A DNA stretch of 64,000 nucleotides, taken from NCBI RefSeq assembly GCF_011044495.1, contig NZ_CP049143.1, forward strand, positions 5,828,001-5,892,000. Direction: 5' to 3'. The notes under the pieces are model-generated. The model worked only from the letters and a program-made list of their open reading frames with translations, did no database searches and was not told the origin of the DNA. The translations under genes were made by a program, and so were the position numbers. Origin of the DNA: Roseimicrobium sp. ORNL1 (GTDB lineage: Bacteria > Verrucomicrobiota > Verrucomicrobiia > Verrucomicrobiales > Verrucomicrobiaceae). Of the stretch, positions 1 through 64,000 are shown piece by piece. Within the stretch, counting starts at the first letter, position 1. Each line of letters begins with the position of its first letter.

Positions 1-243
1 GGTCTTCGCGGCCAGGTGGGGCTTACCGAGAAGCTCTTCCTTCGTTTCAACGGGGACATTGGTGGCTTTGGCGCCAGCTCCGATCTCACCTGGCAGGCCT
101 TCGCGGGTCTTGGTCTCCGCGTGAGTGATTCAGTCAGCCTTGCCGCCGGCTATCGCGGATTGGGTGTCGACTACGAAAAGGACAGCTTCGCGATGGATAC
201 GGTATCGCACGGACCTGTCGTGGGTCTTGAAGTACGCTGGTAA
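1..243 (+). CDS. Outer-membrane beta-barrel protein, C-terminal fragment
   Basis: The reading frame is open from the first base and ends in TAA at 241-243, so this is the last 80 residues of a longer gene. The visible part alternates hydrophobic and polar residues with glycine-rich turns (for example GGFGASSDLTWQAFAGLGLR) and ends in the aromatic residue W (VGLEVRW). That pattern is typical of the final strands of an outer-membrane beta-barrel that carries a C-terminal aromatic insertion signal. The family cannot be named from this fragment. A strong inverted repeat starts 29 bases downstream. Confidence 0.6.
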   Translation, partial: GLRGQVGLTEKLFLRFNGDIGGFGASSDLTWQAFAGLGLRVSDSVSLAAGYRGLGVDYEKDSFAMDTVSHGPVVGLEVRW

Positions 244-271
244 TGCGCATTCAAGATGGCTATTGACCCGC

Positions 272-309
272 GGGATGGTGAAACGCGATGTATTGCGATT
301 CACCATCCC
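272..309 (+). terminator. Candidate terminator hairpin after the beta-barrel gene
   Basis: A perfect 11-bp inverted repeat (GGGATGGTGAA at 272-282, TTCACCATCCC at 299-309) encloses a 16-nt loop in which CGC and GCG can extend the pairing. It lies just after the stop of the upstream gene and before the methyltransferase. Only two T residues follow, so it is a weak intrinsic terminator by the U-tract rule; it may instead be an mRNA 3'-end stabiliser. Confidence 0.45.
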
Positions 310-364
310 TTGACTAGATGATCTGATCATTTGCCTCGATCCCACGGCTCACTATGATGGCCCC

Positions 365-1351
365 GTGGGACTCAAACAGGATGACAAGGTCGCCGTGCTT
401 CGTGCACGGGTCGAGGAATTGAAGACGCAACTCGCGGACGTCAAAACGCAGCGAGATAATGCGCGTGCCGACCGTGGCGTTCTACAATCGCAACTGCAGG
501 CTCAGCTGGGCGAAAACCAGGCCCTGCATCAGACATGCGACGGCCTGCGCAGGGAATTGCAGGCCAAAGAACACGCCGTGGAAGTGCCCCCCGAATTCAG
601 GGAGGACCACAACAAATTCCTGACTTGGTGCCGGCACATGGGGCGACCCTCGTTCTTCAACGACATCCTCGCTACCTGGGCGCGGAATACAGATGCATTC
701 CGGTCACCGAAATTCGCGGAGGCCTACCAGCGCGGCATGAATTCGGGACATAAGATTGGTCGCCCCAAGGGCTCCGATCTCGATATCCACATAGAGTGGC
801 GGGTGCACATGGTCTTGTGGGCGGCAAGCCATGCTGCAGGACTGGAGGGAGACTTCGTGGAGTGCGGCGTGAATACCGGGATCTGTTCCATTTCCATCTG
901 CACCTATCTGGATTTTAATTTCCTGGGGAAGGACTTCTATCTCTTCGATACCTACCGGGGCATTCCGGAGGAGCAGATGTCCGCTCAAGAAAGGACCGCG
1001 CGTGTCGAGGAGAATGGATTGCTCTATGAAGAGTGTTACGAGACGGCGGCACGAAACTTCGCTCCCTGGCCTCGCTGCCGCCTGGTCCGCGGCAAGGTAC
1101 CGGACACGTTACAGGAAGTGAGCATCAGCAAGGTCGCCTATCTCCATCTTGATATGAATATCGCGGAGCCGGAGCGTGCCGCGCTTGAGTTCTTCTGGGA
1201 CAAGATGGTCCCCGGTGGAGTCATCCTGCTCGATGACTACGGCTTCTCATCCTATCGAGCTCAATACGATTCCGCCAATGAGTTCGCAGCCAGCAAGGGT
1301 GTGATGATCGCCACCCTGCCCACCGGCCAGGGCTTGCTCCTCAAGCGTTGA
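365..1351 (+). CDS. TylF/MycF-like O-methyltransferase with N-terminal coiled coil
   Basis: A 328-aa protein starting at GTG (nearby ATGs are out of frame). Residues ~8-75 are a charged heptad-like coiled coil. The rest resembles the macrocin O-methyltransferase (TylF) family of SAM-dependent enzymes: a glycine motif in GDFVECGVNTG, FDTYRGIPE, YLHLDMN, and GGVILLDDYG near the end. In this family, members often methylate sugars or act in surface glycan and secondary metabolite clusters; no such cluster is visible here, so the substrate is unknown. The stop codon abuts the convergent stop of the next gene. There is no signal peptide, so it should be cytoplasmic. Confidence 0.75.
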   Translation: MGLKQDDKVAVLRARVEELKTQLADVKTQRDNARADRGVLQSQLQAQLGENQALHQTCDGLRRELQAKEHAVEVPPEFREDHNKFLTWCRHMGRPSFFNDILATWARNTDAFRSPKFAEAYQRGMNSGHKIGRPKGSDLDIHIEWRVHMVLWAASHAAGLEGDFVECGVNTGICSISICTYLDFNFLGKDFYLFDTYRGIPEEQMSAQERTARVEENGLLYEECYETAARNFAPWPRCRLVRGKVPDTLQEVSISKVAYLHLDMNIAEPERAALEFFWDKMVPGGVILLDDYGFSSYRAQYDSANEFAASKGVMIATLPTGQGLLLKR

Positions 1352-4300
1352 TCACAGAAGTTTCCGACGGCGACGAAGCACCAAGCCAGCGAACGCGATA
1401 CCCAGCAACATGGCGCGACCGGGCTCAGGTACGGCATCGGCCACGGTGATGATGCCTGAAGTGTACAACGCGCTGGTATCCCATTTGTAAGCTTCCGTGA
1501 GCGTCGGCAGATCCAGCGCGGTAAAAGCTCCGGTACGCGTGGTTCCCAGGGTATTCCAATCGATGATCTGCCAGGCGTCACCAATCGCCCAATCCACGAG
1601 CCCGTTGAGATTCAGCACACGCAAGATGCTGCCCTCATTGAGGAGCACATTCCCGCCGATGACCAGCATGTCTGCTTCCTCCGGAGCATTGAGCATGCCG
1701 CTACCCGCTCCGCTGACGAGATCGAGCGCAATCACGCCACAGGCCTCCACCGTCAGCGAGCCGCTTCCAGATGTGGTGATGTGCAGATCCGCCGCTCCGG
1801 TGTAATGCTCGCCCACGCTGAGAAGGCCGCGCACCACCACGGAATTGCCAGCACTGGAAGCGATGGAGCCCGTGCCGGCAAGCGTGCCAGAGGCCTCCAC
1901 AGACACACTGCCGGTTCCCGTCCCTGATGCTCCATAGGCATTGTTCACCATGAGCGTGCCCGTATTCACTTTCGTGCCACCGGTATAGGTATTGCCCACA
2001 CTGTCGAGCACCAGCACGCCAGTGGGCGCATTGTTCACCACCACAGATCCCGCTCCGGTGATGTTGTTGTAGATGCTGAAGGTATCACTGCGATTCGTGG
2101 CCAGAGTAGCGCCGGTGCTGATGGCTACGTCACCCATGCCCACCATGCCTGAAGTGCCGCCTTTGCCGAGCTGGAGTATACCTTCCGAAATGGTGGTGCC
2201 GCCCGTGTAGGTGCTGTTACCTGTGAGAACCCATCTTCCAGTCCCCACCTTTTCCAGCTTGCTGGAGATGGAGGCGCTGGCATCCGCATAACTGACAATC
2301 TCATTCTCTCCGGTGTTGGTGCCGCCCAGACGAAGCACACGCTGCACGGTATTCGAGCCCCCGGCTGTGAAGGCGGAGGTGAACTTCAATGTGCCCTTCC
2401 CCACATTCTCAATGGCAGCAACCACTGAGACGACACTATCGGCAGTATCCGTGTTGGTCACGATGATGGGCCGGTTTGTCACCGAGTCCGTATCGCCGAT
2501 GTAGCGAAGAGTGGCCAGTGCCGAGGCATTCAGCGCGGAGGTGGTCAGACCGGCCATCTGGATGATGTGTGAACTCGCATCGAAGTCACCCGTGCCCAAG
2601 GAACTGGCCTGGCCACGGTCCGCCAGCTTGGTGACCTCAAGGATGTTTCGATTCACAATGGTGGATCCCTTGTAGGTATTGGATGAACCCAACTGCAAAG
2701 TACCCTGGTCGATGATGACGCTGACGTTGTTCTCGAAGGTTCCGCTGCCGCCAATGAACCCGCTCCGGAAGTCGCTCGTGGTGGAGACGTAATGGCGGAA
2801 GGTGGCCAGGCTCGCCGTTCCCCCAACCAAAGCGTTGGAGGTCCCACTTCCCTGAGTGCGCAGGCCACCCCAAAGCGCGACGGCATTGCCGCCTGTTCCT
2901 CCCAGCACAAGCTTCGCGCTGCTGCCGCCACTGCCCAGGATGTAGTTCGCGCTGTAGTACGTTCCATACGAGATGGACGTGGCGGTTGTCTTGACGAGTT
3001 GCATCACGCCTTCCTGAATGCGGAAGTCGCCTGTGTAGTCTCCGGCGACGTAGGCGGTGTTGTATTCAAGAATCAGCGTGCCAGCGCCGGCCTTCGTGAT
3101 GGGCGCGTAGAGGTGACCGGAGAGCGTCAGGGAACCTGCCGTGTTGTTTTGAATGATGACCAAATCGCTGGTGGCAGTGGCGGCTCGCAGATTGCCTCCA
3201 CGAATGGCAGCGTCGTTCGCCCCGACATTGGAGGATACAAGAATCCCCCCTGTAGTAAGGTCATTGCCTGAACCCACCGTGACCGTGGTAGCTTGTGCTT
3301 GATGGAAGCGCAGGCTGCTCAACGTGGTGTTTCCTGAGAGTGCGGTGGCGGTGACCCCGGCAGCAACATCCGCATTACCAGCCAGCGTGGTGGCTGTGCT
3401 GGCGGTGTACCCGTTCGCAATGGTGGAGAGCCCCACGATGGAGCGCGAACCGGACACGGCCACGCCGGTAGCCGCCCAGTCGTCCGCCCCCATCGTGGAG
3501 AAAGCTACCCCTCCCACTGCCAGCAATGCATTGTCCGCACCTGCAGTCGTCTTAAGGCTACCGCTGGAAGGCGGGTCGAAGCGTAAGGTCGCGCCTGCAG
3601 CGCGGGTGATATCGCCAAAGCTGAGGTTCATCGCACCCGTGCCAGTCGAGACGGCGGTGATGCGTGAATAGCCCGCATTCAGCGTGAGCGTTCCCATCGC
3701 CTGGCTGCTGACGCTATTCGTCTTGCCTGTGGTCTTGAAGGTTGCCCCAGCCATCACCAGCGTTCCAACGGAGCTACTCAGTGTCACGCCATTGTAGAGG
3801 ATGTTTGAGGCGGGAGCCCCCGCACCATCGAAGTTCAGATGCAGAGTGCCGTTGTTTACGGTGGTGAGGCCGGTGTAGGTGTTCGTTCCCGTGAGATTCA
3901 CGGTACCCGAATCATTCTTGGTTAGGGTTGTCACGGCGGTGGCGACACCCCCATTGGTAATGACACCAGTGACGTTGATGGTTCCTGCCCCACCCAAATG
4001 AACCAGACGCGTGCTGCTGCCTGAGCTGGATCCGTTTTTCACTGAGCCGGAAATCGTCAGCGTCGTGCCGGCATCCGCCGTGATGGAGTTTGCGGCTGTT
4101 GCTGATGCGTTCGTGGTGGTCAGAGCACCGGACAAGGTGTTGTTGCCGGAGACATTGCGAATGGCGCCCGTGTTGTTGAACCCGGTTCCATTGAAGACAA
4201 TGCTCTCTGCCACAGTACTGTCTGTGGAGAAGAATAGTTCCAAAGAAGATCCTGAGTTTACCGTCGTAACGCCCTGTGTGGCATTACCCAACGCATTCAC

Positions 4301-6607
4301 ATGGGTGATGCGGAGCACACCTTCATTGACGGTGAATGCCCCGGTGGTGATGGCGGTATTGTTTCCTCCGACCGTGAGCATGCCGGTGCCATTTTTGACA
4401 ACGCCTTGGGTCGTGAAATTGATGCGCCCGTTCACCACCGTATCTCCCGCGCCACCGAAGGTCAGGTTATAGCCAGTGGTAGTGGGGGTGAACGAATTAG
4501 TTCCGGAGGTGAAGTTCAGCGTGCCGGCATCTGACATGATGAGCGTATTCGCCGTGATGGTCACCGTGCCATTGATGGTGTTGTTCCCACCGAGGTTGCG
4601 AATGGCGCCAGTGTTGTTCTGTCCATTGCCGGTGATGGTGAAACTTCTGTTCGCGGTGATGCTTCCAGAAAGCTGCAGTTCCGCATTTTGCATCACGGTG
4701 ACTGTCCCGGAAGTGCCTAGAGCATTGCCACTGCGCATCTCCACCGCACCGGAAGCAATGGTGGTGCCACCGGTGAAGGTGTTGTTACCGGCCAGAACCA
4801 CCTTCGAGCCGGTGACACCATTGAAGAGCAGCATGACCGCGCCCGACCCGTTGTTGGTGATCGCCGAGTCGATCTGGATCAGCGATTTCACGGAGGTGTT
4901 GGTCACAATAATCTGGCCTGCCGTATCTGCGGTGGGACCACCGGAAGTCAATGTTCCACCGGTGATGAGAAGATTTCCGGCGTCTGCCCCGAGTTGGATG
5001 CCGCCCCCTCCAGAAGCCGTGGCGCCCAGTCGCAGAGTGCCCCCCGTGAGATCCAGCACCCGGTCATCGCACTTGTCTGTCATGGAAACGGTCCTGAGAT
5101 CCGTGGTGCCACTGGCCACCGTGACATTCCCGGAGGAGCTGCCGGAAATGGTCAGGTGGCTATCGGACGAATAGCCAGGCAGAGTGGAGACAGTGCTGCC
5201 CGTCACATGCGTCAGATTGCCAGCAAAGCCTCCCGTGATGACACCTCCGGACACTTGAGCCCAGGAGGTCTTCCCCGAGGCATCGCGATACGTTGCCCAT
5301 GGCCCAAGAATTCCATCAGCCATAGTAGTGTTGATGACACCCGCTGCTGGCCCTCCGATAGCCAGCATGCTCGCACCGGTGCGGGTGATGGCTCCAATGC
5401 TCACATTCATCGAACCTCCCGCACCCGAGGTGAGATTGATGGCCGTGAGCCCGCCCTGACCTGCGAAACCTGCATTGACGATCACATCACCGAACCGCTG
5501 CGAATTTATCGTGCCAGCCTTCCCGACCACATTGAGTACGGTGGCCGAGTTGTAGCCAGCTTGAAGACTCAACGTGCCCGCATTCGTCACTCCATGGTAC
5601 AGGATGTCCTCAGTGGGTGCCGTTGTGGCCGAAAAGTCTATCGAGGTGATGGCTCCGTTGTAGGTGCTCGCCGTGCGCCCCAAGGTGGTCGTGCCGGTGT
5701 AGGTATTTGTCCCGGTAAACGCAAAGGTGCCCACACCACCCGAGAAGATGGCATATCGCGAGAATCCATAGTTCCCGCCAATGGATCCGCTGACGACGGT
5801 GCCTGTGATGAGTCCATTGCTGAGGATACCAGCATCTGCAGTGAGCGTGATGGGGCCGGAAATGGTCGTGTTTGAGGAATCAAGGCGGATGGCCCCATAA
5901 GTGCCTGTGCCGCCACCGAATCCGGCAAGACTGAACGCCTGGCCGAAGGTGCCGCCACCGCTCATGGCGAAAGCGCTGCCGTTCTCCACCACGATGCTCG
6001 AGACTCCGGCGAAGTTTGCGGCATTGGTGCTGCGAACCCAGAGACCGCCGAAACTGTTTTTGATCGTGAGCGTCCCGGTCAGCGTGGTGGCACCACTGAA
6101 GGTGACATATCCATAATTCGTTCCGGCGGATTTTTGAATCGTCAGGTTGTTCCCCGTAATGGGCGCCGAGAAGGTGATGAAGAAGCTGCCTGTGCTGGAG
6201 CCCTCCGCGACGTTGATGACGGCATTGTCAGCAAACGCAATGGAGCCACCACTCGCGGCAGCGATGGTGTAAGGCAAGGCCGTGGCACTTGCAGACAGGC
6301 CGAGGAAATTCATGCCCGCCACGTTCACCGCCTGACCGGTGATGGTCACCGTATCCGCCGTGGCACCGGGAACACCTGCGATGCCGAACTGGGCAATGAC
6401 AGGATTGAGGTTATCCCAATTCACATTTGCAGCCCCATCCCACCACTGACCGCTGCCAAGCCACTGGCCGGAGCCGTTTGTTTGAGTGGCTGTGGTGCCA
6501 TTGGCATCCCAGGTGAAGATGCTCTGCGCAAATGCCGTTGCAGCAGAAAGGGCTAGCGTGCATGCGATGCTGACAGCGCGGAGGCTTGTGATTCGTAGCG
6601 TATGCAT
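1352..6607 (-). CDS. Giant PEP-CTERM autotransporter-associated beta-strand repeat protein
   Basis: About 1751 aa from the ATG at 6607, which gives a clean Sec signal (MHTLRITSLRAVSIACTLAL, then cleavage after ATAFA) and follows GGGGGAG eight bases upstream; an ATG at 6628, also behind a GGAG, would add seven residues. The body is low in Cys and rich in Gly, Thr, Ser and Asn, with repeated units of the form GTNTYTG-TTxxxGTL that match autotransporter-associated beta-strand repeats. The C-terminus has VPEPGR, a hydrophobic segment and RRRRK, a PEP-CTERM sorting signal used by exosortase systems to place proteins at the cell surface. A role as a surface adhesin or matrix protein is inference. 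No exosortase gene lies in the window. Confidence 0.88.
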   Translation of the reverse strand: MHTLRITSLRAVSIACTLALSAATAFAQSIFTWDANGTTATQTNGSGQWLGSGQWWDGAANVNWDNLNPVIAQFGIAGVPGATADTVTITGQAVNVAGMNFLGLSASATALPYTIAAASGGSIAFADNAVINVAEGSSTGSFFITFSAPITGNNLTIQKSAGTNYGYVTFSGATTLTGTLTIKNSFGGLWVRSTNAANFAGVSSIVVENGSAFAMSGGGTFGQAFSLAGFGGGTGTYGAIRLDSSNTTISGPITLTADAGILSNGLITGTVVSGSIGGNYGFSRYAIFSGGVGTFAFTGTNTYTGTTTLGRTASTYNGAITSIDFSATTAPTEDILYHGVTNAGTLSLQAGYNSATVLNVVGKAGTINSQRFGDVIVNAGFAGQGGLTAINLTSGAGGSMNVSIGAITRTGASMLAIGGPAAGVINTTMADGILGPWATYRDASGKTSWAQVSGGVITGGFAGNLTHVTGSTVSTLPGYSSDSHLTISGSSSGNVTVASGTTDLRTVSMTDKCDDRVLDLTGGTLRLGATASGGGGIQLGADAGNLLITGGTLTSGGPTADTAGQIIVTNTSVKSLIQIDSAITNNGSGAVMLLFNGVTGSKVVLAGNNTFTGGTTIASGAVEMRSGNALGTSGTVTVMQNAELQLSGSITANRSFTITGNGQNNTGAIRNLGGNNTINGTVTITANTLIMSDAGTLNFTSGTNSFTPTTTGYNLTFGGAGDTVVNGRINFTTQGVVKNGTGMLTVGGNNTAITTGAFTVNEGVLRITHVNALGNATQGVTTVNSGSSLELFFSTDSTVAESIVFNGTGFNNTGAIRNVSGNNTLSGALTTTNASATAANSITADAGTTLTISGSVKNGSSSGSSTRLVHLGGAGTINVTGVITNGGVATAVTTLTKNDSGTVNLTGTNTYTGLTTVNNGTLHLNFDGAGAPASNILYNGVTLSSSVGTLVMAGATFKTTGKTNSVSSQAMGTLTLNAGYSRITAVSTGTGAMNLSFGDITRAAGATLRFDPPSSGSLKTTAGADNALLAVGGVAFSTMGADDWAATGVAVSGSRSIVGLSTIANGYTASTATTLAGNADVAAGVTATALSGNTTLSSLRFHQAQATTVTVGSGNDLTTGGILVSSNVGANDAAIRGGNLRAATATSDLVIIQNNTAGSLTLSGHLYAPITKAGAGTLILEYNTAYVAGDYTGDFRIQEGVMQLVKTTATSISYGTYYSANYILGSGGSSAKLVLGGTGGNAVALWGGLRTQGSGTSNALVGGTASLATFRHYVSTTSDFRSGFIGGSGTFENNVSVIIDQGTLQLGSSNTYKGSTIVNRNILEVTKLADRGQASSLGTGDFDASSHIIQMAGLTTSALNASALATLRYIGDTDSVTNRPIIVTNTDTADSVVSVVAAIENVGKGTLKFTSAFTAGGSNTVQRVLRLGGTNTGENEIVSYADASASISSKLEKVGTGRWVLTGNSTYTGGTTISEGILQLGKGGTSGMVGMGDVAISTGATLATNRSDTFSIYNNITGAGSVVVNNAPTGVLVLDSVGNTYTGGTKVNTGTLMVNNAYGASGTGTGSVSVEASGTLAGTGSIASSAGNSVVVRGLLSVGEHYTGAADLHITTSGSGSLTVEACGVIALDLVSGAGSGMLNAPEEADMLVIGGNVLLNEGSILRVLNLNGLVDWAIGDAWQIIDWNTLGTTRTGAFTALDLPTLTEAYKWDTSALYTSGIITVADAVPEPGRAMLLGIAFAGLVLRRRRKLL

Positions 6608-6944
6608 GGGGTCGTCTCCCCCAGACATGGACTCTCCGCTTTGCGAAGCATCTGCCTTCGCAACATGAAGAATGAATTGAGGTGGGGGTTTGCGACTTGA
6701 AAAGCATGCCGCGTGCCACCGTTCACACGCTCAGGTGTCAGAATCTGACACGAAATGACGCTTTTATGCCTGAAGCGGCACCGCGCTCACCATCGTTATG
6801 CAATAAAATAGAATAACGGATAGAGAAATAACGCCACCCACAGGGACCTTCCCTCCAACTGCGAGATTCATGCCTCGGGTGAGTTGGAGGGATTCCTCAA
6901 TACCGAAAAACGGAACATGGCTTCACGCTCCGTTCCCGAGCGTC
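6608..6944. other. 337-bp intergenic region upstream of the PEP-CTERM gene
   Basis: No convincing gene is present. It separates the RidA stop from the PEP-CTERM start, both on the minus strand, so it should hold the PEP-CTERM promoter. It contains one clear symmetric element (6735-6751) and an AT-rich patch at ~6798-6825 that could hold promoter elements, but I could not fix a -35/-10 pair. Confidence 0.5.
6735..6751. promoter_or_regulatory. 17-bp palindrome, candidate operator
   Basis: GTGTCAGA and TCTGACAC are perfect 8-bp arms around a single A. It sits ~128 bp before the PEP-CTERM start codon in an otherwise gene-free stretch. The symmetry and compactness fit a dimeric regulator site better than a terminator, since the loop is one base. 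The regulator is unknown. Confidence 0.4.
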
Positions 6945-7430
6945 CTACTCCAGCATTTCCACCTTCGGGAGGTCGAGTTCGAAGATGCCTTCAATCTCCA
7001 CCGCGATGTTTCCTGGCAGCGGGCCCATGCCCACGGCACTCCGCGCTCCGATACCGCGGTCCTTGCCCCACACTTCCGAGAAAAGCTCACTGCAGCCGTT
7101 GATGACCTTGGGGTGATCGTAGAAGTCTGGTGCCGAGTTTACCATGCCAAGGAGCTTCACCACACGCTTCACGGCATCCAGCGTGCCGAACTGTTTCTTC
7201 AGCGTGGCCAGCATCGCCAGACCCACCTGACGCGCCGCTTCCTTGCCCTGGGCCAGCGTCAGATCCATGCCCACCTGTCCGGTGATGAGCGTGCCGTCCG
7301 AGCGCAAGGGGCCGTGGCCGGACATGTAGGCCAGATTTCCCACGATGACGATGGGCTTGTAGACGGCGACCGGTACGGGTGCTGCGGGCAGTTCCAGATT
7401 CAGTTCAAGGATGCGGGATTCGGCGGACAT
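6945..7430 (-). CDS. RidA family (YjgF/YER057c/UK114) protein
   Basis: A 161-aa protein with the RidA fold layout: an early beta region (VIVGNLAYMSGHGPL), a central helix (KEAARQVGLAMLATLKKQFG), and the C-terminal signature GARSAVGMGPLPGNIAVEIEGIFEL. Members related to E. coli RidA hydrolyse reactive enamine/imine intermediates made by PLP enzymes, while other subfamilies have different or unknown substrates. The usual catalytic Arg position is occupied by Arg in IGARSAVG by eye. It is slightly longer than canonical RidA (~130 aa), which fits the YjgF_endoribonc-like subgroup. It appears to be transcribed alone. Confidence 0.85.
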   Translation of the reverse strand: MSAESRILELNLELPAAPVPVAVYKPIVIVGNLAYMSGHGPLRSDGTLITGQVGMDLTLAQGKEAARQVGLAMLATLKKQFGTLDAVKRVVKLLGMVNSAPDFYDHPKVINGCSELFSEVWGKDRGIGARSAVGMGPLPGNIAVEIEGIFELDLPKVEMLE

Positions 7431-7487
7431 GGCAGGAGACTACAGAAACCTGCCCGCTTCTTCCAAGCCGAAAGTGCGCAATCCTGA

Positions 7488-7517
7488 CGAAGAAAAGCAG
7501 CCGTAACGGCCACGGCT
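7488..7517 (-). terminator. Rho-independent terminator of the C39-like protease gene
   Basis: Read leftward, the inverted repeat AGCCGT / ACGGCT (7512-7517 and 7499-7504, 7-nt loop) is followed by GCTTTTCTTC. It begins 14 bases beyond the protease stop codon and lies before the RidA start, so it likely ends the protease transcript. Confidence 0.5.
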
Positions 7518-7530
7518 CCGGGACTCGCGG

Positions 7531-9345
7531 TCAATGCTCCTTCGGCTCAATGACGTACATGGCCAGGGTGGCATTGAACGCATCCGAAAGGCTCATGCGT
7601 TTCAACTCATGGCCGGCTCCCCAGGAATCGGTGAAAATTACCTGCTGCTTCGCCTGGTTGTACCCAATGATGAGCCGCATGTGTCCCCCACCGGCCTGAG
7701 CGGCATTGGCTGGTTCCTCGGGGTACCGCCCCAATTCAAGCGCCCAGAGCATGGGAATGCCTTTCGAGGTGTAGTCCTCGATCTGCTTTTCGAACTTGGC
7801 AAAGGGGACCTCCGTCATGCGATTGCCATACGGAACGCCATAGCCACCCCGGCTCAGGCGGTAGCCCAGTGCCTTGAAGTTCACCTTGAAGCGACTGTCG
7901 ATCTTCCGGAGGGCGTCTTCCATGTCCATGGAGTTCGTTCCACTGCCCGCATCCGAGCCGGCGATTTGCGCAATCTCGTGCTGGTCACAGGGGATGCGCA
8001 GATAGCTAAACAACCGCTGACAAGAAGCCACGACGCAATATCCCTTGGCCCCCTGATCGACCATCGGCACCTCGCCAATGAACACGTCACCGTTTTTCTC
8101 ACGCTTCACGAATCGGGGGAGCTCGGCCTTTCCCAGCGCGGTGCGGCGCATGCTCTGTCCCGTTTCGCTGGCAAAGGCCTCACGCTCTCCCGGTGCCGCG
8201 AGGCGGAGGCGGAGAAACTCGGGCTGGCCACCCTCCAGCGCGCCCGCATTGTACTCGAGCGCGGCCAGTGCGGACGGCGCGTTCCACGCCCAGCCGCCAA
8301 TCTTCACTGCAGATTGCGCGCTGGGACGCCGCTCGGTGGGACGCACTCCAAGAATCTTCCCCATGGAGACGCCGGCCGTCTGGTAGCGCCGCTTGAATTC
8401 CTCCGCCTGCACCGATCCGCTGTCACCGCGATTGTAGAGAGACACAGACACACGCGAAGCCTTCCCTTTGGTGAACTCAACCACCGCCTCCTCCACCGGG
8501 ACCGCGCCATCGAAGAGACTGAGGTCCACCTCGACATTGCTGAAGGGATGTCGTGAGAAACGCACGCCCGTCTTGTCGCTCGTAAGCCACTGGTAGTACG
8601 GAGACTCGTCTCCGCCCGGCGTGGCAAACAACTTCTCCACCCTCTCCGGGGTGAGGGACCAAAGCGCAGGCAATGCCAGGAGGGAATCGAGGTTCAGAAA
8701 GAACTTCGGATCCTCAGTCATGAGTTTCTGCACGGGATAACCAGCCACCAGAATCGGATCAGCTGAGGCTGGTGCAAAGGAAATGCGCATCAGCTTCTTG
8801 TTCTTGCTCACGCTGAGCACGCCCATGGCGTTGGCGTTTCGCCAGACCATGGTGCGCATGCCTTTCTCACCTTCGAATCCGCGGAGTTGCGCTTGCGCGG
8901 TAGGCGTGGCAGCGAACAACGTGTCCAGAGCACTCTGCACCGAAGCCAGCAATTTCTCGAAATCCGGCGTCTCCTGCGTCACCTGAACGATCAGTTGATT
9001 CACCTTGCCGCCGGTAAAATACACCCCTGCATAGTCCACCGGTACCTTGCCTGCGAAGAGGCTGAGATGTGCGCCAGAATCGGCATAGGGCTTCGCGTCA
9101 AAGACCGCCACGTCCTTCGCCCCCTTGGTACGCCCAATCCAGTAGAACTCCGGACTTTGCTTCACCCCGGCATCCACAAAAGCCGTGCCGACCGTCTCCT
9201 GGGTCTTGTCCCAGAGACCAGGAAAGGTTAGCAGCGGATCAAGATTAACCTGCACCTTGCCGCTTTCCGATTGGGCGGACAATGCAGGCGCGGCAAGTTG
9301 CACGACGCCACAGACCAGCAGGAGGGGAAGCAGATGGCGGAGCAT
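7531..9345 (-). CDS. Secreted C39-like (papain-fold) peptidase with duplicated N-terminal module
   Basis: A 604-aa protein with a Sec signal (MLRHLLPLLLVCGVVQLAAP...ALSAQ). The C-terminal ~180 residues form a C39-type papain-like domain: QGAKGYCVVAS with Cys437, GGGHMRLIIGY with His555 and TDSWG with Asp573, a complete Cys/His/Asp triad. The first ~310 residues hold two related modules. Both begin with a LxxDxLLxxPxLW motif followed by xSPxYxW, then LSLFxGxVPVxxAxVxFTxGK. The modules may bind substrate or control the protease. Isolated C39 domains are best known from bacteriocin ABC exporters, but no transporter is here, so the target is unknown. Confidence 0.75.
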   Translation of the reverse strand: MLRHLLPLLLVCGVVQLAAPALSAQSESGKVQVNLDPLLTFPGLWDKTQETVGTAFVDAGVKQSPEFYWIGRTKGAKDVAVFDAKPYADSGAHLSLFAGKVPVDYAGVYFTGGKVNQLIVQVTQETPDFEKLLASVQSALDTLFAATPTAQAQLRGFEGEKGMRTMVWRNANAMGVLSVSKNKKLMRISFAPASADPILVAGYPVQKLMTEDPKFFLNLDSLLALPALWSLTPERVEKLFATPGGDESPYYQWLTSDKTGVRFSRHPFSNVEVDLSLFDGAVPVEEAVVEFTKGKASRVSVSLYNRGDSGSVQAEEFKRRYQTAGVSMGKILGVRPTERRPSAQSAVKIGGWAWNAPSALAALEYNAGALEGGQPEFLRLRLAAPGEREAFASETGQSMRRTALGKAELPRFVKREKNGDVFIGEVPMVDQGAKGYCVVASCQRLFSYLRIPCDQHEIAQIAGSDAGSGTNSMDMEDALRKIDSRFKVNFKALGYRLSRGGYGVPYGNRMTEVPFAKFEKQIEDYTSKGIPMLWALELGRYPEEPANAAQAGGGHMRLIIGYNQAKQQVIFTDSWGAGHELKRMSLSDAFNATLAMYVIEPKEH

Positions 9346-9355
9346 AGGAGAAAAA

Positions 9356-9963
9356 TTGGTTTTGGAGGACCGCTAATGGGCGCTTACTGACGCTAATAAT
9401 TCAGGCTCTTCTCCTCTCTTGCCTTGGCTGGATCGGCTTCCTCTTGGAAAGATCTACGAATTCCGAGAGCACAAGGCGGCGCCATTCAACTTCCTTGGCT
9501 GGCCCAAAGTTGATGAGATATCCCACAGGCTTTCGTGAAAGTCGCATGTAATTCATCAATTGCCCCTGATGGTCCGAAGCCAAGGCACTGAGGGATTTCA
9601 GTTCCACTACAATGGTGTTGTACACATACAAATCGGGGACGTAGCGTTTCCGCAATTCCCTTCCCTTATAGAAGACCGCGATCTCCTGTTTGGCCACGAA
9701 GGGGATGCTCCTGCGCTCCAATTCATTCTCCAGGCATTCTTGGTAAATATCTTCCAGCAGCCCGCCTCCGACTTCACGATGCACCTCAAATGCCCCCCCC
9801 ATGAGATCATACCCTTCCTGGGCAAATGGCACTCTGCACTCTGGAATGTCGAAATCTTCCGGTTTCATTTCAGCGCATTATGCCGAAGCTGCCCATCGAT
9901 GGCACCATCACAAAGGTCCAAACATTAGCGTTCGTTAGCGTCAATTAGCGGTCCGAAAACCAA
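9356..9963. mobile_element. Inverted-repeat-bounded unit carrying a GxxExxY gene
   Basis: About 40-bp imperfect inverted repeats enclose the GxxExxY gene: left arm 9356-9397, right arm 9924-9963. Each arm reads inward as TTGGTTTT, then GGACCGCTAAT, then further units, giving three copies of a ~10-bp unit (CGCTAAY plus NRR). The left arm stops three bases before the gene's stop codon. No transposase is present and no target-site duplication is obvious. A related repeat pair without a gene lies at 16815-17005. Mobility is inferred from the architecture. Confidence 0.5.
9401..9868 (-). CDS. GxxExxY family protein
   Basis: A 155-aa protein with the family signature early in the sequence: VHREVGGGLLEDIYQECL, the G-x-x-E-x-x-Y pattern, followed by a conserved basic core (VAKQEIAVFYKGRELRKRY) and the PDLYVYNTIVVELKS segment. 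The D...E-x-K arrangement resembles the PD-(D/E)xK nuclease core. Family function is not established. It is likely cytoplasmic, with no signal or membrane segment. It occupies almost the whole space between two inverted repeats, and its neighbours (a secreted protease and a DUF1501 gene) have no evident link to it, consistent with acquisition as a unit. Confidence 0.85.
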   Translation of the reverse strand: MKPEDFDIPECRVPFAQEGYDLMGGAFEVHREVGGGLLEDIYQECLENELERRSIPFVAKQEIAVFYKGRELRKRYVPDLYVYNTIVVELKSLSALASDHQGQLMNYMRLSRKPVGYLINFGPAKEVEWRRLVLSEFVDLSKRKPIQPRQERRRA

Positions 9964-10002
9964 ACTAACCTACCGCACTTCCACGCACTTTGGCAAGGGG
10001 AG

Positions 10003-11436
10003 CTACGCCAGGAGCGGTTTCACCACATTCCCTGCCACGTCTGTCAGGCGGAAGTCGCGGCCTTGGAAACGGAAGGTGAGGCGTTCGTGATTCACCCCCA
10101 GCAGGTGCAGCAGGGTGGCGTGGAAGTCATTCACATGCACAGGGTCACGGGCGATGGTGTAGCCGAGTTCATCCGTCTCACCATAGGTCATGCCGCCCTT
10201 GATGCCGCCGCCGGCCATCCAGAAGGTGAAGCAACCACGGTGGTGGTCGCGACCAAAGCTGGGGATGTCTCCCTTGGTAATGCTGCCCTGCGAATAGCTC
10301 GTGCGACCAAACTCTCCACCCCAAATCACCAGGGTATCCTTGAGCATGTCGCGCTGCTTGAGGTCCTTGATGAGCGCGGCACACGGTTGGTCAATCTCCG
10401 AGGCGCCCATCGCGAAGTCACGAGGCAGACCGCCATGGTGATCCCAGCCCGGGTGGTAGAGCTGGATGAACTTGACGTTCTTCTCCGCAAGGCGACGCGC
10501 CAGAATGCAATTTGCCGCGAAGCTGCCGGGCTTCTTCGCATCCTTGCCATACATCTCGTAGATGTGCTCGGGCTCACCGCTGATGTCCGTGACTTCCGGC
10601 ACACTGGCCTGCATGCGGAAGGCCATTTCATATTGCTCGATGCGCGAGTTGATGGCTGCATCCTGCCTGATGGCATGCTCATGCGCGTGCAACTTGTTCA
10701 GGGCATCGAGCATATTGCGCGTGTCCTGGCGTGCGACCCCTGCGGGTTCGCTGAGATACAGCACCGGATCCTTCGCCGCGCGGAACTGCACGCCCTGATA
10801 CTGCGTGGGAAGAAATCCGCTGTCCCAAAGCCGGGCACTCAGCGGCTGGTCCACGCCACGCTTGCTGATGAGCACGATGAAGCTCGGCAGGTCGCGATTA
10901 TCCGTGCCGAGGCCATAGCTCACCCACGCACCGATGCTCGGGCGACCAGGGAGGGGAGAACCTGTCTGCAGAAATGTCAGGGCAGGGTCGTGATTCACCG
11001 CCTCCGAGAACATGCTCTTCACGAAACAAAGATCGTCCACCACCTTCGCCGTTTCGGGGAAGACGGAGCTCACCCAGGCACCACTCTTCCCATGCTGGGC
11101 ATACTTGTACGGGCTGCCGACGAGCGGGAAGTAACTCTGCGAGCCAGCCATCCCCGGCAGCATCTTGCCCTTGCGCAGGGACTCGGGAAACTCCACGCCC
11201 TGCTTCTCATTCAGATAGGGCTTGTAGTCGAAGCTCTCCAGATGCGAGGGCCCACCGCTCATGAAGAGGAAGATCACCCGCTTCGCCTTCGGCGCGAAAT
11301 GCGGCAAGCCCGGCAATCCACCCAATGATGCAGACGTTGGTGCTTCAGCACTCGGCGCCGCGGACACCATGTCCGCGAGGGCGAGGCTGCCGAAACCAAG
11401 ACCGGCACGCTGAAGAAGCTGACGACGGGAGAACAT
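10003..11436 (-). CDS. DUF1501 domain protein, exported (first copy)
   Basis: A 477-aa protein with a twin-arginine-like leader (SRRQLLQRAGLGFGSLALAD) and the DUF1501 core: FAPKAKRVIFLFMSGGPSHLESFDYKP near the start, later VIWGGEFGRT and GRDHHRGCFTFWMAGGG. DUF1501 belongs to the alkaline-phosphatase/sulfatase-like superfamily; the biochemical role is not established. It follows the PSD1 gene by 15 bp on the same strand, the recurrent PVC-phylum arrangement suggesting that the two exported proteins act together on an extracytoplasmic substrate. Confidence 0.9.
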   Translation of the reverse strand: MFSRRQLLQRAGLGFGSLALADMVSAAPSAEAPTSASLGGLPGLPHFAPKAKRVIFLFMSGGPSHLESFDYKPYLNEKQGVEFPESLRKGKMLPGMAGSQSYFPLVGSPYKYAQHGKSGAWVSSVFPETAKVVDDLCFVKSMFSEAVNHDPALTFLQTGSPLPGRPSIGAWVSYGLGTDNRDLPSFIVLISKRGVDQPLSARLWDSGFLPTQYQGVQFRAAKDPVLYLSEPAGVARQDTRNMLDALNKLHAHEHAIRQDAAINSRIEQYEMAFRMQASVPEVTDISGEPEHIYEMYGKDAKKPGSFAANCILARRLAEKNVKFIQLYHPGWDHHGGLPRDFAMGASEIDQPCAALIKDLKQRDMLKDTLVIWGGEFGRTSYSQGSITKGDIPSFGRDHHRGCFTFWMAGGGIKGGMTYGETDELGYTIARDPVHVNDFHATLLHLLGVNHERLTFRFQGRDFRLTDVAGNVVKPLLA

Positions 11437-11451
11437 TTCTTTCTGTTGGGA

Positions 11452-14400
11452 TTAGGGCTTCATCACACACTCATCGTAGGCCAGCAGGGCACGGGTGAGC
11501 ATGGTGGTGGCGGCGACTTCCACGGCATTCAGTTTGTCGTCGACAGCAGCTTCACCATTCTTGCGCCGAAGGGCATCGGCTTCCTCGGGCTTGGCCGCAA
11601 AATTCTCGCGAGCCTGCTTGATGAGTCCCACAAGAATGTCGCAAGCGCCAGGGTCCAGCTCCTTGGCTGTGAGGATGCGGAACGCAGACTTCGCACGGGC
11701 ACAGTCATCGCTGGGATGCTCCCGCACCAGCTTCTCGGCGAGCACACGAGCCGCTTCGAGGAATTGCGGATCATTGAAGAGCACGAGTGCCTGCAGGGGC
11801 GTGGCGCTCTTCTCGCGTCGTGCCTTGCAAAACTCACGTGTGGGCGCATCAAATACCGACATCGAAGGCGGAGGCAGCGTGCGTCTCCAGAAGGTGTACA
11901 CACTGCGGCGGAAGAGGTCCTTGCCCGTGCTCTGAACGTAGTCGTGCTGGGTGCCTGAGTCCTCCCACAATCCTGCCGGCTGGTAGGGCTTCACCGGCTC
12001 ACCACCGATGCGCTTGTCAAGCAATCCGGCAACCGCCAGTGCATTATCGCGCAGTTCCTCGGCCGTGAGACGCACACGCGGGCCACGGGCCAGAAGCTTG
12101 TTGTCGGGATCCCGCGTGAGCAGCGCGGGATCTGCCGGAGTGCTGGACTGCCGGTACGTGCCGCTGAGGACCAGCATACGGGCCAGGGCCTTCACGTCCC
12201 ACCCATTGTCCATGAACGAAACGGCCAGCCAATCGAGCAATGCAGGATTGGCGGGCAATTCGCCCTGAATGCCGAAATCCTCGCTCGTGCCCGAAATGCC
12301 GCGACCAAAGAACTGCTGCCACATGCGATTCACAAACACACGAGCGGTCAGGGGATTGCGACGATCCACCAGCCACTGCGCATAGCCGAGGCGGTTGCGC
12401 GGAAACTCCGGCGGGAAGGCGAAGACACTGGCCGGCGTGTCCGGACCGACCTTCTCCGTGGGTGAATCAAAGCGTCCGCGCTCCAGGATGTGTGTCTCAC
12501 GACGCTTCGCCTCAGGCACTTCACGCATGACCATGATCTCCTGCATCTTCATGGAGAGTGCATTCTCCTCGTCGCGCAGCTTCTGGAGCTTTTCCGTCTG
12601 CTGTTTCCACTCTGAATCCTTCTCACGCAGGTACCACTCGAACCACTCCTGGCGTGCCACCGGACCACCGGTGCCCGCGATCAGGCGAGCTTCTACAGGA
12701 GAGAGCTCGCAACCGTACAGACGGAAGTCATCGACGATGGCGTCGGTGAGGAAATTGTCATTCTTGCGCCCTGCCAGACCGAGCATGGAGTCCTCCACCT
12801 TGTCCTTGTCGATGTAGATCTGGGCGTAGGTGATGTCCTTGTAGAGATTGTCCCGCACGATGTCGCAATCCGCAGCGACACCATTGATGTACATCCGCAT
12901 GCCCTTCGCCTTGCTGGAGCCGTCGTAGGTCGCGGTGATGTGGGTGAGCTGATTGAGCGGCAGCTTCTGCTTCGCGCGGATGCGGATGGCATTGCCTGGC
13001 CAGAAGTGGCAGAGGGCGAAAGAGGGCTTCCCATCTTCAATCAGCACTTCATAACCACGCGAACCCGCATCGAGACCCGCTCGCGAATGGTGCATGACCA
13101 CGGCACGCGCTGTTTCCTTCATGGGCTGAATCCAGAAGGACGTGCTGAAAGCTTGCGTACGCGTCCAGTCCCCAGCTCCCGGGATGGACACGTGATTGTC
13201 CCCACGGAAGTGCAGGCCATTGCCATTGCGTCCCGGCATCATCTTGGACTTCAGGCGCACCGTGGCGGGGTACTGGGGCTGGGCGAGATTGGCGAACTTC
13301 TTGTCCTCCGACATCTCTTCGAACTCGAGTCTCACCAGCGGCTTGGCAGCAGACACCTCGGCATCACTGGAGCGAATCCACTGCATGAAGCGTTCGCGTG
13401 CTGCCGGAAGGAGATTCGCCCTCGCGATTTCCTGGGCGGCGATCTCAAAACGCACTTCGGCATGCCGCTTTTCTTCACCTTTGTCCTTGTACACGAACAT
13501 GGTCGGCGCCGGGATGGAGTCCGTGTACACCGTGTAGAGGCCGCACTCGTCGATGTTGTTCAGGAAGGCAGCGATGCTGTAGTAGTCCTTCGTGGAGATG
13601 GGGTCATACTTGTGGTCGTGGCAGCGGGCGCACTCCAGGGAGAGTCCCATGAAGGTGATGCCATTGGTACGCACACGATCCGCAATGATGTCCTGGCGGA
13701 ATTCCTCCTCATCACTGCCTGCTTCATTGCTCTGCTGCGGAAGGCGGTTGAAGGCCGTGGCGAGATACATGTCCTGTGTGGCGCCGGGCATCATGTCGCC
13801 GGCGGTCTGCCATAGGACGAACTTGTCATACGGCACGTTCGTGTTGAAGGCGCGCACCACCCAGTCGCGATAAGGCCAGGTGAGACAGTCGTGGTCTTCA
13901 TGCCGGCCGTACGTGTCCGCGTAACGAGCCACATCCAACCAGGCGACGGCCATGTGCTCACCATAAGCTTCGCTGGAGAGCAGACGATCCGTCACTTTCT
14001 CAAACGCCTCCGGCGACGAATCCGCCAGAAATGCATCCAGCTCCGTGAGTGTGGGAGGCAGGCCGGTGAGGTCAAAGGTCACACGACGAAGCCAGTCAGA
14101 GCGAGAGATGTCTGCCGCGGGGGTGATGCCTTCCTTCTCCAGCCTGGCCAGCACAAAGGCATCTACAGGAGCTTTCACGCGGGACTCGTAGCTCCGGAGC
14201 TCGGGCACGGCGGGCTTCTGCGGCGGGATGAAGGCCCAGTGCTTCTCGTAAGGGGCGCCCTGCTCAATCCAGCGGCGGATGGTGCCAATCTGCTCCGGAG
14301 TCAGCGGACGCTGCTCCTTCGGCGGGGGCATGATCTCGTCCGTGTCATGGGTGATCAGGCGCTTGAAGAGTTCACTCTCGTCCGGCTTGCCCGGCACGAT

Positions 14401-14613
14401 GGACTTCGCGGCAAGAACATTGTCCCGGTCATCCAGGCGCAGGTCCGCCTTGCGCTGCTTCACATCCTGCCCGTGACACTTCAGGCAATGCTCCGCTAGG
14501 ATAGGCTTTACCTCAAAGTTGTAACTGACGGGTGTGCCATCTCCCGCACACGCACTCACCGCAGAGCTCAGCACGGTGAATCCGAGGAGGAGTTTTCGCA
14601 TAGAAACTGGCAT
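11452..14613 (-). CDS. PSD1 / planctomycete cytochrome c domain protein with LamG module (first copy)
   Basis: About 1053 aa. Order: Sec signal ([20 protein letters not shown]); PSCyt1 haem domain with one CxxCH (EHCLKCHG); DUF1549 (PSCyt2); a central concanavalin-like LamG module (~residues 440-620, [15 protein letters not shown]... [22 protein letters not shown]); and C-terminal DUF1553 (PSD1; [22 protein letters not shown]). The start is uncertain: 14601 or 14613 both give a signal peptide and neither has a clear ribosome-binding site; an upstream GTG at 14637 is less likely. Such proteins are thought to be periplasmic or surface electron-transfer/degradation components, possibly with LamG contacting a polysaccharide. 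Operon partner: the DUF1501 gene. Confidence 0.88.
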
Positions 14614-14859
14614 CTTGAGGAAATTTCGGTCGGACACTACCCGAGTATTTCAAGGCATCAAGCACCAAGCCTGCCACCCCCTTCGGAAGGAGCAAAATGA
14701 TCCGGAAATGACACGCCCTCAAGACCCTAGCCGCCATCGGCACCGCGAGGCAAAAACGTGGCAAATTGCCATTTTTCCCAGCCACAAACAGTCAACGCGT
14801 GGGAAAAATCGGCTGGACGGAATCGGAAACTGGCCAAGCATCAGCCACCCCCTTTTGCC

Positions 14860-16833
14860 ATGCCCCGCTTCCGCTCTTTGCTTACACCCCTCAATTTTGG
14901 ACGTCTGATTCTCCTGGGAGTGCTGCTAGTTTCTACGGAACAACTCGACGAAATGCGCCCGCCGTGGAAGTCCGCCTGGGCCCGTCACATCGCCGAAGGC
15001 AAGGAACCGACCTTCGGTGAACACCTTTCCACCGGGCTCTGGTATGGCGCGGCGGCCCGGGTGGGTATCTGTGGCGCCTTGCTGGCGGTATCGTTCCTGT
15101 GGGGTGTCGGCCTGAAAAGGAGCTATCCCTCCCCCACACCTCTTTCCCTTGCCCGGCCAGATGATGCAGCGGTGTCCCCCCGTACTTTCGCCTTGGTACT
15201 GGGGGTGATTGTGGCGGGATCTCTGGTGCTTCGGCTGCCAAGGATGACCCACTCCTTCTGGGGAGACGAGGCAGACGCCATGGCCACCTATGTCCACGGC
15301 AACTTCCGGCCTGCGGAAAAGAACGAGCCGGAGGGCCGCTTGTACTTCGAGCAACCCACCTGGGGTCAGAGCTTCTTCAGCGCACGCCATGGGGCGAACA
15401 ACCACGTGCTCTTCACTCTTGCCAGCCGCACGTGTCTGAACGGCTGGCGTCTGGTGACCGGACAGCCCCAGACAGCATTTGTGGAATGGGCAGCTCGCCT
15501 TCCCTCTCTCATCGCCGGCTTGGGCAGCCTGGTCACGCTGGCCCTGTTGCTGAGACGATGGGGACTCCCCACCGTGGGCCTGCTGGCGGCCGCGGTGATG
15601 TCCATCCATCCGTGGCATGTGCGGTACACGGCGGAAGCGCGAGGGTACGCGCTCATGCTGCTTCTCATGCCCATACTTTTGATCGTGCTCACGAATGCGC
15701 TTGAGAAGAACCTCTGGCGTGACTGGTTGCTCTTCGCCCTGGGCGAGTTTCTCCTGATGTACTCCTGGGCTGGCATCATGTACGGTCTGGCCGCGCTCAA
15801 TGTCGCTGCTGCGGTGCTGATGCTGCTGCGAAAAGATCGCCTGCCGCTGCTGGTGCGCTGGACTACCGCCAACATGCTGGCCGCGGTGGTCTTCGTGTCG
15901 CTCTATCTGCCGCACCTGCCACAGATAGAAAGCGCAAGAAAACGACTGCTGTGGATCAAAGGCCTGCCCATGGACAAGGTCTGGTTCCACAACCTGATCA
16001 CGCAACCCTTCACGGGCATCTCGTATCACGAGATGAATGCCGGCAATCCATCCGAAATGAGTTGGGAGCGACTGTTCCGTGAGTCTCCTGCCATCACCTC
16101 GACCGGGTTCGCCATCATTCTGCTGGCGTTTGCCGTGGGATTCGTAGCCCTGTGGCGGCGCAACCGGTCAGTGGCATGGCTGGTGTCTGCCATCCTCGGA
16201 GCTAGCGTGGTCTGCACCCTGCACTTCAAATTCATCCTCAAGGATGAGCTTCGGGCCTGGTATCTCATTTTTACCCTGCCCTTCATCTCCTTGTGCGTGG
16301 CTCTCGGACTGTACGAAATCACCTCCCTGATAAAGAAGTGCGCCGCCCAAGGACCGTCTCCACTTATGGCCCGAACAGGTGCTGTGATCGTTTGCCTGCT
16401 TCTCATCGGAGCCTCCACCTGGCCCATGAATGCCAGCCTGATCACCCAACCCGAAGAAGACTACAAGGGAGTTGTAGCTGCCAGCCTCTCCCGTCATGAG
16501 AGCTTCGCTCCAGACACGGCATCAAAGGTCCACGTGGTCTGGCTGTGGCGCTTCTCCGCGCTGTACGATCCCCGGGGTGAAAGCCGTGCGAGAAACCTGC
16601 CAGATCTAAAGGTCTACATGGAGAAGGCACTTCAGTCGGGACGTGAGTTGTACGTCGTCGTGGGCTTCCGTGAACTGGCGAAACTGAAAAGCGCGGACAT
16701 CCTCGCCGTGCTTGAGGATCCCGCGCAGTATGAGAGCGTGGTTTCCTTTCCCTCACGCGAGTCGCTGCACACGCTGGATGTGTACCGGATGAAGCGGAGT
16801 GGAGCTTCGGCTCTAACCACTAATAAACACTAA
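14860..16833 (+). CDS. GT39-type (ArnT/PMT-like) membrane glycosyltransferase
   Basis: About 657 aa with roughly ten or more hydrophobic segments. An in-frame upstream start at 14758 exists, but MPRFRSLL at 14860 better begins the first membrane helix. The motif SFWGDEADAM (~residue 130) after a membrane segment matches the catalytic acidic pair in the first periplasmic loop of GT39-like enzymes, which move sugars from polyprenyl-phosphate donors onto proteins or lipids. YTAEARGYALMLLLMP is also family-like. The acceptor is unknown. The last codons and TAA stop fall within the left arm of a repeat, so the C-terminus may have been altered by insertion. Confidence 0.75.
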   Translation: MPRFRSLLTPLNFGRLILLGVLLVSTEQLDEMRPPWKSAWARHIAEGKEPTFGEHLSTGLWYGAAARVGICGALLAVSFLWGVGLKRSYPSPTPLSLARPDDAAVSPRTFALVLGVIVAGSLVLRLPRMTHSFWGDEADAMATYVHGNFRPAEKNEPEGRLYFEQPTWGQSFFSARHGANNHVLFTLASRTCLNGWRLVTGQPQTAFVEWAARLPSLIAGLGSLVTLALLLRRWGLPTVGLLAAAVMSIHPWHVRYTAEARGYALMLLLMPILLIVLTNALEKNLWRDWLLFALGEFLLMYSWAGIMYGLAALNVAAAVLMLLRKDRLPLLVRWTTANMLAAVVFVSLYLPHLPQIESARKRLLWIKGLPMDKVWFHNLITQPFTGISYHEMNAGNPSEMSWERLFRESPAITSTGFAIILLAFAVGFVALWRRNRSVAWLVSAILGASVVCTLHFKFILKDELRAWYLIFTLPFISLCVALGLYEITSLIKKCAAQGPSPLMARTGAVIVCLLLIGASTWPMNASLITQPEEDYKGVVAASLSRHESFAPDTASKVHVVWLWRFSALYDPRGESRARNLPDLKVYMEKALQSGRELYVVVGFRELAKLKSADILAVLEDPAQYESVVSFPSRESLHTLDVYRMKRSGASALTTNKH

Positions 16834-17005
16834 CGGAACGCTAATAGGATCTGTGTTGGCAATCCGCAGTGAGATGTATTGGTCCCACGGAGCTTAACAT
16901 TTGCAAGGAAGCAACCGAACGCACTACCACTGCCTCGACCGAAACAACACTTATCAGTTCCATTCAGGAATCAAAATTAGTGTTCGTTAGTGCCCATTAG
17001 TGGTT
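16815..17005. repeat. Gene-less inverted-repeat element (MITE-like), second copy
   Basis: Left arm 16815-16845 and right arm 16976-17005 are inverted: both read inward as AACCACTAAT, CACTAAC and then CTAAT units in a ~10-bp period. The units resemble those around the GxxExxY gene, with CACTAAT replacing CGCTAAT. The ~130-bp interior has no open reading frame of note. A non-autonomous derivative of the 9.4-10.0 kb unit is inferred. Confidence 0.5.
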
Positions 17006-17036
17006 CGAACCGTCACTTCCTTCCTCCCGCACTCCC

Positions 17037-19205
17037 CTACTCCGCTGCCATCTTGGGCACGTCGCGGCGTGAGAAGCCAGCCTTCTTCTCCTTCCCCCAC
17101 TCCAGCTTGTCACTCACCTGCTGGGGATAAGCCCAAGCTTCCTTGTCATCATCATAGACAATGACGCGAGTGCGCTCGCTGGCCATGGCGACAGCTTGGG
17201 GAAGATCAAGGTACTTGAGCACATTCAGATAGATGGGACCTTCAACGTGCGAGTGCGGGACCTCATGCAGATCCAGCCGGGTAATGCCATCTTCGTACAA
17301 GCTGGCGTACACCGCATTTCCCGCCTGCATGCGGCTGGCCTGAACCCACAGTTTGGTTTTATCGAGTCCATCTACCGCGCGCAGCCCCCGGATGGCATGG
17401 CGGATGTCCCACATCTGCTGACCGTCGAGTGTCTGACCAAGAAGGTAGAAGCGGCGCAGGCGCTGGCCGCTGGCCTTCTCTGCCGCCGCTTTGGCCTTGG
17501 CATCGCCGGCTTTCACCGGCTTGTCCCACGCGCTGGGCCCGATACCGCGCGGACACACATATGCCATGCCCCACTTGAAGTTCTGAAACATCTTCTTCTC
17601 CTGATCGAGTCCCTTGGCATCCGCCTCCACGGCGATGTCCTTCGTGAACTGCGCAGGAAATGCCCTGGCAAAGGTATTGGCAAAATCCTGCCAGCCTTTT
17701 TCATCCAGCACATTGAGCACCACGAGTTCAAGGTCCTGCGGTTTCAGGTCTGCACGGCGCAGCACATAGAGATCCAGCGGGATGCCATCTGGCACGGCGA
17801 TCTGAAAACGCTCCATTGAAATGCCATCCGCAGCGAGCGAGTCCTGTTTTGCCGGGAGTACTGACTTGGCGATCTCACCGCCAGAGCCCGCCTGTCCTGC
17901 GAAGCACTTCTCCTTCAGCGCCTTCATCCAGGCATCTCTCGTACCGGTCCAGTCCTGGGGATATTCAGGCACTTTTGCTTCAGCAGCCTTGGGAACGAAG
18001 CTCTCATCAATCTTCGTGTTGCGTTCATCCTTGGGCAACTCCGTGAAGACCCGCAGCTTCTCCATGGGGATGCCCTTCACGGCAGGAGCATCGATGGTGC
18101 TCATCAGTTCGGCGCCCTGCAGGAACCGCATCATCCAGTGAAACTCGCCCACGTTGAGCGGCTGGGTGTCCATGTGCGGTCCTTCCGCGAACTGCAGACC
18201 GATGTTCTTCTCCGCATCAAGCAGCTTGTAGATGCGGCGCACGCTTTGATAAATGTTGAACACACCCTCGACGGGGAAGATGCGATCCTTATCCGTGTTC
18301 ACAATGCACAGTGGGCGGGGCGCGACGAGCGCGGCGACTTTTTCATAGTCCCACTGGTAAGTATTCACCATGAACATGCAGTCGCAGTGGCCCTCCACGC
18401 AGCCATCCACCACGTGATTGCGCAGGGTGGTGATGCCCGCAGTCGGCGCGGCGGCCTTGATGCGCTCATCCAATGCGGCAATCCACCACGAGTAGGCGCC
18501 ACCTCCGCTGCGGCCCGTGACGCCGAAGCGTGTCTTGTCCACTTCGGGACGCGTTTCCAGATAATCCAGCGCGCGGATGCCTGCCCAAGCTTCGACGCCT
18601 GCAGGAGTATACCCGCGGGACATCCACCACCAGCGTCCCTTGCTGTAGGTGCCGTGATGCTCGCCGCGGATTTCTCCGAGTTGCACGGTGTCGATGATCA
18701 AACACACGAAGCCGTGTTTCGCATACCACACACCGTGGTGTTCATACCCGGTTTTGTTTCCGTAGCTGATACCATCCTTCATCTTGCTGGAGTGGCCGCA
18801 GACGTAGAGCACGGTGGGCAGGGGCTTCTCCGCCTGCTTCGGACGGTAGAGATTCGCCGTGACGTAAAGGCCGGGCATGGACTGAAAGTGGAGATTTTCC
18901 ACAATGACGCCCTCGTGCTCGAACTCTCCCGTCTTGGTGGCTTTCAAATCCGTTCGCGGCGGCATGGGGTCAAGCCCGAGCATTTCGGCGAGCTGCCGCC
19001 GGTACTCGTCCTTCTTCGCGAGCCAATCCTCTTTGGTTTTGATCTCGCGAGCGAGCTGCCCCTCCAGGCGGCCGACTTCTGTTTTGAAGGTGCCACGCAA
19101 GGCATCGAGCTGGGGATTCCCCTGCTCGGTGTCAAACTGGGCGTGAAGCCCGGAGAGAGGCAGGCCCAACAGAGCCGCAGCAAGCACGAGTAGACGGATG
19201 CGCAT
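17037..19205 (-). CDS. Secreted alpha/beta hydrolase, acetylxylan esterase-like
   Basis: A 722-aa protein with a Sec signal (MRIRLLVLAAALLGLPLSGLHAQ). The nucleophile motif GRSGGG carries Ser233; D305 or D307 (NTDKDRIFP) and His344 (EGPHMDTQ) complete a plausible Ser/Asp/His triad. PTVLYVCGHSSKMKD just upstream fits an oxyanion-hole region. The fold and order suggest the acetylxylan esterase / prolyl-oligopeptidase-like hydrolases common in polysaccharide-degrading Verrucomicrobia. The C-terminal ~330 residues look like a second degenerate hydrolase-like half, including VVLNVLDEKGW and PRGIGPSAW. The exact substrate is unknown. It appears to be a single gene. Confidence 0.75.
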   Translation of the reverse strand: MRIRLLVLAAALLGLPLSGLHAQFDTEQGNPQLDALRGTFKTEVGRLEGQLAREIKTKEDWLAKKDEYRRQLAEMLGLDPMPPRTDLKATKTGEFEHEGVIVENLHFQSMPGLYVTANLYRPKQAEKPLPTVLYVCGHSSKMKDGISYGNKTGYEHHGVWYAKHGFVCLIIDTVQLGEIRGEHHGTYSKGRWWWMSRGYTPAGVEAWAGIRALDYLETRPEVDKTRFGVTGRSGGGAYSWWIAALDERIKAAAPTAGITTLRNHVVDGCVEGHCDCMFMVNTYQWDYEKVAALVAPRPLCIVNTDKDRIFPVEGVFNIYQSVRRIYKLLDAEKNIGLQFAEGPHMDTQPLNVGEFHWMMRFLQGAELMSTIDAPAVKGIPMEKLRVFTELPKDERNTKIDESFVPKAAEAKVPEYPQDWTGTRDAWMKALKEKCFAGQAGSGGEIAKSVLPAKQDSLAADGISMERFQIAVPDGIPLDLYVLRRADLKPQDLELVVLNVLDEKGWQDFANTFARAFPAQFTKDIAVEADAKGLDQEKKMFQNFKWGMAYVCPRGIGPSAWDKPVKAGDAKAKAAAEKASGQRLRRFYLLGQTLDGQQMWDIRHAIRGLRAVDGLDKTKLWVQASRMQAGNAVYASLYEDGITRLDLHEVPHSHVEGPIYLNVLKYLDLPQAVAMASERTRVIVYDDDKEAWAYPQQVSDKLEWGKEKKAGFSRRDVPKMAAE

Positions 19206-19266
19206 TCAATCGAATCGCGTCTACAGGAGGGGATCTTGCGGCGAGATGTGCCGGCTTCTCCTACTA

Positions 19267-20832
19267 TTAAGAGGTGGTCCTGAGAGAAGCGCCGTCCGGC
19301 GCCTGCTGCTTCTTGCCAAACAGCGTGAGCAGCGGGCCGGTGAGCATGGTGGTGACGAGCGCCATGATGACGAGCATGGTGAAGATGCGTGGCGACAGAA
19401 TGCCGAGGTCATACCCGATGTTCAGCGCGATGAGTTCCATGAGACCGCGCGTATTCATGAGCGCGCCGAGCTGGAGCGAATCCCGCCAACCCATGCCGGT
19501 GAAACGGGCGGCAAAGGCACTGCCACCGAGCTTGCCCAGCGTGGCGACGGCAATGATGAGCGCGCAGACCAGCCATCCACTCAGATCATTGAGCAGTCCG
19601 ATCTGGGTGCGCAGGCCGGTGAAGGCGAAGAACAGCGGCAGCAGGAGCACCGTGCTGAACTTCTCCACGCGCAGAGCGATCTTGTGTCTGAAGTTGTGCA
19701 CTTCCGGCATGATAGCGCCCGCCATGAAGGAACCGAACAGCGCGTGAATGCCGATCACCTCCGTGCAAAGCGCAGCGGTGACCACCACACACACGACGGT
19801 GGCGAGCACACCACTCGAAGGCTCTTCATCCGCCAGGCGCTTTTCGCCAATCCACTTCGGCAACCCTTTGCGCACTACCAAAATCATGATGGCGATGAAG
19901 ACGGCCACCAGGACGAGATTCAGTGCGGCACCGGCAAGGCTGGTCGAACGTGCAATCGCCACCACGAAGGCAAGAATGCTCCACGCGCTGACATCGTCCA
20001 CCGCAGCACAGGTGATGGCAGTGCTGCCAAGGTAGCTCTTTGTCATTCGCCGTTCCTGAAGGATGCGGGCCAGCACCGGGAACGCCGTGATGCTCATGGA
20101 GATCCCCATGAACAACGCGAACGCCATGAAGCTGGCACCCGGCGCCGCCAAATGGCTGTAGAGGAAGTAGGCCAGCACCACGCCGAGGAAATACGGGAAG
20201 ACAATGCTCGCGTGACTGACCACCACAGCGGTCTGCGCCTTGCTCCGCACATGGCGCATGTCCAGCTCCATGCCCACGGCGAACATGAACAAGCAAACGC
20301 CCACCTGGCTGAGCAACTTGAGCGCGCCGAGGGATGAAGCCGGAAAAACAAACGCAAACGCATCCGGCGCCAGCAGGCCAAACAAGGACGGCCCCAATAA
20401 AATCCCTGCCGCCATCTCACCCACGACAGAGGGCTGGCCCATGAGTTGGAAGAGCTTCCCCGCAATGCGTGAGACGAAGATGATGACGATGAGCTGCACG
20501 AACAACTGGGCCAGCGGGTGCTGGAAGTTTGTCATGATGTTCTCACGCAACATGTCGACGGCGCTGGTGGCACCCTGGGCAGCCGGTGCTGCAGCCACAG
20601 CCGCCGCTTTCTCAACCACAGGCGTACCCTGAGGAACCGGCAACGACGCACCGAACTTCAAAAGCGCCACGATGGCTGCGCCTACCACGGTGAGCGTAAT
20701 GATGTAGAAGAGGGATGTACGCTTCAGGTGCACGGGAGTGATGCGGTCGGAGTGGCTGCGTTTCCAATGAAGTCCGCGGGTACAACAATGCACCCGCTGC
20801 GACCAAATGGACACCTTTCCCGTGATATCCAA
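19267..20832 (-). CDS. CPA2 family cation:proton antiporter
   Basis: A 521-aa protein with about 12-13 hydrophobic segments from residue ~40 onward. AAVDDVSAW carries the paired acidic residues of the transport site, and GEMAAGILLGPS plus MGISMSITAFPVLARIL are typical of the Na+/H+-exchanger domain of KefB/CPA2 antiporters. No C-terminal TrkA-N regulatory domain follows, so it is the short type. The first ~33 residues look unlike a membrane start; a GTG at 20733 (VHLKRTSLFYIITLT) is a plausible alternative start. Likely role: monovalent cation and pH homeostasis at the inner membrane. Confidence 0.85.
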   Translation of the reverse strand: MDITGKVSIWSQRVHCCTRGLHWKRSHSDRITPVHLKRTSLFYIITLTVVGAAIVALLKFGASLPVPQGTPVVEKAAAVAAAPAAQGATSAVDMLRENIMTNFQHPLAQLFVQLIVIIFVSRIAGKLFQLMGQPSVVGEMAAGILLGPSLFGLLAPDAFAFVFPASSLGALKLLSQVGVCLFMFAVGMELDMRHVRSKAQTAVVVSHASIVFPYFLGVVLAYFLYSHLAAPGASFMAFALFMGISMSITAFPVLARILQERRMTKSYLGSTAITCAAVDDVSAWSILAFVVAIARSTSLAGAALNLVLVAVFIAIMILVVRKGLPKWIGEKRLADEEPSSGVLATVVCVVVTAALCTEVIGIHALFGSFMAGAIMPEVHNFRHKIALRVEKFSTVLLLPLFFAFTGLRTQIGLLNDLSGWLVCALIIAVATLGKLGGSAFAARFTGMGWRDSLQLGALMNTRGLMELIALNIGYDLGILSPRIFTMLVIMALVTTMLTGPLLTLFGKKQQAPDGASLRTTS

Positions 20833-20848
20833 AATACCATTTTATTCT

Positions 20849-20877
20849 GTTACTAATGCCGTAATGGCATGAGTAAC
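20849..20877. repeat. 12-bp inverted repeat between the PVC haem gene and the antiporter
   Basis: GTTACTAATGCC at 20849-20860 and GGCATGAGTAAC at 20866-20877 pair at 11 of 12 positions over a 5-nt loop. It lies downstream of the PVC haem protein stop and just before the antiporter start. There is no U tract in the direction of transcription, so it may be an operator or processing hairpin instead of a standard terminator. Confidence 0.4.
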
Positions 20878-20901
20878 AAAAGCAGCAGTGGTGAGTGGCG
20901 C

Positions 20902-23847
20902 CTACTTCAACGACCGCAACCAGGCTACGAGGTCACACAACTCCTGCTCTGTCATGGTGCCATCCAGGCCCAGGGGCATGAGGCTGGTGGTAAGTGTGGT
21001 GTTTGCCACGATGCTCGCGTGCGGAACGCTTTTCTCCTGACCTGCCAAGTCCACCAGTAGCAGTCCCTCAGCGGTGTGACTGCGGATGAGGCCCATTAAA
21101 TTCTGACCATCGCTTGTCTCAATGGCGTGAGCTTCATAGTCGCGTGCCAGGGTGTTGCTGGGGAACATGATACTCTCCAAAAGATCACGTTCTGTGCGAA
21201 TGGCCCCGATCTTGGTGAGGTCCGGTCCCAGGGCTCGCCCGACATCGCCCACCTTGTGACACGCGAGGCAGGTACCTTTACCCATGGCAAAATTCTTCTT
21301 TCCCTCGTCGGCCCTACCCCGGGTCTGCACTTGATCCGCCAGTGTGGCAAGTTTCCGCTTCTTCGTATCAATCATGGCCGCTGCGCTCTGAATGGCGGGG
21401 GCGACAAGATCGTACGCTTCCGGCAGTGAATTTGCGAAGGCAGTCTTGAAAGCACTCTCTTCCACCGCCCCGATCACGGGAGACAGTGCAAACGAGCGAG
21501 CGAGCGCCTTGATGGTTTCCGCGTCCTTGGTCTTGCGGACAAGCTTGAGCATTTCCTGAAACTCCAGCGGACCGAGTGTGGGAATGGTTTCGGTGAGTTG
21601 CAGCAGTTGTTCCTTGGTGAGAGCCACGGTGGCGAGCACGCGTGCAGCCTCAATGCGAGCCGTCACATTCGTCATGTCCCCGAGCAACTTGGTGAGCAGC
21701 GCAAAACCTTCCGGGCTCAATGCCTTGCCTCCGCGCGAGGTGGCACTGAGAGCCTTGAGGCGGATGGTCTGCGGGCGTGCCGAGTCATTGACCATGCCCA
21801 GCAACGCGACTTGGAAGCGGTCTGTCTTCAAGCGGGTCGCGGCTTCAATAATAAGGCTCACATCACTGGGGCCTGCATCTGCCAGGCTCTTCTCCAGAGG
21901 GGTAAGCCACTTTTCATTCGTGATGCCGGCTGTCTGTCGGGAAAGGATATTCCATGCAGCGCGGCGCACCGGGGCTTGGGAACCACCGAGCATCACCGCC
22001 ACCAACTCTTGTATGGGTTGTGCTTTGAAGTGTGCTTCGATGACGTCCTCCATTATCTGCAGCTTCGCCTCGGAAGGTGGGGTCTCGTCCAGCCACTGCT
22101 GCATCACCGGCAGCATTGCCTCACCACCAAGCGGCATGGCACAGGCGGCACGGCGTACGGCATCAGCGAGATGCGGATTCTTGATGGGTTCCAGTTGCTT
22201 CGCTGCGGTTTGCAAAGCTGCGACGGCATCAGCTTCCTTCTTCCCTTGGGAGGCGATGAGGAGGACACGGCTGCTCAGAATATCATTCGTTGTATCAATA
22301 GGCGGAAGACCACTCTCCGCGCCCACCACCTGAGCGGCGTGCATGATGGCATGCTCCAATGCGGGCTTTGCGGGAGACTTCAGCAACCCCAGAATGGCAG
22401 CGCACACCTCGGCGCTCTTGCTCTGGTGCTCCGCAGCCCAGTTGCAGGCCTGCATCAACGCACGGACATCTTGATTCCCATTGAGTTGCTTCAACGCCTC
22501 AGCGTCGCTGTGGATCTCCCACGACTGTTTCCAGCTTTTGGCAGGATTGGACGTGGTTGCCAGTGCTCCGGAGGCATCCTTCCTTTTCACGCGATACACC
22601 GCACCCTTTTCCTCGGGCTTGGCCATGAGACTGCTGGGACATCCAATGCGGAACCATCCACCTGTATTCAGCACGAGCAGATCCCCTGCACGCTCCTCCA
22701 GCACATCCGTGAAATGCACATCCGGCGCATCGGGCAGCCGAAGAAACTCATGCTCAGAAGCCGCATAAGTCACGCCCTGAGGTGCGAGCTCCATACGTAC
22801 GAGCCGCTGCGTGTTGAAGTGAATGACGAACATGTTCAACAAGCCCGCCTGATTCTCCGTGGGAGTCTTTGGATTGAACAGGCCACTGCGCGACATCATG
22901 CACCCGCTCACGGCCACGTGCCCGAAGTTGTGCATCACAGGCATGTGCTCCAGCGTGCGCGGCAGTCCTTCGATGGCCTTCATCATATCCGCCCGCTCAT
23001 ACACGCCACCCTGCAGCCAGTGCATCAGCGTATCACCCCTTGGCTGGGAGTAGTAGAGGTTGCAGGTGCCGATGATGTCTCCATCAGGCGTGAAATCGAT
23101 CTCGGTGGGATTGTCCGCACACCCCAGCGCATGCCATCGGACATCACTGCCATCTGGCTGGCAGGACCAGATGCCGCTGGCGAGCCCCTCGTGCACAGGA
23201 GTGCCATCCTTCTGCACCACCTTGTGTCCCTTCCTGCCGTGGCACCAGTAGAGTCTGCCATTGGGATGCAGGAATGGCCCATGAACGTCCGCAGCATTTC
23301 CGGTGTATTCGAAGCCGCCCACAATCATCTCGCGCTGCTCCGCCACACCATCACCATCCTTGTCGGTCAGTTTCCAGATCCCTGGAGGTGAGGCCACGTA
23401 AAGGCTGCCCTTCAGCCAGACCGCTCCTTGGGGGAAGGTTAGCTTGTCTGCGAATACGGTGCTCTTCTCAAAGAACCCATCGTGATCGCCATCCTCAAGC
23501 ATCAACACCCGATTTGGCGGATTCGCTTCAAGCTGCTTCTTGTTCCAGTTCAGCCCCACGGCATCGCCTACGAACAGCCTTCCGCGATCGTCGAGGCATC
23601 CCATGATGGGATGCGTGACCTGAGGGGCTGCGGCTGCGGTGACCAGCTCCCAACCGTCAGGCAGTGACGCCTTTGGAGCTTGTGCTTTTGCGGCGGTGAC
23701 AGAAGCAGCATCCGCCGTCACCACCACGGGCCGCAGGGCGCTCGCAGGAATGGTTGTGGCTTCATCCGGCTTGAGGTCTGCGGCGAAAAGATGGCACCCC
23801 GCTCCGAGATGAAGCAGGGTGACTAGGAGAGAGGCACGACGAAACAT
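20902..23847 (-). CDS. PVC-type haem-binding CxxCH protein with dehydrogenase-like domain
   Basis: About 981 aa from the ATG at 23847, which places a signal (MFRRASLLVTLLHLGAGC, then LFAADL) at the N-terminus. Domains in order: a sorbosone-dehydrogenase-like beta-propeller with repeated Asp-rich turns (DGDHDGFFEKSTVF, DKDGDGVAEQ, ~residues 90-450); a helical repeat region with HEAT-like PVRRAAWNILSRQ (~500-830); and a C-terminal cytochrome c motif, GKGTCLACHKVG, followed by the conserved GRALGPDLTKIG. The set is widespread in Planctomycetes and Verrucomicrobia and is thought to be extracytoplasmic. The substrate is unknown. A Cys in the leader (GAGCHLFA) leaves a lipoprotein possible. Confidence 0.85.
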   Translation of the reverse strand: MFRRASLLVTLLHLGAGCHLFAADLKPDEATTIPASALRPVVVTADAASVTAAKAQAPKASLPDGWELVTAAAAPQVTHPIMGCLDDRGRLFVGDAVGLNWNKKQLEANPPNRVLMLEDGDHDGFFEKSTVFADKLTFPQGAVWLKGSLYVASPPGIWKLTDKDGDGVAEQREMIVGGFEYTGNAADVHGPFLHPNGRLYWCHGRKGHKVVQKDGTPVHEGLASGIWSCQPDGSDVRWHALGCADNPTEIDFTPDGDIIGTCNLYYSQPRGDTLMHWLQGGVYERADMMKAIEGLPRTLEHMPVMHNFGHVAVSGCMMSRSGLFNPKTPTENQAGLLNMFVIHFNTQRLVRMELAPQGVTYAASEHEFLRLPDAPDVHFTDVLEERAGDLLVLNTGGWFRIGCPSSLMAKPEEKGAVYRVKRKDASGALATTSNPAKSWKQSWEIHSDAEALKQLNGNQDVRALMQACNWAAEHQSKSAEVCAAILGLLKSPAKPALEHAIMHAAQVVGAESGLPPIDTTNDILSSRVLLIASQGKKEADAVAALQTAAKQLEPIKNPHLADAVRRAACAMPLGGEAMLPVMQQWLDETPPSEAKLQIMEDVIEAHFKAQPIQELVAVMLGGSQAPVRRAAWNILSRQTAGITNEKWLTPLEKSLADAGPSDVSLIIEAATRLKTDRFQVALLGMVNDSARPQTIRLKALSATSRGGKALSPEGFALLTKLLGDMTNVTARIEAARVLATVALTKEQLLQLTETIPTLGPLEFQEMLKLVRKTKDAETIKALARSFALSPVIGAVEESAFKTAFANSLPEAYDLVAPAIQSAAAMIDTKKRKLATLADQVQTRGRADEGKKNFAMGKGTCLACHKVGDVGRALGPDLTKIGAIRTERDLLESIMFPSNTLARDYEAHAIETSDGQNLMGLIRSHTAEGLLLVDLAGQEKSVPHASIVANTTLTTSLMPLGLDGTMTEQELCDLVAWLRSLK

Positions 23848-23917
23848 GCGAAGGATACGCCCAGTGTCCACGCGCCTTGCAATGCTGGGCTTCTGACGAT
23901 GCCTCAACAGTGACGGG

Positions 23918-24946
23918 TCATGACACTTTCGTCACACTGAAGCTGAAGTCGGGGCGTTTCTCGAATTCATGCAGCAGTTTTCCGTTGGCATCGATGTGGC
24001 GGAAAATGAAACGCTTCTCATTCACCTGAAGATGGCTGAATCCGTAGATGGCCTTTGAATAAGGCCCACGGCTGTCAATTTTCGGCTCACGCACACGAGC
24101 GCCGCCGCCGCCGGAGAGAATGTGGCTGGTCTTCTTCCCCGCGAATTCCAGATGCTGCAGATCATGATCATGCCCGCACATGTAGAGGTGCACACCGTTC
24201 TCCTGCAAAAGTTCGCCGAAGGCCGCCTGCAACGGCTTTGAGTCACCATGAATCCCGTTGCTGTACAGCGGATGGTGGCCCATGACGATGGTCCAGGTCG
24301 CGCGAGGCTTTTTGAGCTCCTCCTTCAGCCAGAAGAGCTGTTCATTCTCCTCCGACTCGATGAGCGAGTTTTTGATCTTGCCGTCCTTGGTCTTGCCACC
24401 GCTGACGGCGCGGAAGTTCGTATCGAGGCAGAGGAAGGTGACGAGCGGCTTGCCGTTGGCTACCCCCATGTCCTGGCGGTGCCACTTGCTCGGCATGGTC
24501 CAGCGGGTACCAGGTTTCTTGCTGTACTCCACCTGCACGAGTTCACCGCCGTCATTGTCATGGTAGTCGTGGTTACCCAGGATGGCCGGGCAGGGGCAGT
24601 CGAAAACGCTTTTCGGATACATCTCCTCGAAGCCCGTCTTCCATCGCCCCGACTTCAGGCCGCCGTCCATTTTCTTGTAGAAGTTATCCCCCAGGAGAAG
24701 AAGCCCTTGAGGCTTCACTGCGAGCTTTCCCACATAGGCCTTCATCCCGTCCGCCACCGCGGATTGCGCGGGCTCCATGCTGCCGAAGTCACCCAGGGCA
24801 AACCAATGCTGATCGTCCGCGGTGGTCTCCGCGGCGGAGAGGCCGTCTGGACGCAAGTTGAGACCCAACGCAGCGCTGGAACAAAATACGGTCTTCAGCA
24901 GACGGCGACGCGACCATCTGGCGGGGGAAGAGGGGGCTGTCTTCAT
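23918..24946 (-). CDS. Exported metallophosphoesterase (acid phosphatase-like)
   Basis: A 342-aa protein from the ATG at 24946; the open frame extends upstream but that part is antisense to the kinase gene and is not coding. It has a twin-arginine-like leader (ARWSRRRLLKTVFCSSAALG). All metallophosphoesterase blocks are visible: LGDFGS, LGDNFY, ILGNHDYHD, MGHHPLYSN and CGHDHDLQHLE, which supply the Asp, Asn and His metal ligands. The block spacing resembles purple acid phosphatases. It probably releases phosphate from organic phosphates in the periplasm. It is separated from the divergent kinase gene by ~93 bp that must hold both promoters. Confidence 0.85.
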   Translation of the reverse strand: MKTAPSSPARWSRRRLLKTVFCSSAALGLNLRPDGLSAAETTADDQHWFALGDFGSMEPAQSAVADGMKAYVGKLAVKPQGLLLLGDNFYKKMDGGLKSGRWKTGFEEMYPKSVFDCPCPAILGNHDYHDNDGGELVQVEYSKKPGTRWTMPSKWHRQDMGVANGKPLVTFLCLDTNFRAVSGGKTKDGKIKNSLIESEENEQLFWLKEELKKPRATWTIVMGHHPLYSNGIHGDSKPLQAAFGELLQENGVHLYMCGHDHDLQHLEFAGKKTSHILSGGGGARVREPKIDSRGPYSKAIYGFSHLQVNEKRFIFRHIDANGKLLHEFEKRPDFSFSVTKVS

Positions 24947-25039
24947 GAAGTAGGAAACGCACGTACCAGCCGAACCTTGCCACACTTGTATTCTTCCGGG
25001 CAAGCACGCCCTTGCAAGGATTCCGCTACTCGGCTCCGT

Positions 25040-27046
25040 ATGAGCAACGACGTTTTCATGGGCACCAGCCACCATTTCCGCACTCTCATTTGCCTGCTGG
25101 CGCTCATGCCAGCGTGGATGAAGGCGGACGATGACCTGCTGAGCCGCACAGCCCGTACATTGGACGGCACGCTTCAGCAGATGGAGATGCGCATTCAGGG
25201 CGTGCAGCGGGACCTCGGCGCGCTGGCCCGCATTCCCGTCGAGCAGACCGGTGAGCGGCTGGGCTACCACAGCCGCATCCTCCAGGGGACGCCGGAGCAG
25301 CTCTGGGTGCAGATTGACCTGTCTGCCAGCGAGACCTTCGACACGGTGGTGATCGTTCCGGTGGTGCTTCCGAAGGAACAGGGCGGCATCGAAGGGTATG
25401 GTTTCCCGTGGAGGTTCAGGGTCGACGTATCGGACGACATCAACTTCAAAACGTCGCAGACAATCGATGATCACACGAATGAGGACTTCCCCAATCCAGG
25501 CAAGGTGCCGGTGATTTTGCGTGTTGATGGGGCGAAGGGGAGATACCTGCGCCTCACTTCCACCGTGCCCGCGGGGCGGCGTAATAAGAACGGACAGATC
25601 ACCTGGCCCTCACTGGTACTGGCAGAAATCATGGTGTTGCGGAACGATCGCAATCTCGCCGCAGGCCGCCCAGTGTCCGCGCCGACCTCGCGTGAAGCTC
25701 CACCCGTCTGGTCGCTCGCGAACCTCACGGACAGCGAAAGCATCCTCGGCCCGCCGGTCAGCGCCACTTCCACCGAGCGCAAGGGATGGCACAGCATCGC
25801 CTACCCTGATGGAACCACTCCAGTAGAGATCACCCTTGATCTGGGAAAACCATATCCGCTGGAGGATGTGCGCCTCTTTCCCATGCGCTGGGCAGGGTTT
25901 CCACACTGGGTGGGCTTTGGCTTTCCCGTGCGCTTCAAGGTGGAAAGCGCTCTCGAACCCTCGTTCTTGCAACCACATCTGGTGGTGGACTTCACGGATG
26001 CGGACTTCCCCAATCCCGGTATGAACCCAGTCGTCATGCCAGCCAATGGCACAGAAGGCAGGTATGTGCGTATCACCACGACCAAGCAGTGGGAGCGTTT
26101 CACCGATCACGCAGTCGCCATTTCCGAAGTGCAGGTATATTCCGGTGGACAAAACGTAGCGCTCGGCAAACCACCACGCACCACCAGCGTGTATCCGGAC
26201 AAGCCCTGGGCCAATGCGAACCTAGTGGATGGCGATGCGAGTGAGAACCCCATCCTGCCACTCCCGGAATGGCTGGCGCAACTGGAACGCAGCACCGCTC
26301 TCGAACGTGAGTTGGCCGCATTAGAGGTAGAACGCGCCACTCGCTTGCTTCAATGGCGGGACTGGGCCTGGACCGCGGGTATCTGCCTCGGTTCATTGGC
26401 ACTGGTGCTGCCCACCGCTTTTCTCATCCGCAACAGCCTGCGGCGCCGACGCGATCTCCGGCAGCTTCGCGAGCGCATCGCGCGGGATCTGCATGATGAG
26501 GTGGGCAGCAACCTTGCTGGCATCGCCCTGTTGAGCCGTGAAGCGGAAAAGGCAGATGATGCCGGGCGGGCTTCGCTGCTGGAGGAGATCCAACGTGTGG
26601 CGCAGGAGACCTCCGGATCCATGCATGATCTCGTGTGGATGATCCAGCCGGGAGCACCAGGTGACATGGTGAATGGTCTGCGTACGCTCGCGGAGCGCAT
26701 GTTGAAGGGGATGCGTCTTACCTTCGAGCCAGCCGCGGATGCGTGGCAGGGTTCACTCAGCCTGGAGTCGCGCCGGGAGCTGTATTTGATGTGCAAGGAG
26801 GCCCTGCAAAACATCGTGAAACACAGCCATGCCACCGAAGTGACCATCGGGCTGAGATTAGCCGGCAGAGCCTTCGAGGTTGTCATCGCAGATAATGGTC
26901 GTGGGTTTGAACCGGCATCTGTTTCCAGTGATGGATTCGGACTCGGCAATCTGCGGGAACGAGCACGCCGTATCGGAGGCTCCTGCAAGATCGAATCCCT
27001 TGCGGGAAAGGGAACGACTGTCACGATGAGCGTCCCGCAGGAATGA
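25040..27046 (+). CDS. Sensor histidine kinase with two discoidin-like modules
   Basis: A 668-aa protein from the ATG at 25040 (a second ATG at 25058 is possible). After a short leader come two homologous extracytoplasmic modules (~residues 60-220 and ~240-390). Both share DFPNPG, then a P-V-(I/V)-(L/M) run and GRY(L/V)R(L/I)T, resembling F5/8 type C (discoidin) carbohydrate-binding folds. A membrane segment (~441-463) follows, then a HisKA_3 dimerisation helix with His485 (RDLHDEVGSN) and a HATPase_c domain (NIVKHSHA, ADNGRGF, GFGLGNLRERA, GKGTTV). It is a NarL-type kinase. The sensing domain suggests an extracellular glycan or surface ligand, which is inference. It is followed four bases later by its response regulator. 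Confidence 0.85.
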   Translation: MSNDVFMGTSHHFRTLICLLALMPAWMKADDDLLSRTARTLDGTLQQMEMRIQGVQRDLGALARIPVEQTGERLGYHSRILQGTPEQLWVQIDLSASETFDTVVIVPVVLPKEQGGIEGYGFPWRFRVDVSDDINFKTSQTIDDHTNEDFPNPGKVPVILRVDGAKGRYLRLTSTVPAGRRNKNGQITWPSLVLAEIMVLRNDRNLAAGRPVSAPTSREAPPVWSLANLTDSESILGPPVSATSTERKGWHSIAYPDGTTPVEITLDLGKPYPLEDVRLFPMRWAGFPHWVGFGFPVRFKVESALEPSFLQPHLVVDFTDADFPNPGMNPVVMPANGTEGRYVRITTTKQWERFTDHAVAISEVQVYSGGQNVALGKPPRTTSVYPDKPWANANLVDGDASENPILPLPEWLAQLERSTALERELAALEVERATRLLQWRDWAWTAGICLGSLALVLPTAFLIRNSLRRRRDLRQLRERIARDLHDEVGSNLAGIALLSREAEKADDAGRASLLEEIQRVAQETSGSMHDLVWMIQPGAPGDMVNGLRTLAERMLKGMRLTFEPAADAWQGSLSLESRRELYLMCKEALQNIVKHSHATEVTIGLRLAGRAFEVVIADNGRGFEPASVSSDGFGLGNLRERARRIGGSCKIESLAGKGTTVTMSVPQE

Positions 27047-27050
27047 CCTC

Positions 27051-27695
27051 ATGAGCACGCGCGCCCGCATCTGGATTGCCGAAGACAACGCGACCTATCG
27101 TGGTGCTGTGGCCCGCGCCCTGAGTGCGCGCGAGGACATGACTTGTGAGAAACAATTCTCCACCGGCAAGGCATTGCTGCAGGAGCTGGAAGGAGGATTC
27201 GCAGTGCCGGAGGTCATCCTGCTCGACGTAGGACTGCCGGATGGCAGCGGGCTGGATCGCATCCCCCGCATCCGGGATCTCGCACCTGACTGCCGCGTGC
27301 TCATTCTCACCGTCTTCGAAGAGGAAGCCAAGATCACCGAAGCCATCTGCAATGGCGCACAGGGATATCTTTTGAAAAGCGCGGCCGTGGAGGAGTTGGT
27401 GCAGGGCATCCAACTCTCCCTCACAGGTGGGGTGCCGATGACACCGCGCATCGCCCACTGCATGCTGAAGCTCTTCTCCCAGTTCGCGCCGAAGCAGGGG
27501 GACTACGGCCTGAGCGCCCGCGAGAAGGACACCCTCGAGCTCATGGTCCAGGGGTACATCCGCAAGGAGATTGCCGACCGTCTGGGCCTGAGCCTGCACA
27601 CCGTGGATACCTACCTCCGTGGCGTCTACAAGAAGCTGGAGGTGAATACCCGCACCGGAGCGGTGGCCAAGGCGCTGAAAGAGGGACTTATCTGA
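27051..27695 (+). CDS. NarL/FixJ-type response regulator
   Basis: A 214-aa protein. Receiver residues are intact: Glu11/Asp12 in IAEDNATYR, phospho-acceptor Asp59 (ILLDVGLPDG), Thr87 and Lys109 (YLLKSAA). The C-terminal LuxR helix-turn-helix runs from ~residue 152 (LSAREKDTLELMVQGY... LHTVDTYLRGVYKKL). It starts four bases after the histidine kinase, so the two are almost certainly cotranscribed and form a pair. Targets are unknown; the nearest downstream genes are a PSD1/DUF1501 operon separated by a hairpin repeat. Confidence 0.9.
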   Translation: MSTRARIWIAEDNATYRGAVARALSAREDMTCEKQFSTGKALLQELEGGFAVPEVILLDVGLPDGSGLDRIPRIRDLAPDCRVLILTVFEEEAKITEAICNGAQGYLLKSAAVEELVQGIQLSLTGGVPMTPRIAHCMLKLFSQFAPKQGDYGLSAREKDTLELMVQGYIRKEIADRLGLSLHTVDTYLRGVYKKLEVNTRTGAVAKALKEGLI

Positions 27696-27707
27696 GGCTC
27701 GTAGCCC

Positions 27708-27858
27708 AACGTAGAAGGCTTCTCCAGAAGCCTTTCATGCCTGCGGCGCAACTCGCACGCCCGACAAAATCACATCTTCCGATCCATACCTTTCAGAGGT
27801 AGTTACTGCAGGGGGATTGCGACGCGGCACAAGGCTTCTGGAGAAGCCTTCTACATTG
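27708..27858. repeat. Paired-hairpin repeat (BIME-like), copy 1
   Basis: Two inverted arms (27708-27739 and 27828-27858) each contain a self-complementary hairpin, AAGGCTTCT around two bases and AGAAGCCTT. The second arm is the first in reverse, so the unit is an inverted pair separated by ~88 bp. The same pair recurs at 32771-32875. It also acts as possible 3' protection or termination after the response regulator gene. Confidence 0.6.
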
Positions 27859-27917
27859 CAGCCTCACGATCTCTCGTGAGGGAAGACCCGCCGGGAATGC
27901 CGTATTCTCAGGCATCC

Positions 27918-30900
27918 ATGCGACCAATCCTGACTCCCGCGTTTCTCCTGCTACTGGCTGCCACGGCCTGTCCCGCAGAAGTGGATTTCTCGCGTGATGT
28001 GCACCCCATCTTAAAAAATCACTGCTTCTCCTGCCATGGGGAGAGCAAACAAAAGGGCGGCCTGCGGCTCGACATCAAGGCCGCTGCTTTCAAGGGCGGT
28101 GAGGAACATGGCAGTCCCATCATCGCGGGGAACAGCAAGGATAGTGCCCTGGTCAAGTTCACCAGTGGCGCGGACGAAGACTTGCTCATGCCGCCGAAGG
28201 GCGAGCGGCTGTCCGCTGTGGAACTGCAAACGCTGAGGCAATGGATCGACGCAGGCGCAGTGTGGCCAGATGACGGAGTGGCCCTGAACGATCCGTTGAA
28301 AACGCACTGGGCATTTCAGCCGGTGAAAAGACCCGTGGTGCCGGTCGCGAAGCAGAAGTCCGAAGGCAGACAGAACGCGGTGGATGCGTTCATCCTCCAG
28401 AAACTGGATGAGAAGGGACTCGCCATGTCACCACCGACAGATGCGCGGACATTAGTGCGGCGCATGTACTTTGATGTGATTGGCCTGCCGCCCTCGCCGG
28501 AGCAGATGGACGCCTTTGAGGTGGCTTACAATAAGGATGCCAATCTCGCCGTGCGACAGCTGGCAGACGACCTGCTGGCTTCCCCCCACTACGGTGAGCG
28601 CTGGGCACGGCACTGGCTGGACGTGGTGCGGTTTGCAGAAAGCGACGGATTTGAAAAGAACACCCCGCGCGCGAACGCTTGGCCCTACCGTGACTATGTG
28701 ATTCGTGCGCTAAACGAGGACCGCCCCTATGATCAATTCATAAAGGACCAACTCGCTGGAGACGCTACTGGGCAAGATGAAGCCACAGGCTTCCTTGTGG
28801 GTGGATCGGTGGACACGGTGAAGAGTCCCGACCCGGTGCTCACGGCACAACAGCGCGCGGATGAGCTCAATGACATGGTGAGCGCCACGGGTGCAGCTTT
28901 CCTGGGGCTCACTCTGAACTGCGCGCGGTGCCACACGCACAAGTTCGACCCCATTTCCCATACCGACTACCATGCCATGGCGGCCGTGTTTTCCGGCGTG
29001 CGTCACGGGGAGCGCTCGCTCAAGCCGGCGGACTACGATGAACGCATGGCGAAGGCCAAGAAACTGGGCGACCAGCTCGAAGCGGTCGAAGCTCAACTGG
29101 CGCGCTTCGAGCCTGTGGCCACCACGGCAAAGACCCTGGTAATCCATCCGGAGGACAAGGAACACACGGTGAAGCTGCGAACCGCCAACTCCAAACGCAC
29201 GCTCTATGAAGATGGCGATTCCCGTGGTGAGAAATCCTACACCGGAACCGAAAGCGATCTGCCCACTCTCGGCGATGGCTACTGGGTCTGGCTGCATGAA
29301 AATGCAAAGGGTGACGTGTTCCTATGGAAGCCGAAGACTGAAGGCAGGTTCCGCGTCTGGGTTTCCTGGGGCAGCGGCTACAAGTCGCATGATGAAGACG
29401 CGCGCTATGTGATGGACCGCGACGGTGACCCCGCCACCACGAACGATCAGGAAGAGATTGGTCGGGCGGACCATCGCAAGTTCGCAGACGGCTCAGGCAG
29501 CATGCCCAATCGCAAACTCTGGAGCGGGTTCAAGGATCTCGGTGTGCACGAATTCACCAACTCGTCTGTGCTGATTCTGCGCGTGGGAGGGAGCGAAGGC
29601 TATCCCACAGCAGACGTACTCGTCCTGCAGGAGGACAACGAGAGTGCGTCTCCGTCCGCTGCGAAGCTAGGTTCACCACGCGTTCGGGTGCCTGTGAAAC
29701 GGAGTGCGAATACGGAGCGGTTCTCCCCGGTGAAAGCGAAGTTTGCCCGCTTCAGCATCGAGGACACCACACAGCTGCAACCGTGCATCGATGAGCTGGA
29801 GGTTTTCACCGCCGGGGACAAACCGAGGAACGTCGCGCTTGCTTCACTGGGTGGAAAGGCCGCCGCGTCGAGCACGCTGCCGGGCTATGCCATTCACCAA
29901 CTCTCGCACATCAATGACGGGCTCTATGGCAATGACCATAGTTGGATTTCGGACGAGGCCGGTAAAGGCTGGGTACAGATTGAGTTCCCCCAAGCAGAGA
30001 CCATTGACCGTGTGGTGTGGAGCCGCGATCGAAATGATGTGCCGCGCTACAACGACCGGCTGCCCACGAAGTATACTGTCGAGGTTTCGCTGGATGGCAT
30101 CCAGTGGCAGCGAGTTGCCAGCGACCGGGACCGCCTCGATAGGACGACCAAACTCGGCATCGCGACCATTGCCCGGGCGGATGGACTGCCAGTGTCAGAG
30201 GCAAGACAATTCAAAGCACTGCAGGGCAATCGCACGAAGCTCAACAAGGACATCACGGCAGTAACCACCATGCCCATGGCATATGCAGGGAAGTTTGCAC
30301 CGCCAGTAGAGATACACCGGTATCAGCGCGGCGATGTAACTCAGCCTCGCGAGGTAGTGACACCGAACGCCCTGGCGTCACTCGGGCCGAAGACGGTATT
30401 CGCTGCAGACATGACGGAGCAGCAGCGGCGACTCACTCTCGCGGAATGGATGGTAAATCGTACGCATCCACTCACAGCGAGGGTCATTGCCAATCGTCTC
30501 TGGCACTATCACTTCGGCACCGGCATTGTGGATACACCCAGTGACTTTGGAGTGAACGGCGGCAAACCCACCCATCCGGCGCTGCTTGACTGGCTGGCCA
30601 GTGAATTGGTGGACAACGGTTGGAGCCTGAAACACCTCCACCGTCTCATTCTCACCAGCGCGACCTATCGACAGGCCAGCACCACCCATGAGGCCGCTAT
30701 GAAGGTGGATGCCGGTTCGCGCCTTCTCTGGCGCTTCCCTCCGCGGCGCATCGAAGCAGAGCCGTTGCGTGATGCGATTCTCGCGGTGAGTGGTTCGCTA
30801 GATTTGAAGATGGGTGGCCCCGGTTTCGACCTTTTCGAGCCGAACACCAACTATGTGAAGGTGTATACCACCAAAACAGAATACGGCCCGGCGGAATTCC

Positions 30901-31259
30901 GCCGCATGGTGTACCAGAACAAGCCGCGCGTGGAGCTGGACAACATCTTCGGCGCCTTCGACTGCCCCGATGCCGGTCAGGCGACACCAGCTCGCACCAT
31001 GAGCACCACGCCCTTGCAGGCACTGAGCCTGCTGAACAGCAAGTTCGCCGTGCAGCAGGCCGAGTTGTTTGCCTCACGAGTGCAGCGTGAGGCAGGCCTC
31101 GGTGCCAAGGCTGAAGTTACACGTGCTTTCACGCTGGCCTTCGGACGTGCTCCCAGTGCTGACGAGACAACAGCTTCCCTGGCGCTGGTTAAGGAGCATG
31201 GCCTTCCTGCCCTGTGCCGCGCGCTGTACAACGCGAATGAGTTTCTGCAAATCCGGTAG
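27918..31259 (+). CDS. PSD1 / planctomycete cytochrome c domain protein with discoidin module (second copy)
   Basis: About 1113 aa, starting at 27918 (signal MRPILTPAFLLLLAATACPA) instead of the upstream in-frame start. Order: PSCyt1 haem site (NHCFSCHG); DUF1549 (RRMYFDVIGLPPSPEQMDAF, SPHYGERWARHWLDVVRFAE, CARCHTHKFDPI with a second CxxCH); a discoidin-like segment (ASLGGKAAASSTLPGYA... GWVQIEFPQAETIDRVVWS); and DUF1553 (RLTLAEWMVNRTHPLTARVIANRLW). The first copy carries LamG where this one carries discoidin. It is followed 33 bp later by DUF1501 and flanked by a two-component system whose kinase also carries discoidin-like modules. Confidence 0.88.
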   Translation: MRPILTPAFLLLLAATACPAEVDFSRDVHPILKNHCFSCHGESKQKGGLRLDIKAAAFKGGEEHGSPIIAGNSKDSALVKFTSGADEDLLMPPKGERLSAVELQTLRQWIDAGAVWPDDGVALNDPLKTHWAFQPVKRPVVPVAKQKSEGRQNAVDAFILQKLDEKGLAMSPPTDARTLVRRMYFDVIGLPPSPEQMDAFEVAYNKDANLAVRQLADDLLASPHYGERWARHWLDVVRFAESDGFEKNTPRANAWPYRDYVIRALNEDRPYDQFIKDQLAGDATGQDEATGFLVGGSVDTVKSPDPVLTAQQRADELNDMVSATGAAFLGLTLNCARCHTHKFDPISHTDYHAMAAVFSGVRHGERSLKPADYDERMAKAKKLGDQLEAVEAQLARFEPVATTAKTLVIHPEDKEHTVKLRTANSKRTLYEDGDSRGEKSYTGTESDLPTLGDGYWVWLHENAKGDVFLWKPKTEGRFRVWVSWGSGYKSHDEDARYVMDRDGDPATTNDQEEIGRADHRKFADGSGSMPNRKLWSGFKDLGVHEFTNSSVLILRVGGSEGYPTADVLVLQEDNESASPSAAKLGSPRVRVPVKRSANTERFSPVKAKFARFSIEDTTQLQPCIDELEVFTAGDKPRNVALASLGGKAAASSTLPGYAIHQLSHINDGLYGNDHSWISDEAGKGWVQIEFPQAETIDRVVWSRDRNDVPRYNDRLPTKYTVEVSLDGIQWQRVASDRDRLDRTTKLGIATIARADGLPVSEARQFKALQGNRTKLNKDITAVTTMPMAYAGKFAPPVEIHRYQRGDVTQPREVVTPNALASLGPKTVFAADMTEQQRRLTLAEWMVNRTHPLTARVIANRLWHYHFGTGIVDTPSDFGVNGGKPTHPALLDWLASELVDNGWSLKHLHRLILTSATYRQASTTHEAAMKVDAGSRLLWRFPPRRIEAEPLRDAILAVSGSLDLKMGGPGFDLFEPNTNYVKVYTTKTEYGPAEFRRMVYQNKPRVELDNIFGAFDCPDAGQATPARTMSTTPLQALSLLNSKFAVQQAELFASRVQREAGLGAKAEVTRAFTLAFGRAPSADETTASLALVKEHGLPALCRALYNANEFLQIR

Positions 31260-31292
31260 GAGAAGAGCACGAGCAAGAACAGGCACACGCAC

Positions 31293-32753
31293 ATGAATCA
31301 CCATCGCCACCTCCTCGATCGCCGTCGCTTTCTTGGCTCGACGTTTCACGGGCTCAGCAGCATCGCACTGACGTCACTGCTCTCGCGGGATGGACTGCTT
31401 GCCTCTGCCCCGCCTATCCGCCCGTTGATTGAGCCTTCGCGTCCATACGCACCGCGGCAGCCGCATTTCGCCCCCAAGGCCCGCCGGGTGTTGGTCATCT
31501 TCTGCACGGGGGCGCTGAGCCATGTGGACACCTTCGACTACAAGCCGGAACTGGTGAAACGGCATGACACACCCATGCCCGGCAGTGGGAAGCTCGTGAC
31601 CTTCCAAGGCGAGCAGGGCAATCTCATCAAACCCCTCTGGGACTTCAAGCCGCGTGGCCAGAGCGGCAAGATGATCAGCGACCTGCTGCCGAACATTGCA
31701 GAACACGCGGATGACATGTGCTTCATCCACTCCATGACAGGCAAGAGCAACACGCATGGTCCCGCCGAGAGCCAGATGAGCACGGGATTCACGCTGGATG
31801 GATTTCCCAGCATGGGCGCATGGACCAGCTACGCTCTCGGCAGCGAATGCTCAGACATGCCAGCGTTTGTCGCGATCCCGGATCCTCGTGGTGGTCCGCA
31901 GATTGGACAGCGCCAGTGGGCCAATGGATTCCTGCCTGCAGTGTTCCAAGGCACCGCGTTCAATGCGGACAAACCGATTCCCAACCTCGCGCCGCCGGCG
32001 ACCATCACCGCATCTTCTGAGAAGGCGACACGCGACTTCCTGAAGCGGCTCAATGCGGAGAACCTCGCGCAGCATCCGGGTGACTCGGAGCTCTCTGCGC
32101 GCGTGGCCAGCTACGAACTCGCGGCACGCATGCAACTTGCTGCTGCGGAGCTGGGTGACTTCCGCGGAGAAAGCAAAGCGACACTCGACCTTTACGGAGC
32201 CAGCGACACCAATGCAAACAAGGCAGGCTTCGCCAAAAACTGCATCCTCGCACGCCGCTTGTTAGAGCGAGGCGTGCGCTTTGTGCAACTCTTCCACGGC
32301 AGCTACGCCATGGGCGAAGGCGTCGGCAACTGGGACGGGCACAAGAGCATCGCCGCACAATATCCCGGACATGCACAGATTCTCGACCAACCGTGTGCCG
32401 CCCTACTGCGTGACCTGAAAGCGCGAGGGCTCATGCAGGACACGCTGGTGGCTTTCGTCACGGAATTCGGCCGCATGCCCACCTTCCAGAAAGGCGCCAA
32501 TGGACGTGATCACAATCCGAAGGGCTTCACCGTATGGCTTGCCGGCGCAGGTGTGAAGAAGGCACACAGCCACGGCGCCACGGATGATTTTGGCTACCAG
32601 GCCGTGCAGGACGTGACGAGCATCTATGACCTGCACGCCACCATGCTACACCTTCTCGGGCTCGATCATGAACGGCTGAGCTATTACCACAATGGCATCG
32701 AGCGCCGGCTCACGGATGTGCACGGGCATGTGATCAAACCCGTGCTGGCGTAG
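31293..32753 (+). CDS. DUF1501 domain protein, exported (second copy)
   Basis: A 486-aa protein with a twin-arginine motif (LLDRRRFLGSTFHGLSS) and the DUF1501 core (FAPKARRVLVIFCTGALSHV, DTFDYKPELVKRH, VTEFGRMPTFQ, GRDHNPKGFTVWLAGAGV). It shares the alkaline-phosphatase/sulfatase-like superfamily fold. It is the partner of the upstream PSD1 gene and parallels the 10.0-14.6 kb operon in reverse orientation, so the pair has been duplicated or recruited twice in this genome. The gene is followed by the second paired-hairpin repeat. Confidence 0.9.
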   Translation: MNHHRHLLDRRRFLGSTFHGLSSIALTSLLSRDGLLASAPPIRPLIEPSRPYAPRQPHFAPKARRVLVIFCTGALSHVDTFDYKPELVKRHDTPMPGSGKLVTFQGEQGNLIKPLWDFKPRGQSGKMISDLLPNIAEHADDMCFIHSMTGKSNTHGPAESQMSTGFTLDGFPSMGAWTSYALGSECSDMPAFVAIPDPRGGPQIGQRQWANGFLPAVFQGTAFNADKPIPNLAPPATITASSEKATRDFLKRLNAENLAQHPGDSELSARVASYELAARMQLAAAELGDFRGESKATLDLYGASDTNANKAGFAKNCILARRLLERGVRFVQLFHGSYAMGEGVGNWDGHKSIAAQYPGHAQILDQPCAALLRDLKARGLMQDTLVAFVTEFGRMPTFQKGANGRDHNPKGFTVWLAGAGVKKAHSHGATDDFGYQAVQDVTSIYDLHATMLHLLGLDHERLSYYHNGIERRLTDVHGHVIKPVLA

Positions 32754-32770
32754 ATCATGAGAGGGCAGCT

Positions 32771-32875
32771 CAACGTAGAGGGCTTCTCCAGAAGCCTTTC
32801 ATGGTTGTGTCTCCATCGGGGAGCATTGAATGTCGTAAGGACGTTCAAAGGCTTCTGGAGAAGCCTTCTACTTTG
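32771..32875. repeat. Paired-hairpin repeat (BIME-like), copy 2
   Basis: Arms at 32771-32803 and 32846-32875 contain the same core as copy 1: GGCTTCT around two bases and AGAAGCC in opposite orientations, with the flanking ACGTAGA and TTCTAC tags conserved. It lies between the DUF1501 stop and the convergent VCBS gene. With copy 1 it brackets the second PSD1/DUF1501 operon. Confidence 0.6.
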
Positions 32876-32880
32876 TGAAG

Positions 32881-35253
32881 CTACTCCTGCACGTACAGCA
32901 GCAGGCGATCATGCACGAGCAGGCAAAGGTCTGCCCGACCGTCTCCGTTCAAGTCCGTGGCGATGTAGTCATGCGGTTCCGCATCGAACCCGGTCTTGCC
33001 ACGATAGTGCGGATCCGCCTGGAAGATGCGGAAGAACAGGAAGCTCTGCCAGTCATGACGTTCGGCGTCCTTCGAGCGGAAAAACTCCGCCACGCGGCTC
33101 TGCTGCGTATCCAGCAGCATGAGGTCATCCGCCTCACCTCCGGTGAACTTTGCAGCCACCAAATCCGCGGGCTTGGTATCCTTCAGTTCAGTGGTGAAGC
33201 TGGCGATGCTTTCCAGCTTGAGCGTACGCCCTTCGAGCGGCAGCACGTCAAACGTCTGCTTGCCCAGAAGGAGAAGACGAAGTTCACCGTCTTTGCCCAA
33301 CACCCGAACATCCTCCAACGTGGATGCGTGAATCTTGCGTGAGCGCTTCACACGGTAGACACCATCGGCATCGCTGGCGAGTTCGTGAAGCTGGCGGGAG
33401 GCGTTGTCGAAGAGCAACACTCTCTTCCCGCCCCCTGACTTCACCGGCAGCATGACGGCACAAGAGAGTTGTGCACTGGAGTCGGGCGCATTAAATTGCT
33501 CCACGACCTTCGCCCTGCCTGAAGCATCAATCTTGATAGCACGGGCCAGTTGCTCCTTAGCAGCGATGAGCTCCAGCTTTCCATCGCCATCAATGTCCGC
33601 TTGGGAGAGTGCCACGGGTTGCAGACGGCTGGTCAGATTGTCCGGCAGTCCCTCCACCTTCTTGAAGGGCGCCTTGGCATCCGCGCGACTCAAATGAATC
33701 TGCGTGTTGGCCAGTGTCGCGAAGACAGCCACATCACCCCGCCCATCCTGATCCGCATCCAGGATGCGCAGAGCTCCCGGCTTTGCGAGAAGTCCCGGGA
33801 TCTCCAGTGTGGATGGCGTCAGCTTCTTGTCCTTCGCGTTCCAGGAGAGGCTCACCAGAGTATTCTTTGGCTTGGACTCGCGTGCGCAGAGCACCACGTT
33901 TTCCTTCCCATCAGCAAGGCGGCCCGTCGTCATGGCCGAAAGGGCATCTTCGCTTTCGTAAACCGTGTCCGGGTAGGAAAGTCGACCTTTCTCGGCGTCC
34001 CAGCGCGCGATGGCAATGTTCTTCTCAGCAGGGCTGAGAATCACCAATTCGGTTTTCCCATCACCGTCCACATCGGCGAGGCTCATGGACTCGACACCGC
34101 TGAGCGAGGGATATTCCTTTCCTTCATCAAATCCGCCATCCGCCATACCGGCGAAAAGCCACACGCGGGCTCTTTTTGGCTCGGCAAGGATCGCATCATC
34201 CAGACCATCTCCGGTGATGTCACCGAACACGGCAGCACCGGCCTTCGAATCCGAGGGCGGTATGGCGTGGCGCACGGAAGCCGCGCGATCCGCATCCGCC
34301 ACGGTGGCGGCGGCCAATCGGGCGATTTCCACCAGACCCGTGCCAGCCTGCAACCAGCCCAGCGCGATCTCCTTGCCCAAGTGCACCGGGCTCACCCAGC
34401 TCTCTCCCGCGGGAATCTCGAGCCTCCACTCTTCACCGAATCCGCCATCCCTGGACTGCAGCCTCACGAGTAAGGCATCCGCTTCTTCCGAAGTGCAGAA
34501 GAGATCCGCGCGCCCATCACCATTCACATCCGCCGCCCGCAGACCCGCACAACCTTCCTGGGTAAGCGCATAGTTCCGCGGTTCCTGCCAGGTACCCTTC
34601 TCGCCTTGCAGGCACACCACCAGCCTCGTCTTGGTGAGCAGGGCGAGGTCCGTGCGTTTGTCCCCGTTCAGATCCACCGCCAGCAGCGAGTCCGCATCGT
34701 ACGCGACGGAGTCGAGGATGAATTCCTTCTTCTGTGTCCAGTCAGCGACGTCCTTGCCCTGGGTACGCAGCACAAGGCGTTTCCCATCCGTGGTGTATGC
34801 CACATCCGCGCGACCGTCGCCATTCCAGTCACCCACGACCAGAGCGTACATGGACTCTCCGGTGACCAGCGCCTCCTTCCGGAAACGCGAAACTTCGAGC
34901 ACTGGATTCCAGATGTCCCGTCGTGAACTCGGTGCGGCGGCAGCCTCCTTCACGCCTTCCTTGGTTTGCAGGAGAAATTCCACGCGTGACCGGTCGAGGT
35001 TCAGCACGGCCAGGTCTTGGAGACCATCTCCGTCAAAGTCCGCGACGCGTGGGCAGCGCGTATTCCAGTCGAGCTTCACCACTTCCGGTCCGGTGAAGCG
35101 CACCGTGGGTAGCGCAGGCTCGGACGCCGGCGACGAAGCCACGATCAATCCACCGATCGTTAAGAGGATTGCTCGCCGGCAGGACACCAGACGTCCTGCC
35201 GGAGCACCGGAGAAAGAGAAGTCGATCATGCGCGTAGCGCTCGCTGCAGACAT
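32881..35253 (-). CDS. FG-GAP/VCBS repeat beta-propeller protein, exported
   Basis: A 790-aa protein. Signal-like N-terminus (RRAILLTIGGLIVASSPASE) after an unusual lead of ~24 residues; a start at 35229 is the alternative. At least nine calcium-binding-type repeats are visible (VADFDGDGLQDLAVL, VGDWNGDGRADVAY, AVDLNGDKRTDL, AADVNGDGRADL, FGDITGDGLDDA, LADVDGDGKTEL, ILDADQDGRGDVAV, QADIDGDGKLELI, ATDLNGDGRADL). They form integrin-like beta-propeller blades, so it is likely a periplasmic or surface interaction protein. It starts seven bases after the preceding gene's stop and is the third gene of an operon. Confidence 0.85.
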   Translation of the reverse strand: MSAASATRMIDFSFSGAPAGRLVSCRRAILLTIGGLIVASSPASEPALPTVRFTGPEVVKLDWNTRCPRVADFDGDGLQDLAVLNLDRSRVEFLLQTKEGVKEAAAAPSSRRDIWNPVLEVSRFRKEALVTGESMYALVVGDWNGDGRADVAYTTDGKRLVLRTQGKDVADWTQKKEFILDSVAYDADSLLAVDLNGDKRTDLALLTKTRLVVCLQGEKGTWQEPRNYALTQEGCAGLRAADVNGDGRADLFCTSEEADALLVRLQSRDGGFGEEWRLEIPAGESWVSPVHLGKEIALGWLQAGTGLVEIARLAAATVADADRAASVRHAIPPSDSKAGAAVFGDITGDGLDDAILAEPKRARVWLFAGMADGGFDEGKEYPSLSGVESMSLADVDGDGKTELVILSPAEKNIAIARWDAEKGRLSYPDTVYESEDALSAMTTGRLADGKENVVLCARESKPKNTLVSLSWNAKDKKLTPSTLEIPGLLAKPGALRILDADQDGRGDVAVFATLANTQIHLSRADAKAPFKKVEGLPDNLTSRLQPVALSQADIDGDGKLELIAAKEQLARAIKIDASGRAKVVEQFNAPDSSAQLSCAVMLPVKSGGGKRVLLFDNASRQLHELASDADGVYRVKRSRKIHASTLEDVRVLGKDGELRLLLLGKQTFDVLPLEGRTLKLESIASFTTELKDTKPADLVAAKFTGGEADDLMLLDTQQSRVAEFFRSKDAERHDWQSFLFFRIFQADPHYRGKTGFDAEPHDYIATDLNGDGRADLCLLVHDRLLLYVQE

Positions 35254-35259
35254 GCGGTT

Positions 35260-37152
35260 CTATTTCTTCTCCGCCGGCTGGGAGATATAGATGATCTGGG
35301 TCGCATCCGGATGGGAGTACACTGCGGAAGCACCGACGCCGAAGTAACGATCAAAAACCTCATCCGGTGGCGAGGCAGCGGGGTCGAAGAAGCCTTCATC
35401 CGCATCTTCAGAATCCTCACCCCCTTCTTCCTTCGCATCCGTGGCGTCTGGCTTGGACTTGGGTCCCTTCGGTCCTTTCTTCTCTGACTTCGCGGCAGCA
35501 TTGCCATGGGGCACCATTGCCTGGGCGCCGGCCATGGTGGTGAGCACGGTGCGCAGGATGGCGCTGCTGTTGCTCACCCCCAGAGCGGTGAATCCGCCGG
35601 GCAGGGCGGCGAGCGCCGCCTGGGATTGGGGTTGGTCCCACAGGCTGGTGCCTGCGGGGCTGTTCTTCAGCCGGCCCAGCACCTTGTGCAGCAAGTCCGG
35701 TGCGCCCTGCGCCAGGAAGACATATTCGTCCGTGACGGTATAGGCGAATTTGAAGCCCTGCTCGCCACTCCCCTGCTGACCACTGAAAGCAGGCTTCATG
35801 ACGAAGATTTTGTGTCCCTCGTAGTCGCTCTCCTCAAAGGCACCGAAGCCATTTCCGACGAGCTTCCACAAAGCGTCGAACGAAGACTGGAATCGCGCGG
35901 GATTCTTCAGCTTGAAGGCAGTCACCTGATTCGGCGTGGGAAGCGCGCCAGCGGCGGTCGGGGTCGTCTTTGAGATCTCCAGGTACAAGTCGTCCATGCT
36001 GCCGAGGAGGTCATTGCGAATGCTGATGCCTGCCTCCTTTTCGAGGGCACCAATCTGACCAGTGGCCATGAGGGCCATGGGCCCCAGCTTGTTGACCGCC
36101 TTCAAGATGGAGTCATAGATCTCGCCCGGGCTGGTGCGGGTCACGGTGCCAGAGTCCACGTCCGCAGGGAAGAAGGCCGGCTGCGGCACCTCGGTGCTCG
36201 TACCACGGATCAAGGCAGGGAACAGACCCTGCGGTTTTTCATCATGGAACAGGACCAGTTCACCACGAGCCTGCTTATCATTCAGGTCGATGCAAGCAGC
36301 GGTGGCGTGGAGTTCTTTGAGACCCAGCGCATCATAGACATGCTGCGGCATCAGAGGGGAAGGCTTTTCTTTCGCCAGCTCATCAAAGTGTGTCTTGGCC
36401 ATATCGAAGACGGAATCGAGGTGCCCATAAACGGTGATGTCTGCGGTCGCGCCGCGAAGCTCGGCCAGCCTGGCAAAGTGGGCTGCGGCAGGATTTTGCC
36501 CCTGTGCGGCTTTGACACGGGAGATCATCTCGGTCACGAGATCCTCATCGGATGCCTCAATGACCAGACCATCCACCACGGCCCAGGCCTCAATCCACCA
36601 AGCGTCCTCCTCCTTGTCCTCTGAAATGTAGCTGACCTCGACACCATCAATCTCTTTGGTCTTGAGGACGGCATCGGGATACTCATCACCCTTATAGGCA
36701 TCGAGTTGCTTGGCCTTGGCTGCGGCAAATTCCGTTTCCTTGCCCTTGATGTCGCTGACGGACACGTGGCGTGTTTCCTCAGAATCAAAATCCTCGACAT
36801 TCTCCACGACGAATCCAGCGGCAGAGGCGCCGGGATAGATGGTCAACGCCTCACGGAAGGTGGTGCCGGTCTTCTTGTTGAAGAACTTGTCCCATGACGA
36901 CTCACCGTCCTTGTACAGGGGGGCCATCCAGCGTTTCACGGCCTCGTCTTCCATGAAGCGGCCTGCATCACTGCTGTCCCAGTCCTTTACCAGTTCCTGG
37001 GTGTCCTTGAGGCCGATGATGACCACGGCGCTCTCGGGAAGGAGCTTCACCAAGTCCTCAATCTTGCTCGCGGCCTGCGCAGCGGTGCTGGCTGCAAGGA
37101 AGGCACCGGCCAGCAGGGCCTGGCGGAAGTTGTGTAGAAATGAAAGTCGCAT
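35260..37152 (-). CDS. Secreted protein of unknown function
   Basis: A 630-aa protein with a clear Sec signal (MRLSFLHNFRQALLAGAFLA, cleavage after AAQA). I do not recognise the family with confidence; the repeated alpha/beta segments and internal symmetry recall DUF3352-type periplasmic proteins. Near residues ~555-600 there is a charged low-complexity stretch (KKGPKGPKSKP... EEGGEDSEDADEGFFD) that is probably a disordered linker. The C-terminus ends in ATQIIYISQP. It sits between an S1C protease and a VCBS protein with gaps of 5 and 7 bp, so the three are likely made together; a substrate or partner of the protease is inference. Confidence 0.55.
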   Translation of the reverse strand: MRLSFLHNFRQALLAGAFLAASTAAQAASKIEDLVKLLPESAVVIIGLKDTQELVKDWDSSDAGRFMEDEAVKRWMAPLYKDGESSWDKFFNKKTGTTFREALTIYPGASAAGFVVENVEDFDSEETRHVSVSDIKGKETEFAAAKAKQLDAYKGDEYPDAVLKTKEIDGVEVSYISEDKEEDAWWIEAWAVVDGLVIEASDEDLVTEMISRVKAAQGQNPAAAHFARLAELRGATADITVYGHLDSVFDMAKTHFDELAKEKPSPLMPQHVYDALGLKELHATAACIDLNDKQARGELVLFHDEKPQGLFPALIRGTSTEVPQPAFFPADVDSGTVTRTSPGEIYDSILKAVNKLGPMALMATGQIGALEKEAGISIRNDLLGSMDDLYLEISKTTPTAAGALPTPNQVTAFKLKNPARFQSSFDALWKLVGNGFGAFEESDYEGHKIFVMKPAFSGQQGSGEQGFKFAYTVTDEYVFLAQGAPDLLHKVLGRLKNSPAGTSLWDQPQSQAALAALPGGFTALGVSNSSAILRTVLTTMAGAQAMVPHGNAAAKSEKKGPKGPKSKPDATDAKEEGGEDSEDADEGFFDPAASPPDEVFDRYFGVGASAVYSHPDATQIIYISQPAEKK

Positions 37153-37157
37153 GGATC

Positions 37158-38147
37158 TTAGGGTTGATTCTTTGGAGAGGTCTCGCTGGTGGCTTCCGCC
37201 TTGGGCTTCTCCGAGGAGACTGGCGGCAGGTATCGGAAGCCGTGATTGGGATTGCGTGCGTCGAAGGCGAAAGCCTCGCGGTTCTTCAAGAAAAGCTTCA
37301 TCAGGCTGGCGGGAATGGCGAATCCCACGCCTTCAATACCGGTGGCAGCCAGCTTCATGTTCGTGACCCCCACCACTTCCCCCTTCGCGTTGAAAAGCGG
37401 CCCACCGGAATTCCCCGGATTGATCTGCGTGGTGGTCTGGATGTACCAGCGGCCCGCGCTCTCCCGCGCACGGACACTCACGATCCCTTGTGAGACGGTG
37501 CGCTCCAGTCCCAGCGGACTGCCGATGGCGAACACATGCTCCCCCTGGGCAATGGTGTCCGATTCCCCCAGCACGACGTGTGGGATGTCCTTTGCGGCCT
37601 CGTCATCGATTTGCAATAGTGCCAAGTCGAGGAAGCCGTTCATGGCGACAATCTTCACCTTGGAATAGGTTTCCTTTTCAATGCCGGTGGGTTTTTGCCG
37701 GTACACCACCACCCGAATCTCCTGCTCCCCGGCGATGACGTGCTGGTTCGTCACCACGTGGCCGAGCGAGTTGATGACGAATCCAGATCCCAGGCCCGTA
37801 GCCGTCTGGATTTGCACCACGCCCTCAGACACCCTCTTCACGTTCTCCTCCACCGCCATGGCGCTGCGGTCCACCTCGGTATAAAAGATGTCCTCGGAAC
37901 GCTGGCGGTTCGCATCCGCCGGCTTGGCCTCTGTGGCCTGTTCGTCCTGCTTTACTTCGGCGACTTCATTGCGAGGGATTGTCAAAATGGTGAAGCCAAG
38001 ATCCAGGACCAGCGCGTCCGCTCGCTCTTTCAGGAGTTCACCCTTGACCTCTGCACCATTCTTTAGCCTGACGCTGGCCGGAGTGACGGCTGATCCGGGC
38101 GCTGCACTGAGCGCCACAAGTGCAAGGCTAAGCAATACCTGACGCAT
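37158..38147 (-). CDS. S1C (DegP/HtrA-like) trypsin-fold serine protease without PDZ domain
   Basis: About 329 aa from the ATG at 38147, giving the signal MRQVLLSLALVALSAAPGSA. A small beta-rich N-terminal domain (VRLKNGAEVKGELLKERADA... FTILTIPRNEV) resembles an Sm-like module. The catalytic triad is visible: His in VTNQHVI, Asp in LDLALL, Ser in INPGNSGGPL, with VFAIGSPLG nearby. No PDZ domain follows; the C-terminus is a Pro/Glu-rich tail. Role: periplasmic protein quality control or specific processing. It is the first gene of a three-gene operon. Confidence 0.85.
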   Translation of the reverse strand: MRQVLLSLALVALSAAPGSAVTPASVRLKNGAEVKGELLKERADALVLDLGFTILTIPRNEVAEVKQDEQATEAKPADANRQRSEDIFYTEVDRSAMAVEENVKRVSEGVVQIQTATGLGSGFVINSLGHVVTNQHVIAGEQEIRVVVYRQKPTGIEKETYSKVKIVAMNGFLDLALLQIDDEAAKDIPHVVLGESDTIAQGEHVFAIGSPLGLERTVSQGIVSVRARESAGRWYIQTTTQINPGNSGGPLFNAKGEVVGVTNMKLAATGIEGVGFAIPASLMKLFLKNREAFAFDARNPNHGFRYLPPVSSEKPKAEATSETSPKNQP

Positions 38148-38203
38148 GACGGGCAGGATGTTAGCGGGGCCCGCTGGCAGCACCACTTATTTTTGCCGGG
38201 TGC

Positions 38204-39043
38204 TCACACAATCCCGAGCACCTTGTCCATCCGACGCGCCACATCGGTGAGGTAGTCCCAGTCCCCGCCAGCCACCTCAGCGGCGGCCCAGCCGGTGTAA
38301 TTGATCTTCTGAAGCTCGTCCCGCACCGCCGGCCAGTTGATGCTGCCTTCGCCAATCGGCTTCTTGAATCCGGCCCCCATGCCTTCTTTCATGGCCACGC
38401 TGAGGTCGTACTCCTTGATGTCGAGCTTTCCGATGTGCTTGCCAATCACTTGAATCCAGTGCTCGGCAACACCCCAGCGCATCACATTACCCACGTCATA
38501 GTGCACGCCCACGAAGGGATGGTTAATCTCCTCCACATAGCGCTGCATATCCAGCGGGCTGATGAGGAAGCTGGCCCAGACATTTTCAATGAGGACCTTG
38601 ATGCCCTGCTTCTCACCATGCGGTCCGGCGGCCTTGATCTTCGCCTGGGATTCCTTCCAATTATCCCACCAGGTCTTTTTCTGGTCATATCCCGTGGTGA
38701 CGAGCACGCTGTCGCCGCCCAGTTTCTTCGCGAGATCGATCACCGCATTGAGATCTGGTTCGCCAGCGCCAACGACGCAATCGATCACCAATCCACTATC
38801 CTTGCTCGCGGCCAGCCAGGCATCGGCGTCCTTCACATGCTTGAAGCTGGGCTCCACACCATCATAACCACAGGCCTTCAGTTTGCGAAAAGTCTCCGGC
38901 AACGGCAGGGACTGGTCCTTCACCATGCCCCACTTCAGGCACTTGCGTATCTTGCCCTTGAAGGGGGCAGTCTGACCCTGAACCGGCAAGGCCAGGGCTG
39001 CGGCGGCGGAAGCAGCAGTAGTGAGAAGGGAGCGGCGTGTCAT
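38204..39043 (-). CDS. Sugar phosphate isomerase/epimerase-like TIM-barrel, exported
   Basis: A 279-aa protein with a twin-arginine-like leader (MTRRSLLTTAASAAAALALP). The remainder matches the AP-endonuclease-2 / xylose-isomerase-like TIM barrel: CGYDGVEPS, VGAGEPD, KVLIENVW with an acidic metal ligand, GVHYDVGNVMRWG, HIGKLDIKEYD and GEGSINWPAV. Those acid and His residues form the divalent-metal site. Exported homologues are numerous in PVC bacteria, usually without a known substrate. It is divergent from the pectate lyase-like gene, so a shared carbohydrate role is plausible but unproven. Confidence 0.85.
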   Translation of the reverse strand: MTRRSLLTTAASAAAALALPVQGQTAPFKGKIRKCLKWGMVKDQSLPLPETFRKLKACGYDGVEPSFKHVKDADAWLAASKDSGLVIDCVVGAGEPDLNAVIDLAKKLGGDSVLVTTGYDQKKTWWDNWKESQAKIKAAGPHGEKQGIKVLIENVWASFLISPLDMQRYVEEINHPFVGVHYDVGNVMRWGVAEHWIQVIGKHIGKLDIKEYDLSVAMKEGMGAGFKKPIGEGSINWPAVRDELQKINYTGWAAAEVAGGDWDYLTDVARRMDKVLGIV

Positions 39044-39129
39044 GCGATCTCCAACGGGGGAACATTCGGAATCCTTTGCCGGGGAAAGATGATATGTGCG
39101 CTCAAAGGTGACGTTTTGCCCTTTGCCCT

Positions 39130-40419
39130 ATGAGATTGTCGCTCCCGCTCCTCCTTTTGTGCGCCATGTCGTTTTCGGCAGTGCTCCACGGCCAGGCTGT
39201 TCCTTGGAAATGGCAGGATGCCCTGGTGCCGGAGGTCGGCATCGATCTCGATGCAGCGCAGGTGATTCATGTCACCTCACTCGCCTCCCGGGGCAAAGGG
39301 ACACTGCGCGATTCTATCAAGGTGCCAGGCCCGAAGATCATCGTGTTCGATATCGCCGGTGTGATCGACCTCGAGATGAAAAGCATCGAGATCAAGGAGC
39401 CTCAGACATACATTGCCGGGCAGACGGCTCCAGCACCAGGCATCACGTTGATTAAGGGCGGGCTGAGTATCGAGGCCAATCAAGTGGTGGTGCAGCATCT
39501 GCATGTGCGTCCCGGTGATGCCGGACAGCCGAAGAAGAGCGGCTGGCAACCGGACGGCATCACCACCAGTGGAGGGCCCGCGGAGGTGTGGATCGATCAC
39601 TGCTCCGTCACCTGGAGCCTGGATGAAGGCATCTCCGCCAGCACCTACAAATCGCCCACGGGTGAGCCCGCCCAGCGCATCTTCATTCGCAACTGCATCA
39701 TCGCGGAAAGCCTCAACGACGCCACGCATGACGAGGGACCGCACTCGAAAGGCACGCTGGTGCTTGATGGCACGAAGAACGTGGCCATCGTGGGCAACCT
39801 CTACTCCAGCAACGTGGAGCGCAATCCCGTCTTCAAGCTGGATACCTCCGGCGTGGTGGTGAACAACGTCATCGCCAATCCGGGCCAGCGCGCTATCCAC
39901 GCCTCCGTACCCGCGGCGGAGACGGCGAACCTTCCCAAAGCCAAAATCGCCGTGGTGGGAAATGTGGTCTTCTTCGGAGAGAAATCGAAGCGCAGCGCCC
40001 GGGCCATCTTCGAGGGCACGGCGGATGGCTACTTCAAGGACAACGAGGGCTACGATTGGTTCGGCCAGCCGCTGGACTTGCTCCGTGCGCCCTTCCCTAC
40101 CCTGGAGCAGCCACCCGTCTGGCCGGAGGGTCTGAAACCCACCGGCACCACGGCGGCCATCTGGCAGGTCACGCGCTTCGCGGGAGCGAGACCCGCGGAG
40201 CGTGATTATATCGACCGCCGCATTGTGGAACAGGCCTTCGGCGGCACCGCTCGCGTCATCGACAGCCAGGAGGAAGTCGGCGGCTATCCCAAGATAGAGC
40301 CCATCACGCGCGTGGCCGAAGTGCCGGAGAAGAAACGCCTGGCCTGGCTGGAGAAGCTGGCGGCCGAGGTGACTTACGGACCCGACGGGAAACCAAAGCC
40401 GCGGCCAACCACGCCGTGA
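39130..40419 (+). CDS. Secreted pectate lyase-like right-handed beta-helix protein
   Basis: A 429-aa protein with a Sec signal (MRLSLPLLLLCAMSFSAVLHG). The parallel beta-helix pattern is apparent, and the WIDHCSVTWSLDEGIS stretch contains the vWiDH motif of PL1-type pectate lyases, with a following DEGIS. RDSIKVPGPKIIVFDIAGVI and AIVGNLYSSN are also lyase-like. A basic stretch AGARPAERDYIDRRIV follows in the C-terminal part. The family includes pectate lyases and inactive relatives; the Ca2+-binding residues cannot be checked by eye. It is likely periplasmic or secreted. Confidence 0.75.
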   Translation: MRLSLPLLLLCAMSFSAVLHGQAVPWKWQDALVPEVGIDLDAAQVIHVTSLASRGKGTLRDSIKVPGPKIIVFDIAGVIDLEMKSIEIKEPQTYIAGQTAPAPGITLIKGGLSIEANQVVVQHLHVRPGDAGQPKKSGWQPDGITTSGGPAEVWIDHCSVTWSLDEGISASTYKSPTGEPAQRIFIRNCIIAESLNDATHDEGPHSKGTLVLDGTKNVAIVGNLYSSNVERNPVFKLDTSGVVVNNVIANPGQRAIHASVPAAETANLPKAKIAVVGNVVFFGEKSKRSARAIFEGTADGYFKDNEGYDWFGQPLDLLRAPFPTLEQPPVWPEGLKPTGTTAAIWQVTRFAGARPAERDYIDRRIVEQAFGGTARVIDSQEEVGGYPKIEPITRVAEVPEKKRLAWLEKLAAEVTYGPDGKPKPRPTTP

Positions 40420-40471
40420 GGTTAAGATTCACTGCTTGCGCGGTTCTGCTCCGCCACGCACAGTGCCTCAC

Positions 40472-41200
40472 ATGAGCACGCACAGTCAGAAGACAGGCGT
40501 CTGTGCCATCACGGGAAAGACGGTGCCGCTGCACCAGCTTGTTCCGCTGGGAGCGGTACGGCCCCAGATAGGACAGGAACTGCTGAGCAGGCATCCTGAC
40601 CTTTCGCCAGCCTCGCTCGTCTCGACCTCGGTGATCAATGATGCCCGTCTGGATCATGTGCGTGCTTTACTCGCGAGCCAGCTCGGAGAGCTCACTCATC
40701 TGGACGAGAGTGTGTTGAAAAGCCTGCACCAGCACGAACTGCTGAGCCAGAGACCGGCGGATGTGGACGCTGCGTCGACCACCTTTGGCCAGCGCATGGC
40801 AGATGGCATTGCGACTTTCGGTGGAAGCTGGGCCTTCATCCTCACCTTCGGCGGATTTCTTTTGCTGTGGATCGCCGTGAATGTCCTTGTGCTCGCCGCG
40901 CGACCCTTCGATCCCTATCCTTTCATCCTGCTGAATCTCATCCTCTCCTGCATTGCTGCCTTCCAGGCGCCGGTGATCATGATGAGCCAGAATCGTCAGG
41001 AAGCCCGAGATCGCCTGCGTGCTGAGAACGACTACAAGGTGAACCTGAAAGCGGAGTTGGAGATCCGGCACTTGCACGAGAAGATGGACTTCCTGCTGCA
41101 TCAGCATTCGGCGAAGCTCCTGGAAATTCAGCAAATCCAGCTCGACCTCATGCGGGAGGCGGCAGGGCGCCGTGAAAATCGTGGGGAGAAGGGAACCTAA
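40472..41200 (+). CDS. DUF1003 membrane protein
   Basis: About 242 aa starting at MSTHSQKTG (40472). An N-terminal C-x2-TG-K zinc-like patch (GVCAITGKTVPLHQLV) precedes the DUF1003 core: DGIATFGGSWAFILTFGGF, then two membrane segments (~residues 125-180) and a cytoplasmic coiled region with the conserved MMSQNRQEARDRLRAENDY and LHEKMDFLL. Function is unknown. It is adjacent to, but not clearly cotranscribed with, the pectate lyase-like gene 52 bp upstream. Confidence 0.85.
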   Translation: MSTHSQKTGVCAITGKTVPLHQLVPLGAVRPQIGQELLSRHPDLSPASLVSTSVINDARLDHVRALLASQLGELTHLDESVLKSLHQHELLSQRPADVDAASTTFGQRMADGIATFGGSWAFILTFGGFLLLWIAVNVLVLAARPFDPYPFILLNLILSCIAAFQAPVIMMSQNRQEARDRLRAENDYKVNLKAELEIRHLHEKMDFLLHQHSAKLLEIQQIQLDLMREAAGRRENRGEKGT

Positions 41201-41259
41201 CCGCGCACGTCTTGCCCTTGAAAGACGGAGCACAGTCACTACGATTGGCATATAGCACC

Positions 41260-41760
41260 ATGAAGCTCCGGCACCTGCTTGCCTGCCTCTCCCTGCTGGT
41301 GGGAATCGCCTCCCTGGCAGCGGTTGCCTACATCACCTGGCGAAATATCGCCCACGGAGATGGCATGATCTTGTGGCTCTATCTCATCCTGCTTCTGGCG
41401 GGAATCCCGCTCACGATCACCTGGTGGAAGGATCTGGTCGCCACAGAGTGGGCGGTGATTGTCGCCTTCATACTCGCTTCGTCGTTGGTATTCACCGGCT
41501 TTGTCATGCACGACGGCTTCATGGAACATGGAGACGCCTGGCACGCCTTTAAGGCGGATAAGATCCGCCCACAAGTTTCCGCCATGACGACGGAGGAATA
41601 CTTCAAGAACTTGCCACCGCCCCAGCCGATTTGGCCCAAGGTATCCGCTTATTTTCTGTTTTTCTTTTGGGGTCCGGCGTTCGTGATATTTATCTACAAA
41701 GGCAGCCTGTTCTGCCTGCGATCGCTACGCCGCCGGCCACCCGCGATTATATCTCAATGA
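41260..41760 (+). CDS. Small membrane protein of unknown function
   Basis: A 166-aa protein from the ATG at 41260 ([15 protein letters not shown]). Four hydrophobic segments are apparent (residues ~5-28, ~35-55, ~62-80 and ~125-150). A short polar loop ([18 protein letters not shown], then [10 protein letters not shown]) lies between the last two. No family is recognised. It ends convergently with cysA and overlaps its stop by 14 bp. Confidence 0.5.
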
Positions 41761-42472
41761 AGTCCGCCACGAATTCATTCGCCGGCTTGTCACGCAGGCT
41801 GTTCGGCGTGCCGATCTGCTGAATCTCGCCTTCGTTCAGCACCACGACGCGATCCGCGAGTTCAAAGGCTTCATCCTGATCATGGGTGACGAAAAGGCTG
41901 GTGAGCTTGGTCTCGTCGTGAAACTTGCGCAGCCAGCGACGCAACTCCTTGCGCACCTTCGCATCAAGCGCACCGAAGGGTTCGTCCAACAGAAGCACGC
42001 GAGGGTTGACGGCGAGGGCACGTGCCAGCGCCACACGCTGACGCTGGCCACCCGAGAGCTGGGCAGGGTAGCGGCGGCCCAGTTCCGGCATCTGGATACG
42101 CTCCAGCAATTCCTTCACAGTTTCCTTGATGTCGGATCGCGAAGGCCGCTCTGAGCGCTTCATGACCTTCAGGCCAAACGCGATGTTCTGCTCGACCGTC
42201 ATGTGGTTGAAGAGCGCGTAGTGCTGGAACACAAAACCGGCGCGGCGCTCATAGGCCGTGCGCCAGGTGACGTCGTCGCCCTGGAAGCGAATGCCGCCAG
42301 AACCTTCGTCGGCAAACTCGAGGCCCGCGATGATGCGCAGCAAGGTGGTCTTTCCAGAACCGCTGGGGCCAAGCAAAGCCACCAACTCACCAGTCTCCAC
42401 CTCGAGCGAGACGTCCTTCAGGGCATTGTAGCGTCCGAAGGTTTTGCGGATGTGATTGACTTGAATGCTCAT
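41747..42472 (-). CDS. cysA: Sulfate/thiosulfate ABC transporter ATP-binding protein
   Basis: A 241-aa ABC ATPase with Walker A (GPSGSGKT, residues 35-42), signature LSGGQRQR, Walker B ([10 protein letters not shown]) and switch His (VTHDQDEA). The N-terminal [17 protein letters not shown] is CysA-like. It is shorter than typical CysA (~350 aa) because it ends after the nucleotide-binding domain and lacks the C-terminal TOBE-like region. It powers import of sulfate or thiosulfate by CysT/CysW. The start overlaps the cysW stop (ATGA), so translation is probably coupled. It is last in the porin-to-cysA operon. Confidence 0.88.
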
Positions 42473-43347
42473 GTGGTGGCAGTGGCTTTACGGTTCGTGA
42501 AGGTTTTCAAAAGGAGTGTGACAAGCGCCAGCAGGGCGAGAAGCGAGGCGCAGGCAAAGGCGGGGACCATCTGGTACTCGTTGTAGAGTACCTCGACGTG
42601 GAGGGGCAGCGTGTTCGTCTGATTGCGAATGTGGCCGGACACCACGGAGACCGCGCCGAACTCACCCATGCTGCGCGCATTGCAGAGGATGATGCCGTAC
42701 AGCAGGCCCCACTTGATCTTCGGGAGCGTGACACGCCAGAACATCTGCCAGCCATTGGCGCCAAGGGTCATGGCAGCCTCCTCCTCCTTGTGTCCCTGGG
42801 ACTCCATCTGCGGAGTCAACACTCGAGCGACGAAGGGGAAGGTCACGAAGATGGTGCTCAGCACGATGCCGGGCAGGGCAAAGATGATCTTGATGCCGTG
42901 CTCACGCAGCGAAGGACCAAACAAGCCCTGGGCACCAAAGAGCAGGATGAAGATCAACCCGGAAATCACCGGCGACACCCACAGGGGAAGCTCGATGAGT
43001 GTGCCAAGGAAGCGTTTCCCCTTGAAGCGGAAGTGCGCCACGCACCACGCAGCGGCAATGCCAAAGATGGTATTCAGCGGCACCGCGATGGCAGCCACTT
43101 TCAAGGTGAGCCAGATCGCATGCGAAGCGGCGCGGTCATCAAACGCCTTGAGATAAGCCGCCCATCCCTTGCGGAAAGCCTCCTGAAACACCACCCACAG
43201 GGGCAGCAGGAACATGGCGCCCATGAAGGCGACCACCAGGAGGATGACGGTCCAGCGAAGGAACCACGGCTCAGCCGTGGCGCGCAGCACCGGTGATGGC
43301 GCGCGGCGTCTTGCAGAACGAACGGGAAGGTCAGCGATAGCACCCAT
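42469..43347 (-). CDS. cysW: Sulfate ABC transporter permease
   Basis: A 292-aa inner-membrane protein with six hydrophobic segments after a basic N-terminus ([10 protein letters not shown]). The CysW-type EAA loop is present ([20 protein letters not shown]), preceded by [13 protein letters not shown]. It forms the membrane channel with CysT. The start lies ~50 bp after the cysT stop and the stop overlaps the cysA start. Sulfate specificity follows from the neighbouring Sbp-like protein and cysK, not from this gene alone. Confidence 0.88.
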
Positions 43348-43400
43348 GGAACAAAGTTTTCAGCTGGAAGAGGTCAGGTTTGGGAAGGCGTGTGGATGCG

Positions 43401-44249
43401 CTACTGGGCGGTGCGGCGTTCATGCCAATTGATGAATCGATTGGAAACCACCAGGATGACGAATGAAGCGAAGAGCATGAGCAGGCCAATCGTGGTGGCG
43501 CCCGCGTAGTCATACTGCTCCAGGCGGGTCACGATGAGCAGCGGCGCAATCTCCGTCTTGAAGGGAAGGTTCCCTGAGATGAACACCACGGAACCGTACT
43601 CACCCACCCCACGTCCGAAGGAGAGAGCCATGCCAGCCAGAGTGGAAGGCAAGATGGCGGGCAGGATCACGCGGGTGAGCGTCTGCCAGCGGGTGGCGCC
43701 GAGACAGGCGGCCGCTTCTTCCGGCTCCAGTGAAAGGTCCGCAATCACCGGCTGCACCGTGCGCACCACGAAGGGGAAGCCCACAAAGATGAGCGCCAGG
43801 GTGATGCCACTCGGGGTGAAAGCGATCCTGAGGTCGTATTCAAACAGCTTGAGGGCGAATTCATTCAGCGGCTTTCCAACAAGCCCATTGATTGAATAGA
43901 GCGTCACCAACGCGATGCCTGCCACCGCGGTCGGCAGTGCGAACGGCAAATCGACCATGGCATCGAGAAGTCGCTTTCCTGGAAAGCGATACCGCTCCAG
44001 CACCCACGCCGTGAGCACACCGAAGACTCCGTTCACCAGCGTCGCAGCAAGCGCCGTGCCGAAGCTGAGCTTCAGTGAACCGAGCACACGCTCATCCGTG
44101 GCCGTCTTCCAGAAGGCCTCCCATCCACCCGTGCTGCTCTTCCAGACGAGAGCAGAGAGCGGGATGAGGACAATCAGGGTGAGATACAGAAGTGTGAATC
44201 CAAGAGTGAGCTTGAATCCGGGGAGCACATGGCGGCGGTGTCGGGACAT
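43401..44249 (-). CDS. cysT: Sulfate ABC transporter permease
   Basis: A 282-aa inner-membrane protein (also called CysU) with six membrane segments and the EAA loop ([20 protein letters not shown]). [19 protein letters not shown] and [16 protein letters not shown] are highly characteristic of CysT. It pairs with CysW. It starts 16 bp after the M14-type hydrolase stop and is in the same operon. Confidence 0.9.
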
Positions 44250-44265
44250 TGGCTATTGGCAAAGA

Positions 44266-45012
44266 CTAGAGATTCGGTGCGTAGGCCTGCAGGCGGCGGT
44301 ATTCACTGAGGATGGTTTTCACGGCGGCGACGGTGGCTTGCACCTGCAGTTCCATGCGGATGTAGTCGGGAGTTTCGAAGACGATCTCCAGCGCATGCGG
44401 ACGCTGCTCCGGAGGAGCGCTCAGCACACCGAAGTAGCCTTCAGTGATGATGCCGCGCTCGGCGGCGAATCCATCGATATAAGGCGAAGGATTGCGCGGG
44501 ATGATCTTGTCGGCGGCGTCGAGCGCGGGCTCGAGGATCTGCTGGCTGAGCAAGGCCCCGCTGGCGAAGCCATAGATGCCGGCAGACTCGTCATCCGTGT
44601 GGAGCGAGATGAGGCCGTCATACGATTCACGGCGAATTTCACCTTCGAGATAGGCCACTTCAGGTTGCGAAGAGCCCACCCAGAACTCGCGATTCAGATC
44701 GTAGCCGCCCATGGAGTGGCGCGTACCCACCGCACGGCCGGTGGGATTGCACACGGGATAGAAGTGCAGCTCAAAGTCCTGCAACTCTTCCGGCAAAGTC
44801 AGCGCCCAGTCCGCCAGCTCATGGGAGGCTAGGATGCCGGCCTCCTCATCTCCGTGCATGCCACCGAAGACGCCGAACTTCCACGTGGCCTTCCCTTCGC
44901 GGGGAGGGCACACAATCTTCGGGATGAAGATGGATTCCGGCGCGTTGCGACGGCGCGCGGAGCTGCGTTCAAGACGGGCGTCTTCTGGCAAGAGCTTGAG
45001 AGCGGAGTTCAT
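44266..45012 (-). CDS. M14/aspartoacylase-like zinc hydrolase within the sulfate operon
   Basis: A 248-aa protein of the succinylglutamate desuccinylase/aspartoacylase type. Zinc ligands His53 and Glu56 in GVFGGMHGDEEAG and His138 in SLHTDDES are in place; GGYDLNREF (Asn107-Arg108) matches substrate-carboxylate binding in the M14 family, and a late Glu is in ALEIVFETPD. The reaction is presumably hydrolysis of an N-acyl amino acid or amide. Its position between cysK and cysT is unusual and suggests a sulfur-related substrate, such as an N-acylated cysteine derivative, as inference. There is no signal peptide. Confidence 0.7.
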   Translation of the reverse strand: MNSALKLLPEDARLERSSARRRNAPESIFIPKIVCPPREGKATWKFGVFGGMHGDEEAGILASHELADWALTLPEELQDFELHFYPVCNPTGRAVGTRHSMGGYDLNREFWVGSSQPEVAYLEGEIRRESYDGLISLHTDDESAGIYGFASGALLSQQILEPALDAADKIIPRNPSPYIDGFAAERGIITEGYFGVLSAPPEQRPHALEIVFETPDYIRMELQVQATVAAVKTILSEYRRLQAYAPNL

Positions 45013-45022
45013 GTTGGCTTAC

Positions 45023-45985
45023 TTAGGCGGCAGTTTTCAGTCGGGCTTCATCGGCAAGGGCGGTCGAGAGGTAGCGTTCGCCCGTGCTGCAGCCCACGGT
45101 GACAATCAGCTTGCCCTCGCTGTCTGCGCGGGCTGCCACTTGCAATGCGGCCCAGACATTCGCTCCGGTGGAAATGCCCACGAGCAGGCCTTCTTCCAAG
45201 GCCAGGCGTTGGGCGGTGGCGATGGCGTCTTCATTCGACACGGTAATCACCTCATCGATGATGGCGGTGTTGAGATTGCCAGGAACGAATCCGGCGCCGG
45301 TGCCCTGAATCTTGTGCGGTCCAGGAGTGAGCGGCTCGCCCTTCAAGGTCTGCGAAATGACCGGCGATGCCGCAGGCTCCACCGCTATCGACTTGAGCGA
45401 AGGCTTACGCTCCTTGATGACCTCGCTCACGCCGGTGATGGTGCCACCCGTGCCGACTGCGGATACAAAGACATCGATGGCGCCATAGGAGTCCGCCCAG
45501 ATTTCTTCCGCTGTGGTCTTGCGATGCACCTCGGGGTTGGCGGGATTTTCAAACTGTTGGGGAACCCATGAGTTCGGGATGCTGGCGTGCAGCTCATTCG
45601 CCTTGGCAATTGCGCCCTTCATGCCCTGTGCAGCAGGAGTCAGCACGAGTTCCGCGCCCAGCAACGCAAGCAGCGTGCGGCGCTCCAGGCTCATGCTCTC
45701 CGGCATGGTAAGAATAAGACGGTATCCACGAGAGGCGGCGACAAACGCCAGCGCAATTCCGGTGTTGCCCGAGGTGGGCTCAATGATGGTGGTGCCGGGC
45801 TTCAGACGACCGAACTCTTCCGCGGCCTCAATCATCGCGCGGCCGATGCGATCCTTCACACTACCCAGTGGATTCTTGAACTCGGCCTTCAGCGCGATGG
45901 TGCCGGGCAGACCAGCGGCAATGCGGTTCAGCTTGATGAGCGGCGTGCCGCCGACAGCTTCGACAATGTTCGGATGAAATGACAT
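45023..45985 (-). CDS. cysK: Cysteine synthase A
   Basis: A 320-aa PLP enzyme that combines O-acetylserine with sulfide. Lys44 (NPLGSVKDR) forms the internal aldimine; TSGNTG at 71-76 is the substrate loop and [11 protein letters not shown] the phosphate-binding loop. [11 protein letters not shown] and GISTGAN match CysK. It is the downstream assimilation step in the same operon as the sulfate transporter, with a strong hairpin in the gap before it. Confidence 0.93.
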
Positions 45986-46019
45986 GAGTCTGCGTGTGGG
46001 AATATTTCTGGGGGAAGTT

Positions 46020-46045
46020 GGGGCTGCCGCACCCGCGGCAGCCCC
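46020..46045. repeat. Strong hairpin between the sulfate-binding protein and cysK genes
   Basis: An 11-bp perfect inverted repeat (46020-46030 and 46035-46045) with loop ACCC. A T tract follows on the plus strand only, so it does not terminate leftward transcription; in the sense direction it is a GC-rich stem lying 65 bases after the sbp stop. Such intercistronic stems often stabilise the upstream binding-protein mRNA relative to the permease part. Confidence 0.6.
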
Positions 46046-46109
46046 GTTTTCGCTTCACTCAACCATGGCCCTGCTAACTACTGAAAAACTGACTACTGGA
46101 AGGGACCCC

Positions 46110-47120
46110 TTAGTTCTGGGGCTTGTAGATCTGGTCGAAGGTGCCGCCCTCGGCGAAGTGGGTCTTCGCAGCCTTGGCCCAGCCACCGAACGCCTGGTCG
46201 ATGGTGAAGAGCTCAATCTTGGGGAAGACGCTGGCGTACTTGGCGGCGGCCTTCTCGTCAGTGGGACGGTAGAAGTGCTTGCCAGCGAGGTCCTGGCCTT
46301 CATCCGAGTAGAGGTACTCGAGGTAGGCCTTGGCCACTTCGGTGGTGCCCTTCTTCGCAGCATTCTTTTCCACGAGCGCCACGGTGGGCTGCGCGAGGAT
46401 GCTCAGGGAAGGCACGACGATTTCAAAGGTGTCCTTGCCGAATTCCTTCTGGGCAAGGAAGGCTTCATTCTCCCAGGAGATGAAGACATCACCCAGACCG
46501 CGCTGCACGAACGTGGTGGTGGAACCACGGGCACCCGAGTCGAGCACCGGCACATTCTTGTAGAGCTTGGCCACGAATTCCTTCGCCTTGTCTTCGCTGC
46601 CGTACTTGCGCTTGGCGAACTCGAAGGCGGCGAGGAAGTTCCACTGGGCGCCGCCGGAGGTCTTCGGGTTCGGAGTGATCACGGCCACACCTTCCTTGGT
46701 GAGGTCATCCCAGTCCTTGATGCCCTTGGGATTGCCCTTGCGCACCAGGAACACGATCGTGGAGGTGTACGGAGCGGAGTCCTTCGGCAGCTTGGTCTGC
46801 CAATCAGCGGGGAGCAGTCCAGCCTTCTCAGAGATGGCGGTCACGTCGTTGGCGAGCGCGAGCGTCACCACGTCAGCTTCGAGACCGTCGATGACGGAGC
46901 GAGCCTGCTTGCCGGAGCCACCATGCGACTGATCGACGGTGATTTCCTTGCCGGTCTTTTCCTTCCAATGCTTGATGAAGGCGGCATTGTAATCCACGTA
47001 GAATTCACGCGTGGGGTCGTAGGAGACGTTGAGCAGAGTCTGGGCAGAGGCGGCCTCGGAACCGAGGACACTGGCGCCTGCGAGCGCGAGAAGGGATTTC
47101 AGGAAGGTTCTGCTTTTCAT
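46110..47120 (-). CDS. sbp: Periplasmic sulfate-binding protein
   Basis: A 336-aa protein with a Sec signal ([20 protein letters not shown], cleavage after ASA). The family is Sbp/Cys[74 protein letters not shown]. These are the ligand-cleft residues for oxyanion binding. It delivers sulfate or thiosulfate to CysTWA. It is cotranscribed with the upstream porin gene, 79 bp away, and the cysK gene after the hairpin. Confidence 0.93.
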
Positions 47121-47199
47121 GATGATATGGATGGTTTGGGTATGGTTCTGAAAGGGTGGGGATTTTTTGTGTGCGTTGGTTGCTGGAACGCGATTGGTC

Positions 47200-48399
47200 T
47201 TAGAAGGAGAAGCGCACGCCGGTCAGGACAGTCCAGCCGTCGTAGTCGCCGCCGTTGCCGCCGCCATCGAGCGTGGCGTACTCGGCGCCAGCCATGAGCT
47301 TGAGCTTGTCTCCGTAGATGAAGTACTGAAGGCCGCCGTAGAAGGCGTTGTAGTTTTCACCACGACCGCTGCCGGTGATTTCCGGAGCTGTGCGCTCATA
47401 GCGGCTCTGCGCCTGGATGCTGTTGTTGCCATCGCCCACGGAGAAGCTGTAGCGACCCACGGCCTGGAGCTTGTCCTTGATGATGTCGAAGGTGGGCTGG
47501 ATGTAGAAGCCGAAGGCATCGTCCCAGCCGGGGTCACCACCGGTGGCGAGGAAGAGTTCCGTCACCAGGCTCCAGCGACCTTCCTTCACCCAGAAGGTGG
47601 TGGTGAAGAGATCTTCGTAGCGGTCCAGGATGTTGGCACCTTCGTCATCGGACTCGCTGTGCAGCCAGTCGAAGCGGAGGTCTGCCTTGTCCGTGCCAAG
47701 CGCTTCCTTCAGATTGTAGCCCACACCAGCGCCAAAGGCGATGCCGCCGTCGAACTGACCGAACTCCTTGTCGATGTCATTCGAGTACACGCCTGCCTGC
47801 CAGGTGAACTTTTGCACCTTGCCTTCGATCACCGCGCCAACCACACGATCCACGCGAAGCTGGTTGAAGATCTGCGAACGCTCAAAGGTCGGCTGATTGT
47901 TCGTGGACTGGAGGAAGTCGTAGTACGCGATCTGCGGCTTCTGGCGACCCACGGTAAGAGCGAAGCTGTCGGAGGGCTTCCACTTCACGTAGGCATCCAC
48001 GAGGCCGTTGTAGAACGGGTCGAACTCATCGGAGCTCTGTGCGTCCAAGCGAACTTCGAATTGGTTGAAGAGCTTCGCATCGAAGCCGAAGCGCGAGCGG
48101 CGATCTTCCCAGTCATCGCTGTTACCCTGGTCGGAATCCACCCAGTGGTACTGGCCCTGGTAACGACCACGGAGTTTGAACTCCTGAAGGACGGGATTGT
48201 CCTTGTTCTTGTAGATGGTGGCGAGTCCCCAAATCTTGTCATAGATGGACTCTTCCTTCTTCTCGGTCGTGATGACGTCCTTGGCGGATTTGCCAGAGGA
48301 GGTGACGACAGGTTCGCCGGCGTGAAGGGCGCCTGCAGCGGACACCGCTGCTGCGAGGAGCAGGAGGTTACGTCGGCCAATATGTTTCTTGAGATGCAT
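47200..48399 (-). CDS. Outer-membrane porin of the sulfate operon
   Basis: A 399-aa protein with a basic leader and signal ([20 protein letters not shown], cleavage after LHA). The rest is an amphipathic beta-barrel ending in F (VLTGVRFSF). [36 protein letters not shown] and [12 protein letters not shown] resemble phosphate-selective porin OprP/OprO and related short-chain porins. As the first gene of the sulfate operon it probably brings sulfur oxyanions or sulfonates across the outer membrane; the specificity is inferred from context. It is preceded by a ~290-nt leader. Confidence 0.75.
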
Positions 48400-48693
48400 T
48401 GATGATGAGGTGTGTGGTGTGGTTGTTGTCGGTGGGAAGAGCTGCGGTCCTCGGGGGTGAAGGTGTCCGGCGGCTATGAATCGTTGTCTTGTCTTGGTCT
48501 CGACCTGCGGGGGGGCAGGCGCGAAAGGATCTGATCTGGAAACAAAAAAAGAGACTGAGGGGAGGAACAGAGGCGGCAGAGAGATCCGCGCGGAAGTGGC
48601 TCAGAGAGCCATCCCACAGATGTCTTTGTCGAAACCTCCGGTGCTCCGGTCAGTCTCCTGGGTGCTACAGCGGCTTTCACCGCGCTGTTCCAG

Positions 48694-48722
48694 TGTATAC
48701 ATATCTAATTTACATCAGGCAA
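48694..48722 (-). promoter_or_regulatory. Sigma70-type promoter of the porin-sulfate operon
   Basis: Read leftward: -35 TTGCCT (48717-48722), 17-bp spacer, -10 TATACA (48694-48699). Both hexamers are near consensus with ideal spacing. The Rrf2-type box (48705-48738) covers the -35 and part of the spacer, so a bound regulator should block polymerase. Confidence 0.6.
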
Positions 48723-48738
48723 GTAGGAATTAAGGCAA
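48705..48738 (-). promoter_or_regulatory. Conserved 34-bp box over the porin-operon promoter, candidate Rrf2 operator
   Basis: Identical at 29 of 34 positions to the box upstream of the Rrf2 gene; read leftward, the shared core includes TTAATTCCTACTTGCC. AT-rich half-elements flanking GGAATTA resemble the general look of Rrf2-family (CymR-like) operators. Assignment to the local regulator is inference from sharing and position. Confidence 0.55.
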
Positions 48739-48759
48739 AAATAAAAGAGACGTGCTGTT

Positions 48760-48984
48760 TTAGATTTTGCGCTTCACCGCTGCGTAGGACGAGGACGAAC
48801 CGTTCACGGAACCGGCGTCGCTGAGGCGGGTCTTCTCGGTGCTTTCCACCTGGGTGACACGGCCTTCGTGCACGACGATTTGGACGGATCCGAAGCGGAG
48901 ATTGCCCACCTTCCGGCGGACGATTTCAAGCCACGGTTCGGCAGCGACTTCTGTTTCGTTAAGGATGCTCATGGGGCTGATCAT
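48760..48984 (-). CDS. YezD family (DUF2292) small protein
   Basis: About 74 aa. The core WLEIVRRKVGNLRFGSVQIV followed by VHEGRVTQVESTEKTRL matches YezD/DUF2292 proteins, small single-domain proteins often seen beside cysteine and sulfate genes. The start is chosen at 48984, where the Rrf2 stop and this ATG form TAATATG; an ATG at 48972 is equally possible. Its function is unknown. The location, directly after the Rrf2 regulator, suggests a regulatory or sulfur-metabolism accessory role. Confidence 0.75.
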   Translation of the reverse strand: MISPMSILNETEVAAEPWLEIVRRKVGNLRFGSVQIVVHEGRVTQVESTEKTRLSDAGSVNGSSSSYAAVKRKI

Positions 48985-48985
48985 A

Positions 48986-49564
48986 TTAGGTACTGGAGTT
49001 GGTGAGGAGGGAAAGGAATCCATCGAGGGGATCTGCGTGCTTTACGCGTTTCGGCTTGGTCACGCGTGTACTTGTTTTCTTGCGGAGATTTTTTTCGGGA
49101 ACGGCATAGGGCATTTCCACGCCATCCCGTTCCATCTTGCGGAGAGTCACAGCGACCACATCTGCGAGCGTGTACTTATCGAGGATGCGAGCGATGGCAT
49201 TGCGCACGTCAATCATCATCATGCGCAGGCCACAGTGCGTCTCATCCGGGCACGTGCAGCGGGAGTAGTCCGTCTCGCTGGCGCAACCGATGGGAGCAAG
49301 TCTTCCATCAATGAGGCGCACCACTTCACCGATGGTGATTTCCTTCATGGGCCGGGCCAGCCTGGCGCCACCTTCCTTGCCACGCTTGCTCTCCACATAA
49401 CCGTGGCGGCGCAGCTCCTGCAGGATGTTCTCAATGAACTTGTACGGCAGGTTCTCACTGTCGGAAAGGTCCGACACGGATACCACATCACGCCCGAGAC
49501 GTTCGGCAATGCCGAGCTGGATGAGGGTGCGGAGTGCGTATTCGCCTTTCTTGGTGAGCTTCAT
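48986..49564 (-). CDS. Rrf2 family transcriptional regulator
   Basis: About 192 aa starting at MKLTKKGEYALRTL (49564), the canonical Rrf2 start. An in-frame ATG at 49582 exists but overlaps the predicted -10 element, so it is unlikely. The winged helix-turn-helix (SVSDLSDSENLPYKFIENIL... GYVESKRGKEGGARLARP) binds DNA. Four Cys (94, 103, 105, 111) with His110 sit in GCASETDYSRCTCPDETHCG, a possible Fe-S or thiol sensor as in IscR-like members; this is inference. A C-terminal basic tail (RKKTSTRVTKPKRVKHAD) is unusual. Probable target: the porin-sulfate operon and itself. Confidence 0.9.
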   Translation of the reverse strand: MKLTKKGEYALRTLIQLGIAERLGRDVVSVSDLSDSENLPYKFIENILQELRRHGYVESKRGKEGGARLARPMKEITIGEVVRLIDGRLAPIGCASETDYSRCTCPDETHCGLRMMMIDVRNAIARILDKYTLADVVAVTLRKMERDGVEMPYAVPEKNLRKKTSTRVTKPKRVKHADPLDGFLSLLTNSST

Positions 49565-49580
49565 GGTGGTGGTGCCGACC

Positions 49581-49608
49581 ATGCTACCTTCTAATCTACA
49601 TAGGGCAA
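49581..49608 (-). promoter_or_regulatory. Promoter of the Rrf2 regulator gene
   Basis: Read leftward: -35 TTGCCC (49603-49608), 16-bp spacer, -10 TAGCAT (49581-49586). It is overlapped by a box shared with the porin operon, implying autoregulation. The -10 lies across an in-frame ATG, supporting the downstream ATG at 49564 as the true start. Confidence 0.5.
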
Positions 49609-49624
49609 GTAGGAATTAAAACAA
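49591..49624 (-). promoter_or_regulatory. Conserved 34-bp box upstream of the Rrf2 gene, candidate autoregulatory operator
   Basis: Matches the porin-operon box at 29 of 34 positions and has the same placement over the -35 and spacer. The central TTAATTCCTACTTGCC is identical in both. This pair of sites links the Rrf2 gene with the sulfate operon. Confidence 0.55.
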
Positions 49625-49663
49625 TTGTGCAGCAGGTGCTGCTTTGCTCCCGAGGACAATGCC

Positions 49664-50671
49664 TTACTCGTTCATCCAGAGGCGGAAAAGACCCGCAGGC
49701 TGGAACCCGCCCGGCGTCTTGCCGCCAGCCATTTCGAGGGTCACCGCCTGCTGCCTACCATTCATTTTCAGCTCGGTGACCTTGCCTTCGACGGCTTCTG
49801 CTGAGGGTTTCCGGTCCACTCCGGCAGGCGCCACTTTGACCGTCTTGCCCACCTTGAGTTGCTTTGCTACATCCCCACCTTCGTTGAAAAGCGTGAGCTT
49901 CAGGGTCGGGCCATCGACTTCATCTACATATCCGGGAGCGCCTTCCTTCTTCATGCGTTCCGCATGCACGACCTTCTGTTCGGTCTGGAACTTCGCCAGG
50001 CTCTCGTCATCCAGGAATACTTCCCAGGCCACGCGCACTTTCCCCTTCCCTACGCCATGCGTCTTGGTGCGCAGTTTGTCCCCCACCTTGATATCCGCGA
50101 AGGACGCGGGCTGGCCAGCCTTCCAGTAGCGCGTCTCAGCATCGGTCGTGATGACCACACCCTTCTCACGCACGAAGCTCTTGTCGAAATTGGCCCATGT
50201 CGTGGTCAACTGCTTCTTCTCGGCATTGATGGTGTCCACATAGAAGTACTCCTTGTGGCCATGCATCATGTTCATCTCATCCTGGATGTAGGTAAGCCAC
50301 ACCCACTCACCCTTCTCATTCTCATGCAGGCGGAAGATGGCGCGCTCCCCCACGCGGAAGTCCTGCAGATCCCCAAGCGTGGCATGATGCAGCAACTCGG
50401 CATAAGGCATTACTGTGAAGCTCACCACCTCATCCGTGTTCTCACGCCGGAACTTCCCCGTGCGCGTCGCGAAGTCCAGGCTGATGAGCTCACCCCATGG
50501 ACGCTGCATCCGGTCGAAAGGGATGATGACCTTTCCCGGGGTGATCTTGAGCACGGGCTTGGCATCAGGTGCGGGAGCGGGCGCCGTTGCAGGCTTGGCG
50601 GCAGGTTCCGCAGCGCCCAGTGCAAGAGACAACAGGAGTGAGGCAGCGACAGCAGAGAGGACAGATTTCAT
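49664..50671 (-). CDS. Secreted protein of unknown function
   Basis: About 335 aa starting at 50671, giving a signal MKSVLSAVAASLLLSLALGA followed by a Pro/Ala-rich linker (AEPAAKPATAPAPAPDAKP). The mature region is beta-rich with repeated short modules (KITPGKVIIPFDRMQRPWGE, GEWVWLTYIQDEMNMMHGHK, KVGDKLRTKTHGVGKGKVRV). A family name cannot be given. It resembles OB-fold-like or DUF-type periplasmic proteins in general look only. The open frame upstream of 50671 overlaps glpD and is not part of the gene. It ends ~40 bp before the Rrf2 box. Confidence 0.5.
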   Translation of the reverse strand: MKSVLSAVAASLLLSLALGAAEPAAKPATAPAPAPDAKPVLKITPGKVIIPFDRMQRPWGELISLDFATRTGKFRRENTDEVVSFTVMPYAELLHHATLGDLQDFRVGERAIFRLHENEKGEWVWLTYIQDEMNMMHGHKEYFYVDTINAEKKQLTTTWANFDKSFVREKGVVITTDAETRYWKAGQPASFADIKVGDKLRTKTHGVGKGKVRVAWEVFLDDESLAKFQTEQKVVHAERMKKEGAPGYVDEVDGPTLKLTLFNEGGDVAKQLKVGKTVKVAPAGVDRKPSAEAVEGKVTELKMNGRQQAVTLEMAGGKTPGGFQPAGLFRLWMNE

Positions 50672-50769
50672 CGAGGGAAAGAAAAAGGGCTGGGAAATAC
50701 GCGGCAATCTGCCCGCGCCTTTCCTGCCCTCTCCCAGATGACTCAGACTCCCGGTCCCCTGGCGTTGTT

Positions 50770-52332
50770 CTAGTGCACCATGTACCCCTTGGCCACAACG
50801 GAGAAGGCCTCCAGTTGGCTCGATTGCCACGCCGCATCCTTCCTCAATTCCCTGGCCAGCAATTCCGCCACCTTGGGAGCCATACGTACGGCGGCCTTGG
50901 CATTGAGGAAGAGAGCACGTGTGCGCCGAGAAAGCACATCCTCCACTGTGCGAGCATACTCGTGACGAGCTGCCCAGACTGCTTCCGCAGCGATGTAGGG
51001 GAGCGCTTCATCCAGCACCGCCCCTAAGGACGCATCACCCGCTACCAGTTCATCGATCAGCGGTGCATCCGAGCCGTACACCGATCGCGAGCCGAACTTC
51101 TCCGAATGCGGATGGTAGCCGTGGATATTCAGCGACTTGGTCACGCACTCCCGCTCTGGCAGGTCGCCAAGAGTGGCGGCGTGGTTCACACAATCTTGTG
51201 CCATGTTCCGGTACGTGGTCCACTTCCCTCCCGTGATGGTAAGTAAGCCGCTTTGATCAATATGGATGGTGTGGTCACGGGAGAGAGCCGCCGTGTTTTT
51301 CCCACCTCCTGCTTTCACCAAAGGACGGATGCCTGCGAAGGCGCTGAGAATGTCTGCCCGGGTCGGTTTCTTCTCGAGGTACAAGGCCGCCGTGCTCAGC
51401 ATGAACTCAATCTCCTGATCCATGGGCACTGGCTCCGCTGTGGCTTCTTCAATCGCCATGTCTGTGGTGCCCACCAGCGTGTGACCGTGCCAGGGAATGG
51501 CGAACATCACGCGCCCATCACTGGTATGCGGCACCATGATGGCGGTGTCCCCGGGAAGGAAGGAACGGTCCAGTACGATGTGAGCCCCCTGACTCGGTGA
51601 GATCATCGGCTCGATGTCCGGCTCCGCCAGCTTTCGCACGCCGTCGGTGAAGGGACCGGTGGCATTGATCACTACCTGGGCGCCCGAAGTATAGGACGCA
51701 CCACTTTCCACATCCTGCCAGGTCACACTTTCAATCGTGTCATCCTCGCCTTTGACCAGCCCGGTGACCTTCGCGTAGTTTAGCAGCGTAGCCCCCTGCT
51801 CAATGGCGGTGGTCACCATGTTGATGAGCAGGCGGGAATCATCGAACTGCCCATCGTAATAGATTACTCCACGACTCAGTCCTTCCGTGTTCACATTGGG
51901 CAGCATCTTCAGCGTCTCCTCACGCGAAACAATCTTCGACGGACCGAACCCATACTTCCCGGAGAGCATCTGGTAGAGCTTCAGGCCGATGCCATAGAAT
52001 GGTCCCTCCCACCAGGAGTAGCTCGGCACAATGAAGGGAAGCTCGCTCACAAGATGCGGCGCATTCTGTCGCATGATGCCGCGCTCCTTCAGTGCCTCCA
52101 TCACCAGGGACACATTCCCCTGCTCCAGATAACGCACCCCGCCGTGGACCAGCTTGGTGCTGCGGCTGGAGGTTCCCTTGCCGTAGTCATGCTGTTCCAG
52201 GAGCAGCGTGCTGTAGCCACGCGTGGCAGCATCCACCGCTACGCCTACGCCGGTAGCGCCACCTCCGATGATGATGATGTCCCAGGGCTCCTTGCGGGAG
52301 GCAGCCGCCTTTAGCATGTCAGATCGGTTCAT
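50770..52332 (-). CDS. glpD: Glycerol-3-phosphate dehydrogenase (quinone-linked)
   Basis: About 520 aa from the ATG at 52332, which overlaps the NrfD-gene stop as ATGA; the longer frame upstream is antisense or overlaps other genes. FAD-binding start IIIIGGGATGVGVAVDAATR, then GTSSRSTKLVHGGVRYLEQG and WHGHTLVGTTDMAIE, all typical of GlpD. It oxidises glycerol-3-phosphate to dihydroxyacetone phosphate and passes electrons to quinone. Its place at the end of a cytochrome/FeS/NrfD operon, next to glpFK, links glycerol oxidation to the quinone pool used by nitrate respiration. Confidence 0.93.
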   Translation of the reverse strand: MNRSDMLKAAASRKEPWDIIIIGGGATGVGVAVDAATRGYSTLLLEQHDYGKGTSSRSTKLVHGGVRYLEQGNVSLVMEALKERGIMRQNAPHLVSELPFIVPSYSWWEGPFYGIGLKLYQMLSGKYGFGPSKIVSREETLKMLPNVNTEGLSRGVIYYDGQFDDSRLLINMVTTAIEQGATLLNYAKVTGLVKGEDDTIESVTWQDVESGASYTSGAQVVINATGPFTDGVRKLAEPDIEPMISPSQGAHIVLDRSFLPGDTAIMVPHTSDGRVMFAIPWHGHTLVGTTDMAIEEATAEPVPMDQEIEFMLSTAALYLEKKPTRADILSAFAGIRPLVKAGGGKNTAALSRDHTIHIDQSGLLTITGGKWTTYRNMAQDCVNHAATLGDLPERECVTKSLNIHGYHPHSEKFGSRSVYGSDAPLIDELVAGDASLGAVLDEALPYIAAEAVWAARHEYARTVEDVLSRRTRALFLNAKAAVRMAPKVAELLARELRKDAAWQSSQLEAFSVVAKGYMVH

Positions 52333-53639
52333 GAATTTGGTACAGGTGAAGGTGAAGCGTCGGCGGCAGTGGGCTCGTCCGGGATGGCATGCATCTTGGT
52401 CCTGTTCAGGACGATGCCGGCTGCGATTTTGATGAACAAGGTATAGATGAGCAGCCCGAGCGCCCAGATGCCCGCGGTGATCTTCCACTCGATAGCGCTT
52501 GGCCGGTACTCCACGATCTCATGCAGAGTGGATGGCACAAAACCTGGAATGATGAGCCCCATGCCTTTTTCAATCCAGATACCGATGAATGCCAGCACGC
52601 AGGCGAGATTCAGCATCCAGGACCGGGTGAAGATTGAGGGCAGGAGCATGAGCACCGCCGCAGTGGTCACCAGGAAAATGGAACTCCAGATCCAGGGCAC
52701 CAATTCATTGTGCCCATGCAGGCCAAAATAGAGATAGCGCGCCGAAGAAGTATGCGCACCGCCGGTGTAGAATTCCGTGAATACCTCCGATATGACCATG
52801 AGCAGATTCACCAGGATGGTGATGCGCATGATATTGACCAGCGTACGAATCGGACCATCGCCAAAATGGCGACCCACGGCCCGGCGGATCACCTGAATGG
52901 CCAGAACAATGAAGGCCGGGCCAGAAACGAATGCCGACGCGAGAAACCTCGGCGCGAGCAGGGCAGTGTTCCAAAACGGCCGTCCACCGAGACCGCAATA
53001 CAGAAATGCCGTGACTGTGTGGATGGAGATGGCCCACACAATGGAAAGAAACACAAATGGAACATACCAGCGCGGATCCGGTGTGAGCCCCAAGTAGCGC
53101 ATGTACAGGAGATACGCGCAGATGTAGACATTGATGAAAAGATAGCCATTCAGCACAATGACGTCCCAACTGAGCATGGAGACCGGGAAGTTAAGGCGGC
53201 CAAACGGCGGAAGCAGATGCCAGAAGCGATCCGGACGGCCGAGATCGCAAATCACGAACATGAGGCTCATGATGATGGCGGCAATGGCCAGCAGTTCACC
53301 GATGATCACGATGTCATGCATTTCATCATCGTGGTAGAGATACGCAGGTATTACCATCATCACCCCACCTGCAGCGAGGCCCACGAGGAAAGTGAAGTTC
53401 GCAATGTAGAGTGCCCACGACACGTGGTCGCTCATATTGCTCAAGGCCATGCCATCACGCACCTGCGTTGCCCACGCATTGGCACCTACGAGGAAGACGG
53501 CAGTGAGGCAGAACATCCACACGTAAAACAGCTTGCCTCCATCGAGCGATTCCAGGGCAGCATTACCCAGGAAACGACCAAAGTTCCGCCAGAATGCGGG
53601 ACGGCTGGAGCTTGGGCTGGCCTCAGAGGAATCGCTCAT
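52329..53639 (-). CDS. NrfD/PsrC family quinol dehydrogenase membrane subunit
   Basis: A 436-aa protein with about nine or ten membrane segments. FTFLVGLAAGGVMMVIPAYL and CDLGRPDRFWHLLPP are NrfD hallmarks; FYTGGAHTSSARYLYFGLHG and the LFIKIAAGIVLN C-terminal helix also fit. NrfD-type subunits bind menaquinol and transfer electrons to a periplasmic Fe-S partner. The partner is encoded directly upstream in the same operon. Close relatives occur in DsrP-, Hyb- and alternative-complex-III-type modules. It is not the canonical NapC/NapH of nitrate reductase systems. Confidence 0.85.
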   Translation of the reverse strand: MSDSSEASPSSSRPAFWRNFGRFLGNAALESLDGGKLFYVWMFCLTAVFLVGANAWATQVRDGMALSNMSDHVSWALYIANFTFLVGLAAGGVMMVIPAYLYHDDEMHDIVIIGELLAIAAIIMSLMFVICDLGRPDRFWHLLPPFGRLNFPVSMLSWDVIVLNGYLFINVYICAYLLYMRYLGLTPDPRWYVPFVFLSIVWAISIHTVTAFLYCGLGGRPFWNTALLAPRFLASAFVSGPAFIVLAIQVIRRAVGRHFGDGPIRTLVNIMRITILVNLLMVISEVFTEFYTGGAHTSSARYLYFGLHGHNELVPWIWSSIFLVTTAAVLMLLPSIFTRSWMLNLACVLAFIGIWIEKGMGLIIPGFVPSTLHEIVEYRPSAIEWKITAGIWALGLLIYTLFIKIAAGIVLNRTKMHAIPDEPTAADASPSPVPNS

Positions 53640-53672
53640 GATGGAATTGTGCGAAGGACGGAGGATGCGAAA

Positions 53673-54614
53673 TTAACTGTCGAAGAAGTAGAAGAACTGC
53701 GGCTTCAGGCCGAGGTCCTCCTTCAGGATAAAGACGCGCTTGTGCTCCAGCACCCAGCGGATCTCGGAATTGGGATCGAGAAGATTGCCAAACACACGCG
53801 CTCCGGTGGGGCAGGCCTCCAGGCAGGCTGGCAGGCGTCCGTTGCGCGTGCGGTGCAGGCAGAAGGTGCACTTCTCCATCGTGCCCTGGGGCCGGATGCG
53901 GTTGCTCAGGTATCCCTGATCGGGATTGATCTCCTCTTTGGGAATCACCGGCTTGGTCCAGTTGAACCGTCGTGCATGGTAAGGACAGGCCGCCTCGCAA
54001 TAGCGACAACCGATGCACCAGTTGTAATCCACGACGACTATGCCATCGGGCTCCTTCCACGTGGCCTCCACCGGGCACACATCCACACAGGGTGGGTGCT
54101 CACATTGCTGACACTGCACCGGCATGTAAAACTTGTCCGGCTGCGGCACAGGTTTGTCGTAGTGAGCATTCCCCTGCTCCATGTCCATACTGCCCTTCTG
54201 CATCTCGAAGACGCGGATGTAGGACTGATTAGAGGGTCGATCGTGATTGTTCTCCAGATGACACGCCTCAGCGCACTTCCGGCAACCGTTGCAGACACTC
54301 AGGTTAAGCGCGTAGCCAAACTTCACACCCTCCTGCGGCTTCGTGTCTGAAATAGTGACATCCGCGCCATAGTGCTCCTTCGTCTCCTTCTCGAGTCGCC
54401 GTAGCACCACTTTCAAATCGATCAGCGACAGCTCCTTGTAGTGCTTCTGTAGAAACTCATCCGCAGAGATGTTCTGCGCCCATTCCGTGAGTGGCGCAAT
54501 AGCCCGCGCGAAGGCCGCAGCCCCGAGGGTCACACCTACGCCTTTCATCACGGTGCGTCGGGAAACGCATCCGCAATCTTCCTTGCCACAACCGCTGTTG
54601 CTGTCGCTGCTCAT
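53673..54614 (-). CDS. Exported ferredoxin-like subunit with four [4Fe-4S] clusters (NrfC/DsrO-like)
   Basis: About 313 aa from the ATG at 54614, which overlaps the cytochrome gene stop (ATGA). A twin-arginine leader follows a Cys-rich N-terminus (GCGKEDCGCVSRRTVMKGVG). Four cluster motifs are visible: CNGCRKCAEAC, CQQCEHPPCVDVCP, CIGCRYCEAACP and CTFCLHRTRNGRLPACLEAC. This layout is typical of the Fe-S partners of NrfD/PsrC proteins, anchored or periplasmic. It carries electrons between the NrfD subunit and the tetrahaem cytochrome. Confidence 0.9.
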   Translation of the reverse strand: MSSDSNSGCGKEDCGCVSRRTVMKGVGVTLGAAAFARAIAPLTEWAQNISADEFLQKHYKELSLIDLKVVLRRLEKETKEHYGADVTISDTKPQEGVKFGYALNLSVCNGCRKCAEACHLENNHDRPSNQSYIRVFEMQKGSMDMEQGNAHYDKPVPQPDKFYMPVQCQQCEHPPCVDVCPVEATWKEPDGIVVVDYNWCIGCRYCEAACPYHARRFNWTKPVIPKEEINPDQGYLSNRIRPQGTMEKCTFCLHRTRNGRLPACLEACPTGARVFGNLLDPNSEIRWVLEHKRVFILKEDLGLKPQFFYFFDS

Positions 54615-55312
54615 GGTTTCGTCGGGAGGTATTCGTGAGTCTTCTGCACCGGGCGCTCTGGCAGGGGCACGGAGATCCGGTCCCTCGGCGGAAAGATGGG
54701 CTGCACCAGAGGGAACTTGGGTGCATGAGGATCGTGACAGTTCGTACACGTGTTGCGCGTGCGTGGGCCGCGCGTCAGATCCCAATGGCCATTCATCCCG
54801 CCGTGGGCGCCGTGCTTGTAGCTTTCGAGCTGGTGCCCATGGCACTGGCCACACAGTTGCATCACATCCTTGAACTCGACCCGGCGGCTGTCTGCCAGGC
54901 GAAGGGAACCGTAGTCCGCGGCATTGTGGCAACTCAAACACGTAAGGCTGCCATGGGCGGAATGAAGTCCCTGGTGAAACTTCAGAAGCTGATCACCCCG
55001 ATTGATCTGGGGGTTGGGCTTGGCTGTCGCATGACAATTCACACACGCGATCCCCACCGCCTTGCCGTGCGCATCTACCATTCCACTGTTTACTGTGGGC
55101 GTGCCTCTGGGCTCGCGAATGATTACAGGATGAAGCGCAGTGGATGCAGGCCCTGCAGGCGGGGAATCTTCCTTTACCTGCGACGTGGACCCAAGTTTTT
55201 CTTCAGCACCGAGTACATGATGCACCAAAAATCCTCCCCCAAGGAGCACTACAATACCAAAAAATAGGATGACCGGGACGCGAGCGGGATTTTTGGGAGT
55301 CCAGATCATCAT
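54611..55312 (-). CDS. Membrane-anchored tetrahaem c-type cytochrome
   Basis: A 233-aa protein. Residues ~12-35 form a single membrane anchor. Four CxxCH haem sites: CVNCH (90-94), CLSCH (125-129), CGQCH (154-158) and CTNCH (189-193), with extra His (HQGLHSAHG, YKHGAHGG) as possible sixth ligands. It starts with ATGATG; AAGGA five bases before the second ATG fits that site. It is the first gene of a four-gene leftward operon and probably transfers electrons to NapA/NapB. It resembles NapM/NrfH-like cytochromes in general organisation only. Confidence 0.88.
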   Translation of the reverse strand: MMIWTPKNPARVPVILFFGIVVLLGGGFLVHHVLGAEEKLGSTSQVKEDSPPAGPASTALHPVIIREPRGTPTVNSGMVDAHGKAVGIACVNCHATAKPNPQINRGDQLLKFHQGLHSAHGSLTCLSCHNAADYGSLRLADSRRVEFKDVMQLCGQCHGHQLESYKHGAHGGMNGHWDLTRGPRTRNTCTNCHDPHAPKFPLVQPIFPPRDRISVPLPERPVQKTHEYLPTKP

Positions 55313-55341
55313 TATCCTTGCTCAAGGGTTGATAATTTCCG

Positions 55342-55375
55342 ATAATAACATGGTACATCAGTTTGTGTAAACAAA
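55342..55375 (-). promoter_or_regulatory. Promoter of the tetrahaem/FeS/NrfD/glpD operon overlapped by an FNR-like palindrome
   Basis: Read leftward: -35 TTTACA (55366-55371), 18-bp spacer, -10 TATTAT (55342-55347), 30 bp before the ATG. The palindrome TTTGTGTAAACAAA (55362-55375) is 5-bp arms around 4 bp, the half-site geometry of FNR/CRP-family sites, and covers the -35. It may act on both divergent operons. This is a weak match to the classic TTGAT-N4-ATCAA. Confidence 0.35.
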
Positions 55376-55487
55376 ACCATGTAGGAAGACGGAGCGCGCA
55401 TCGAATCATCTCGGCCAGCTCCATGGGCACACCGCCGGCGGAGTTGGAGGCATCAGAAACGACCATCACGTTGAGCATCGGTTTATC

Positions 55488-55754
55488 ATGCCCATCAGTG
55501 GACTTCTCATCACACTGACTGAAGACCACAGCCTCGCGGAGGAGGCGGTGGCAGCTCTGGCTTCGCGACCTGAGATTATGGTAGGTCCACGTCGGCAACA
55601 ATGGCTGCCGGTGGCAGTGGATGGGCGTGACTACGCTCACAGCCGGGAGATGCATGAGTGGATAGGCTCACAACCCGGCGTGGCGTTTGTCGATATCACA
55701 TCCATCAATTTTGAGACCGATTCTCCGAACGCCGCCGAATTCGTGCACCCTTAA
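55488..55754 (+). CDS. napD: NapD-like nitrate reductase chaperone
   Basis: An 88-aa protein with the small alpha/beta NapD fold: PISGLLITLTEDHSLAEEAV, DGRDYAHSREMHEWIGSQPG and VAFVDITSINFE. NapD binds the NapA twin-arginine signal and controls cofactor insertion and export. It lies just before napA in the same direction, the usual order, with 27 bp between them. Confidence 0.8.
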   Translation: MPISGLLITLTEDHSLAEEAVAALASRPEIMVGPRRQQWLPVAVDGRDYAHSREMHEWIGSQPGVAFVDITSINFETDSPNAAEFVHP

Positions 55755-55781
55755 ACATCGTCACACCAATCTAAACTCGCC

Positions 55782-58208
55782 ATGAATGCGCAACTTGATC
55801 GCCGCGAGCTTTTGAAACTCTCGGCGCTTGCTGGAGCTGGAGCCGTGGCCGCAGCACGCGCGGGCTCCAACGCGGCCGAAACGCCGCCACCTCAGCCGGA
55901 CGCAAGTGGCATCAAGTGGGACAAGGCACCCTGCCGCTTCTGCGGGACGGGGTGCCACGTGCGTGTGGGCGTGAAGGATGAGCGGGTGGTGGCCATCGAG
56001 GGAGACCAGCTCGCCGAGGTAAATAAGGGTCTGCTGTGCGTGAAGGGATACCACGTGGGGCTGGCGCTCTACGGCAAGGATCGCCTCACGCGGCCGATGC
56101 TCCGCAAGAGCGGAAAATTGGAGCCCATCTCATGGGAGGAAGCCATCGACGTGATAGCACAGCGCATCATGGCAGCGCCGGACAAGTGTGCAATCTATGG
56201 CTCGGGGCAGTGGACCATTCCCGAGGGCTATGCAGCCAACAAGCTCATGAAGGCCGGGCTTTCCAACAACCACATCGAACCCAATGCGCGCCTCTGCATG
56301 GCCAGTGCCGTGACGGGATTTCTCAGTGTGTATGGCGTGGACGAGCCCGCTGGCGCCTACGATGACCTGGACAAGTGCGATGTGCTGATTCTCTGGGGAA
56401 ACAACATGGCCGAGATGCACCCGGTGCTCTTCAGCAGGGTCATCGATCGTCGCACTCGCGGAGACAAGCTGACTGTCATCGACCTAGGAACCCGACGCAC
56501 ACGCAGCTCGGAGTTTGCAGATCACTATTTCGAGTTCAAGCCAAACGGTGACCTCGCCATCGCCAACGGCATCGCCCATCTGCTGCTGAAGAATGGCACC
56601 TATGACAAGGAATTCATCGAACGGCACTGCAACTTCCGCCAGGACAAGACTGCAGCGGCCCTCCATGGCGAAGTCATGACCTTTGAGGAATACAAGGCCT
56701 CGCTCGCGCCCTTCACGCCCGAGCATGTGGCCGAGCTGTCGGGCGTACCTGCTGAGAAGATCCAGATGCTTGCCGATCTTTTCGGCAGACGGGACATCCG
56801 CATCACCAGCACCTGGTGCATGGGGTTCAACCAGCACAACCGTGCGACGGACATCAATCGCCTGTGTCATTCCATCCACCTGCTGAGCGGCCATTTCGGA
56901 AAGCCGGGAGATGCACCCACCTCGCTGACGGGGCAGCCCAGCGCCTGCGGTACAGCTCGTGAGGTTGGCACCATGTGCCACTTCCTCCCGGGCGGCAGAC
57001 TCGTGGAGAATGCGGAACATCGCGCGGACTCGGAGAACCTCTGGAATGTTCCCGCAGGACGCATCAAACCGAAGATGGGCTACCACACCGTGCTGATGTG
57101 GGAAAAATTCTGCACGCCCACGGACAAGGGCGGCGACATCAGCACCGTGTGGGTGCAGGTGACCAATCCCGGTCAGTCACTGCCGAACCTTCACAAACTG
57201 TTCAAGGCGAAAAGGGGACTGGAGGACAAGTTCCTCATCGTCTCTGACGTGTACCCCACGGCCACCACCGAGTTGGCGGACCTCATTCTCCCCTCCGCAA
57301 TGTGGGTGGAGAAGAATGGTATCTACGGCAACTCGGAAAGGCGCACGCAGCAGTGGTTCAAGATGGTGAATCCACCCGGCGAAGCGCGCGACGATGCCTG
57401 GCAGAATATCGCGGTAGCACGCAAGTTGTTTGACCTCGGACATCCCGGAATGAAGGACAAAGACGGAAAATTCCTCTTCACCTTCAAGGACGAGGCAGGG
57501 AAGGAAGTGCCAGCGTGGGAATGGTCCCACTACCATGACATCAATATCGACAAGGCGCTCTTTGAAGAATACCGGCCCTTCTCCCGGCTGAAGCACAAGG
57601 ACCTGGCGCCCTATGAGGAGTATGTGAAAGCGCGAGGCCTGCGTTGGCCGGTGGTCCAGCAACCGGACGGATCCTGGCGCGAAACAAGATTCCGTTTTGT
57701 GGAGTTCGACGATCCCTACGTGAAGAAGGGCACGGGGATCCAGTTCTACCATTCCACCACCAAGGATGACCGTGCGCAGGTGTGGTTTGCACCTCACACA
57801 CCACCTGCGGAGATCCCCGATGCGGAATTCCCCTTCTGGCTGTGCACGGGCCGGGTGCTGGAGCACTGGCATACTGGCACCATGACCATGCGCATTCCCC
57901 AGCTACACGGTGCCATGCCATTCGCGTATGTGGAAATGCATGCGGCAGACGCGAGGGAGCGCGATATCAGCAATGGTGACTCGGTGCTCGTGAAGACACG
58001 ACGGGGTGAGCTACGGCTGCCGGTGTGGGTGGACGGTCGCGCCCATCCACCGCGAGGCACGTTGTTCATTCCCTTCTTTGATGAACGTCTGCTCTGCAAT
58101 CTGCTCACCCTGGATGTGACATGCCCGATATCCAAGGAGCCGGACTACAAGAAGTGTGCAGCCACCGTCACCAAAGCAGGACTCGCCGCCAGCACGGGAT
58201 CCATTTGA
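55782..58208 (+). CDS. napA: Periplasmic nitrate reductase catalytic subunit
   Basis: An 808-aa molybdenum enzyme that reduces nitrate to nitrite. Twin-arginine signal (DRRELLKLSALAGAGAVAAA); [4Fe-4S] ligands Cys51, Cys54, Cys58 and Cys86 (CRFCGTGC... GLLCVKG); molybdenum ligand Cys172 (ARLCMASAV). MGD-binding segments include YGSGQWTIPEGYAANKLMKA, RITSTWCMGFNQHNRATD and SLTGQPSACGTAREVGT. Catalytic residues appear intact. The electron route is napB-like / cytochrome subunits in this locus. It precedes napB by 12 bp. Confidence 0.95.
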   Translation: MNAQLDRRELLKLSALAGAGAVAAARAGSNAAETPPPQPDASGIKWDKAPCRFCGTGCHVRVGVKDERVVAIEGDQLAEVNKGLLCVKGYHVGLALYGKDRLTRPMLRKSGKLEPISWEEAIDVIAQRIMAAPDKCAIYGSGQWTIPEGYAANKLMKAGLSNNHIEPNARLCMASAVTGFLSVYGVDEPAGAYDDLDKCDVLILWGNNMAEMHPVLFSRVIDRRTRGDKLTVIDLGTRRTRSSEFADHYFEFKPNGDLAIANGIAHLLLKNGTYDKEFIERHCNFRQDKTAAALHGEVMTFEEYKASLAPFTPEHVAELSGVPAEKIQMLADLFGRRDIRITSTWCMGFNQHNRATDINRLCHSIHLLSGHFGKPGDAPTSLTGQPSACGTAREVGTMCHFLPGGRLVENAEHRADSENLWNVPAGRIKPKMGYHTVLMWEKFCTPTDKGGDISTVWVQVTNPGQSLPNLHKLFKAKRGLEDKFLIVSDVYPTATTELADLILPSAMWVEKNGIYGNSERRTQQWFKMVNPPGEARDDAWQNIAVARKLFDLGHPGMKDKDGKFLFTFKDEAGKEVPAWEWSHYHDINIDKALFEEYRPFSRLKHKDLAPYEEYVKARGLRWPVVQQPDGSWRETRFRFVEFDDPYVKKGTGIQFYHSTTKDDRAQVWFAPHTPPAEIPDAEFPFWLCTGRVLEHWHTGTMTMRIPQLHGAMPFAYVEMHAADARERDISNGDSVLVKTRRGELRLPVWVDGRAHPPRGTLFIPFFDERLLCNLLTLDVTCPISKEPDYKKCAATVTKAGLAASTGSI

Positions 58209-58220
58209 ATCCAAAGAATC

Positions 58221-59072
58221 ATGTCTCCGCTCACACCAGCTGAAAAAGCACGCCGCGCAAAGTGGCTGAAGGTGGGTGGCGTCGTGCTGGTGACCACCGC
58301 CGTAAGCGGCTTCTTCATGGGACTGCTGCAGACGCGATCGCAATTGAACCTGACGGTGCCGCTGCAGATCGTGACAGATCCGCGGGATCTCACCGAGGTT
58401 CCGCCGGGTGGTGTCCCGGTCGCGGTGTCTTACGCGAAACAAGACTGGCTGCGCGATGGCAGCAATGCGCAGTGGCGCAATGATCTGACCAAGCTCATCC
58501 AACCGCCACCGCCTCCAGGGCCATTGAAACCTGCAACAGATGAGCAACGTGCCCAAGCTATAACCAAGCGCGCACAACGACGTGCGTTTGATGGAGCTCC
58601 TCCCGTGGTGCCTCACCCGATCACGCAGGAATCATCTGCGTCCTGTCTGGCGTGTCATGGACCAGGACTGATGGTCGGTGACAGGAGCGCTTCCAGAATC
58701 AGCCATGCACATTTCTCGAGCTGCACCCAATGCCATGTGCCAGGTGGTGGAACACAACTGCACACCACGGACGGGAACCTGATGGCAGAATTCGGCCAAG
58801 GGAACACTTTTCAAGGAATAGAGTCCCACGGCAAGGGTACACGCGCCTGGCCCGGCGCTCCACCCACCATCCCACATCCCACCCTGATGCGCTCAGACTG
58901 CATGAGCTGCCACGGGCCGATAGGCCTCGTGGGGCTGCGCACAAGTCACCCGGAGCGGCAACAGTGTGTGCAGTGTCATGTGCCCACCCAACCCGGGCTG
59001 CCGGCTGGGTTCTTCACCGCGTGGACACTTTGGGCCTCAGAGAAACTAGTGCAGGAGGAAGCAGGCGAATGA
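58221..59072 (+). CDS. NapB-like cytochrome duplicated to four haem sites
   Basis: A 283-aa protein with an N-terminal membrane anchor or uncleaved signal (~residues 14-38). Four CxxCH sites: CLACH (142-146), CTQCH (168-172), CMSCH (227-231) and CVQCH (249-253). Residues 121-175 and 208-257 are two homologous units; both read RA-x2-GAPP-x2-PHP, then CxxCHG, then CxQCHVP, the pattern of the dihaem NapB. Usual NapB has one such unit and two haems, so this is a tandem duplication. It likely passes electrons to NapA, perhaps with extra storage or reach. Confidence 0.85.
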   Translation: MSPLTPAEKARRAKWLKVGGVVLVTTAVSGFFMGLLQTRSQLNLTVPLQIVTDPRDLTEVPPGGVPVAVSYAKQDWLRDGSNAQWRNDLTKLIQPPPPPGPLKPATDEQRAQAITKRAQRRAFDGAPPVVPHPITQESSASCLACHGPGLMVGDRSASRISHAHFSSCTQCHVPGGGTQLHTTDGNLMAEFGQGNTFQGIESHGKGTRAWPGAPPTIPHPTLMRSDCMSCHGPIGLVGLRTSHPERQQCVQCHVPTQPGLPAGFFTAWTLWASEKLVQEEAGE

Positions 59073-59091
59073 CTTCTTACTCCCCCATGAC

Positions 59092-59490
59092 ATGAAGGAA
59101 CGATGCTCCAGACGGGAGTGGTTCTCGAGCGTCCTGCGCCCCTGGCAGAATCGCATGACGAAACCATCTGCAACGCGGCGGGAACCCTCGCCACGTGAGG
59201 TCGTCCCATCATCGCCCGCTCATGCCACGACTACGGCACCGACACCGGTGCCAGCATCTGAAATCAGCCGCGTCGCGGTGGTGCAGGGCCGCTTCTGCAT
59301 CGCGCTCACCTCATTCTGCGCCGTGTGTGTCGAGCGATGCCCCGTGCCGGGGGCCATGGTCTCGCAGAGAGGCATGCCAACCGTGATGCCGGAAGTCTGC
59401 ACCGGATGCGGCATCTGTTTTGATGTGTGCCCCGCTCCTCGAAAGGCCGTACTCATGCTGGCGAAGAAGCCCGTTGCGCCGATGGGATGA
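59092..59490 (+). CDS. NapF-like ferredoxin
   Basis: A 132-aa protein. Two cluster motifs: C-x6-C-x2-C-x3-CP (CIALTSFCAVCVERCP) and CTGCGICFDVCP. It has an RR motif (CSRREWFSSVLRPW) and a Pro/Ser-rich linker, then the ferredoxin domain. NapF proteins are thought to assist NapA maturation at the cytoplasmic side. It may instead be related to NapG-like proteins, but it is too short for a canonical NapG. It starts 19 bp after the NapB-like gene. Confidence 0.75.
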   Translation: MKERCSRREWFSSVLRPWQNRMTKPSATRREPSPREVVPSSPAHATTTAPTPVPASEISRVAVVQGRFCIALTSFCAVCVERCPVPGAMVSQRGMPTVMPEVCTGCGICFDVCPAPRKAVLMLAKKPVAPMG

Positions 59491-59544
59491 GCATTCGGCT
59501 TCAGTCTGCCCGCTCCACAAGCAAAGCCCACTCCAGATTTTCGC

Positions 59545-59910
59545 ATGTCCGATACCACTACCGATCAAAGCCTATCCTCCGAAGCCCCGGCGAATTCAAA
59601 CGCCGACACGCCCCCCCTGCCGGAACTGCACGGCGGCATGCTCACTGAGGCGACGCTAGCGCAACTGTTTGATGACTACCACAACTGCACCGTCGTCACG
59701 GAGATCATTCCCAAATATGGCCCGCAGAACCACGTGCCGGAAAAGTCCACCCTCACGTTGGCCCAAGCACAGGATCTCCTGCAAACACGAGGAGTACGGG
59801 CCATGCAGGTGCGCTATCGTTTTGACAGTGGAGAATGGTGGGACACGATCATGGTGCTACCCGAAGGATTTCGCCTCGTGAGAATCCGCCATGATTTCGA
59901 GCAGGGGTGA
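59545..59910 (+). CDS. Small uncharacterised protein at the end of the nap gene set
   Basis: A 121-aa protein, not recognised. No signal or membrane segment; acidic-to-neutral with a compact C-terminal half (ALQVRYRFDSGEWWDTI-like beta segment and MVLPEGFRLVRIRHDFEQG). It begins 54 bp after the NapF-like gene on the same strand and ends 29 bp before the convergent glpK stop, so it is probably part of the nap transcript. A maturation or regulatory role is possible but not shown. Confidence 0.5.
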   Translation: MSDTTTDQSLSSEAPANSNADTPPLPELHGGMLTEATLAQLFDDYHNCTVVTEIIPKYGPQNHVPEKSTLTLAQAQDLLQTRGVRAMQVRYRFDSGEWWDTIMVLPEGFRLVRIRHDFEQG

Positions 59911-59939
59911 GATACCCTGCCCGATTGTCTGCCGTCAGC

Positions 59940-61484
59940 TCATTTCATTCTCGCGGACTTTCTGGCTGGCTTCTTCCGAGCAAGCCTGGACTCCTGACGT
60001 TCCCAGCCCTGCGCGCGCCGCAGGGCTTCATTCCATCGCTCCCTCAGCTCTTGAACTCTCGCCTTGGGCATCTTCGGCTCAAAGGTCTTGTCGACCTGCC
60101 ACTGGCCGGAGATCTCGCCTGTATTCTTCCAGAAGCCCACAGCCAGCCCCGCAAGATAGGCCGCACCGAGCGCCGTGGTCTCGATGACCATCGGACGCAC
60201 TACAGGAACACCGAGCAGATCCGCCTGAAACTGCATCAGCGGCTCACTCCTGGAAGCACCGCCATCGACACGAAGCTCCGGCAATTTCTTCCCGGTGTCC
60301 GCCACGATGGCATCCATGAGATCAGCAATCTGAAACGCCACGCCTTCCAATGCAGCACGTGCGAGGTGAGCCGCACTGGTGTCACGAGTAATGCCGACAA
60401 TGGTGCCACGCGCATAGGCATCCCAATGCGGAGCACCGAGACCCGCGAACGCCGGCACCACGACAACCCCACCGCTGTCCGGCACCGAGTTTGCCAACAT
60501 ATCCACCTCCTGCGCGGAACGCACCAATTGCAGACCATCACGCAACCACTGCACCACCGCGCCGCCGATGAAGACGCTACCCTCCAGGGCAAACTCGCGC
60601 TTCTTGCCCAGTTGCCACGCGACCGTCGTGAGCAACCTTTGTTTGGAAACGACCGGCTCGGTGCCGATGTTCTGCAGCAGGAAGCAGCCCGTACCATAGG
60701 TGTTCTTGCTCAAGCCAGTTTTCACACACATCTGACCAAAGAGCGCCGCCTGTTGATCTCCCGCGATGCCCGCCACAGGAACTCCCTGCAAACCAAGCGA
60801 GGTGCTGATCTCTCCATACACCTCACTCGAAGAGCGCACTTCGGGCAGCATGCTCAGCGGCACATTGAAAAGCTTGCAGAGCTTCTTGTCCCATTCACCC
60901 GTCTGGATGTTGTAGAGCATGGTGCGAGAGGCATTGCTCGGGTCCGTGACATGCGCATGCTTGCCACTGGTGAGCTTCCACACGAGCCACGTGTCTACCG
61001 TGCCAAAGAGCAGGTCACCTGCCTCTGCCTTCTTGCGTGCCCCAGGTACATTCTCCAGCATCCAGGCGACTTTCGTGGCGGAAAAGTAGGCATCGATGAG
61101 CAGACCTGTGCGCTGCTGGATCATCTTCTCATGGCCAGCAGCGCGAACCTCATCGCACATGCCCGCCGTGCGCCGATCCTGCCAGACGATGGCATTGCAA
61201 ATAGCCTCGCCCGTATTGCGATCCCACACGACGGTGGTCTCCCGTTGGTTTGTGATCCCCACTGCCGCCACATCACTGGGCTTGATTCTGGCTCTCCCCA
61301 GAGCTTCCACAGCCACTGAAATCTGGGAGAACCAGATCTCCTGGGGATCATGCTCCACCCAGCCAGGCTTGGGATAGATCTGACGGATTTCCTTCTGGGC
61401 GACCGCTTTGATCTGGCCGTCGTGATCAAACACAATGGCACGCACACTCGTGGTGCCGGCATCAAGAGAGAGAACGTAGGGCAT
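59940..61484 (-). CDS. glpK: Glycerol kinase
   Basis: About 514 aa starting at [20 protein letters not shown] (61484); earlier residues overlap glpF and are not coding. FGGY-family features: the phosphate loop [39 protein letters not shown] and [16 protein letters not shown]. It phosphorylates glycerol to glycerol-3-phosphate, the substrate of glpD nearby. It starts 5 bp after glpF on the same strand. Confidence 0.95.
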
Positions 61485-61489
61485 GGTCG

Positions 61490-62245
61490 TCAGGGAAGTG
61501 TGGTTTTCTCGATGACTTTCTGGGCAAAAAGGAAGTGATGTAGTCCGGCGCCGATCAATCCGCCGATGATTGGTCCCACAACGGGTATCCATGCATAGCC
61601 CCAATCAGAACCGCCCTTGCCGGGAATGGGCAACAACGCATGCATGATGCGTGGTCCAAGGTCTCGCGCAGGATTGATGGCATATCCCGTTGGACCTCCC
61701 AGTGACAAACCGAGGGCAAATACCAACAACCCCACCAGCATTGGACCGAACCCGGTGGACCAACCCTCAGCGGTGAAATTGCTTTCTGAAGGAATCGCCA
61801 GCGCGCCAAAGACCAGCCCCGCCGTGCCGATAATCTCACAGATGAGGTTTCCCGGTGTATGGCGAATGCCCGGCGCTGTGCAGAAGATGCCCAGCTTCGC
61901 ACCCTGATCCGAAGTGACGGCCCAGTGAGGCAGATACGCCAGCCATACCAGCGCGGCCCCGATCATGGCACCCACCATTTGGGCGGCAATATATCCAGGT
62001 ACTAGAGCCGCATCGAACTTGCCAATGGCGGCCAGTCCAATGGATACCGCGGGATTGAGGTGCGCCCCGCTGACCGTGCCGACGGAGTAGGCGGCAATCA
62101 TGACCGCCATGCCCCATCCGGCCGTAATCACGATCCAGCCTCCTCCCTGGCCCTTTGATTTGTTCAACAACACATTGGCGACAACTCCGTCTCCAAAAAG
62201 GATGAGCAACGCCGTGCCCACAACTTCTGCAAGGTAGGGTGACAT
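61490..62245 (-). CDS. glpF: Glycerol facilitator (aquaglyceroporin)
   Basis: A 251-aa inner-membrane protein of the MIP family with six membrane helices. The two NPA motifs are HLNPAVS and [22 protein letters not shown] is typical of GlpF-like channels with an Asp after NPAR. It lets glycerol enter by facilitated diffusion and is paired with glpK in one operon. The upstream ~95 bp hold the promoter. Confidence 0.92.
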
Positions 62246-62329
62246 GATGAATAGGAAGCGTTGGCACTAGTCAGCGCAGAAGCCCCTTCGCGCGTCAATA
62301 CATTTACGCGTGCAACCAACCTAGTAAGC

Positions 62330-62342
62330 GACGTTTTACGTC
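62330..62342. repeat. Short hairpin at the end of the DapA-family gene
   Basis: GACGT / ACGTC with a three-base loop of T starts at the DapA-family stop codon. It is too short for a confident terminator, and no U tract follows in the gene's direction. It could also shape the glpF upstream region. Confidence 0.25.
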
Positions 62343-63360
62343 AAGCCCCCAACCACACGTCCCGATGCTCTGCGATAAACGCATCATCATTGAGATGCGG
62401 ATATGCCTGATACACCCGGTCAATCTCATCCCTCTGCCCCGGGCTCAAACCTTCGTTTACATCGAGGCACCAGATGCCCTCCAGCAATCCTTGTCGACGG
62501 AGCACCTCATGGAGACCTGCAATACAACCGTGGTAATGATTTGCCGCATCGAAGAAGGCCGCATTGCAGTCAGTCACTTCCACACCCAGTCGCAGCAACT
62601 CTCCTGTCGGCTCCGAACCTCGCGTACGCTCATGGTATTCCACGGCACGCTGAGCCCATACCGACCAGTGCCCGAGTAATCCACCCACGATCCTCCGCGC
62701 TTTGCCGCCAAAGGAGTAGGGCGTAAGGAAGTCCGCAATGATGTTGTCATCGTTCCCCGTGTAGAGGGCAATGTCATCACGTCCTGCTTCTACGACCGCT
62801 CGAACCACGTCGAGCGTCTGATACCGGTTAAAAGGTGCAATCTTGATGGCCACCACGTTTTCAATCTCCGAAAACCGACGCCAGAAAGAGAACCCCAGCA
62901 CGCGCCCCCCGACACTGGGCTGAAGATAAAAGCCCACTACGGGCATGACCTCTGCCACCGCACGGCAATGGGCGATCAACGCATCTTCACTTGCCTCGCG
63001 CATCGCCGCGAGACTCAGCAACACCGCGTGATAGCCCAGCTTCTCACACGTCTGCGCCTCAACAACCGCCTGCTGAGTTTCACCACACACGCCTGCGATG
63101 CGCACCAATGGTCGAGCAGCCCGATTCATCTCCTCGGCAGCCAGAGCCAGCACTGGTTCATACAAGCCCACACGTGGATCACGAATGGCGAACTGCGTGG
63201 TGTGCACTCCCACGGCAAGCCCCCTCACGCCAGCCGCGATGTAGTATCGCGAAAGCGCGCGCTGGCGCCGCTCATCCAGCTTCCGCGCGGAATTCAAGGC
63301 GAGCGGATGCGCAGGGATGGCGACACCCTTGTCCAATAGCGCGCGAATTTCCGGATTCAT
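62341..63360 (-). CDS. Dihydrodipicolinate synthase family protein
   Basis: About 339 aa from MNPEIRALLDKGVAIPAHPL (63360), overlapping the GNAT stop. A TIM-barrel aldolase of the DapA/NanA type: the Schiff-base Lys is in VVAIKIAPFNRYQT, and GVHTTQFAI and GNDDNIIADFL are family-like. The family covers many pyruvate- and aldehyde-using lyases and dehydratases, so the substrate is not clear. It is the last gene of a GNAT/epimerase operon. Confidence 0.8.
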   Translation of the reverse strand: MNPEIRALLDKGVAIPAHPLALNSARKLDERRQRALSRYYIAAGVRGLAVGVHTTQFAIRDPRVGLYEPVLALAAEEMNRAARPLVRIAGVCGETQQAVVEAQTCEKLGYHAVLLSLAAMREASEDALIAHCRAVAEVMPVVGFYLQPSVGGRVLGFSFWRRFSEIENVVAIKIAPFNRYQTLDVVRAVVEAGRDDIALYTGNDDNIIADFLTPYSFGGKARRIVGGLLGHWSVWAQRAVEYHERTRGSEPTGELLRLGVEVTDCNAAFFDAANHYHGCIAGLHEVLRRQGLLEGIWCLDVNEGLSPGQRDEIDRVYQAYPHLNDDAFIAEHRDVWLGA

Positions 63361-63824
63361 ACCTTCTTCGCATAATGGATCTGACGTCCCACTTCCACGA
63401 ATCCACACGAGGGGTAGAGATGTTGGCCCACGACGTTGTTCGCCATCGTCTCAATCATCACATACGCCACGCCCTCGCCCCGGCAGTACTCAATGGCACG
63501 CTCGATGAGGTTGCGCCCAATGCCACGCCCTTGCGCATTGCTGTCCACGGCGAGGTTGGGGATGCGCCCTTTGCCCACGGCCCTGTCAATGCGTGTGGAA
63601 ATGTACCCCAATACGATGCCGTCCTCCTCCGCCACGAACACGCCATCGGGATTCACCTCGCAGTCTTCATCCACCTGACGCGCCTTCCGCCAGCGCCAGT
63701 CATGCCCGGCGAGTGGTCCAAAGTTACGCTCCACATGTTGATCGATCGCCGTGCCGTCGAATCCTTCGATGGTGATGCGCCGCATCTCTTCCAGATCACC
63801 GCTCTGATAAGGTCGTATGTTCAT
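63357..63824 (-). CDS. GNAT family N-acetyltransferase
   Basis: About 155 aa from MNIRPYQSGDLEEMRRITIEG (63824). The acetyl-CoA motif NAQGRGIGRNLIERAIEYCR is a complete Q-x-x-G-x-G loop. The substrate is unknown. It starts seven bp after the epimerase stop and overlaps the DapA-family start (ATGA), so the three form an operon. Confidence 0.88.
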   Translation of the reverse strand: MNIRPYQSGDLEEMRRITIEGFDGTAIDQHVERNFGPLAGHDWRWRKARQVDEDCEVNPDGVFVAEEDGIVLGYISTRIDRAVGKGRIPNLAVDSNAQGRGIGRNLIERAIEYCRGEGVAYVMIETMANNVVGQHLYPSCGFVEVGRQIHYAKKV

Positions 63825-63831
63825 GGTCTGC

Positions 63832-64000
63832 TCAGAATTTTCCGTCTGTAGCTTCGAAGTGCGTGGGCTTGCTGATGGTAGCACCACCTTGCCGGAGCCA
63901 TTGCGCAGTTGCTTGCATCATCGCTTCCAGGCTAACCTCAGGCGCTCCAAACCACTCGTACGAGCGGGATGCATCCCAGAGCCAAGCACGCTCTCCTTCC
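63832..64000 (-). CDS. NAD-dependent epimerase/dehydratase-like protein, C-terminal fragment
   Basis: The frame is open from the window edge to TGA at 63832-63834, giving the last 55 residues. The tail EWFGAPEVSLEAMMQATAQW, then LRQGGATISKPTHFEATDGKF, resembles the C-termini of NAD-dependent epimerase/dehydratase (SDR) proteins found in PVC genomes. It is the upstream gene of the GNAT/DapA-like operon. The catalytic part lies outside the window. Confidence 0.6.
   Translation of the reverse strand, partial: EGERAWLWDASRSYEWFGAPEVSLEAMMQATAQWLRQGGATISKPTHFEATDGKF

Follow-up and report, generated by a model that had tools for sequence, protein, structure and literature searches.

The boxed gene of the window

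We analysed a window of 64,000 nucleotides from the Roseimicrobium sp. ORNL1 genome (G000; 7.96 Mb, the single contig C1, of which the window covers positions 5828001-5892000). It contains a small GxxExxY gene of 155 amino acids (9401..9868, minus strand), for which a PD-(D/E)XK nuclease fold is predicted, boxed by two inverted arms. The left arm (9356..9397, plus strand) opens with eight outer bases, TTGGTTTT (9356-9363), followed by GGACC and by the three plus-strand heptamers CGCTAAT (9371-9377), CGCTTAC (9381-9387) and CGCTAAT (9391-9397). In the right arm (9924..9963, minus strand), the inverted heptamers (9924-9950) are followed by GGTCC and by the shared outer bases, here AAAACCAA (9956-9963). 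Read inward, the left heptamers are separated by the spacers GGG and TGA, and the right arm reads CGCTAAT, CGCTAAC and CGCTAAT with the spacers TGA and GAA, so that the arm unit at this gene is a CGCTAAY heptamer plus three nucleotides, repeated three times per arm in 10-bp steps. The arm cores (9367-9397 and 9924-9954) pair in inverted orientation over 31 nt at 84%, and the left arm stops three bases short of the stop codon of the gene.

The unit lies between a gene of 604 amino acids (7531..9345, minus strand), whose start codon lies at a distance of 21 bp from GGACC in the left arm, and one of 477 amino acids (10003..11436, minus strand). A hairpin of a second arm type (AACCACTAAT...; 16808..17012) has arms at 16808-16835 and 16985-17012 that match at 82%, consists mostly of CACTAAY units and has no GxxExxY gene inside. 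These features bear out the original prediction of a GxxExxY gene boxed by inverted repeats, with arms of about 40 bp that share an outer sequence, a left arm ending three bases from the stop and a related repeat pair near 16815-17005, which spans slightly more than proposed. The 10-bp unit it described applies to the window gene but is not a general rule, as heptamers in the family are spaced 8, 9 or 10 bp apart.

The libraries used list GxxExxY as a family but state no function for it. The window protein matches PF13366 (PDDEXK_3; E 1.3e-37, 129.2 bits, cut-off 22), its sole Pfam match, and TIGR04256 (GxxExxY; E 7.9e-37, 126.2 bits, curated cut-off 35). Across 26 chosen sequences, G34, G36, L38, E39, Y42, D79, K91, Q103, Y107, N120 and F121 are invariant and E89 is near-invariant (at least 90% of them); the conserved residues of the window protein thus include E39, D79, E89, K91, Q103 and Y107. 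The folds closest to its predicted structure (pLDDT 91.0, pTM 0.77) are SSO0001 (4ic1; Z 9.2 over 98 residues, 3.8 A; Foldseek E 2.5e-4, TM below 0.5), which we take to be a Cas4, and lambda exonuclease (Foldseek E 2.2e-4, TM 0.46). An archaeal Holliday junction resolvase reaches Z 6.8, a range where a match may reflect a common core only.

On the strength of an acidic pair and an ExK motif placed on this modelled fold, the window protein is assigned to the PD-(D/E)XK superfamily, and nuclease activity is predicted for it; the proposed PD-(D/E)xK-like core is thereby upheld, the best fold matches being such nucleases. GxxExxY proteins resemble Cas4, RecB-like and lambda-exonuclease nucleases in predicted fold and in their D...ExK and QxxxY residues, but differ in being only about 120-155 amino acids long and boxed by arms. 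Kinship with T7 endonuclease I was rejected, the match being too weak (E 0.34). A phage endonuclease profile matched one of three proteins tested (E 6.4e-4), and a defence library gave partial, weak matches, likewise for one of three.

Arm repeats in the genome and at matching sites of relatives

The three-unit pattern CRCKAAYNNNCRCKAAYNNNCRCKAAY has 44 matches in the 7.96-Mb genome and its reversed control none, so the arms are not a product of chance. Around the clustered matches we counted 75 arm segments in 36 clusters, leaving out five isolated one-mismatch matches. Adjacent arms of the same type are arranged head to head in 26 of 27 pairs, enclosing 40 to 1057 bp. Only 2 of 71 arm midpoints fall into an ORF of at least 250 amino acids, whereas such ORFs cover 648 of 1080 points placed at random in these loci; the arms avoid genes and are extragenic.

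Of these arm pairs, only one holds a GxxExxY gene. The genome has four GxxExxY genes, of which the window gene alone lies in a CGCTAAY pair; the three others are also boxed, each by its own word, and every one of the four has a separate arm family that includes solo copies. Over about 126 kb of the genome (L065-L093), solo arms without a gene comprised four extra copies for L034, four for L032 and three for L031, two of the latter forming a pair; these copies differ by one to three mismatches. The CACTAAY arms have no GxxExxY gene of their own in this genome. Copies of the unit with and without the gene, as sought in this genome and its relatives, thus both exist.

Several further arrangements were seen. 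At G000:C1:5716421-5716497, a single arm is enlarged to eight tandem CGCTAAT units, with GAA in five of the seven spacers. Nested hairpins occur at L085, L086 and L081, with CACTAAY arms within CGCTAAY pairs at about 85 bp on each side and, once, the reverse. By hand count, 11 of the 36 arm clusters, including the two of the window, lie inside a 176-kb stretch (G000:C1:5669377-5845002).

We consider it very improbable that the arms belong to a DDE-transposase element as ordinary MITE-like repeats and that GxxExxY travels with them by chance. The unit does recall MITEs in its inverted ends and in the existence of copies that lack the gene beside one that bears it, and one CGCTAAY pair of this genome surrounds transposase-like ORFs that look split (L081:3377-4485, i.e. 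G000:C1:5404676-5405784) and that we take to encode an IS630-type transposase. By eye, however, this IS630-like element has its own ends inside the arms, and it was rejected as the mover. The box differs from MITEs and insertion sequences in containing no known transposase domain and in that paralogues carry different arms; in the window box, which holds one gene with PF13366 and TIGR04256 matches only, no DDE, serine, tyrosine or HUH transposase was found.

Sites with and without the gene were compared at the window locus and at three others. In the sister species G001, both neighbours of the window gene match at 76-80%, the gene is absent and an eroded arm of the other type is left; the site matching the 16808-17012 hairpin has no hairpin at all. 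The gap from radA to its neighbour measures 13 bp in Parabacteroides distasonis, and in Bacteroides finegoldii it contains a boxed gene. Sphingomonas paeninsulae has about 30 bp from fabD to the next reading frame and no boxed gene at this site, and S. parapaucimobilis has a boxed gene between fabD and fabG. At the site of a perfect box in G318 (28/28), relatives differ: G444, G431 and G442 have a small hairpin that lacks the gene, G404 has a unit with the gene, and G436 has both a hairpin and a gene-bearing unit in inverted orientation; 6 of the 11 genomes examined in the G318 genus have neither hairpin nor gene there, long intergenic stretches having been viewed at their ends. Sites without the gene are thus either clean or carry a leftover arm or a gene-less hairpin, and the gene-less relatives, at roughly 70-85% identity, are too diverged to read a target duplication or to tell gain from loss. 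A homing endonuclease element would have its gene inserted into its own cleavage site, with a gene-less allele at that site; the gene-less hairpins of G444, G431 and G442 and the relic arm in G001 may reflect either gain or loss of the gene. At L378 and L379 (G436), arms stand inside-out around a common spacer of about 26 bp, recurring at about 340 and 230 bp, an arrangement that looks like abutted element ends.

Five of the six strict-pattern matches in G001 lie at the same sites as hairpins in the Roseimicrobium genome. The hairpins therefore look long-lived and inherited, and frequent jumping is not supported. We give little credence to the idea that the arms are regulatory or terminator sites instead of element ends, which we regard as hardly probable. 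They are intergenic, and a GC-rich inverted stretch follows one arm of the sister species (L094); yet they stand on both sides of a gene that relatives lack at the corresponding site, and paralogues within a single genome carry different words, which change along with the protein.

The box across the family and its match to the protein

The fetched DNA contained 192 unique GxxExxY genes, six of which lacked 120-bp flanks and were excluded; for the remaining 186, arms were sought within 160 bp of the gene ends. At a score of at least 18, 122 of them were boxed (64 scored lower), compared with only 2 in a sample of 600 other ORFs taken from loci of this kind, for which reason we rejected the notion that the arms box any passenger gene; at a score of at least 14, the counts were 148 of 186 and 29 of 600. 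These data support the box as the usual architecture of the GxxExxY family. A scan of 3526 ORFs (85-300 amino acids) yielded 167 that were boxed at 18, comprising 116 GxxExxY genes, 18 TIGR02436-like genes, 15 ORFs overlapping these and 18 others, several of which are bounded by the arm of a neighbouring gene. The scanned loci were chosen around such genes, some of them overlap and they were not deduplicated, so that only the contrast counts; it nevertheless speaks against GxxExxY as a chance passenger of MITE-like repeats.

Among the matches listed, 45 of 74 genes from named genomes were boxed, in 13 bacterial phyla. Planctomycetota (10/13) and Pseudomonadota (15/20) stood beside Bacteroidota (2/8) and Thermodesulfobacteriota (0/3), and neither of two archaeal genes among these matches was boxed at 18. 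This set stems from a query of one clade and from the matches listed, and is therefore not a random sample.

The arm word varies. CRCKAAY arms were found at none of the 30 top GxxExxY loci of the phylum (L132-L161), and the idea of one arm word for the whole family was accordingly dropped. Other heptamers, 8 to 10 bp apart, occur at the loci of the phylum and of the genome itself, e.g. CACAGAG, CACGAAG, CGCAAAG and CACGAAA. Of these loci, 47 of 74 had an inverted match of at least 18 at both gene ends, mostly with other words. Against a null of mispaired flanks, 25 of 74 exceeded the 99th percentile and four the maximum; this null is weak because loci often share words, and neighbouring ORFs were therefore used as the control. 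In a set of 80 loci, five without a motif ORF were left out. GxxExxY genes elsewhere without such arms had been named as a refutation in the original prediction: such genes are indeed found for the CRCKAAY word, but most genes of the family are boxed by a word of their own.

Among 40 further loci from CRCKAAY-bearing genomes, three genes (L172, L173 and L192) have CRCKAAY arms at both ends. In 387 sampled genomes of the phylum, a GxxExxY match was present in 228 and the CRCKAAY three-unit pattern in 102, with one match for the reversed control among the matches listed. By hand count, GxxExxY occurs in 93 of the 102 CRCKAAY genomes versus 135 of the 285 others (Fisher p 3.7e-16, ignoring kinship and genome size). 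At L332 (G101, genus g12), two different GxxExxY genes are adjacent; most sampled g12 genomes are without the family.

In gap-free boxes, the two arms agree at 1366 of 1442 heptamer positions (95%) but at only 161 of 271 spacer positions (59%). The heptamer is kept and the spacer less so, which suggests that a protein reads the arms and that pairing is not the sole constraint. A hand impression from five orthologous sites that spacers evolve faster than flanks was discarded, since alignments by eye disagree.

We also found that the heptamer varies with the protein. After 24 of the 122 boxed genes without a typed heptamer had been left out, a tree of 98 proteins was obtained, which is built on few columns and leaves 42 of 95 inner branches open. 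On this tree, the last position of the heptamer needs 5 changes, where 200 shuffles give 26.1 on average and never fewer than 22; the figures are 16 for the fifth base (mean 32.3, minimum 26), 20 for the fourth (mean 37.3, minimum 29) and 22 for the second (mean 29.3, minimum 23). The correlation of protein identity with the distance between heptamers is -0.565, and none of 300 shuffles goes beyond -0.157; some arms reach into the end of the coding region, and this could slightly raise the Mantel figure. When arms were permuted within genomes only (27 genes in 10 genomes), 0 of 1000 permutations equalled the observed fit, and the link between arm and protein is therefore not just shared host ancestry. 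The data thus support that the heptamer follows the protein tree, within genomes too, and this tells further against MITE-like repeats of an unrelated element.

A second boxed family and a reading of the unit

TIGR02436, which we take to be the S23/IVS four-helix-bundle family and not to comprise nucleases, was meant as a control (L392-L421; 1 of 30 loci had no ORF). Its genes were boxed at a score of at least 18 in 19 of 29 loci, a few of them by long simple arrays, compared with 0 of 76 other ORFs there. The arm words are short-period (7-9 bp), e.g. AGTGGCT or TAGGCTT, and differ from those of GxxExxY. A nuclease is therefore not needed for the architecture. Since two or more unrelated proteins have the box plan in common, the spread of each unit is driven either by its own protein or by an outside factor.

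Such a factor could be host replication or repair, or a reverse transcriptase, which would move arm-bounded units while the boxed protein only binds or protects the arms. We hold this to be unlikely, although it deserves attention: it would explain the same box on two unrelated small proteins, including the TIGR02436 boxes with their other short-period words, and an excerpt of one study mentions a pipeline-called GxxExxY gene, which may be cas4, beside a reverse transcriptase (PMC8934634). Against it stands the complete nuclease active site across 26 aligned GxxExxY members, which would be odd for a mere binder. Moreover, the arms lie within 160 bp of the gene ends, which leaves the box without room for a second enzyme.

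The intervening sequences (IVS) of 23S rRNA offer a further precedent. As described in an excerpt of PMC4990558, these elements have inverted ends that form a 28-bp stem, encode an S23 four-helix bundle, spread patchily and have been called selfish. The GxxExxY unit resembles them in placing one small ORF between inverted ends, and TIGR02436 genes elsewhere are boxed by short-period arms; it differs in that GxxExxY is unrelated to S23, uses other words and sits between protein genes. An RNA-level element of this kind, whose transcript arms would pair and be cut by RNase III, so that insertion into an operon would be harmless, and which would spread by rare copying, is in our view quite improbable here. 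Three GxxExxY genes do lie co-directionally between neighbouring genes, as it would allow; however, the spacers are far less alike than the heptamers, though a stem would favour pairing there too, and the window unit is not in an rRNA.

We lean towards the reading that gene and arms form a minimal selfish unit, comparable to REPIN/RAYT systems, in which a PD-(D/E)XK nuclease takes the place of the HUH transposase. RAYT genes are low-copy and flanked by their own repeats, and the present system is similar in that the arms are extragenic inverted pairs (26/27 head to head, 2/71 in long ORFs) and in that the partner gene is flanked by the same repeats (122/186) with solo copies besides. It differs in its partner, a predicted PD-(D/E)XK nuclease instead of a tyrosine (HUH) transposase, so that the defining feature is missing, and in its arms of three heptamers with free spacers. 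In excerpts of the literature, REP sequences are characterised as short extragenic repeats that occur in inverted pairs and are tied to specific genes (PMC3116915), and REPIN/RAYT populations are said to last millions of years (PMC8049555).

Under the selfish-unit reading, the small nuclease would recognise its own arm word, presented as three heptamers per end about one helical turn apart, and might nick or cut at the paired arms, perhaps when these are extruded as a hairpin or cruciform. PD-(D/E)XK enzymes hydrolyse DNA and are not known to reseal it, so that spread would have to lean on host repair. A break at an intergenic site or at a second hairpin could receive a repair copy of the arm-bounded DNA or, alternatively, repair could move the gene into existing hairpins; gene-less hairpins would then be non-autonomous copies. 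Of the earlier proposal of a self-propagating nuclease unit without a transposase, the box, the co-variation of arm and protein, the gene-less copies and sites and the conserved catalytic residues speak in favour, whereas frequent jumping is not supported, as the hairpins look long-lived and inherited, and the architecture does not require a nuclease, as TIGR02436 is boxed as well.

More broadly, and tentatively, it is quite possible, if somewhat short of probable, that these units represent a bacterial class of minimal selfish elements, each with one small ORF and two inverted arms of a tandem word that is particular to the protein lineage. The class would be used by a Cas4-like nuclease and by the unrelated TIGR02436, and its nuclease type would spread transposase-free by cutting at paired arms and by repair that copies the gene into hairpins. 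The organisation of the box has precedent, and the enzyme does not; we know of no system in which heptamer arms go with a PD-(D/E)XK nuclease that stands alone, and for this reason we rate the combination as new. In open PMC text we found no paper on GxxExxY arms, the GxxExxY passages there concerning other matters. The unit has the look of a minimal mobile element of a type not recognised so far.

The box provides a concrete candidate substrate for GxxExxY proteins, whose sequence seems to allow the arm word to be predicted. If our reading is true, a transposase-free nuclease would be added to the routes by which DNA spreads in bacteria, and an abundant class of intergenic hairpins would be explained and tied to the old S23/IVS puzzle. 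For enzyme engineering, too, it would be of interest if nature had a code that links a heptamer to a nuclease of about 130 residues.

Searches of phage and plasmid collections covered the window clade only. Among 50,697 phage records, tblastn at E 1e-5 found nothing that matches the window protein, which gives no sign of a phage origin, and 8 of 72,556 plasmid records contained a match. Three of the eight plasmid-collection loci reached a score of at least 20 (L295, L296 and L299), and the others scored 8 to 14. A GxxExxY protein is also entered in a table on the genome of the algal virus CpV-BQ1 (PMC12085832, Table 1).
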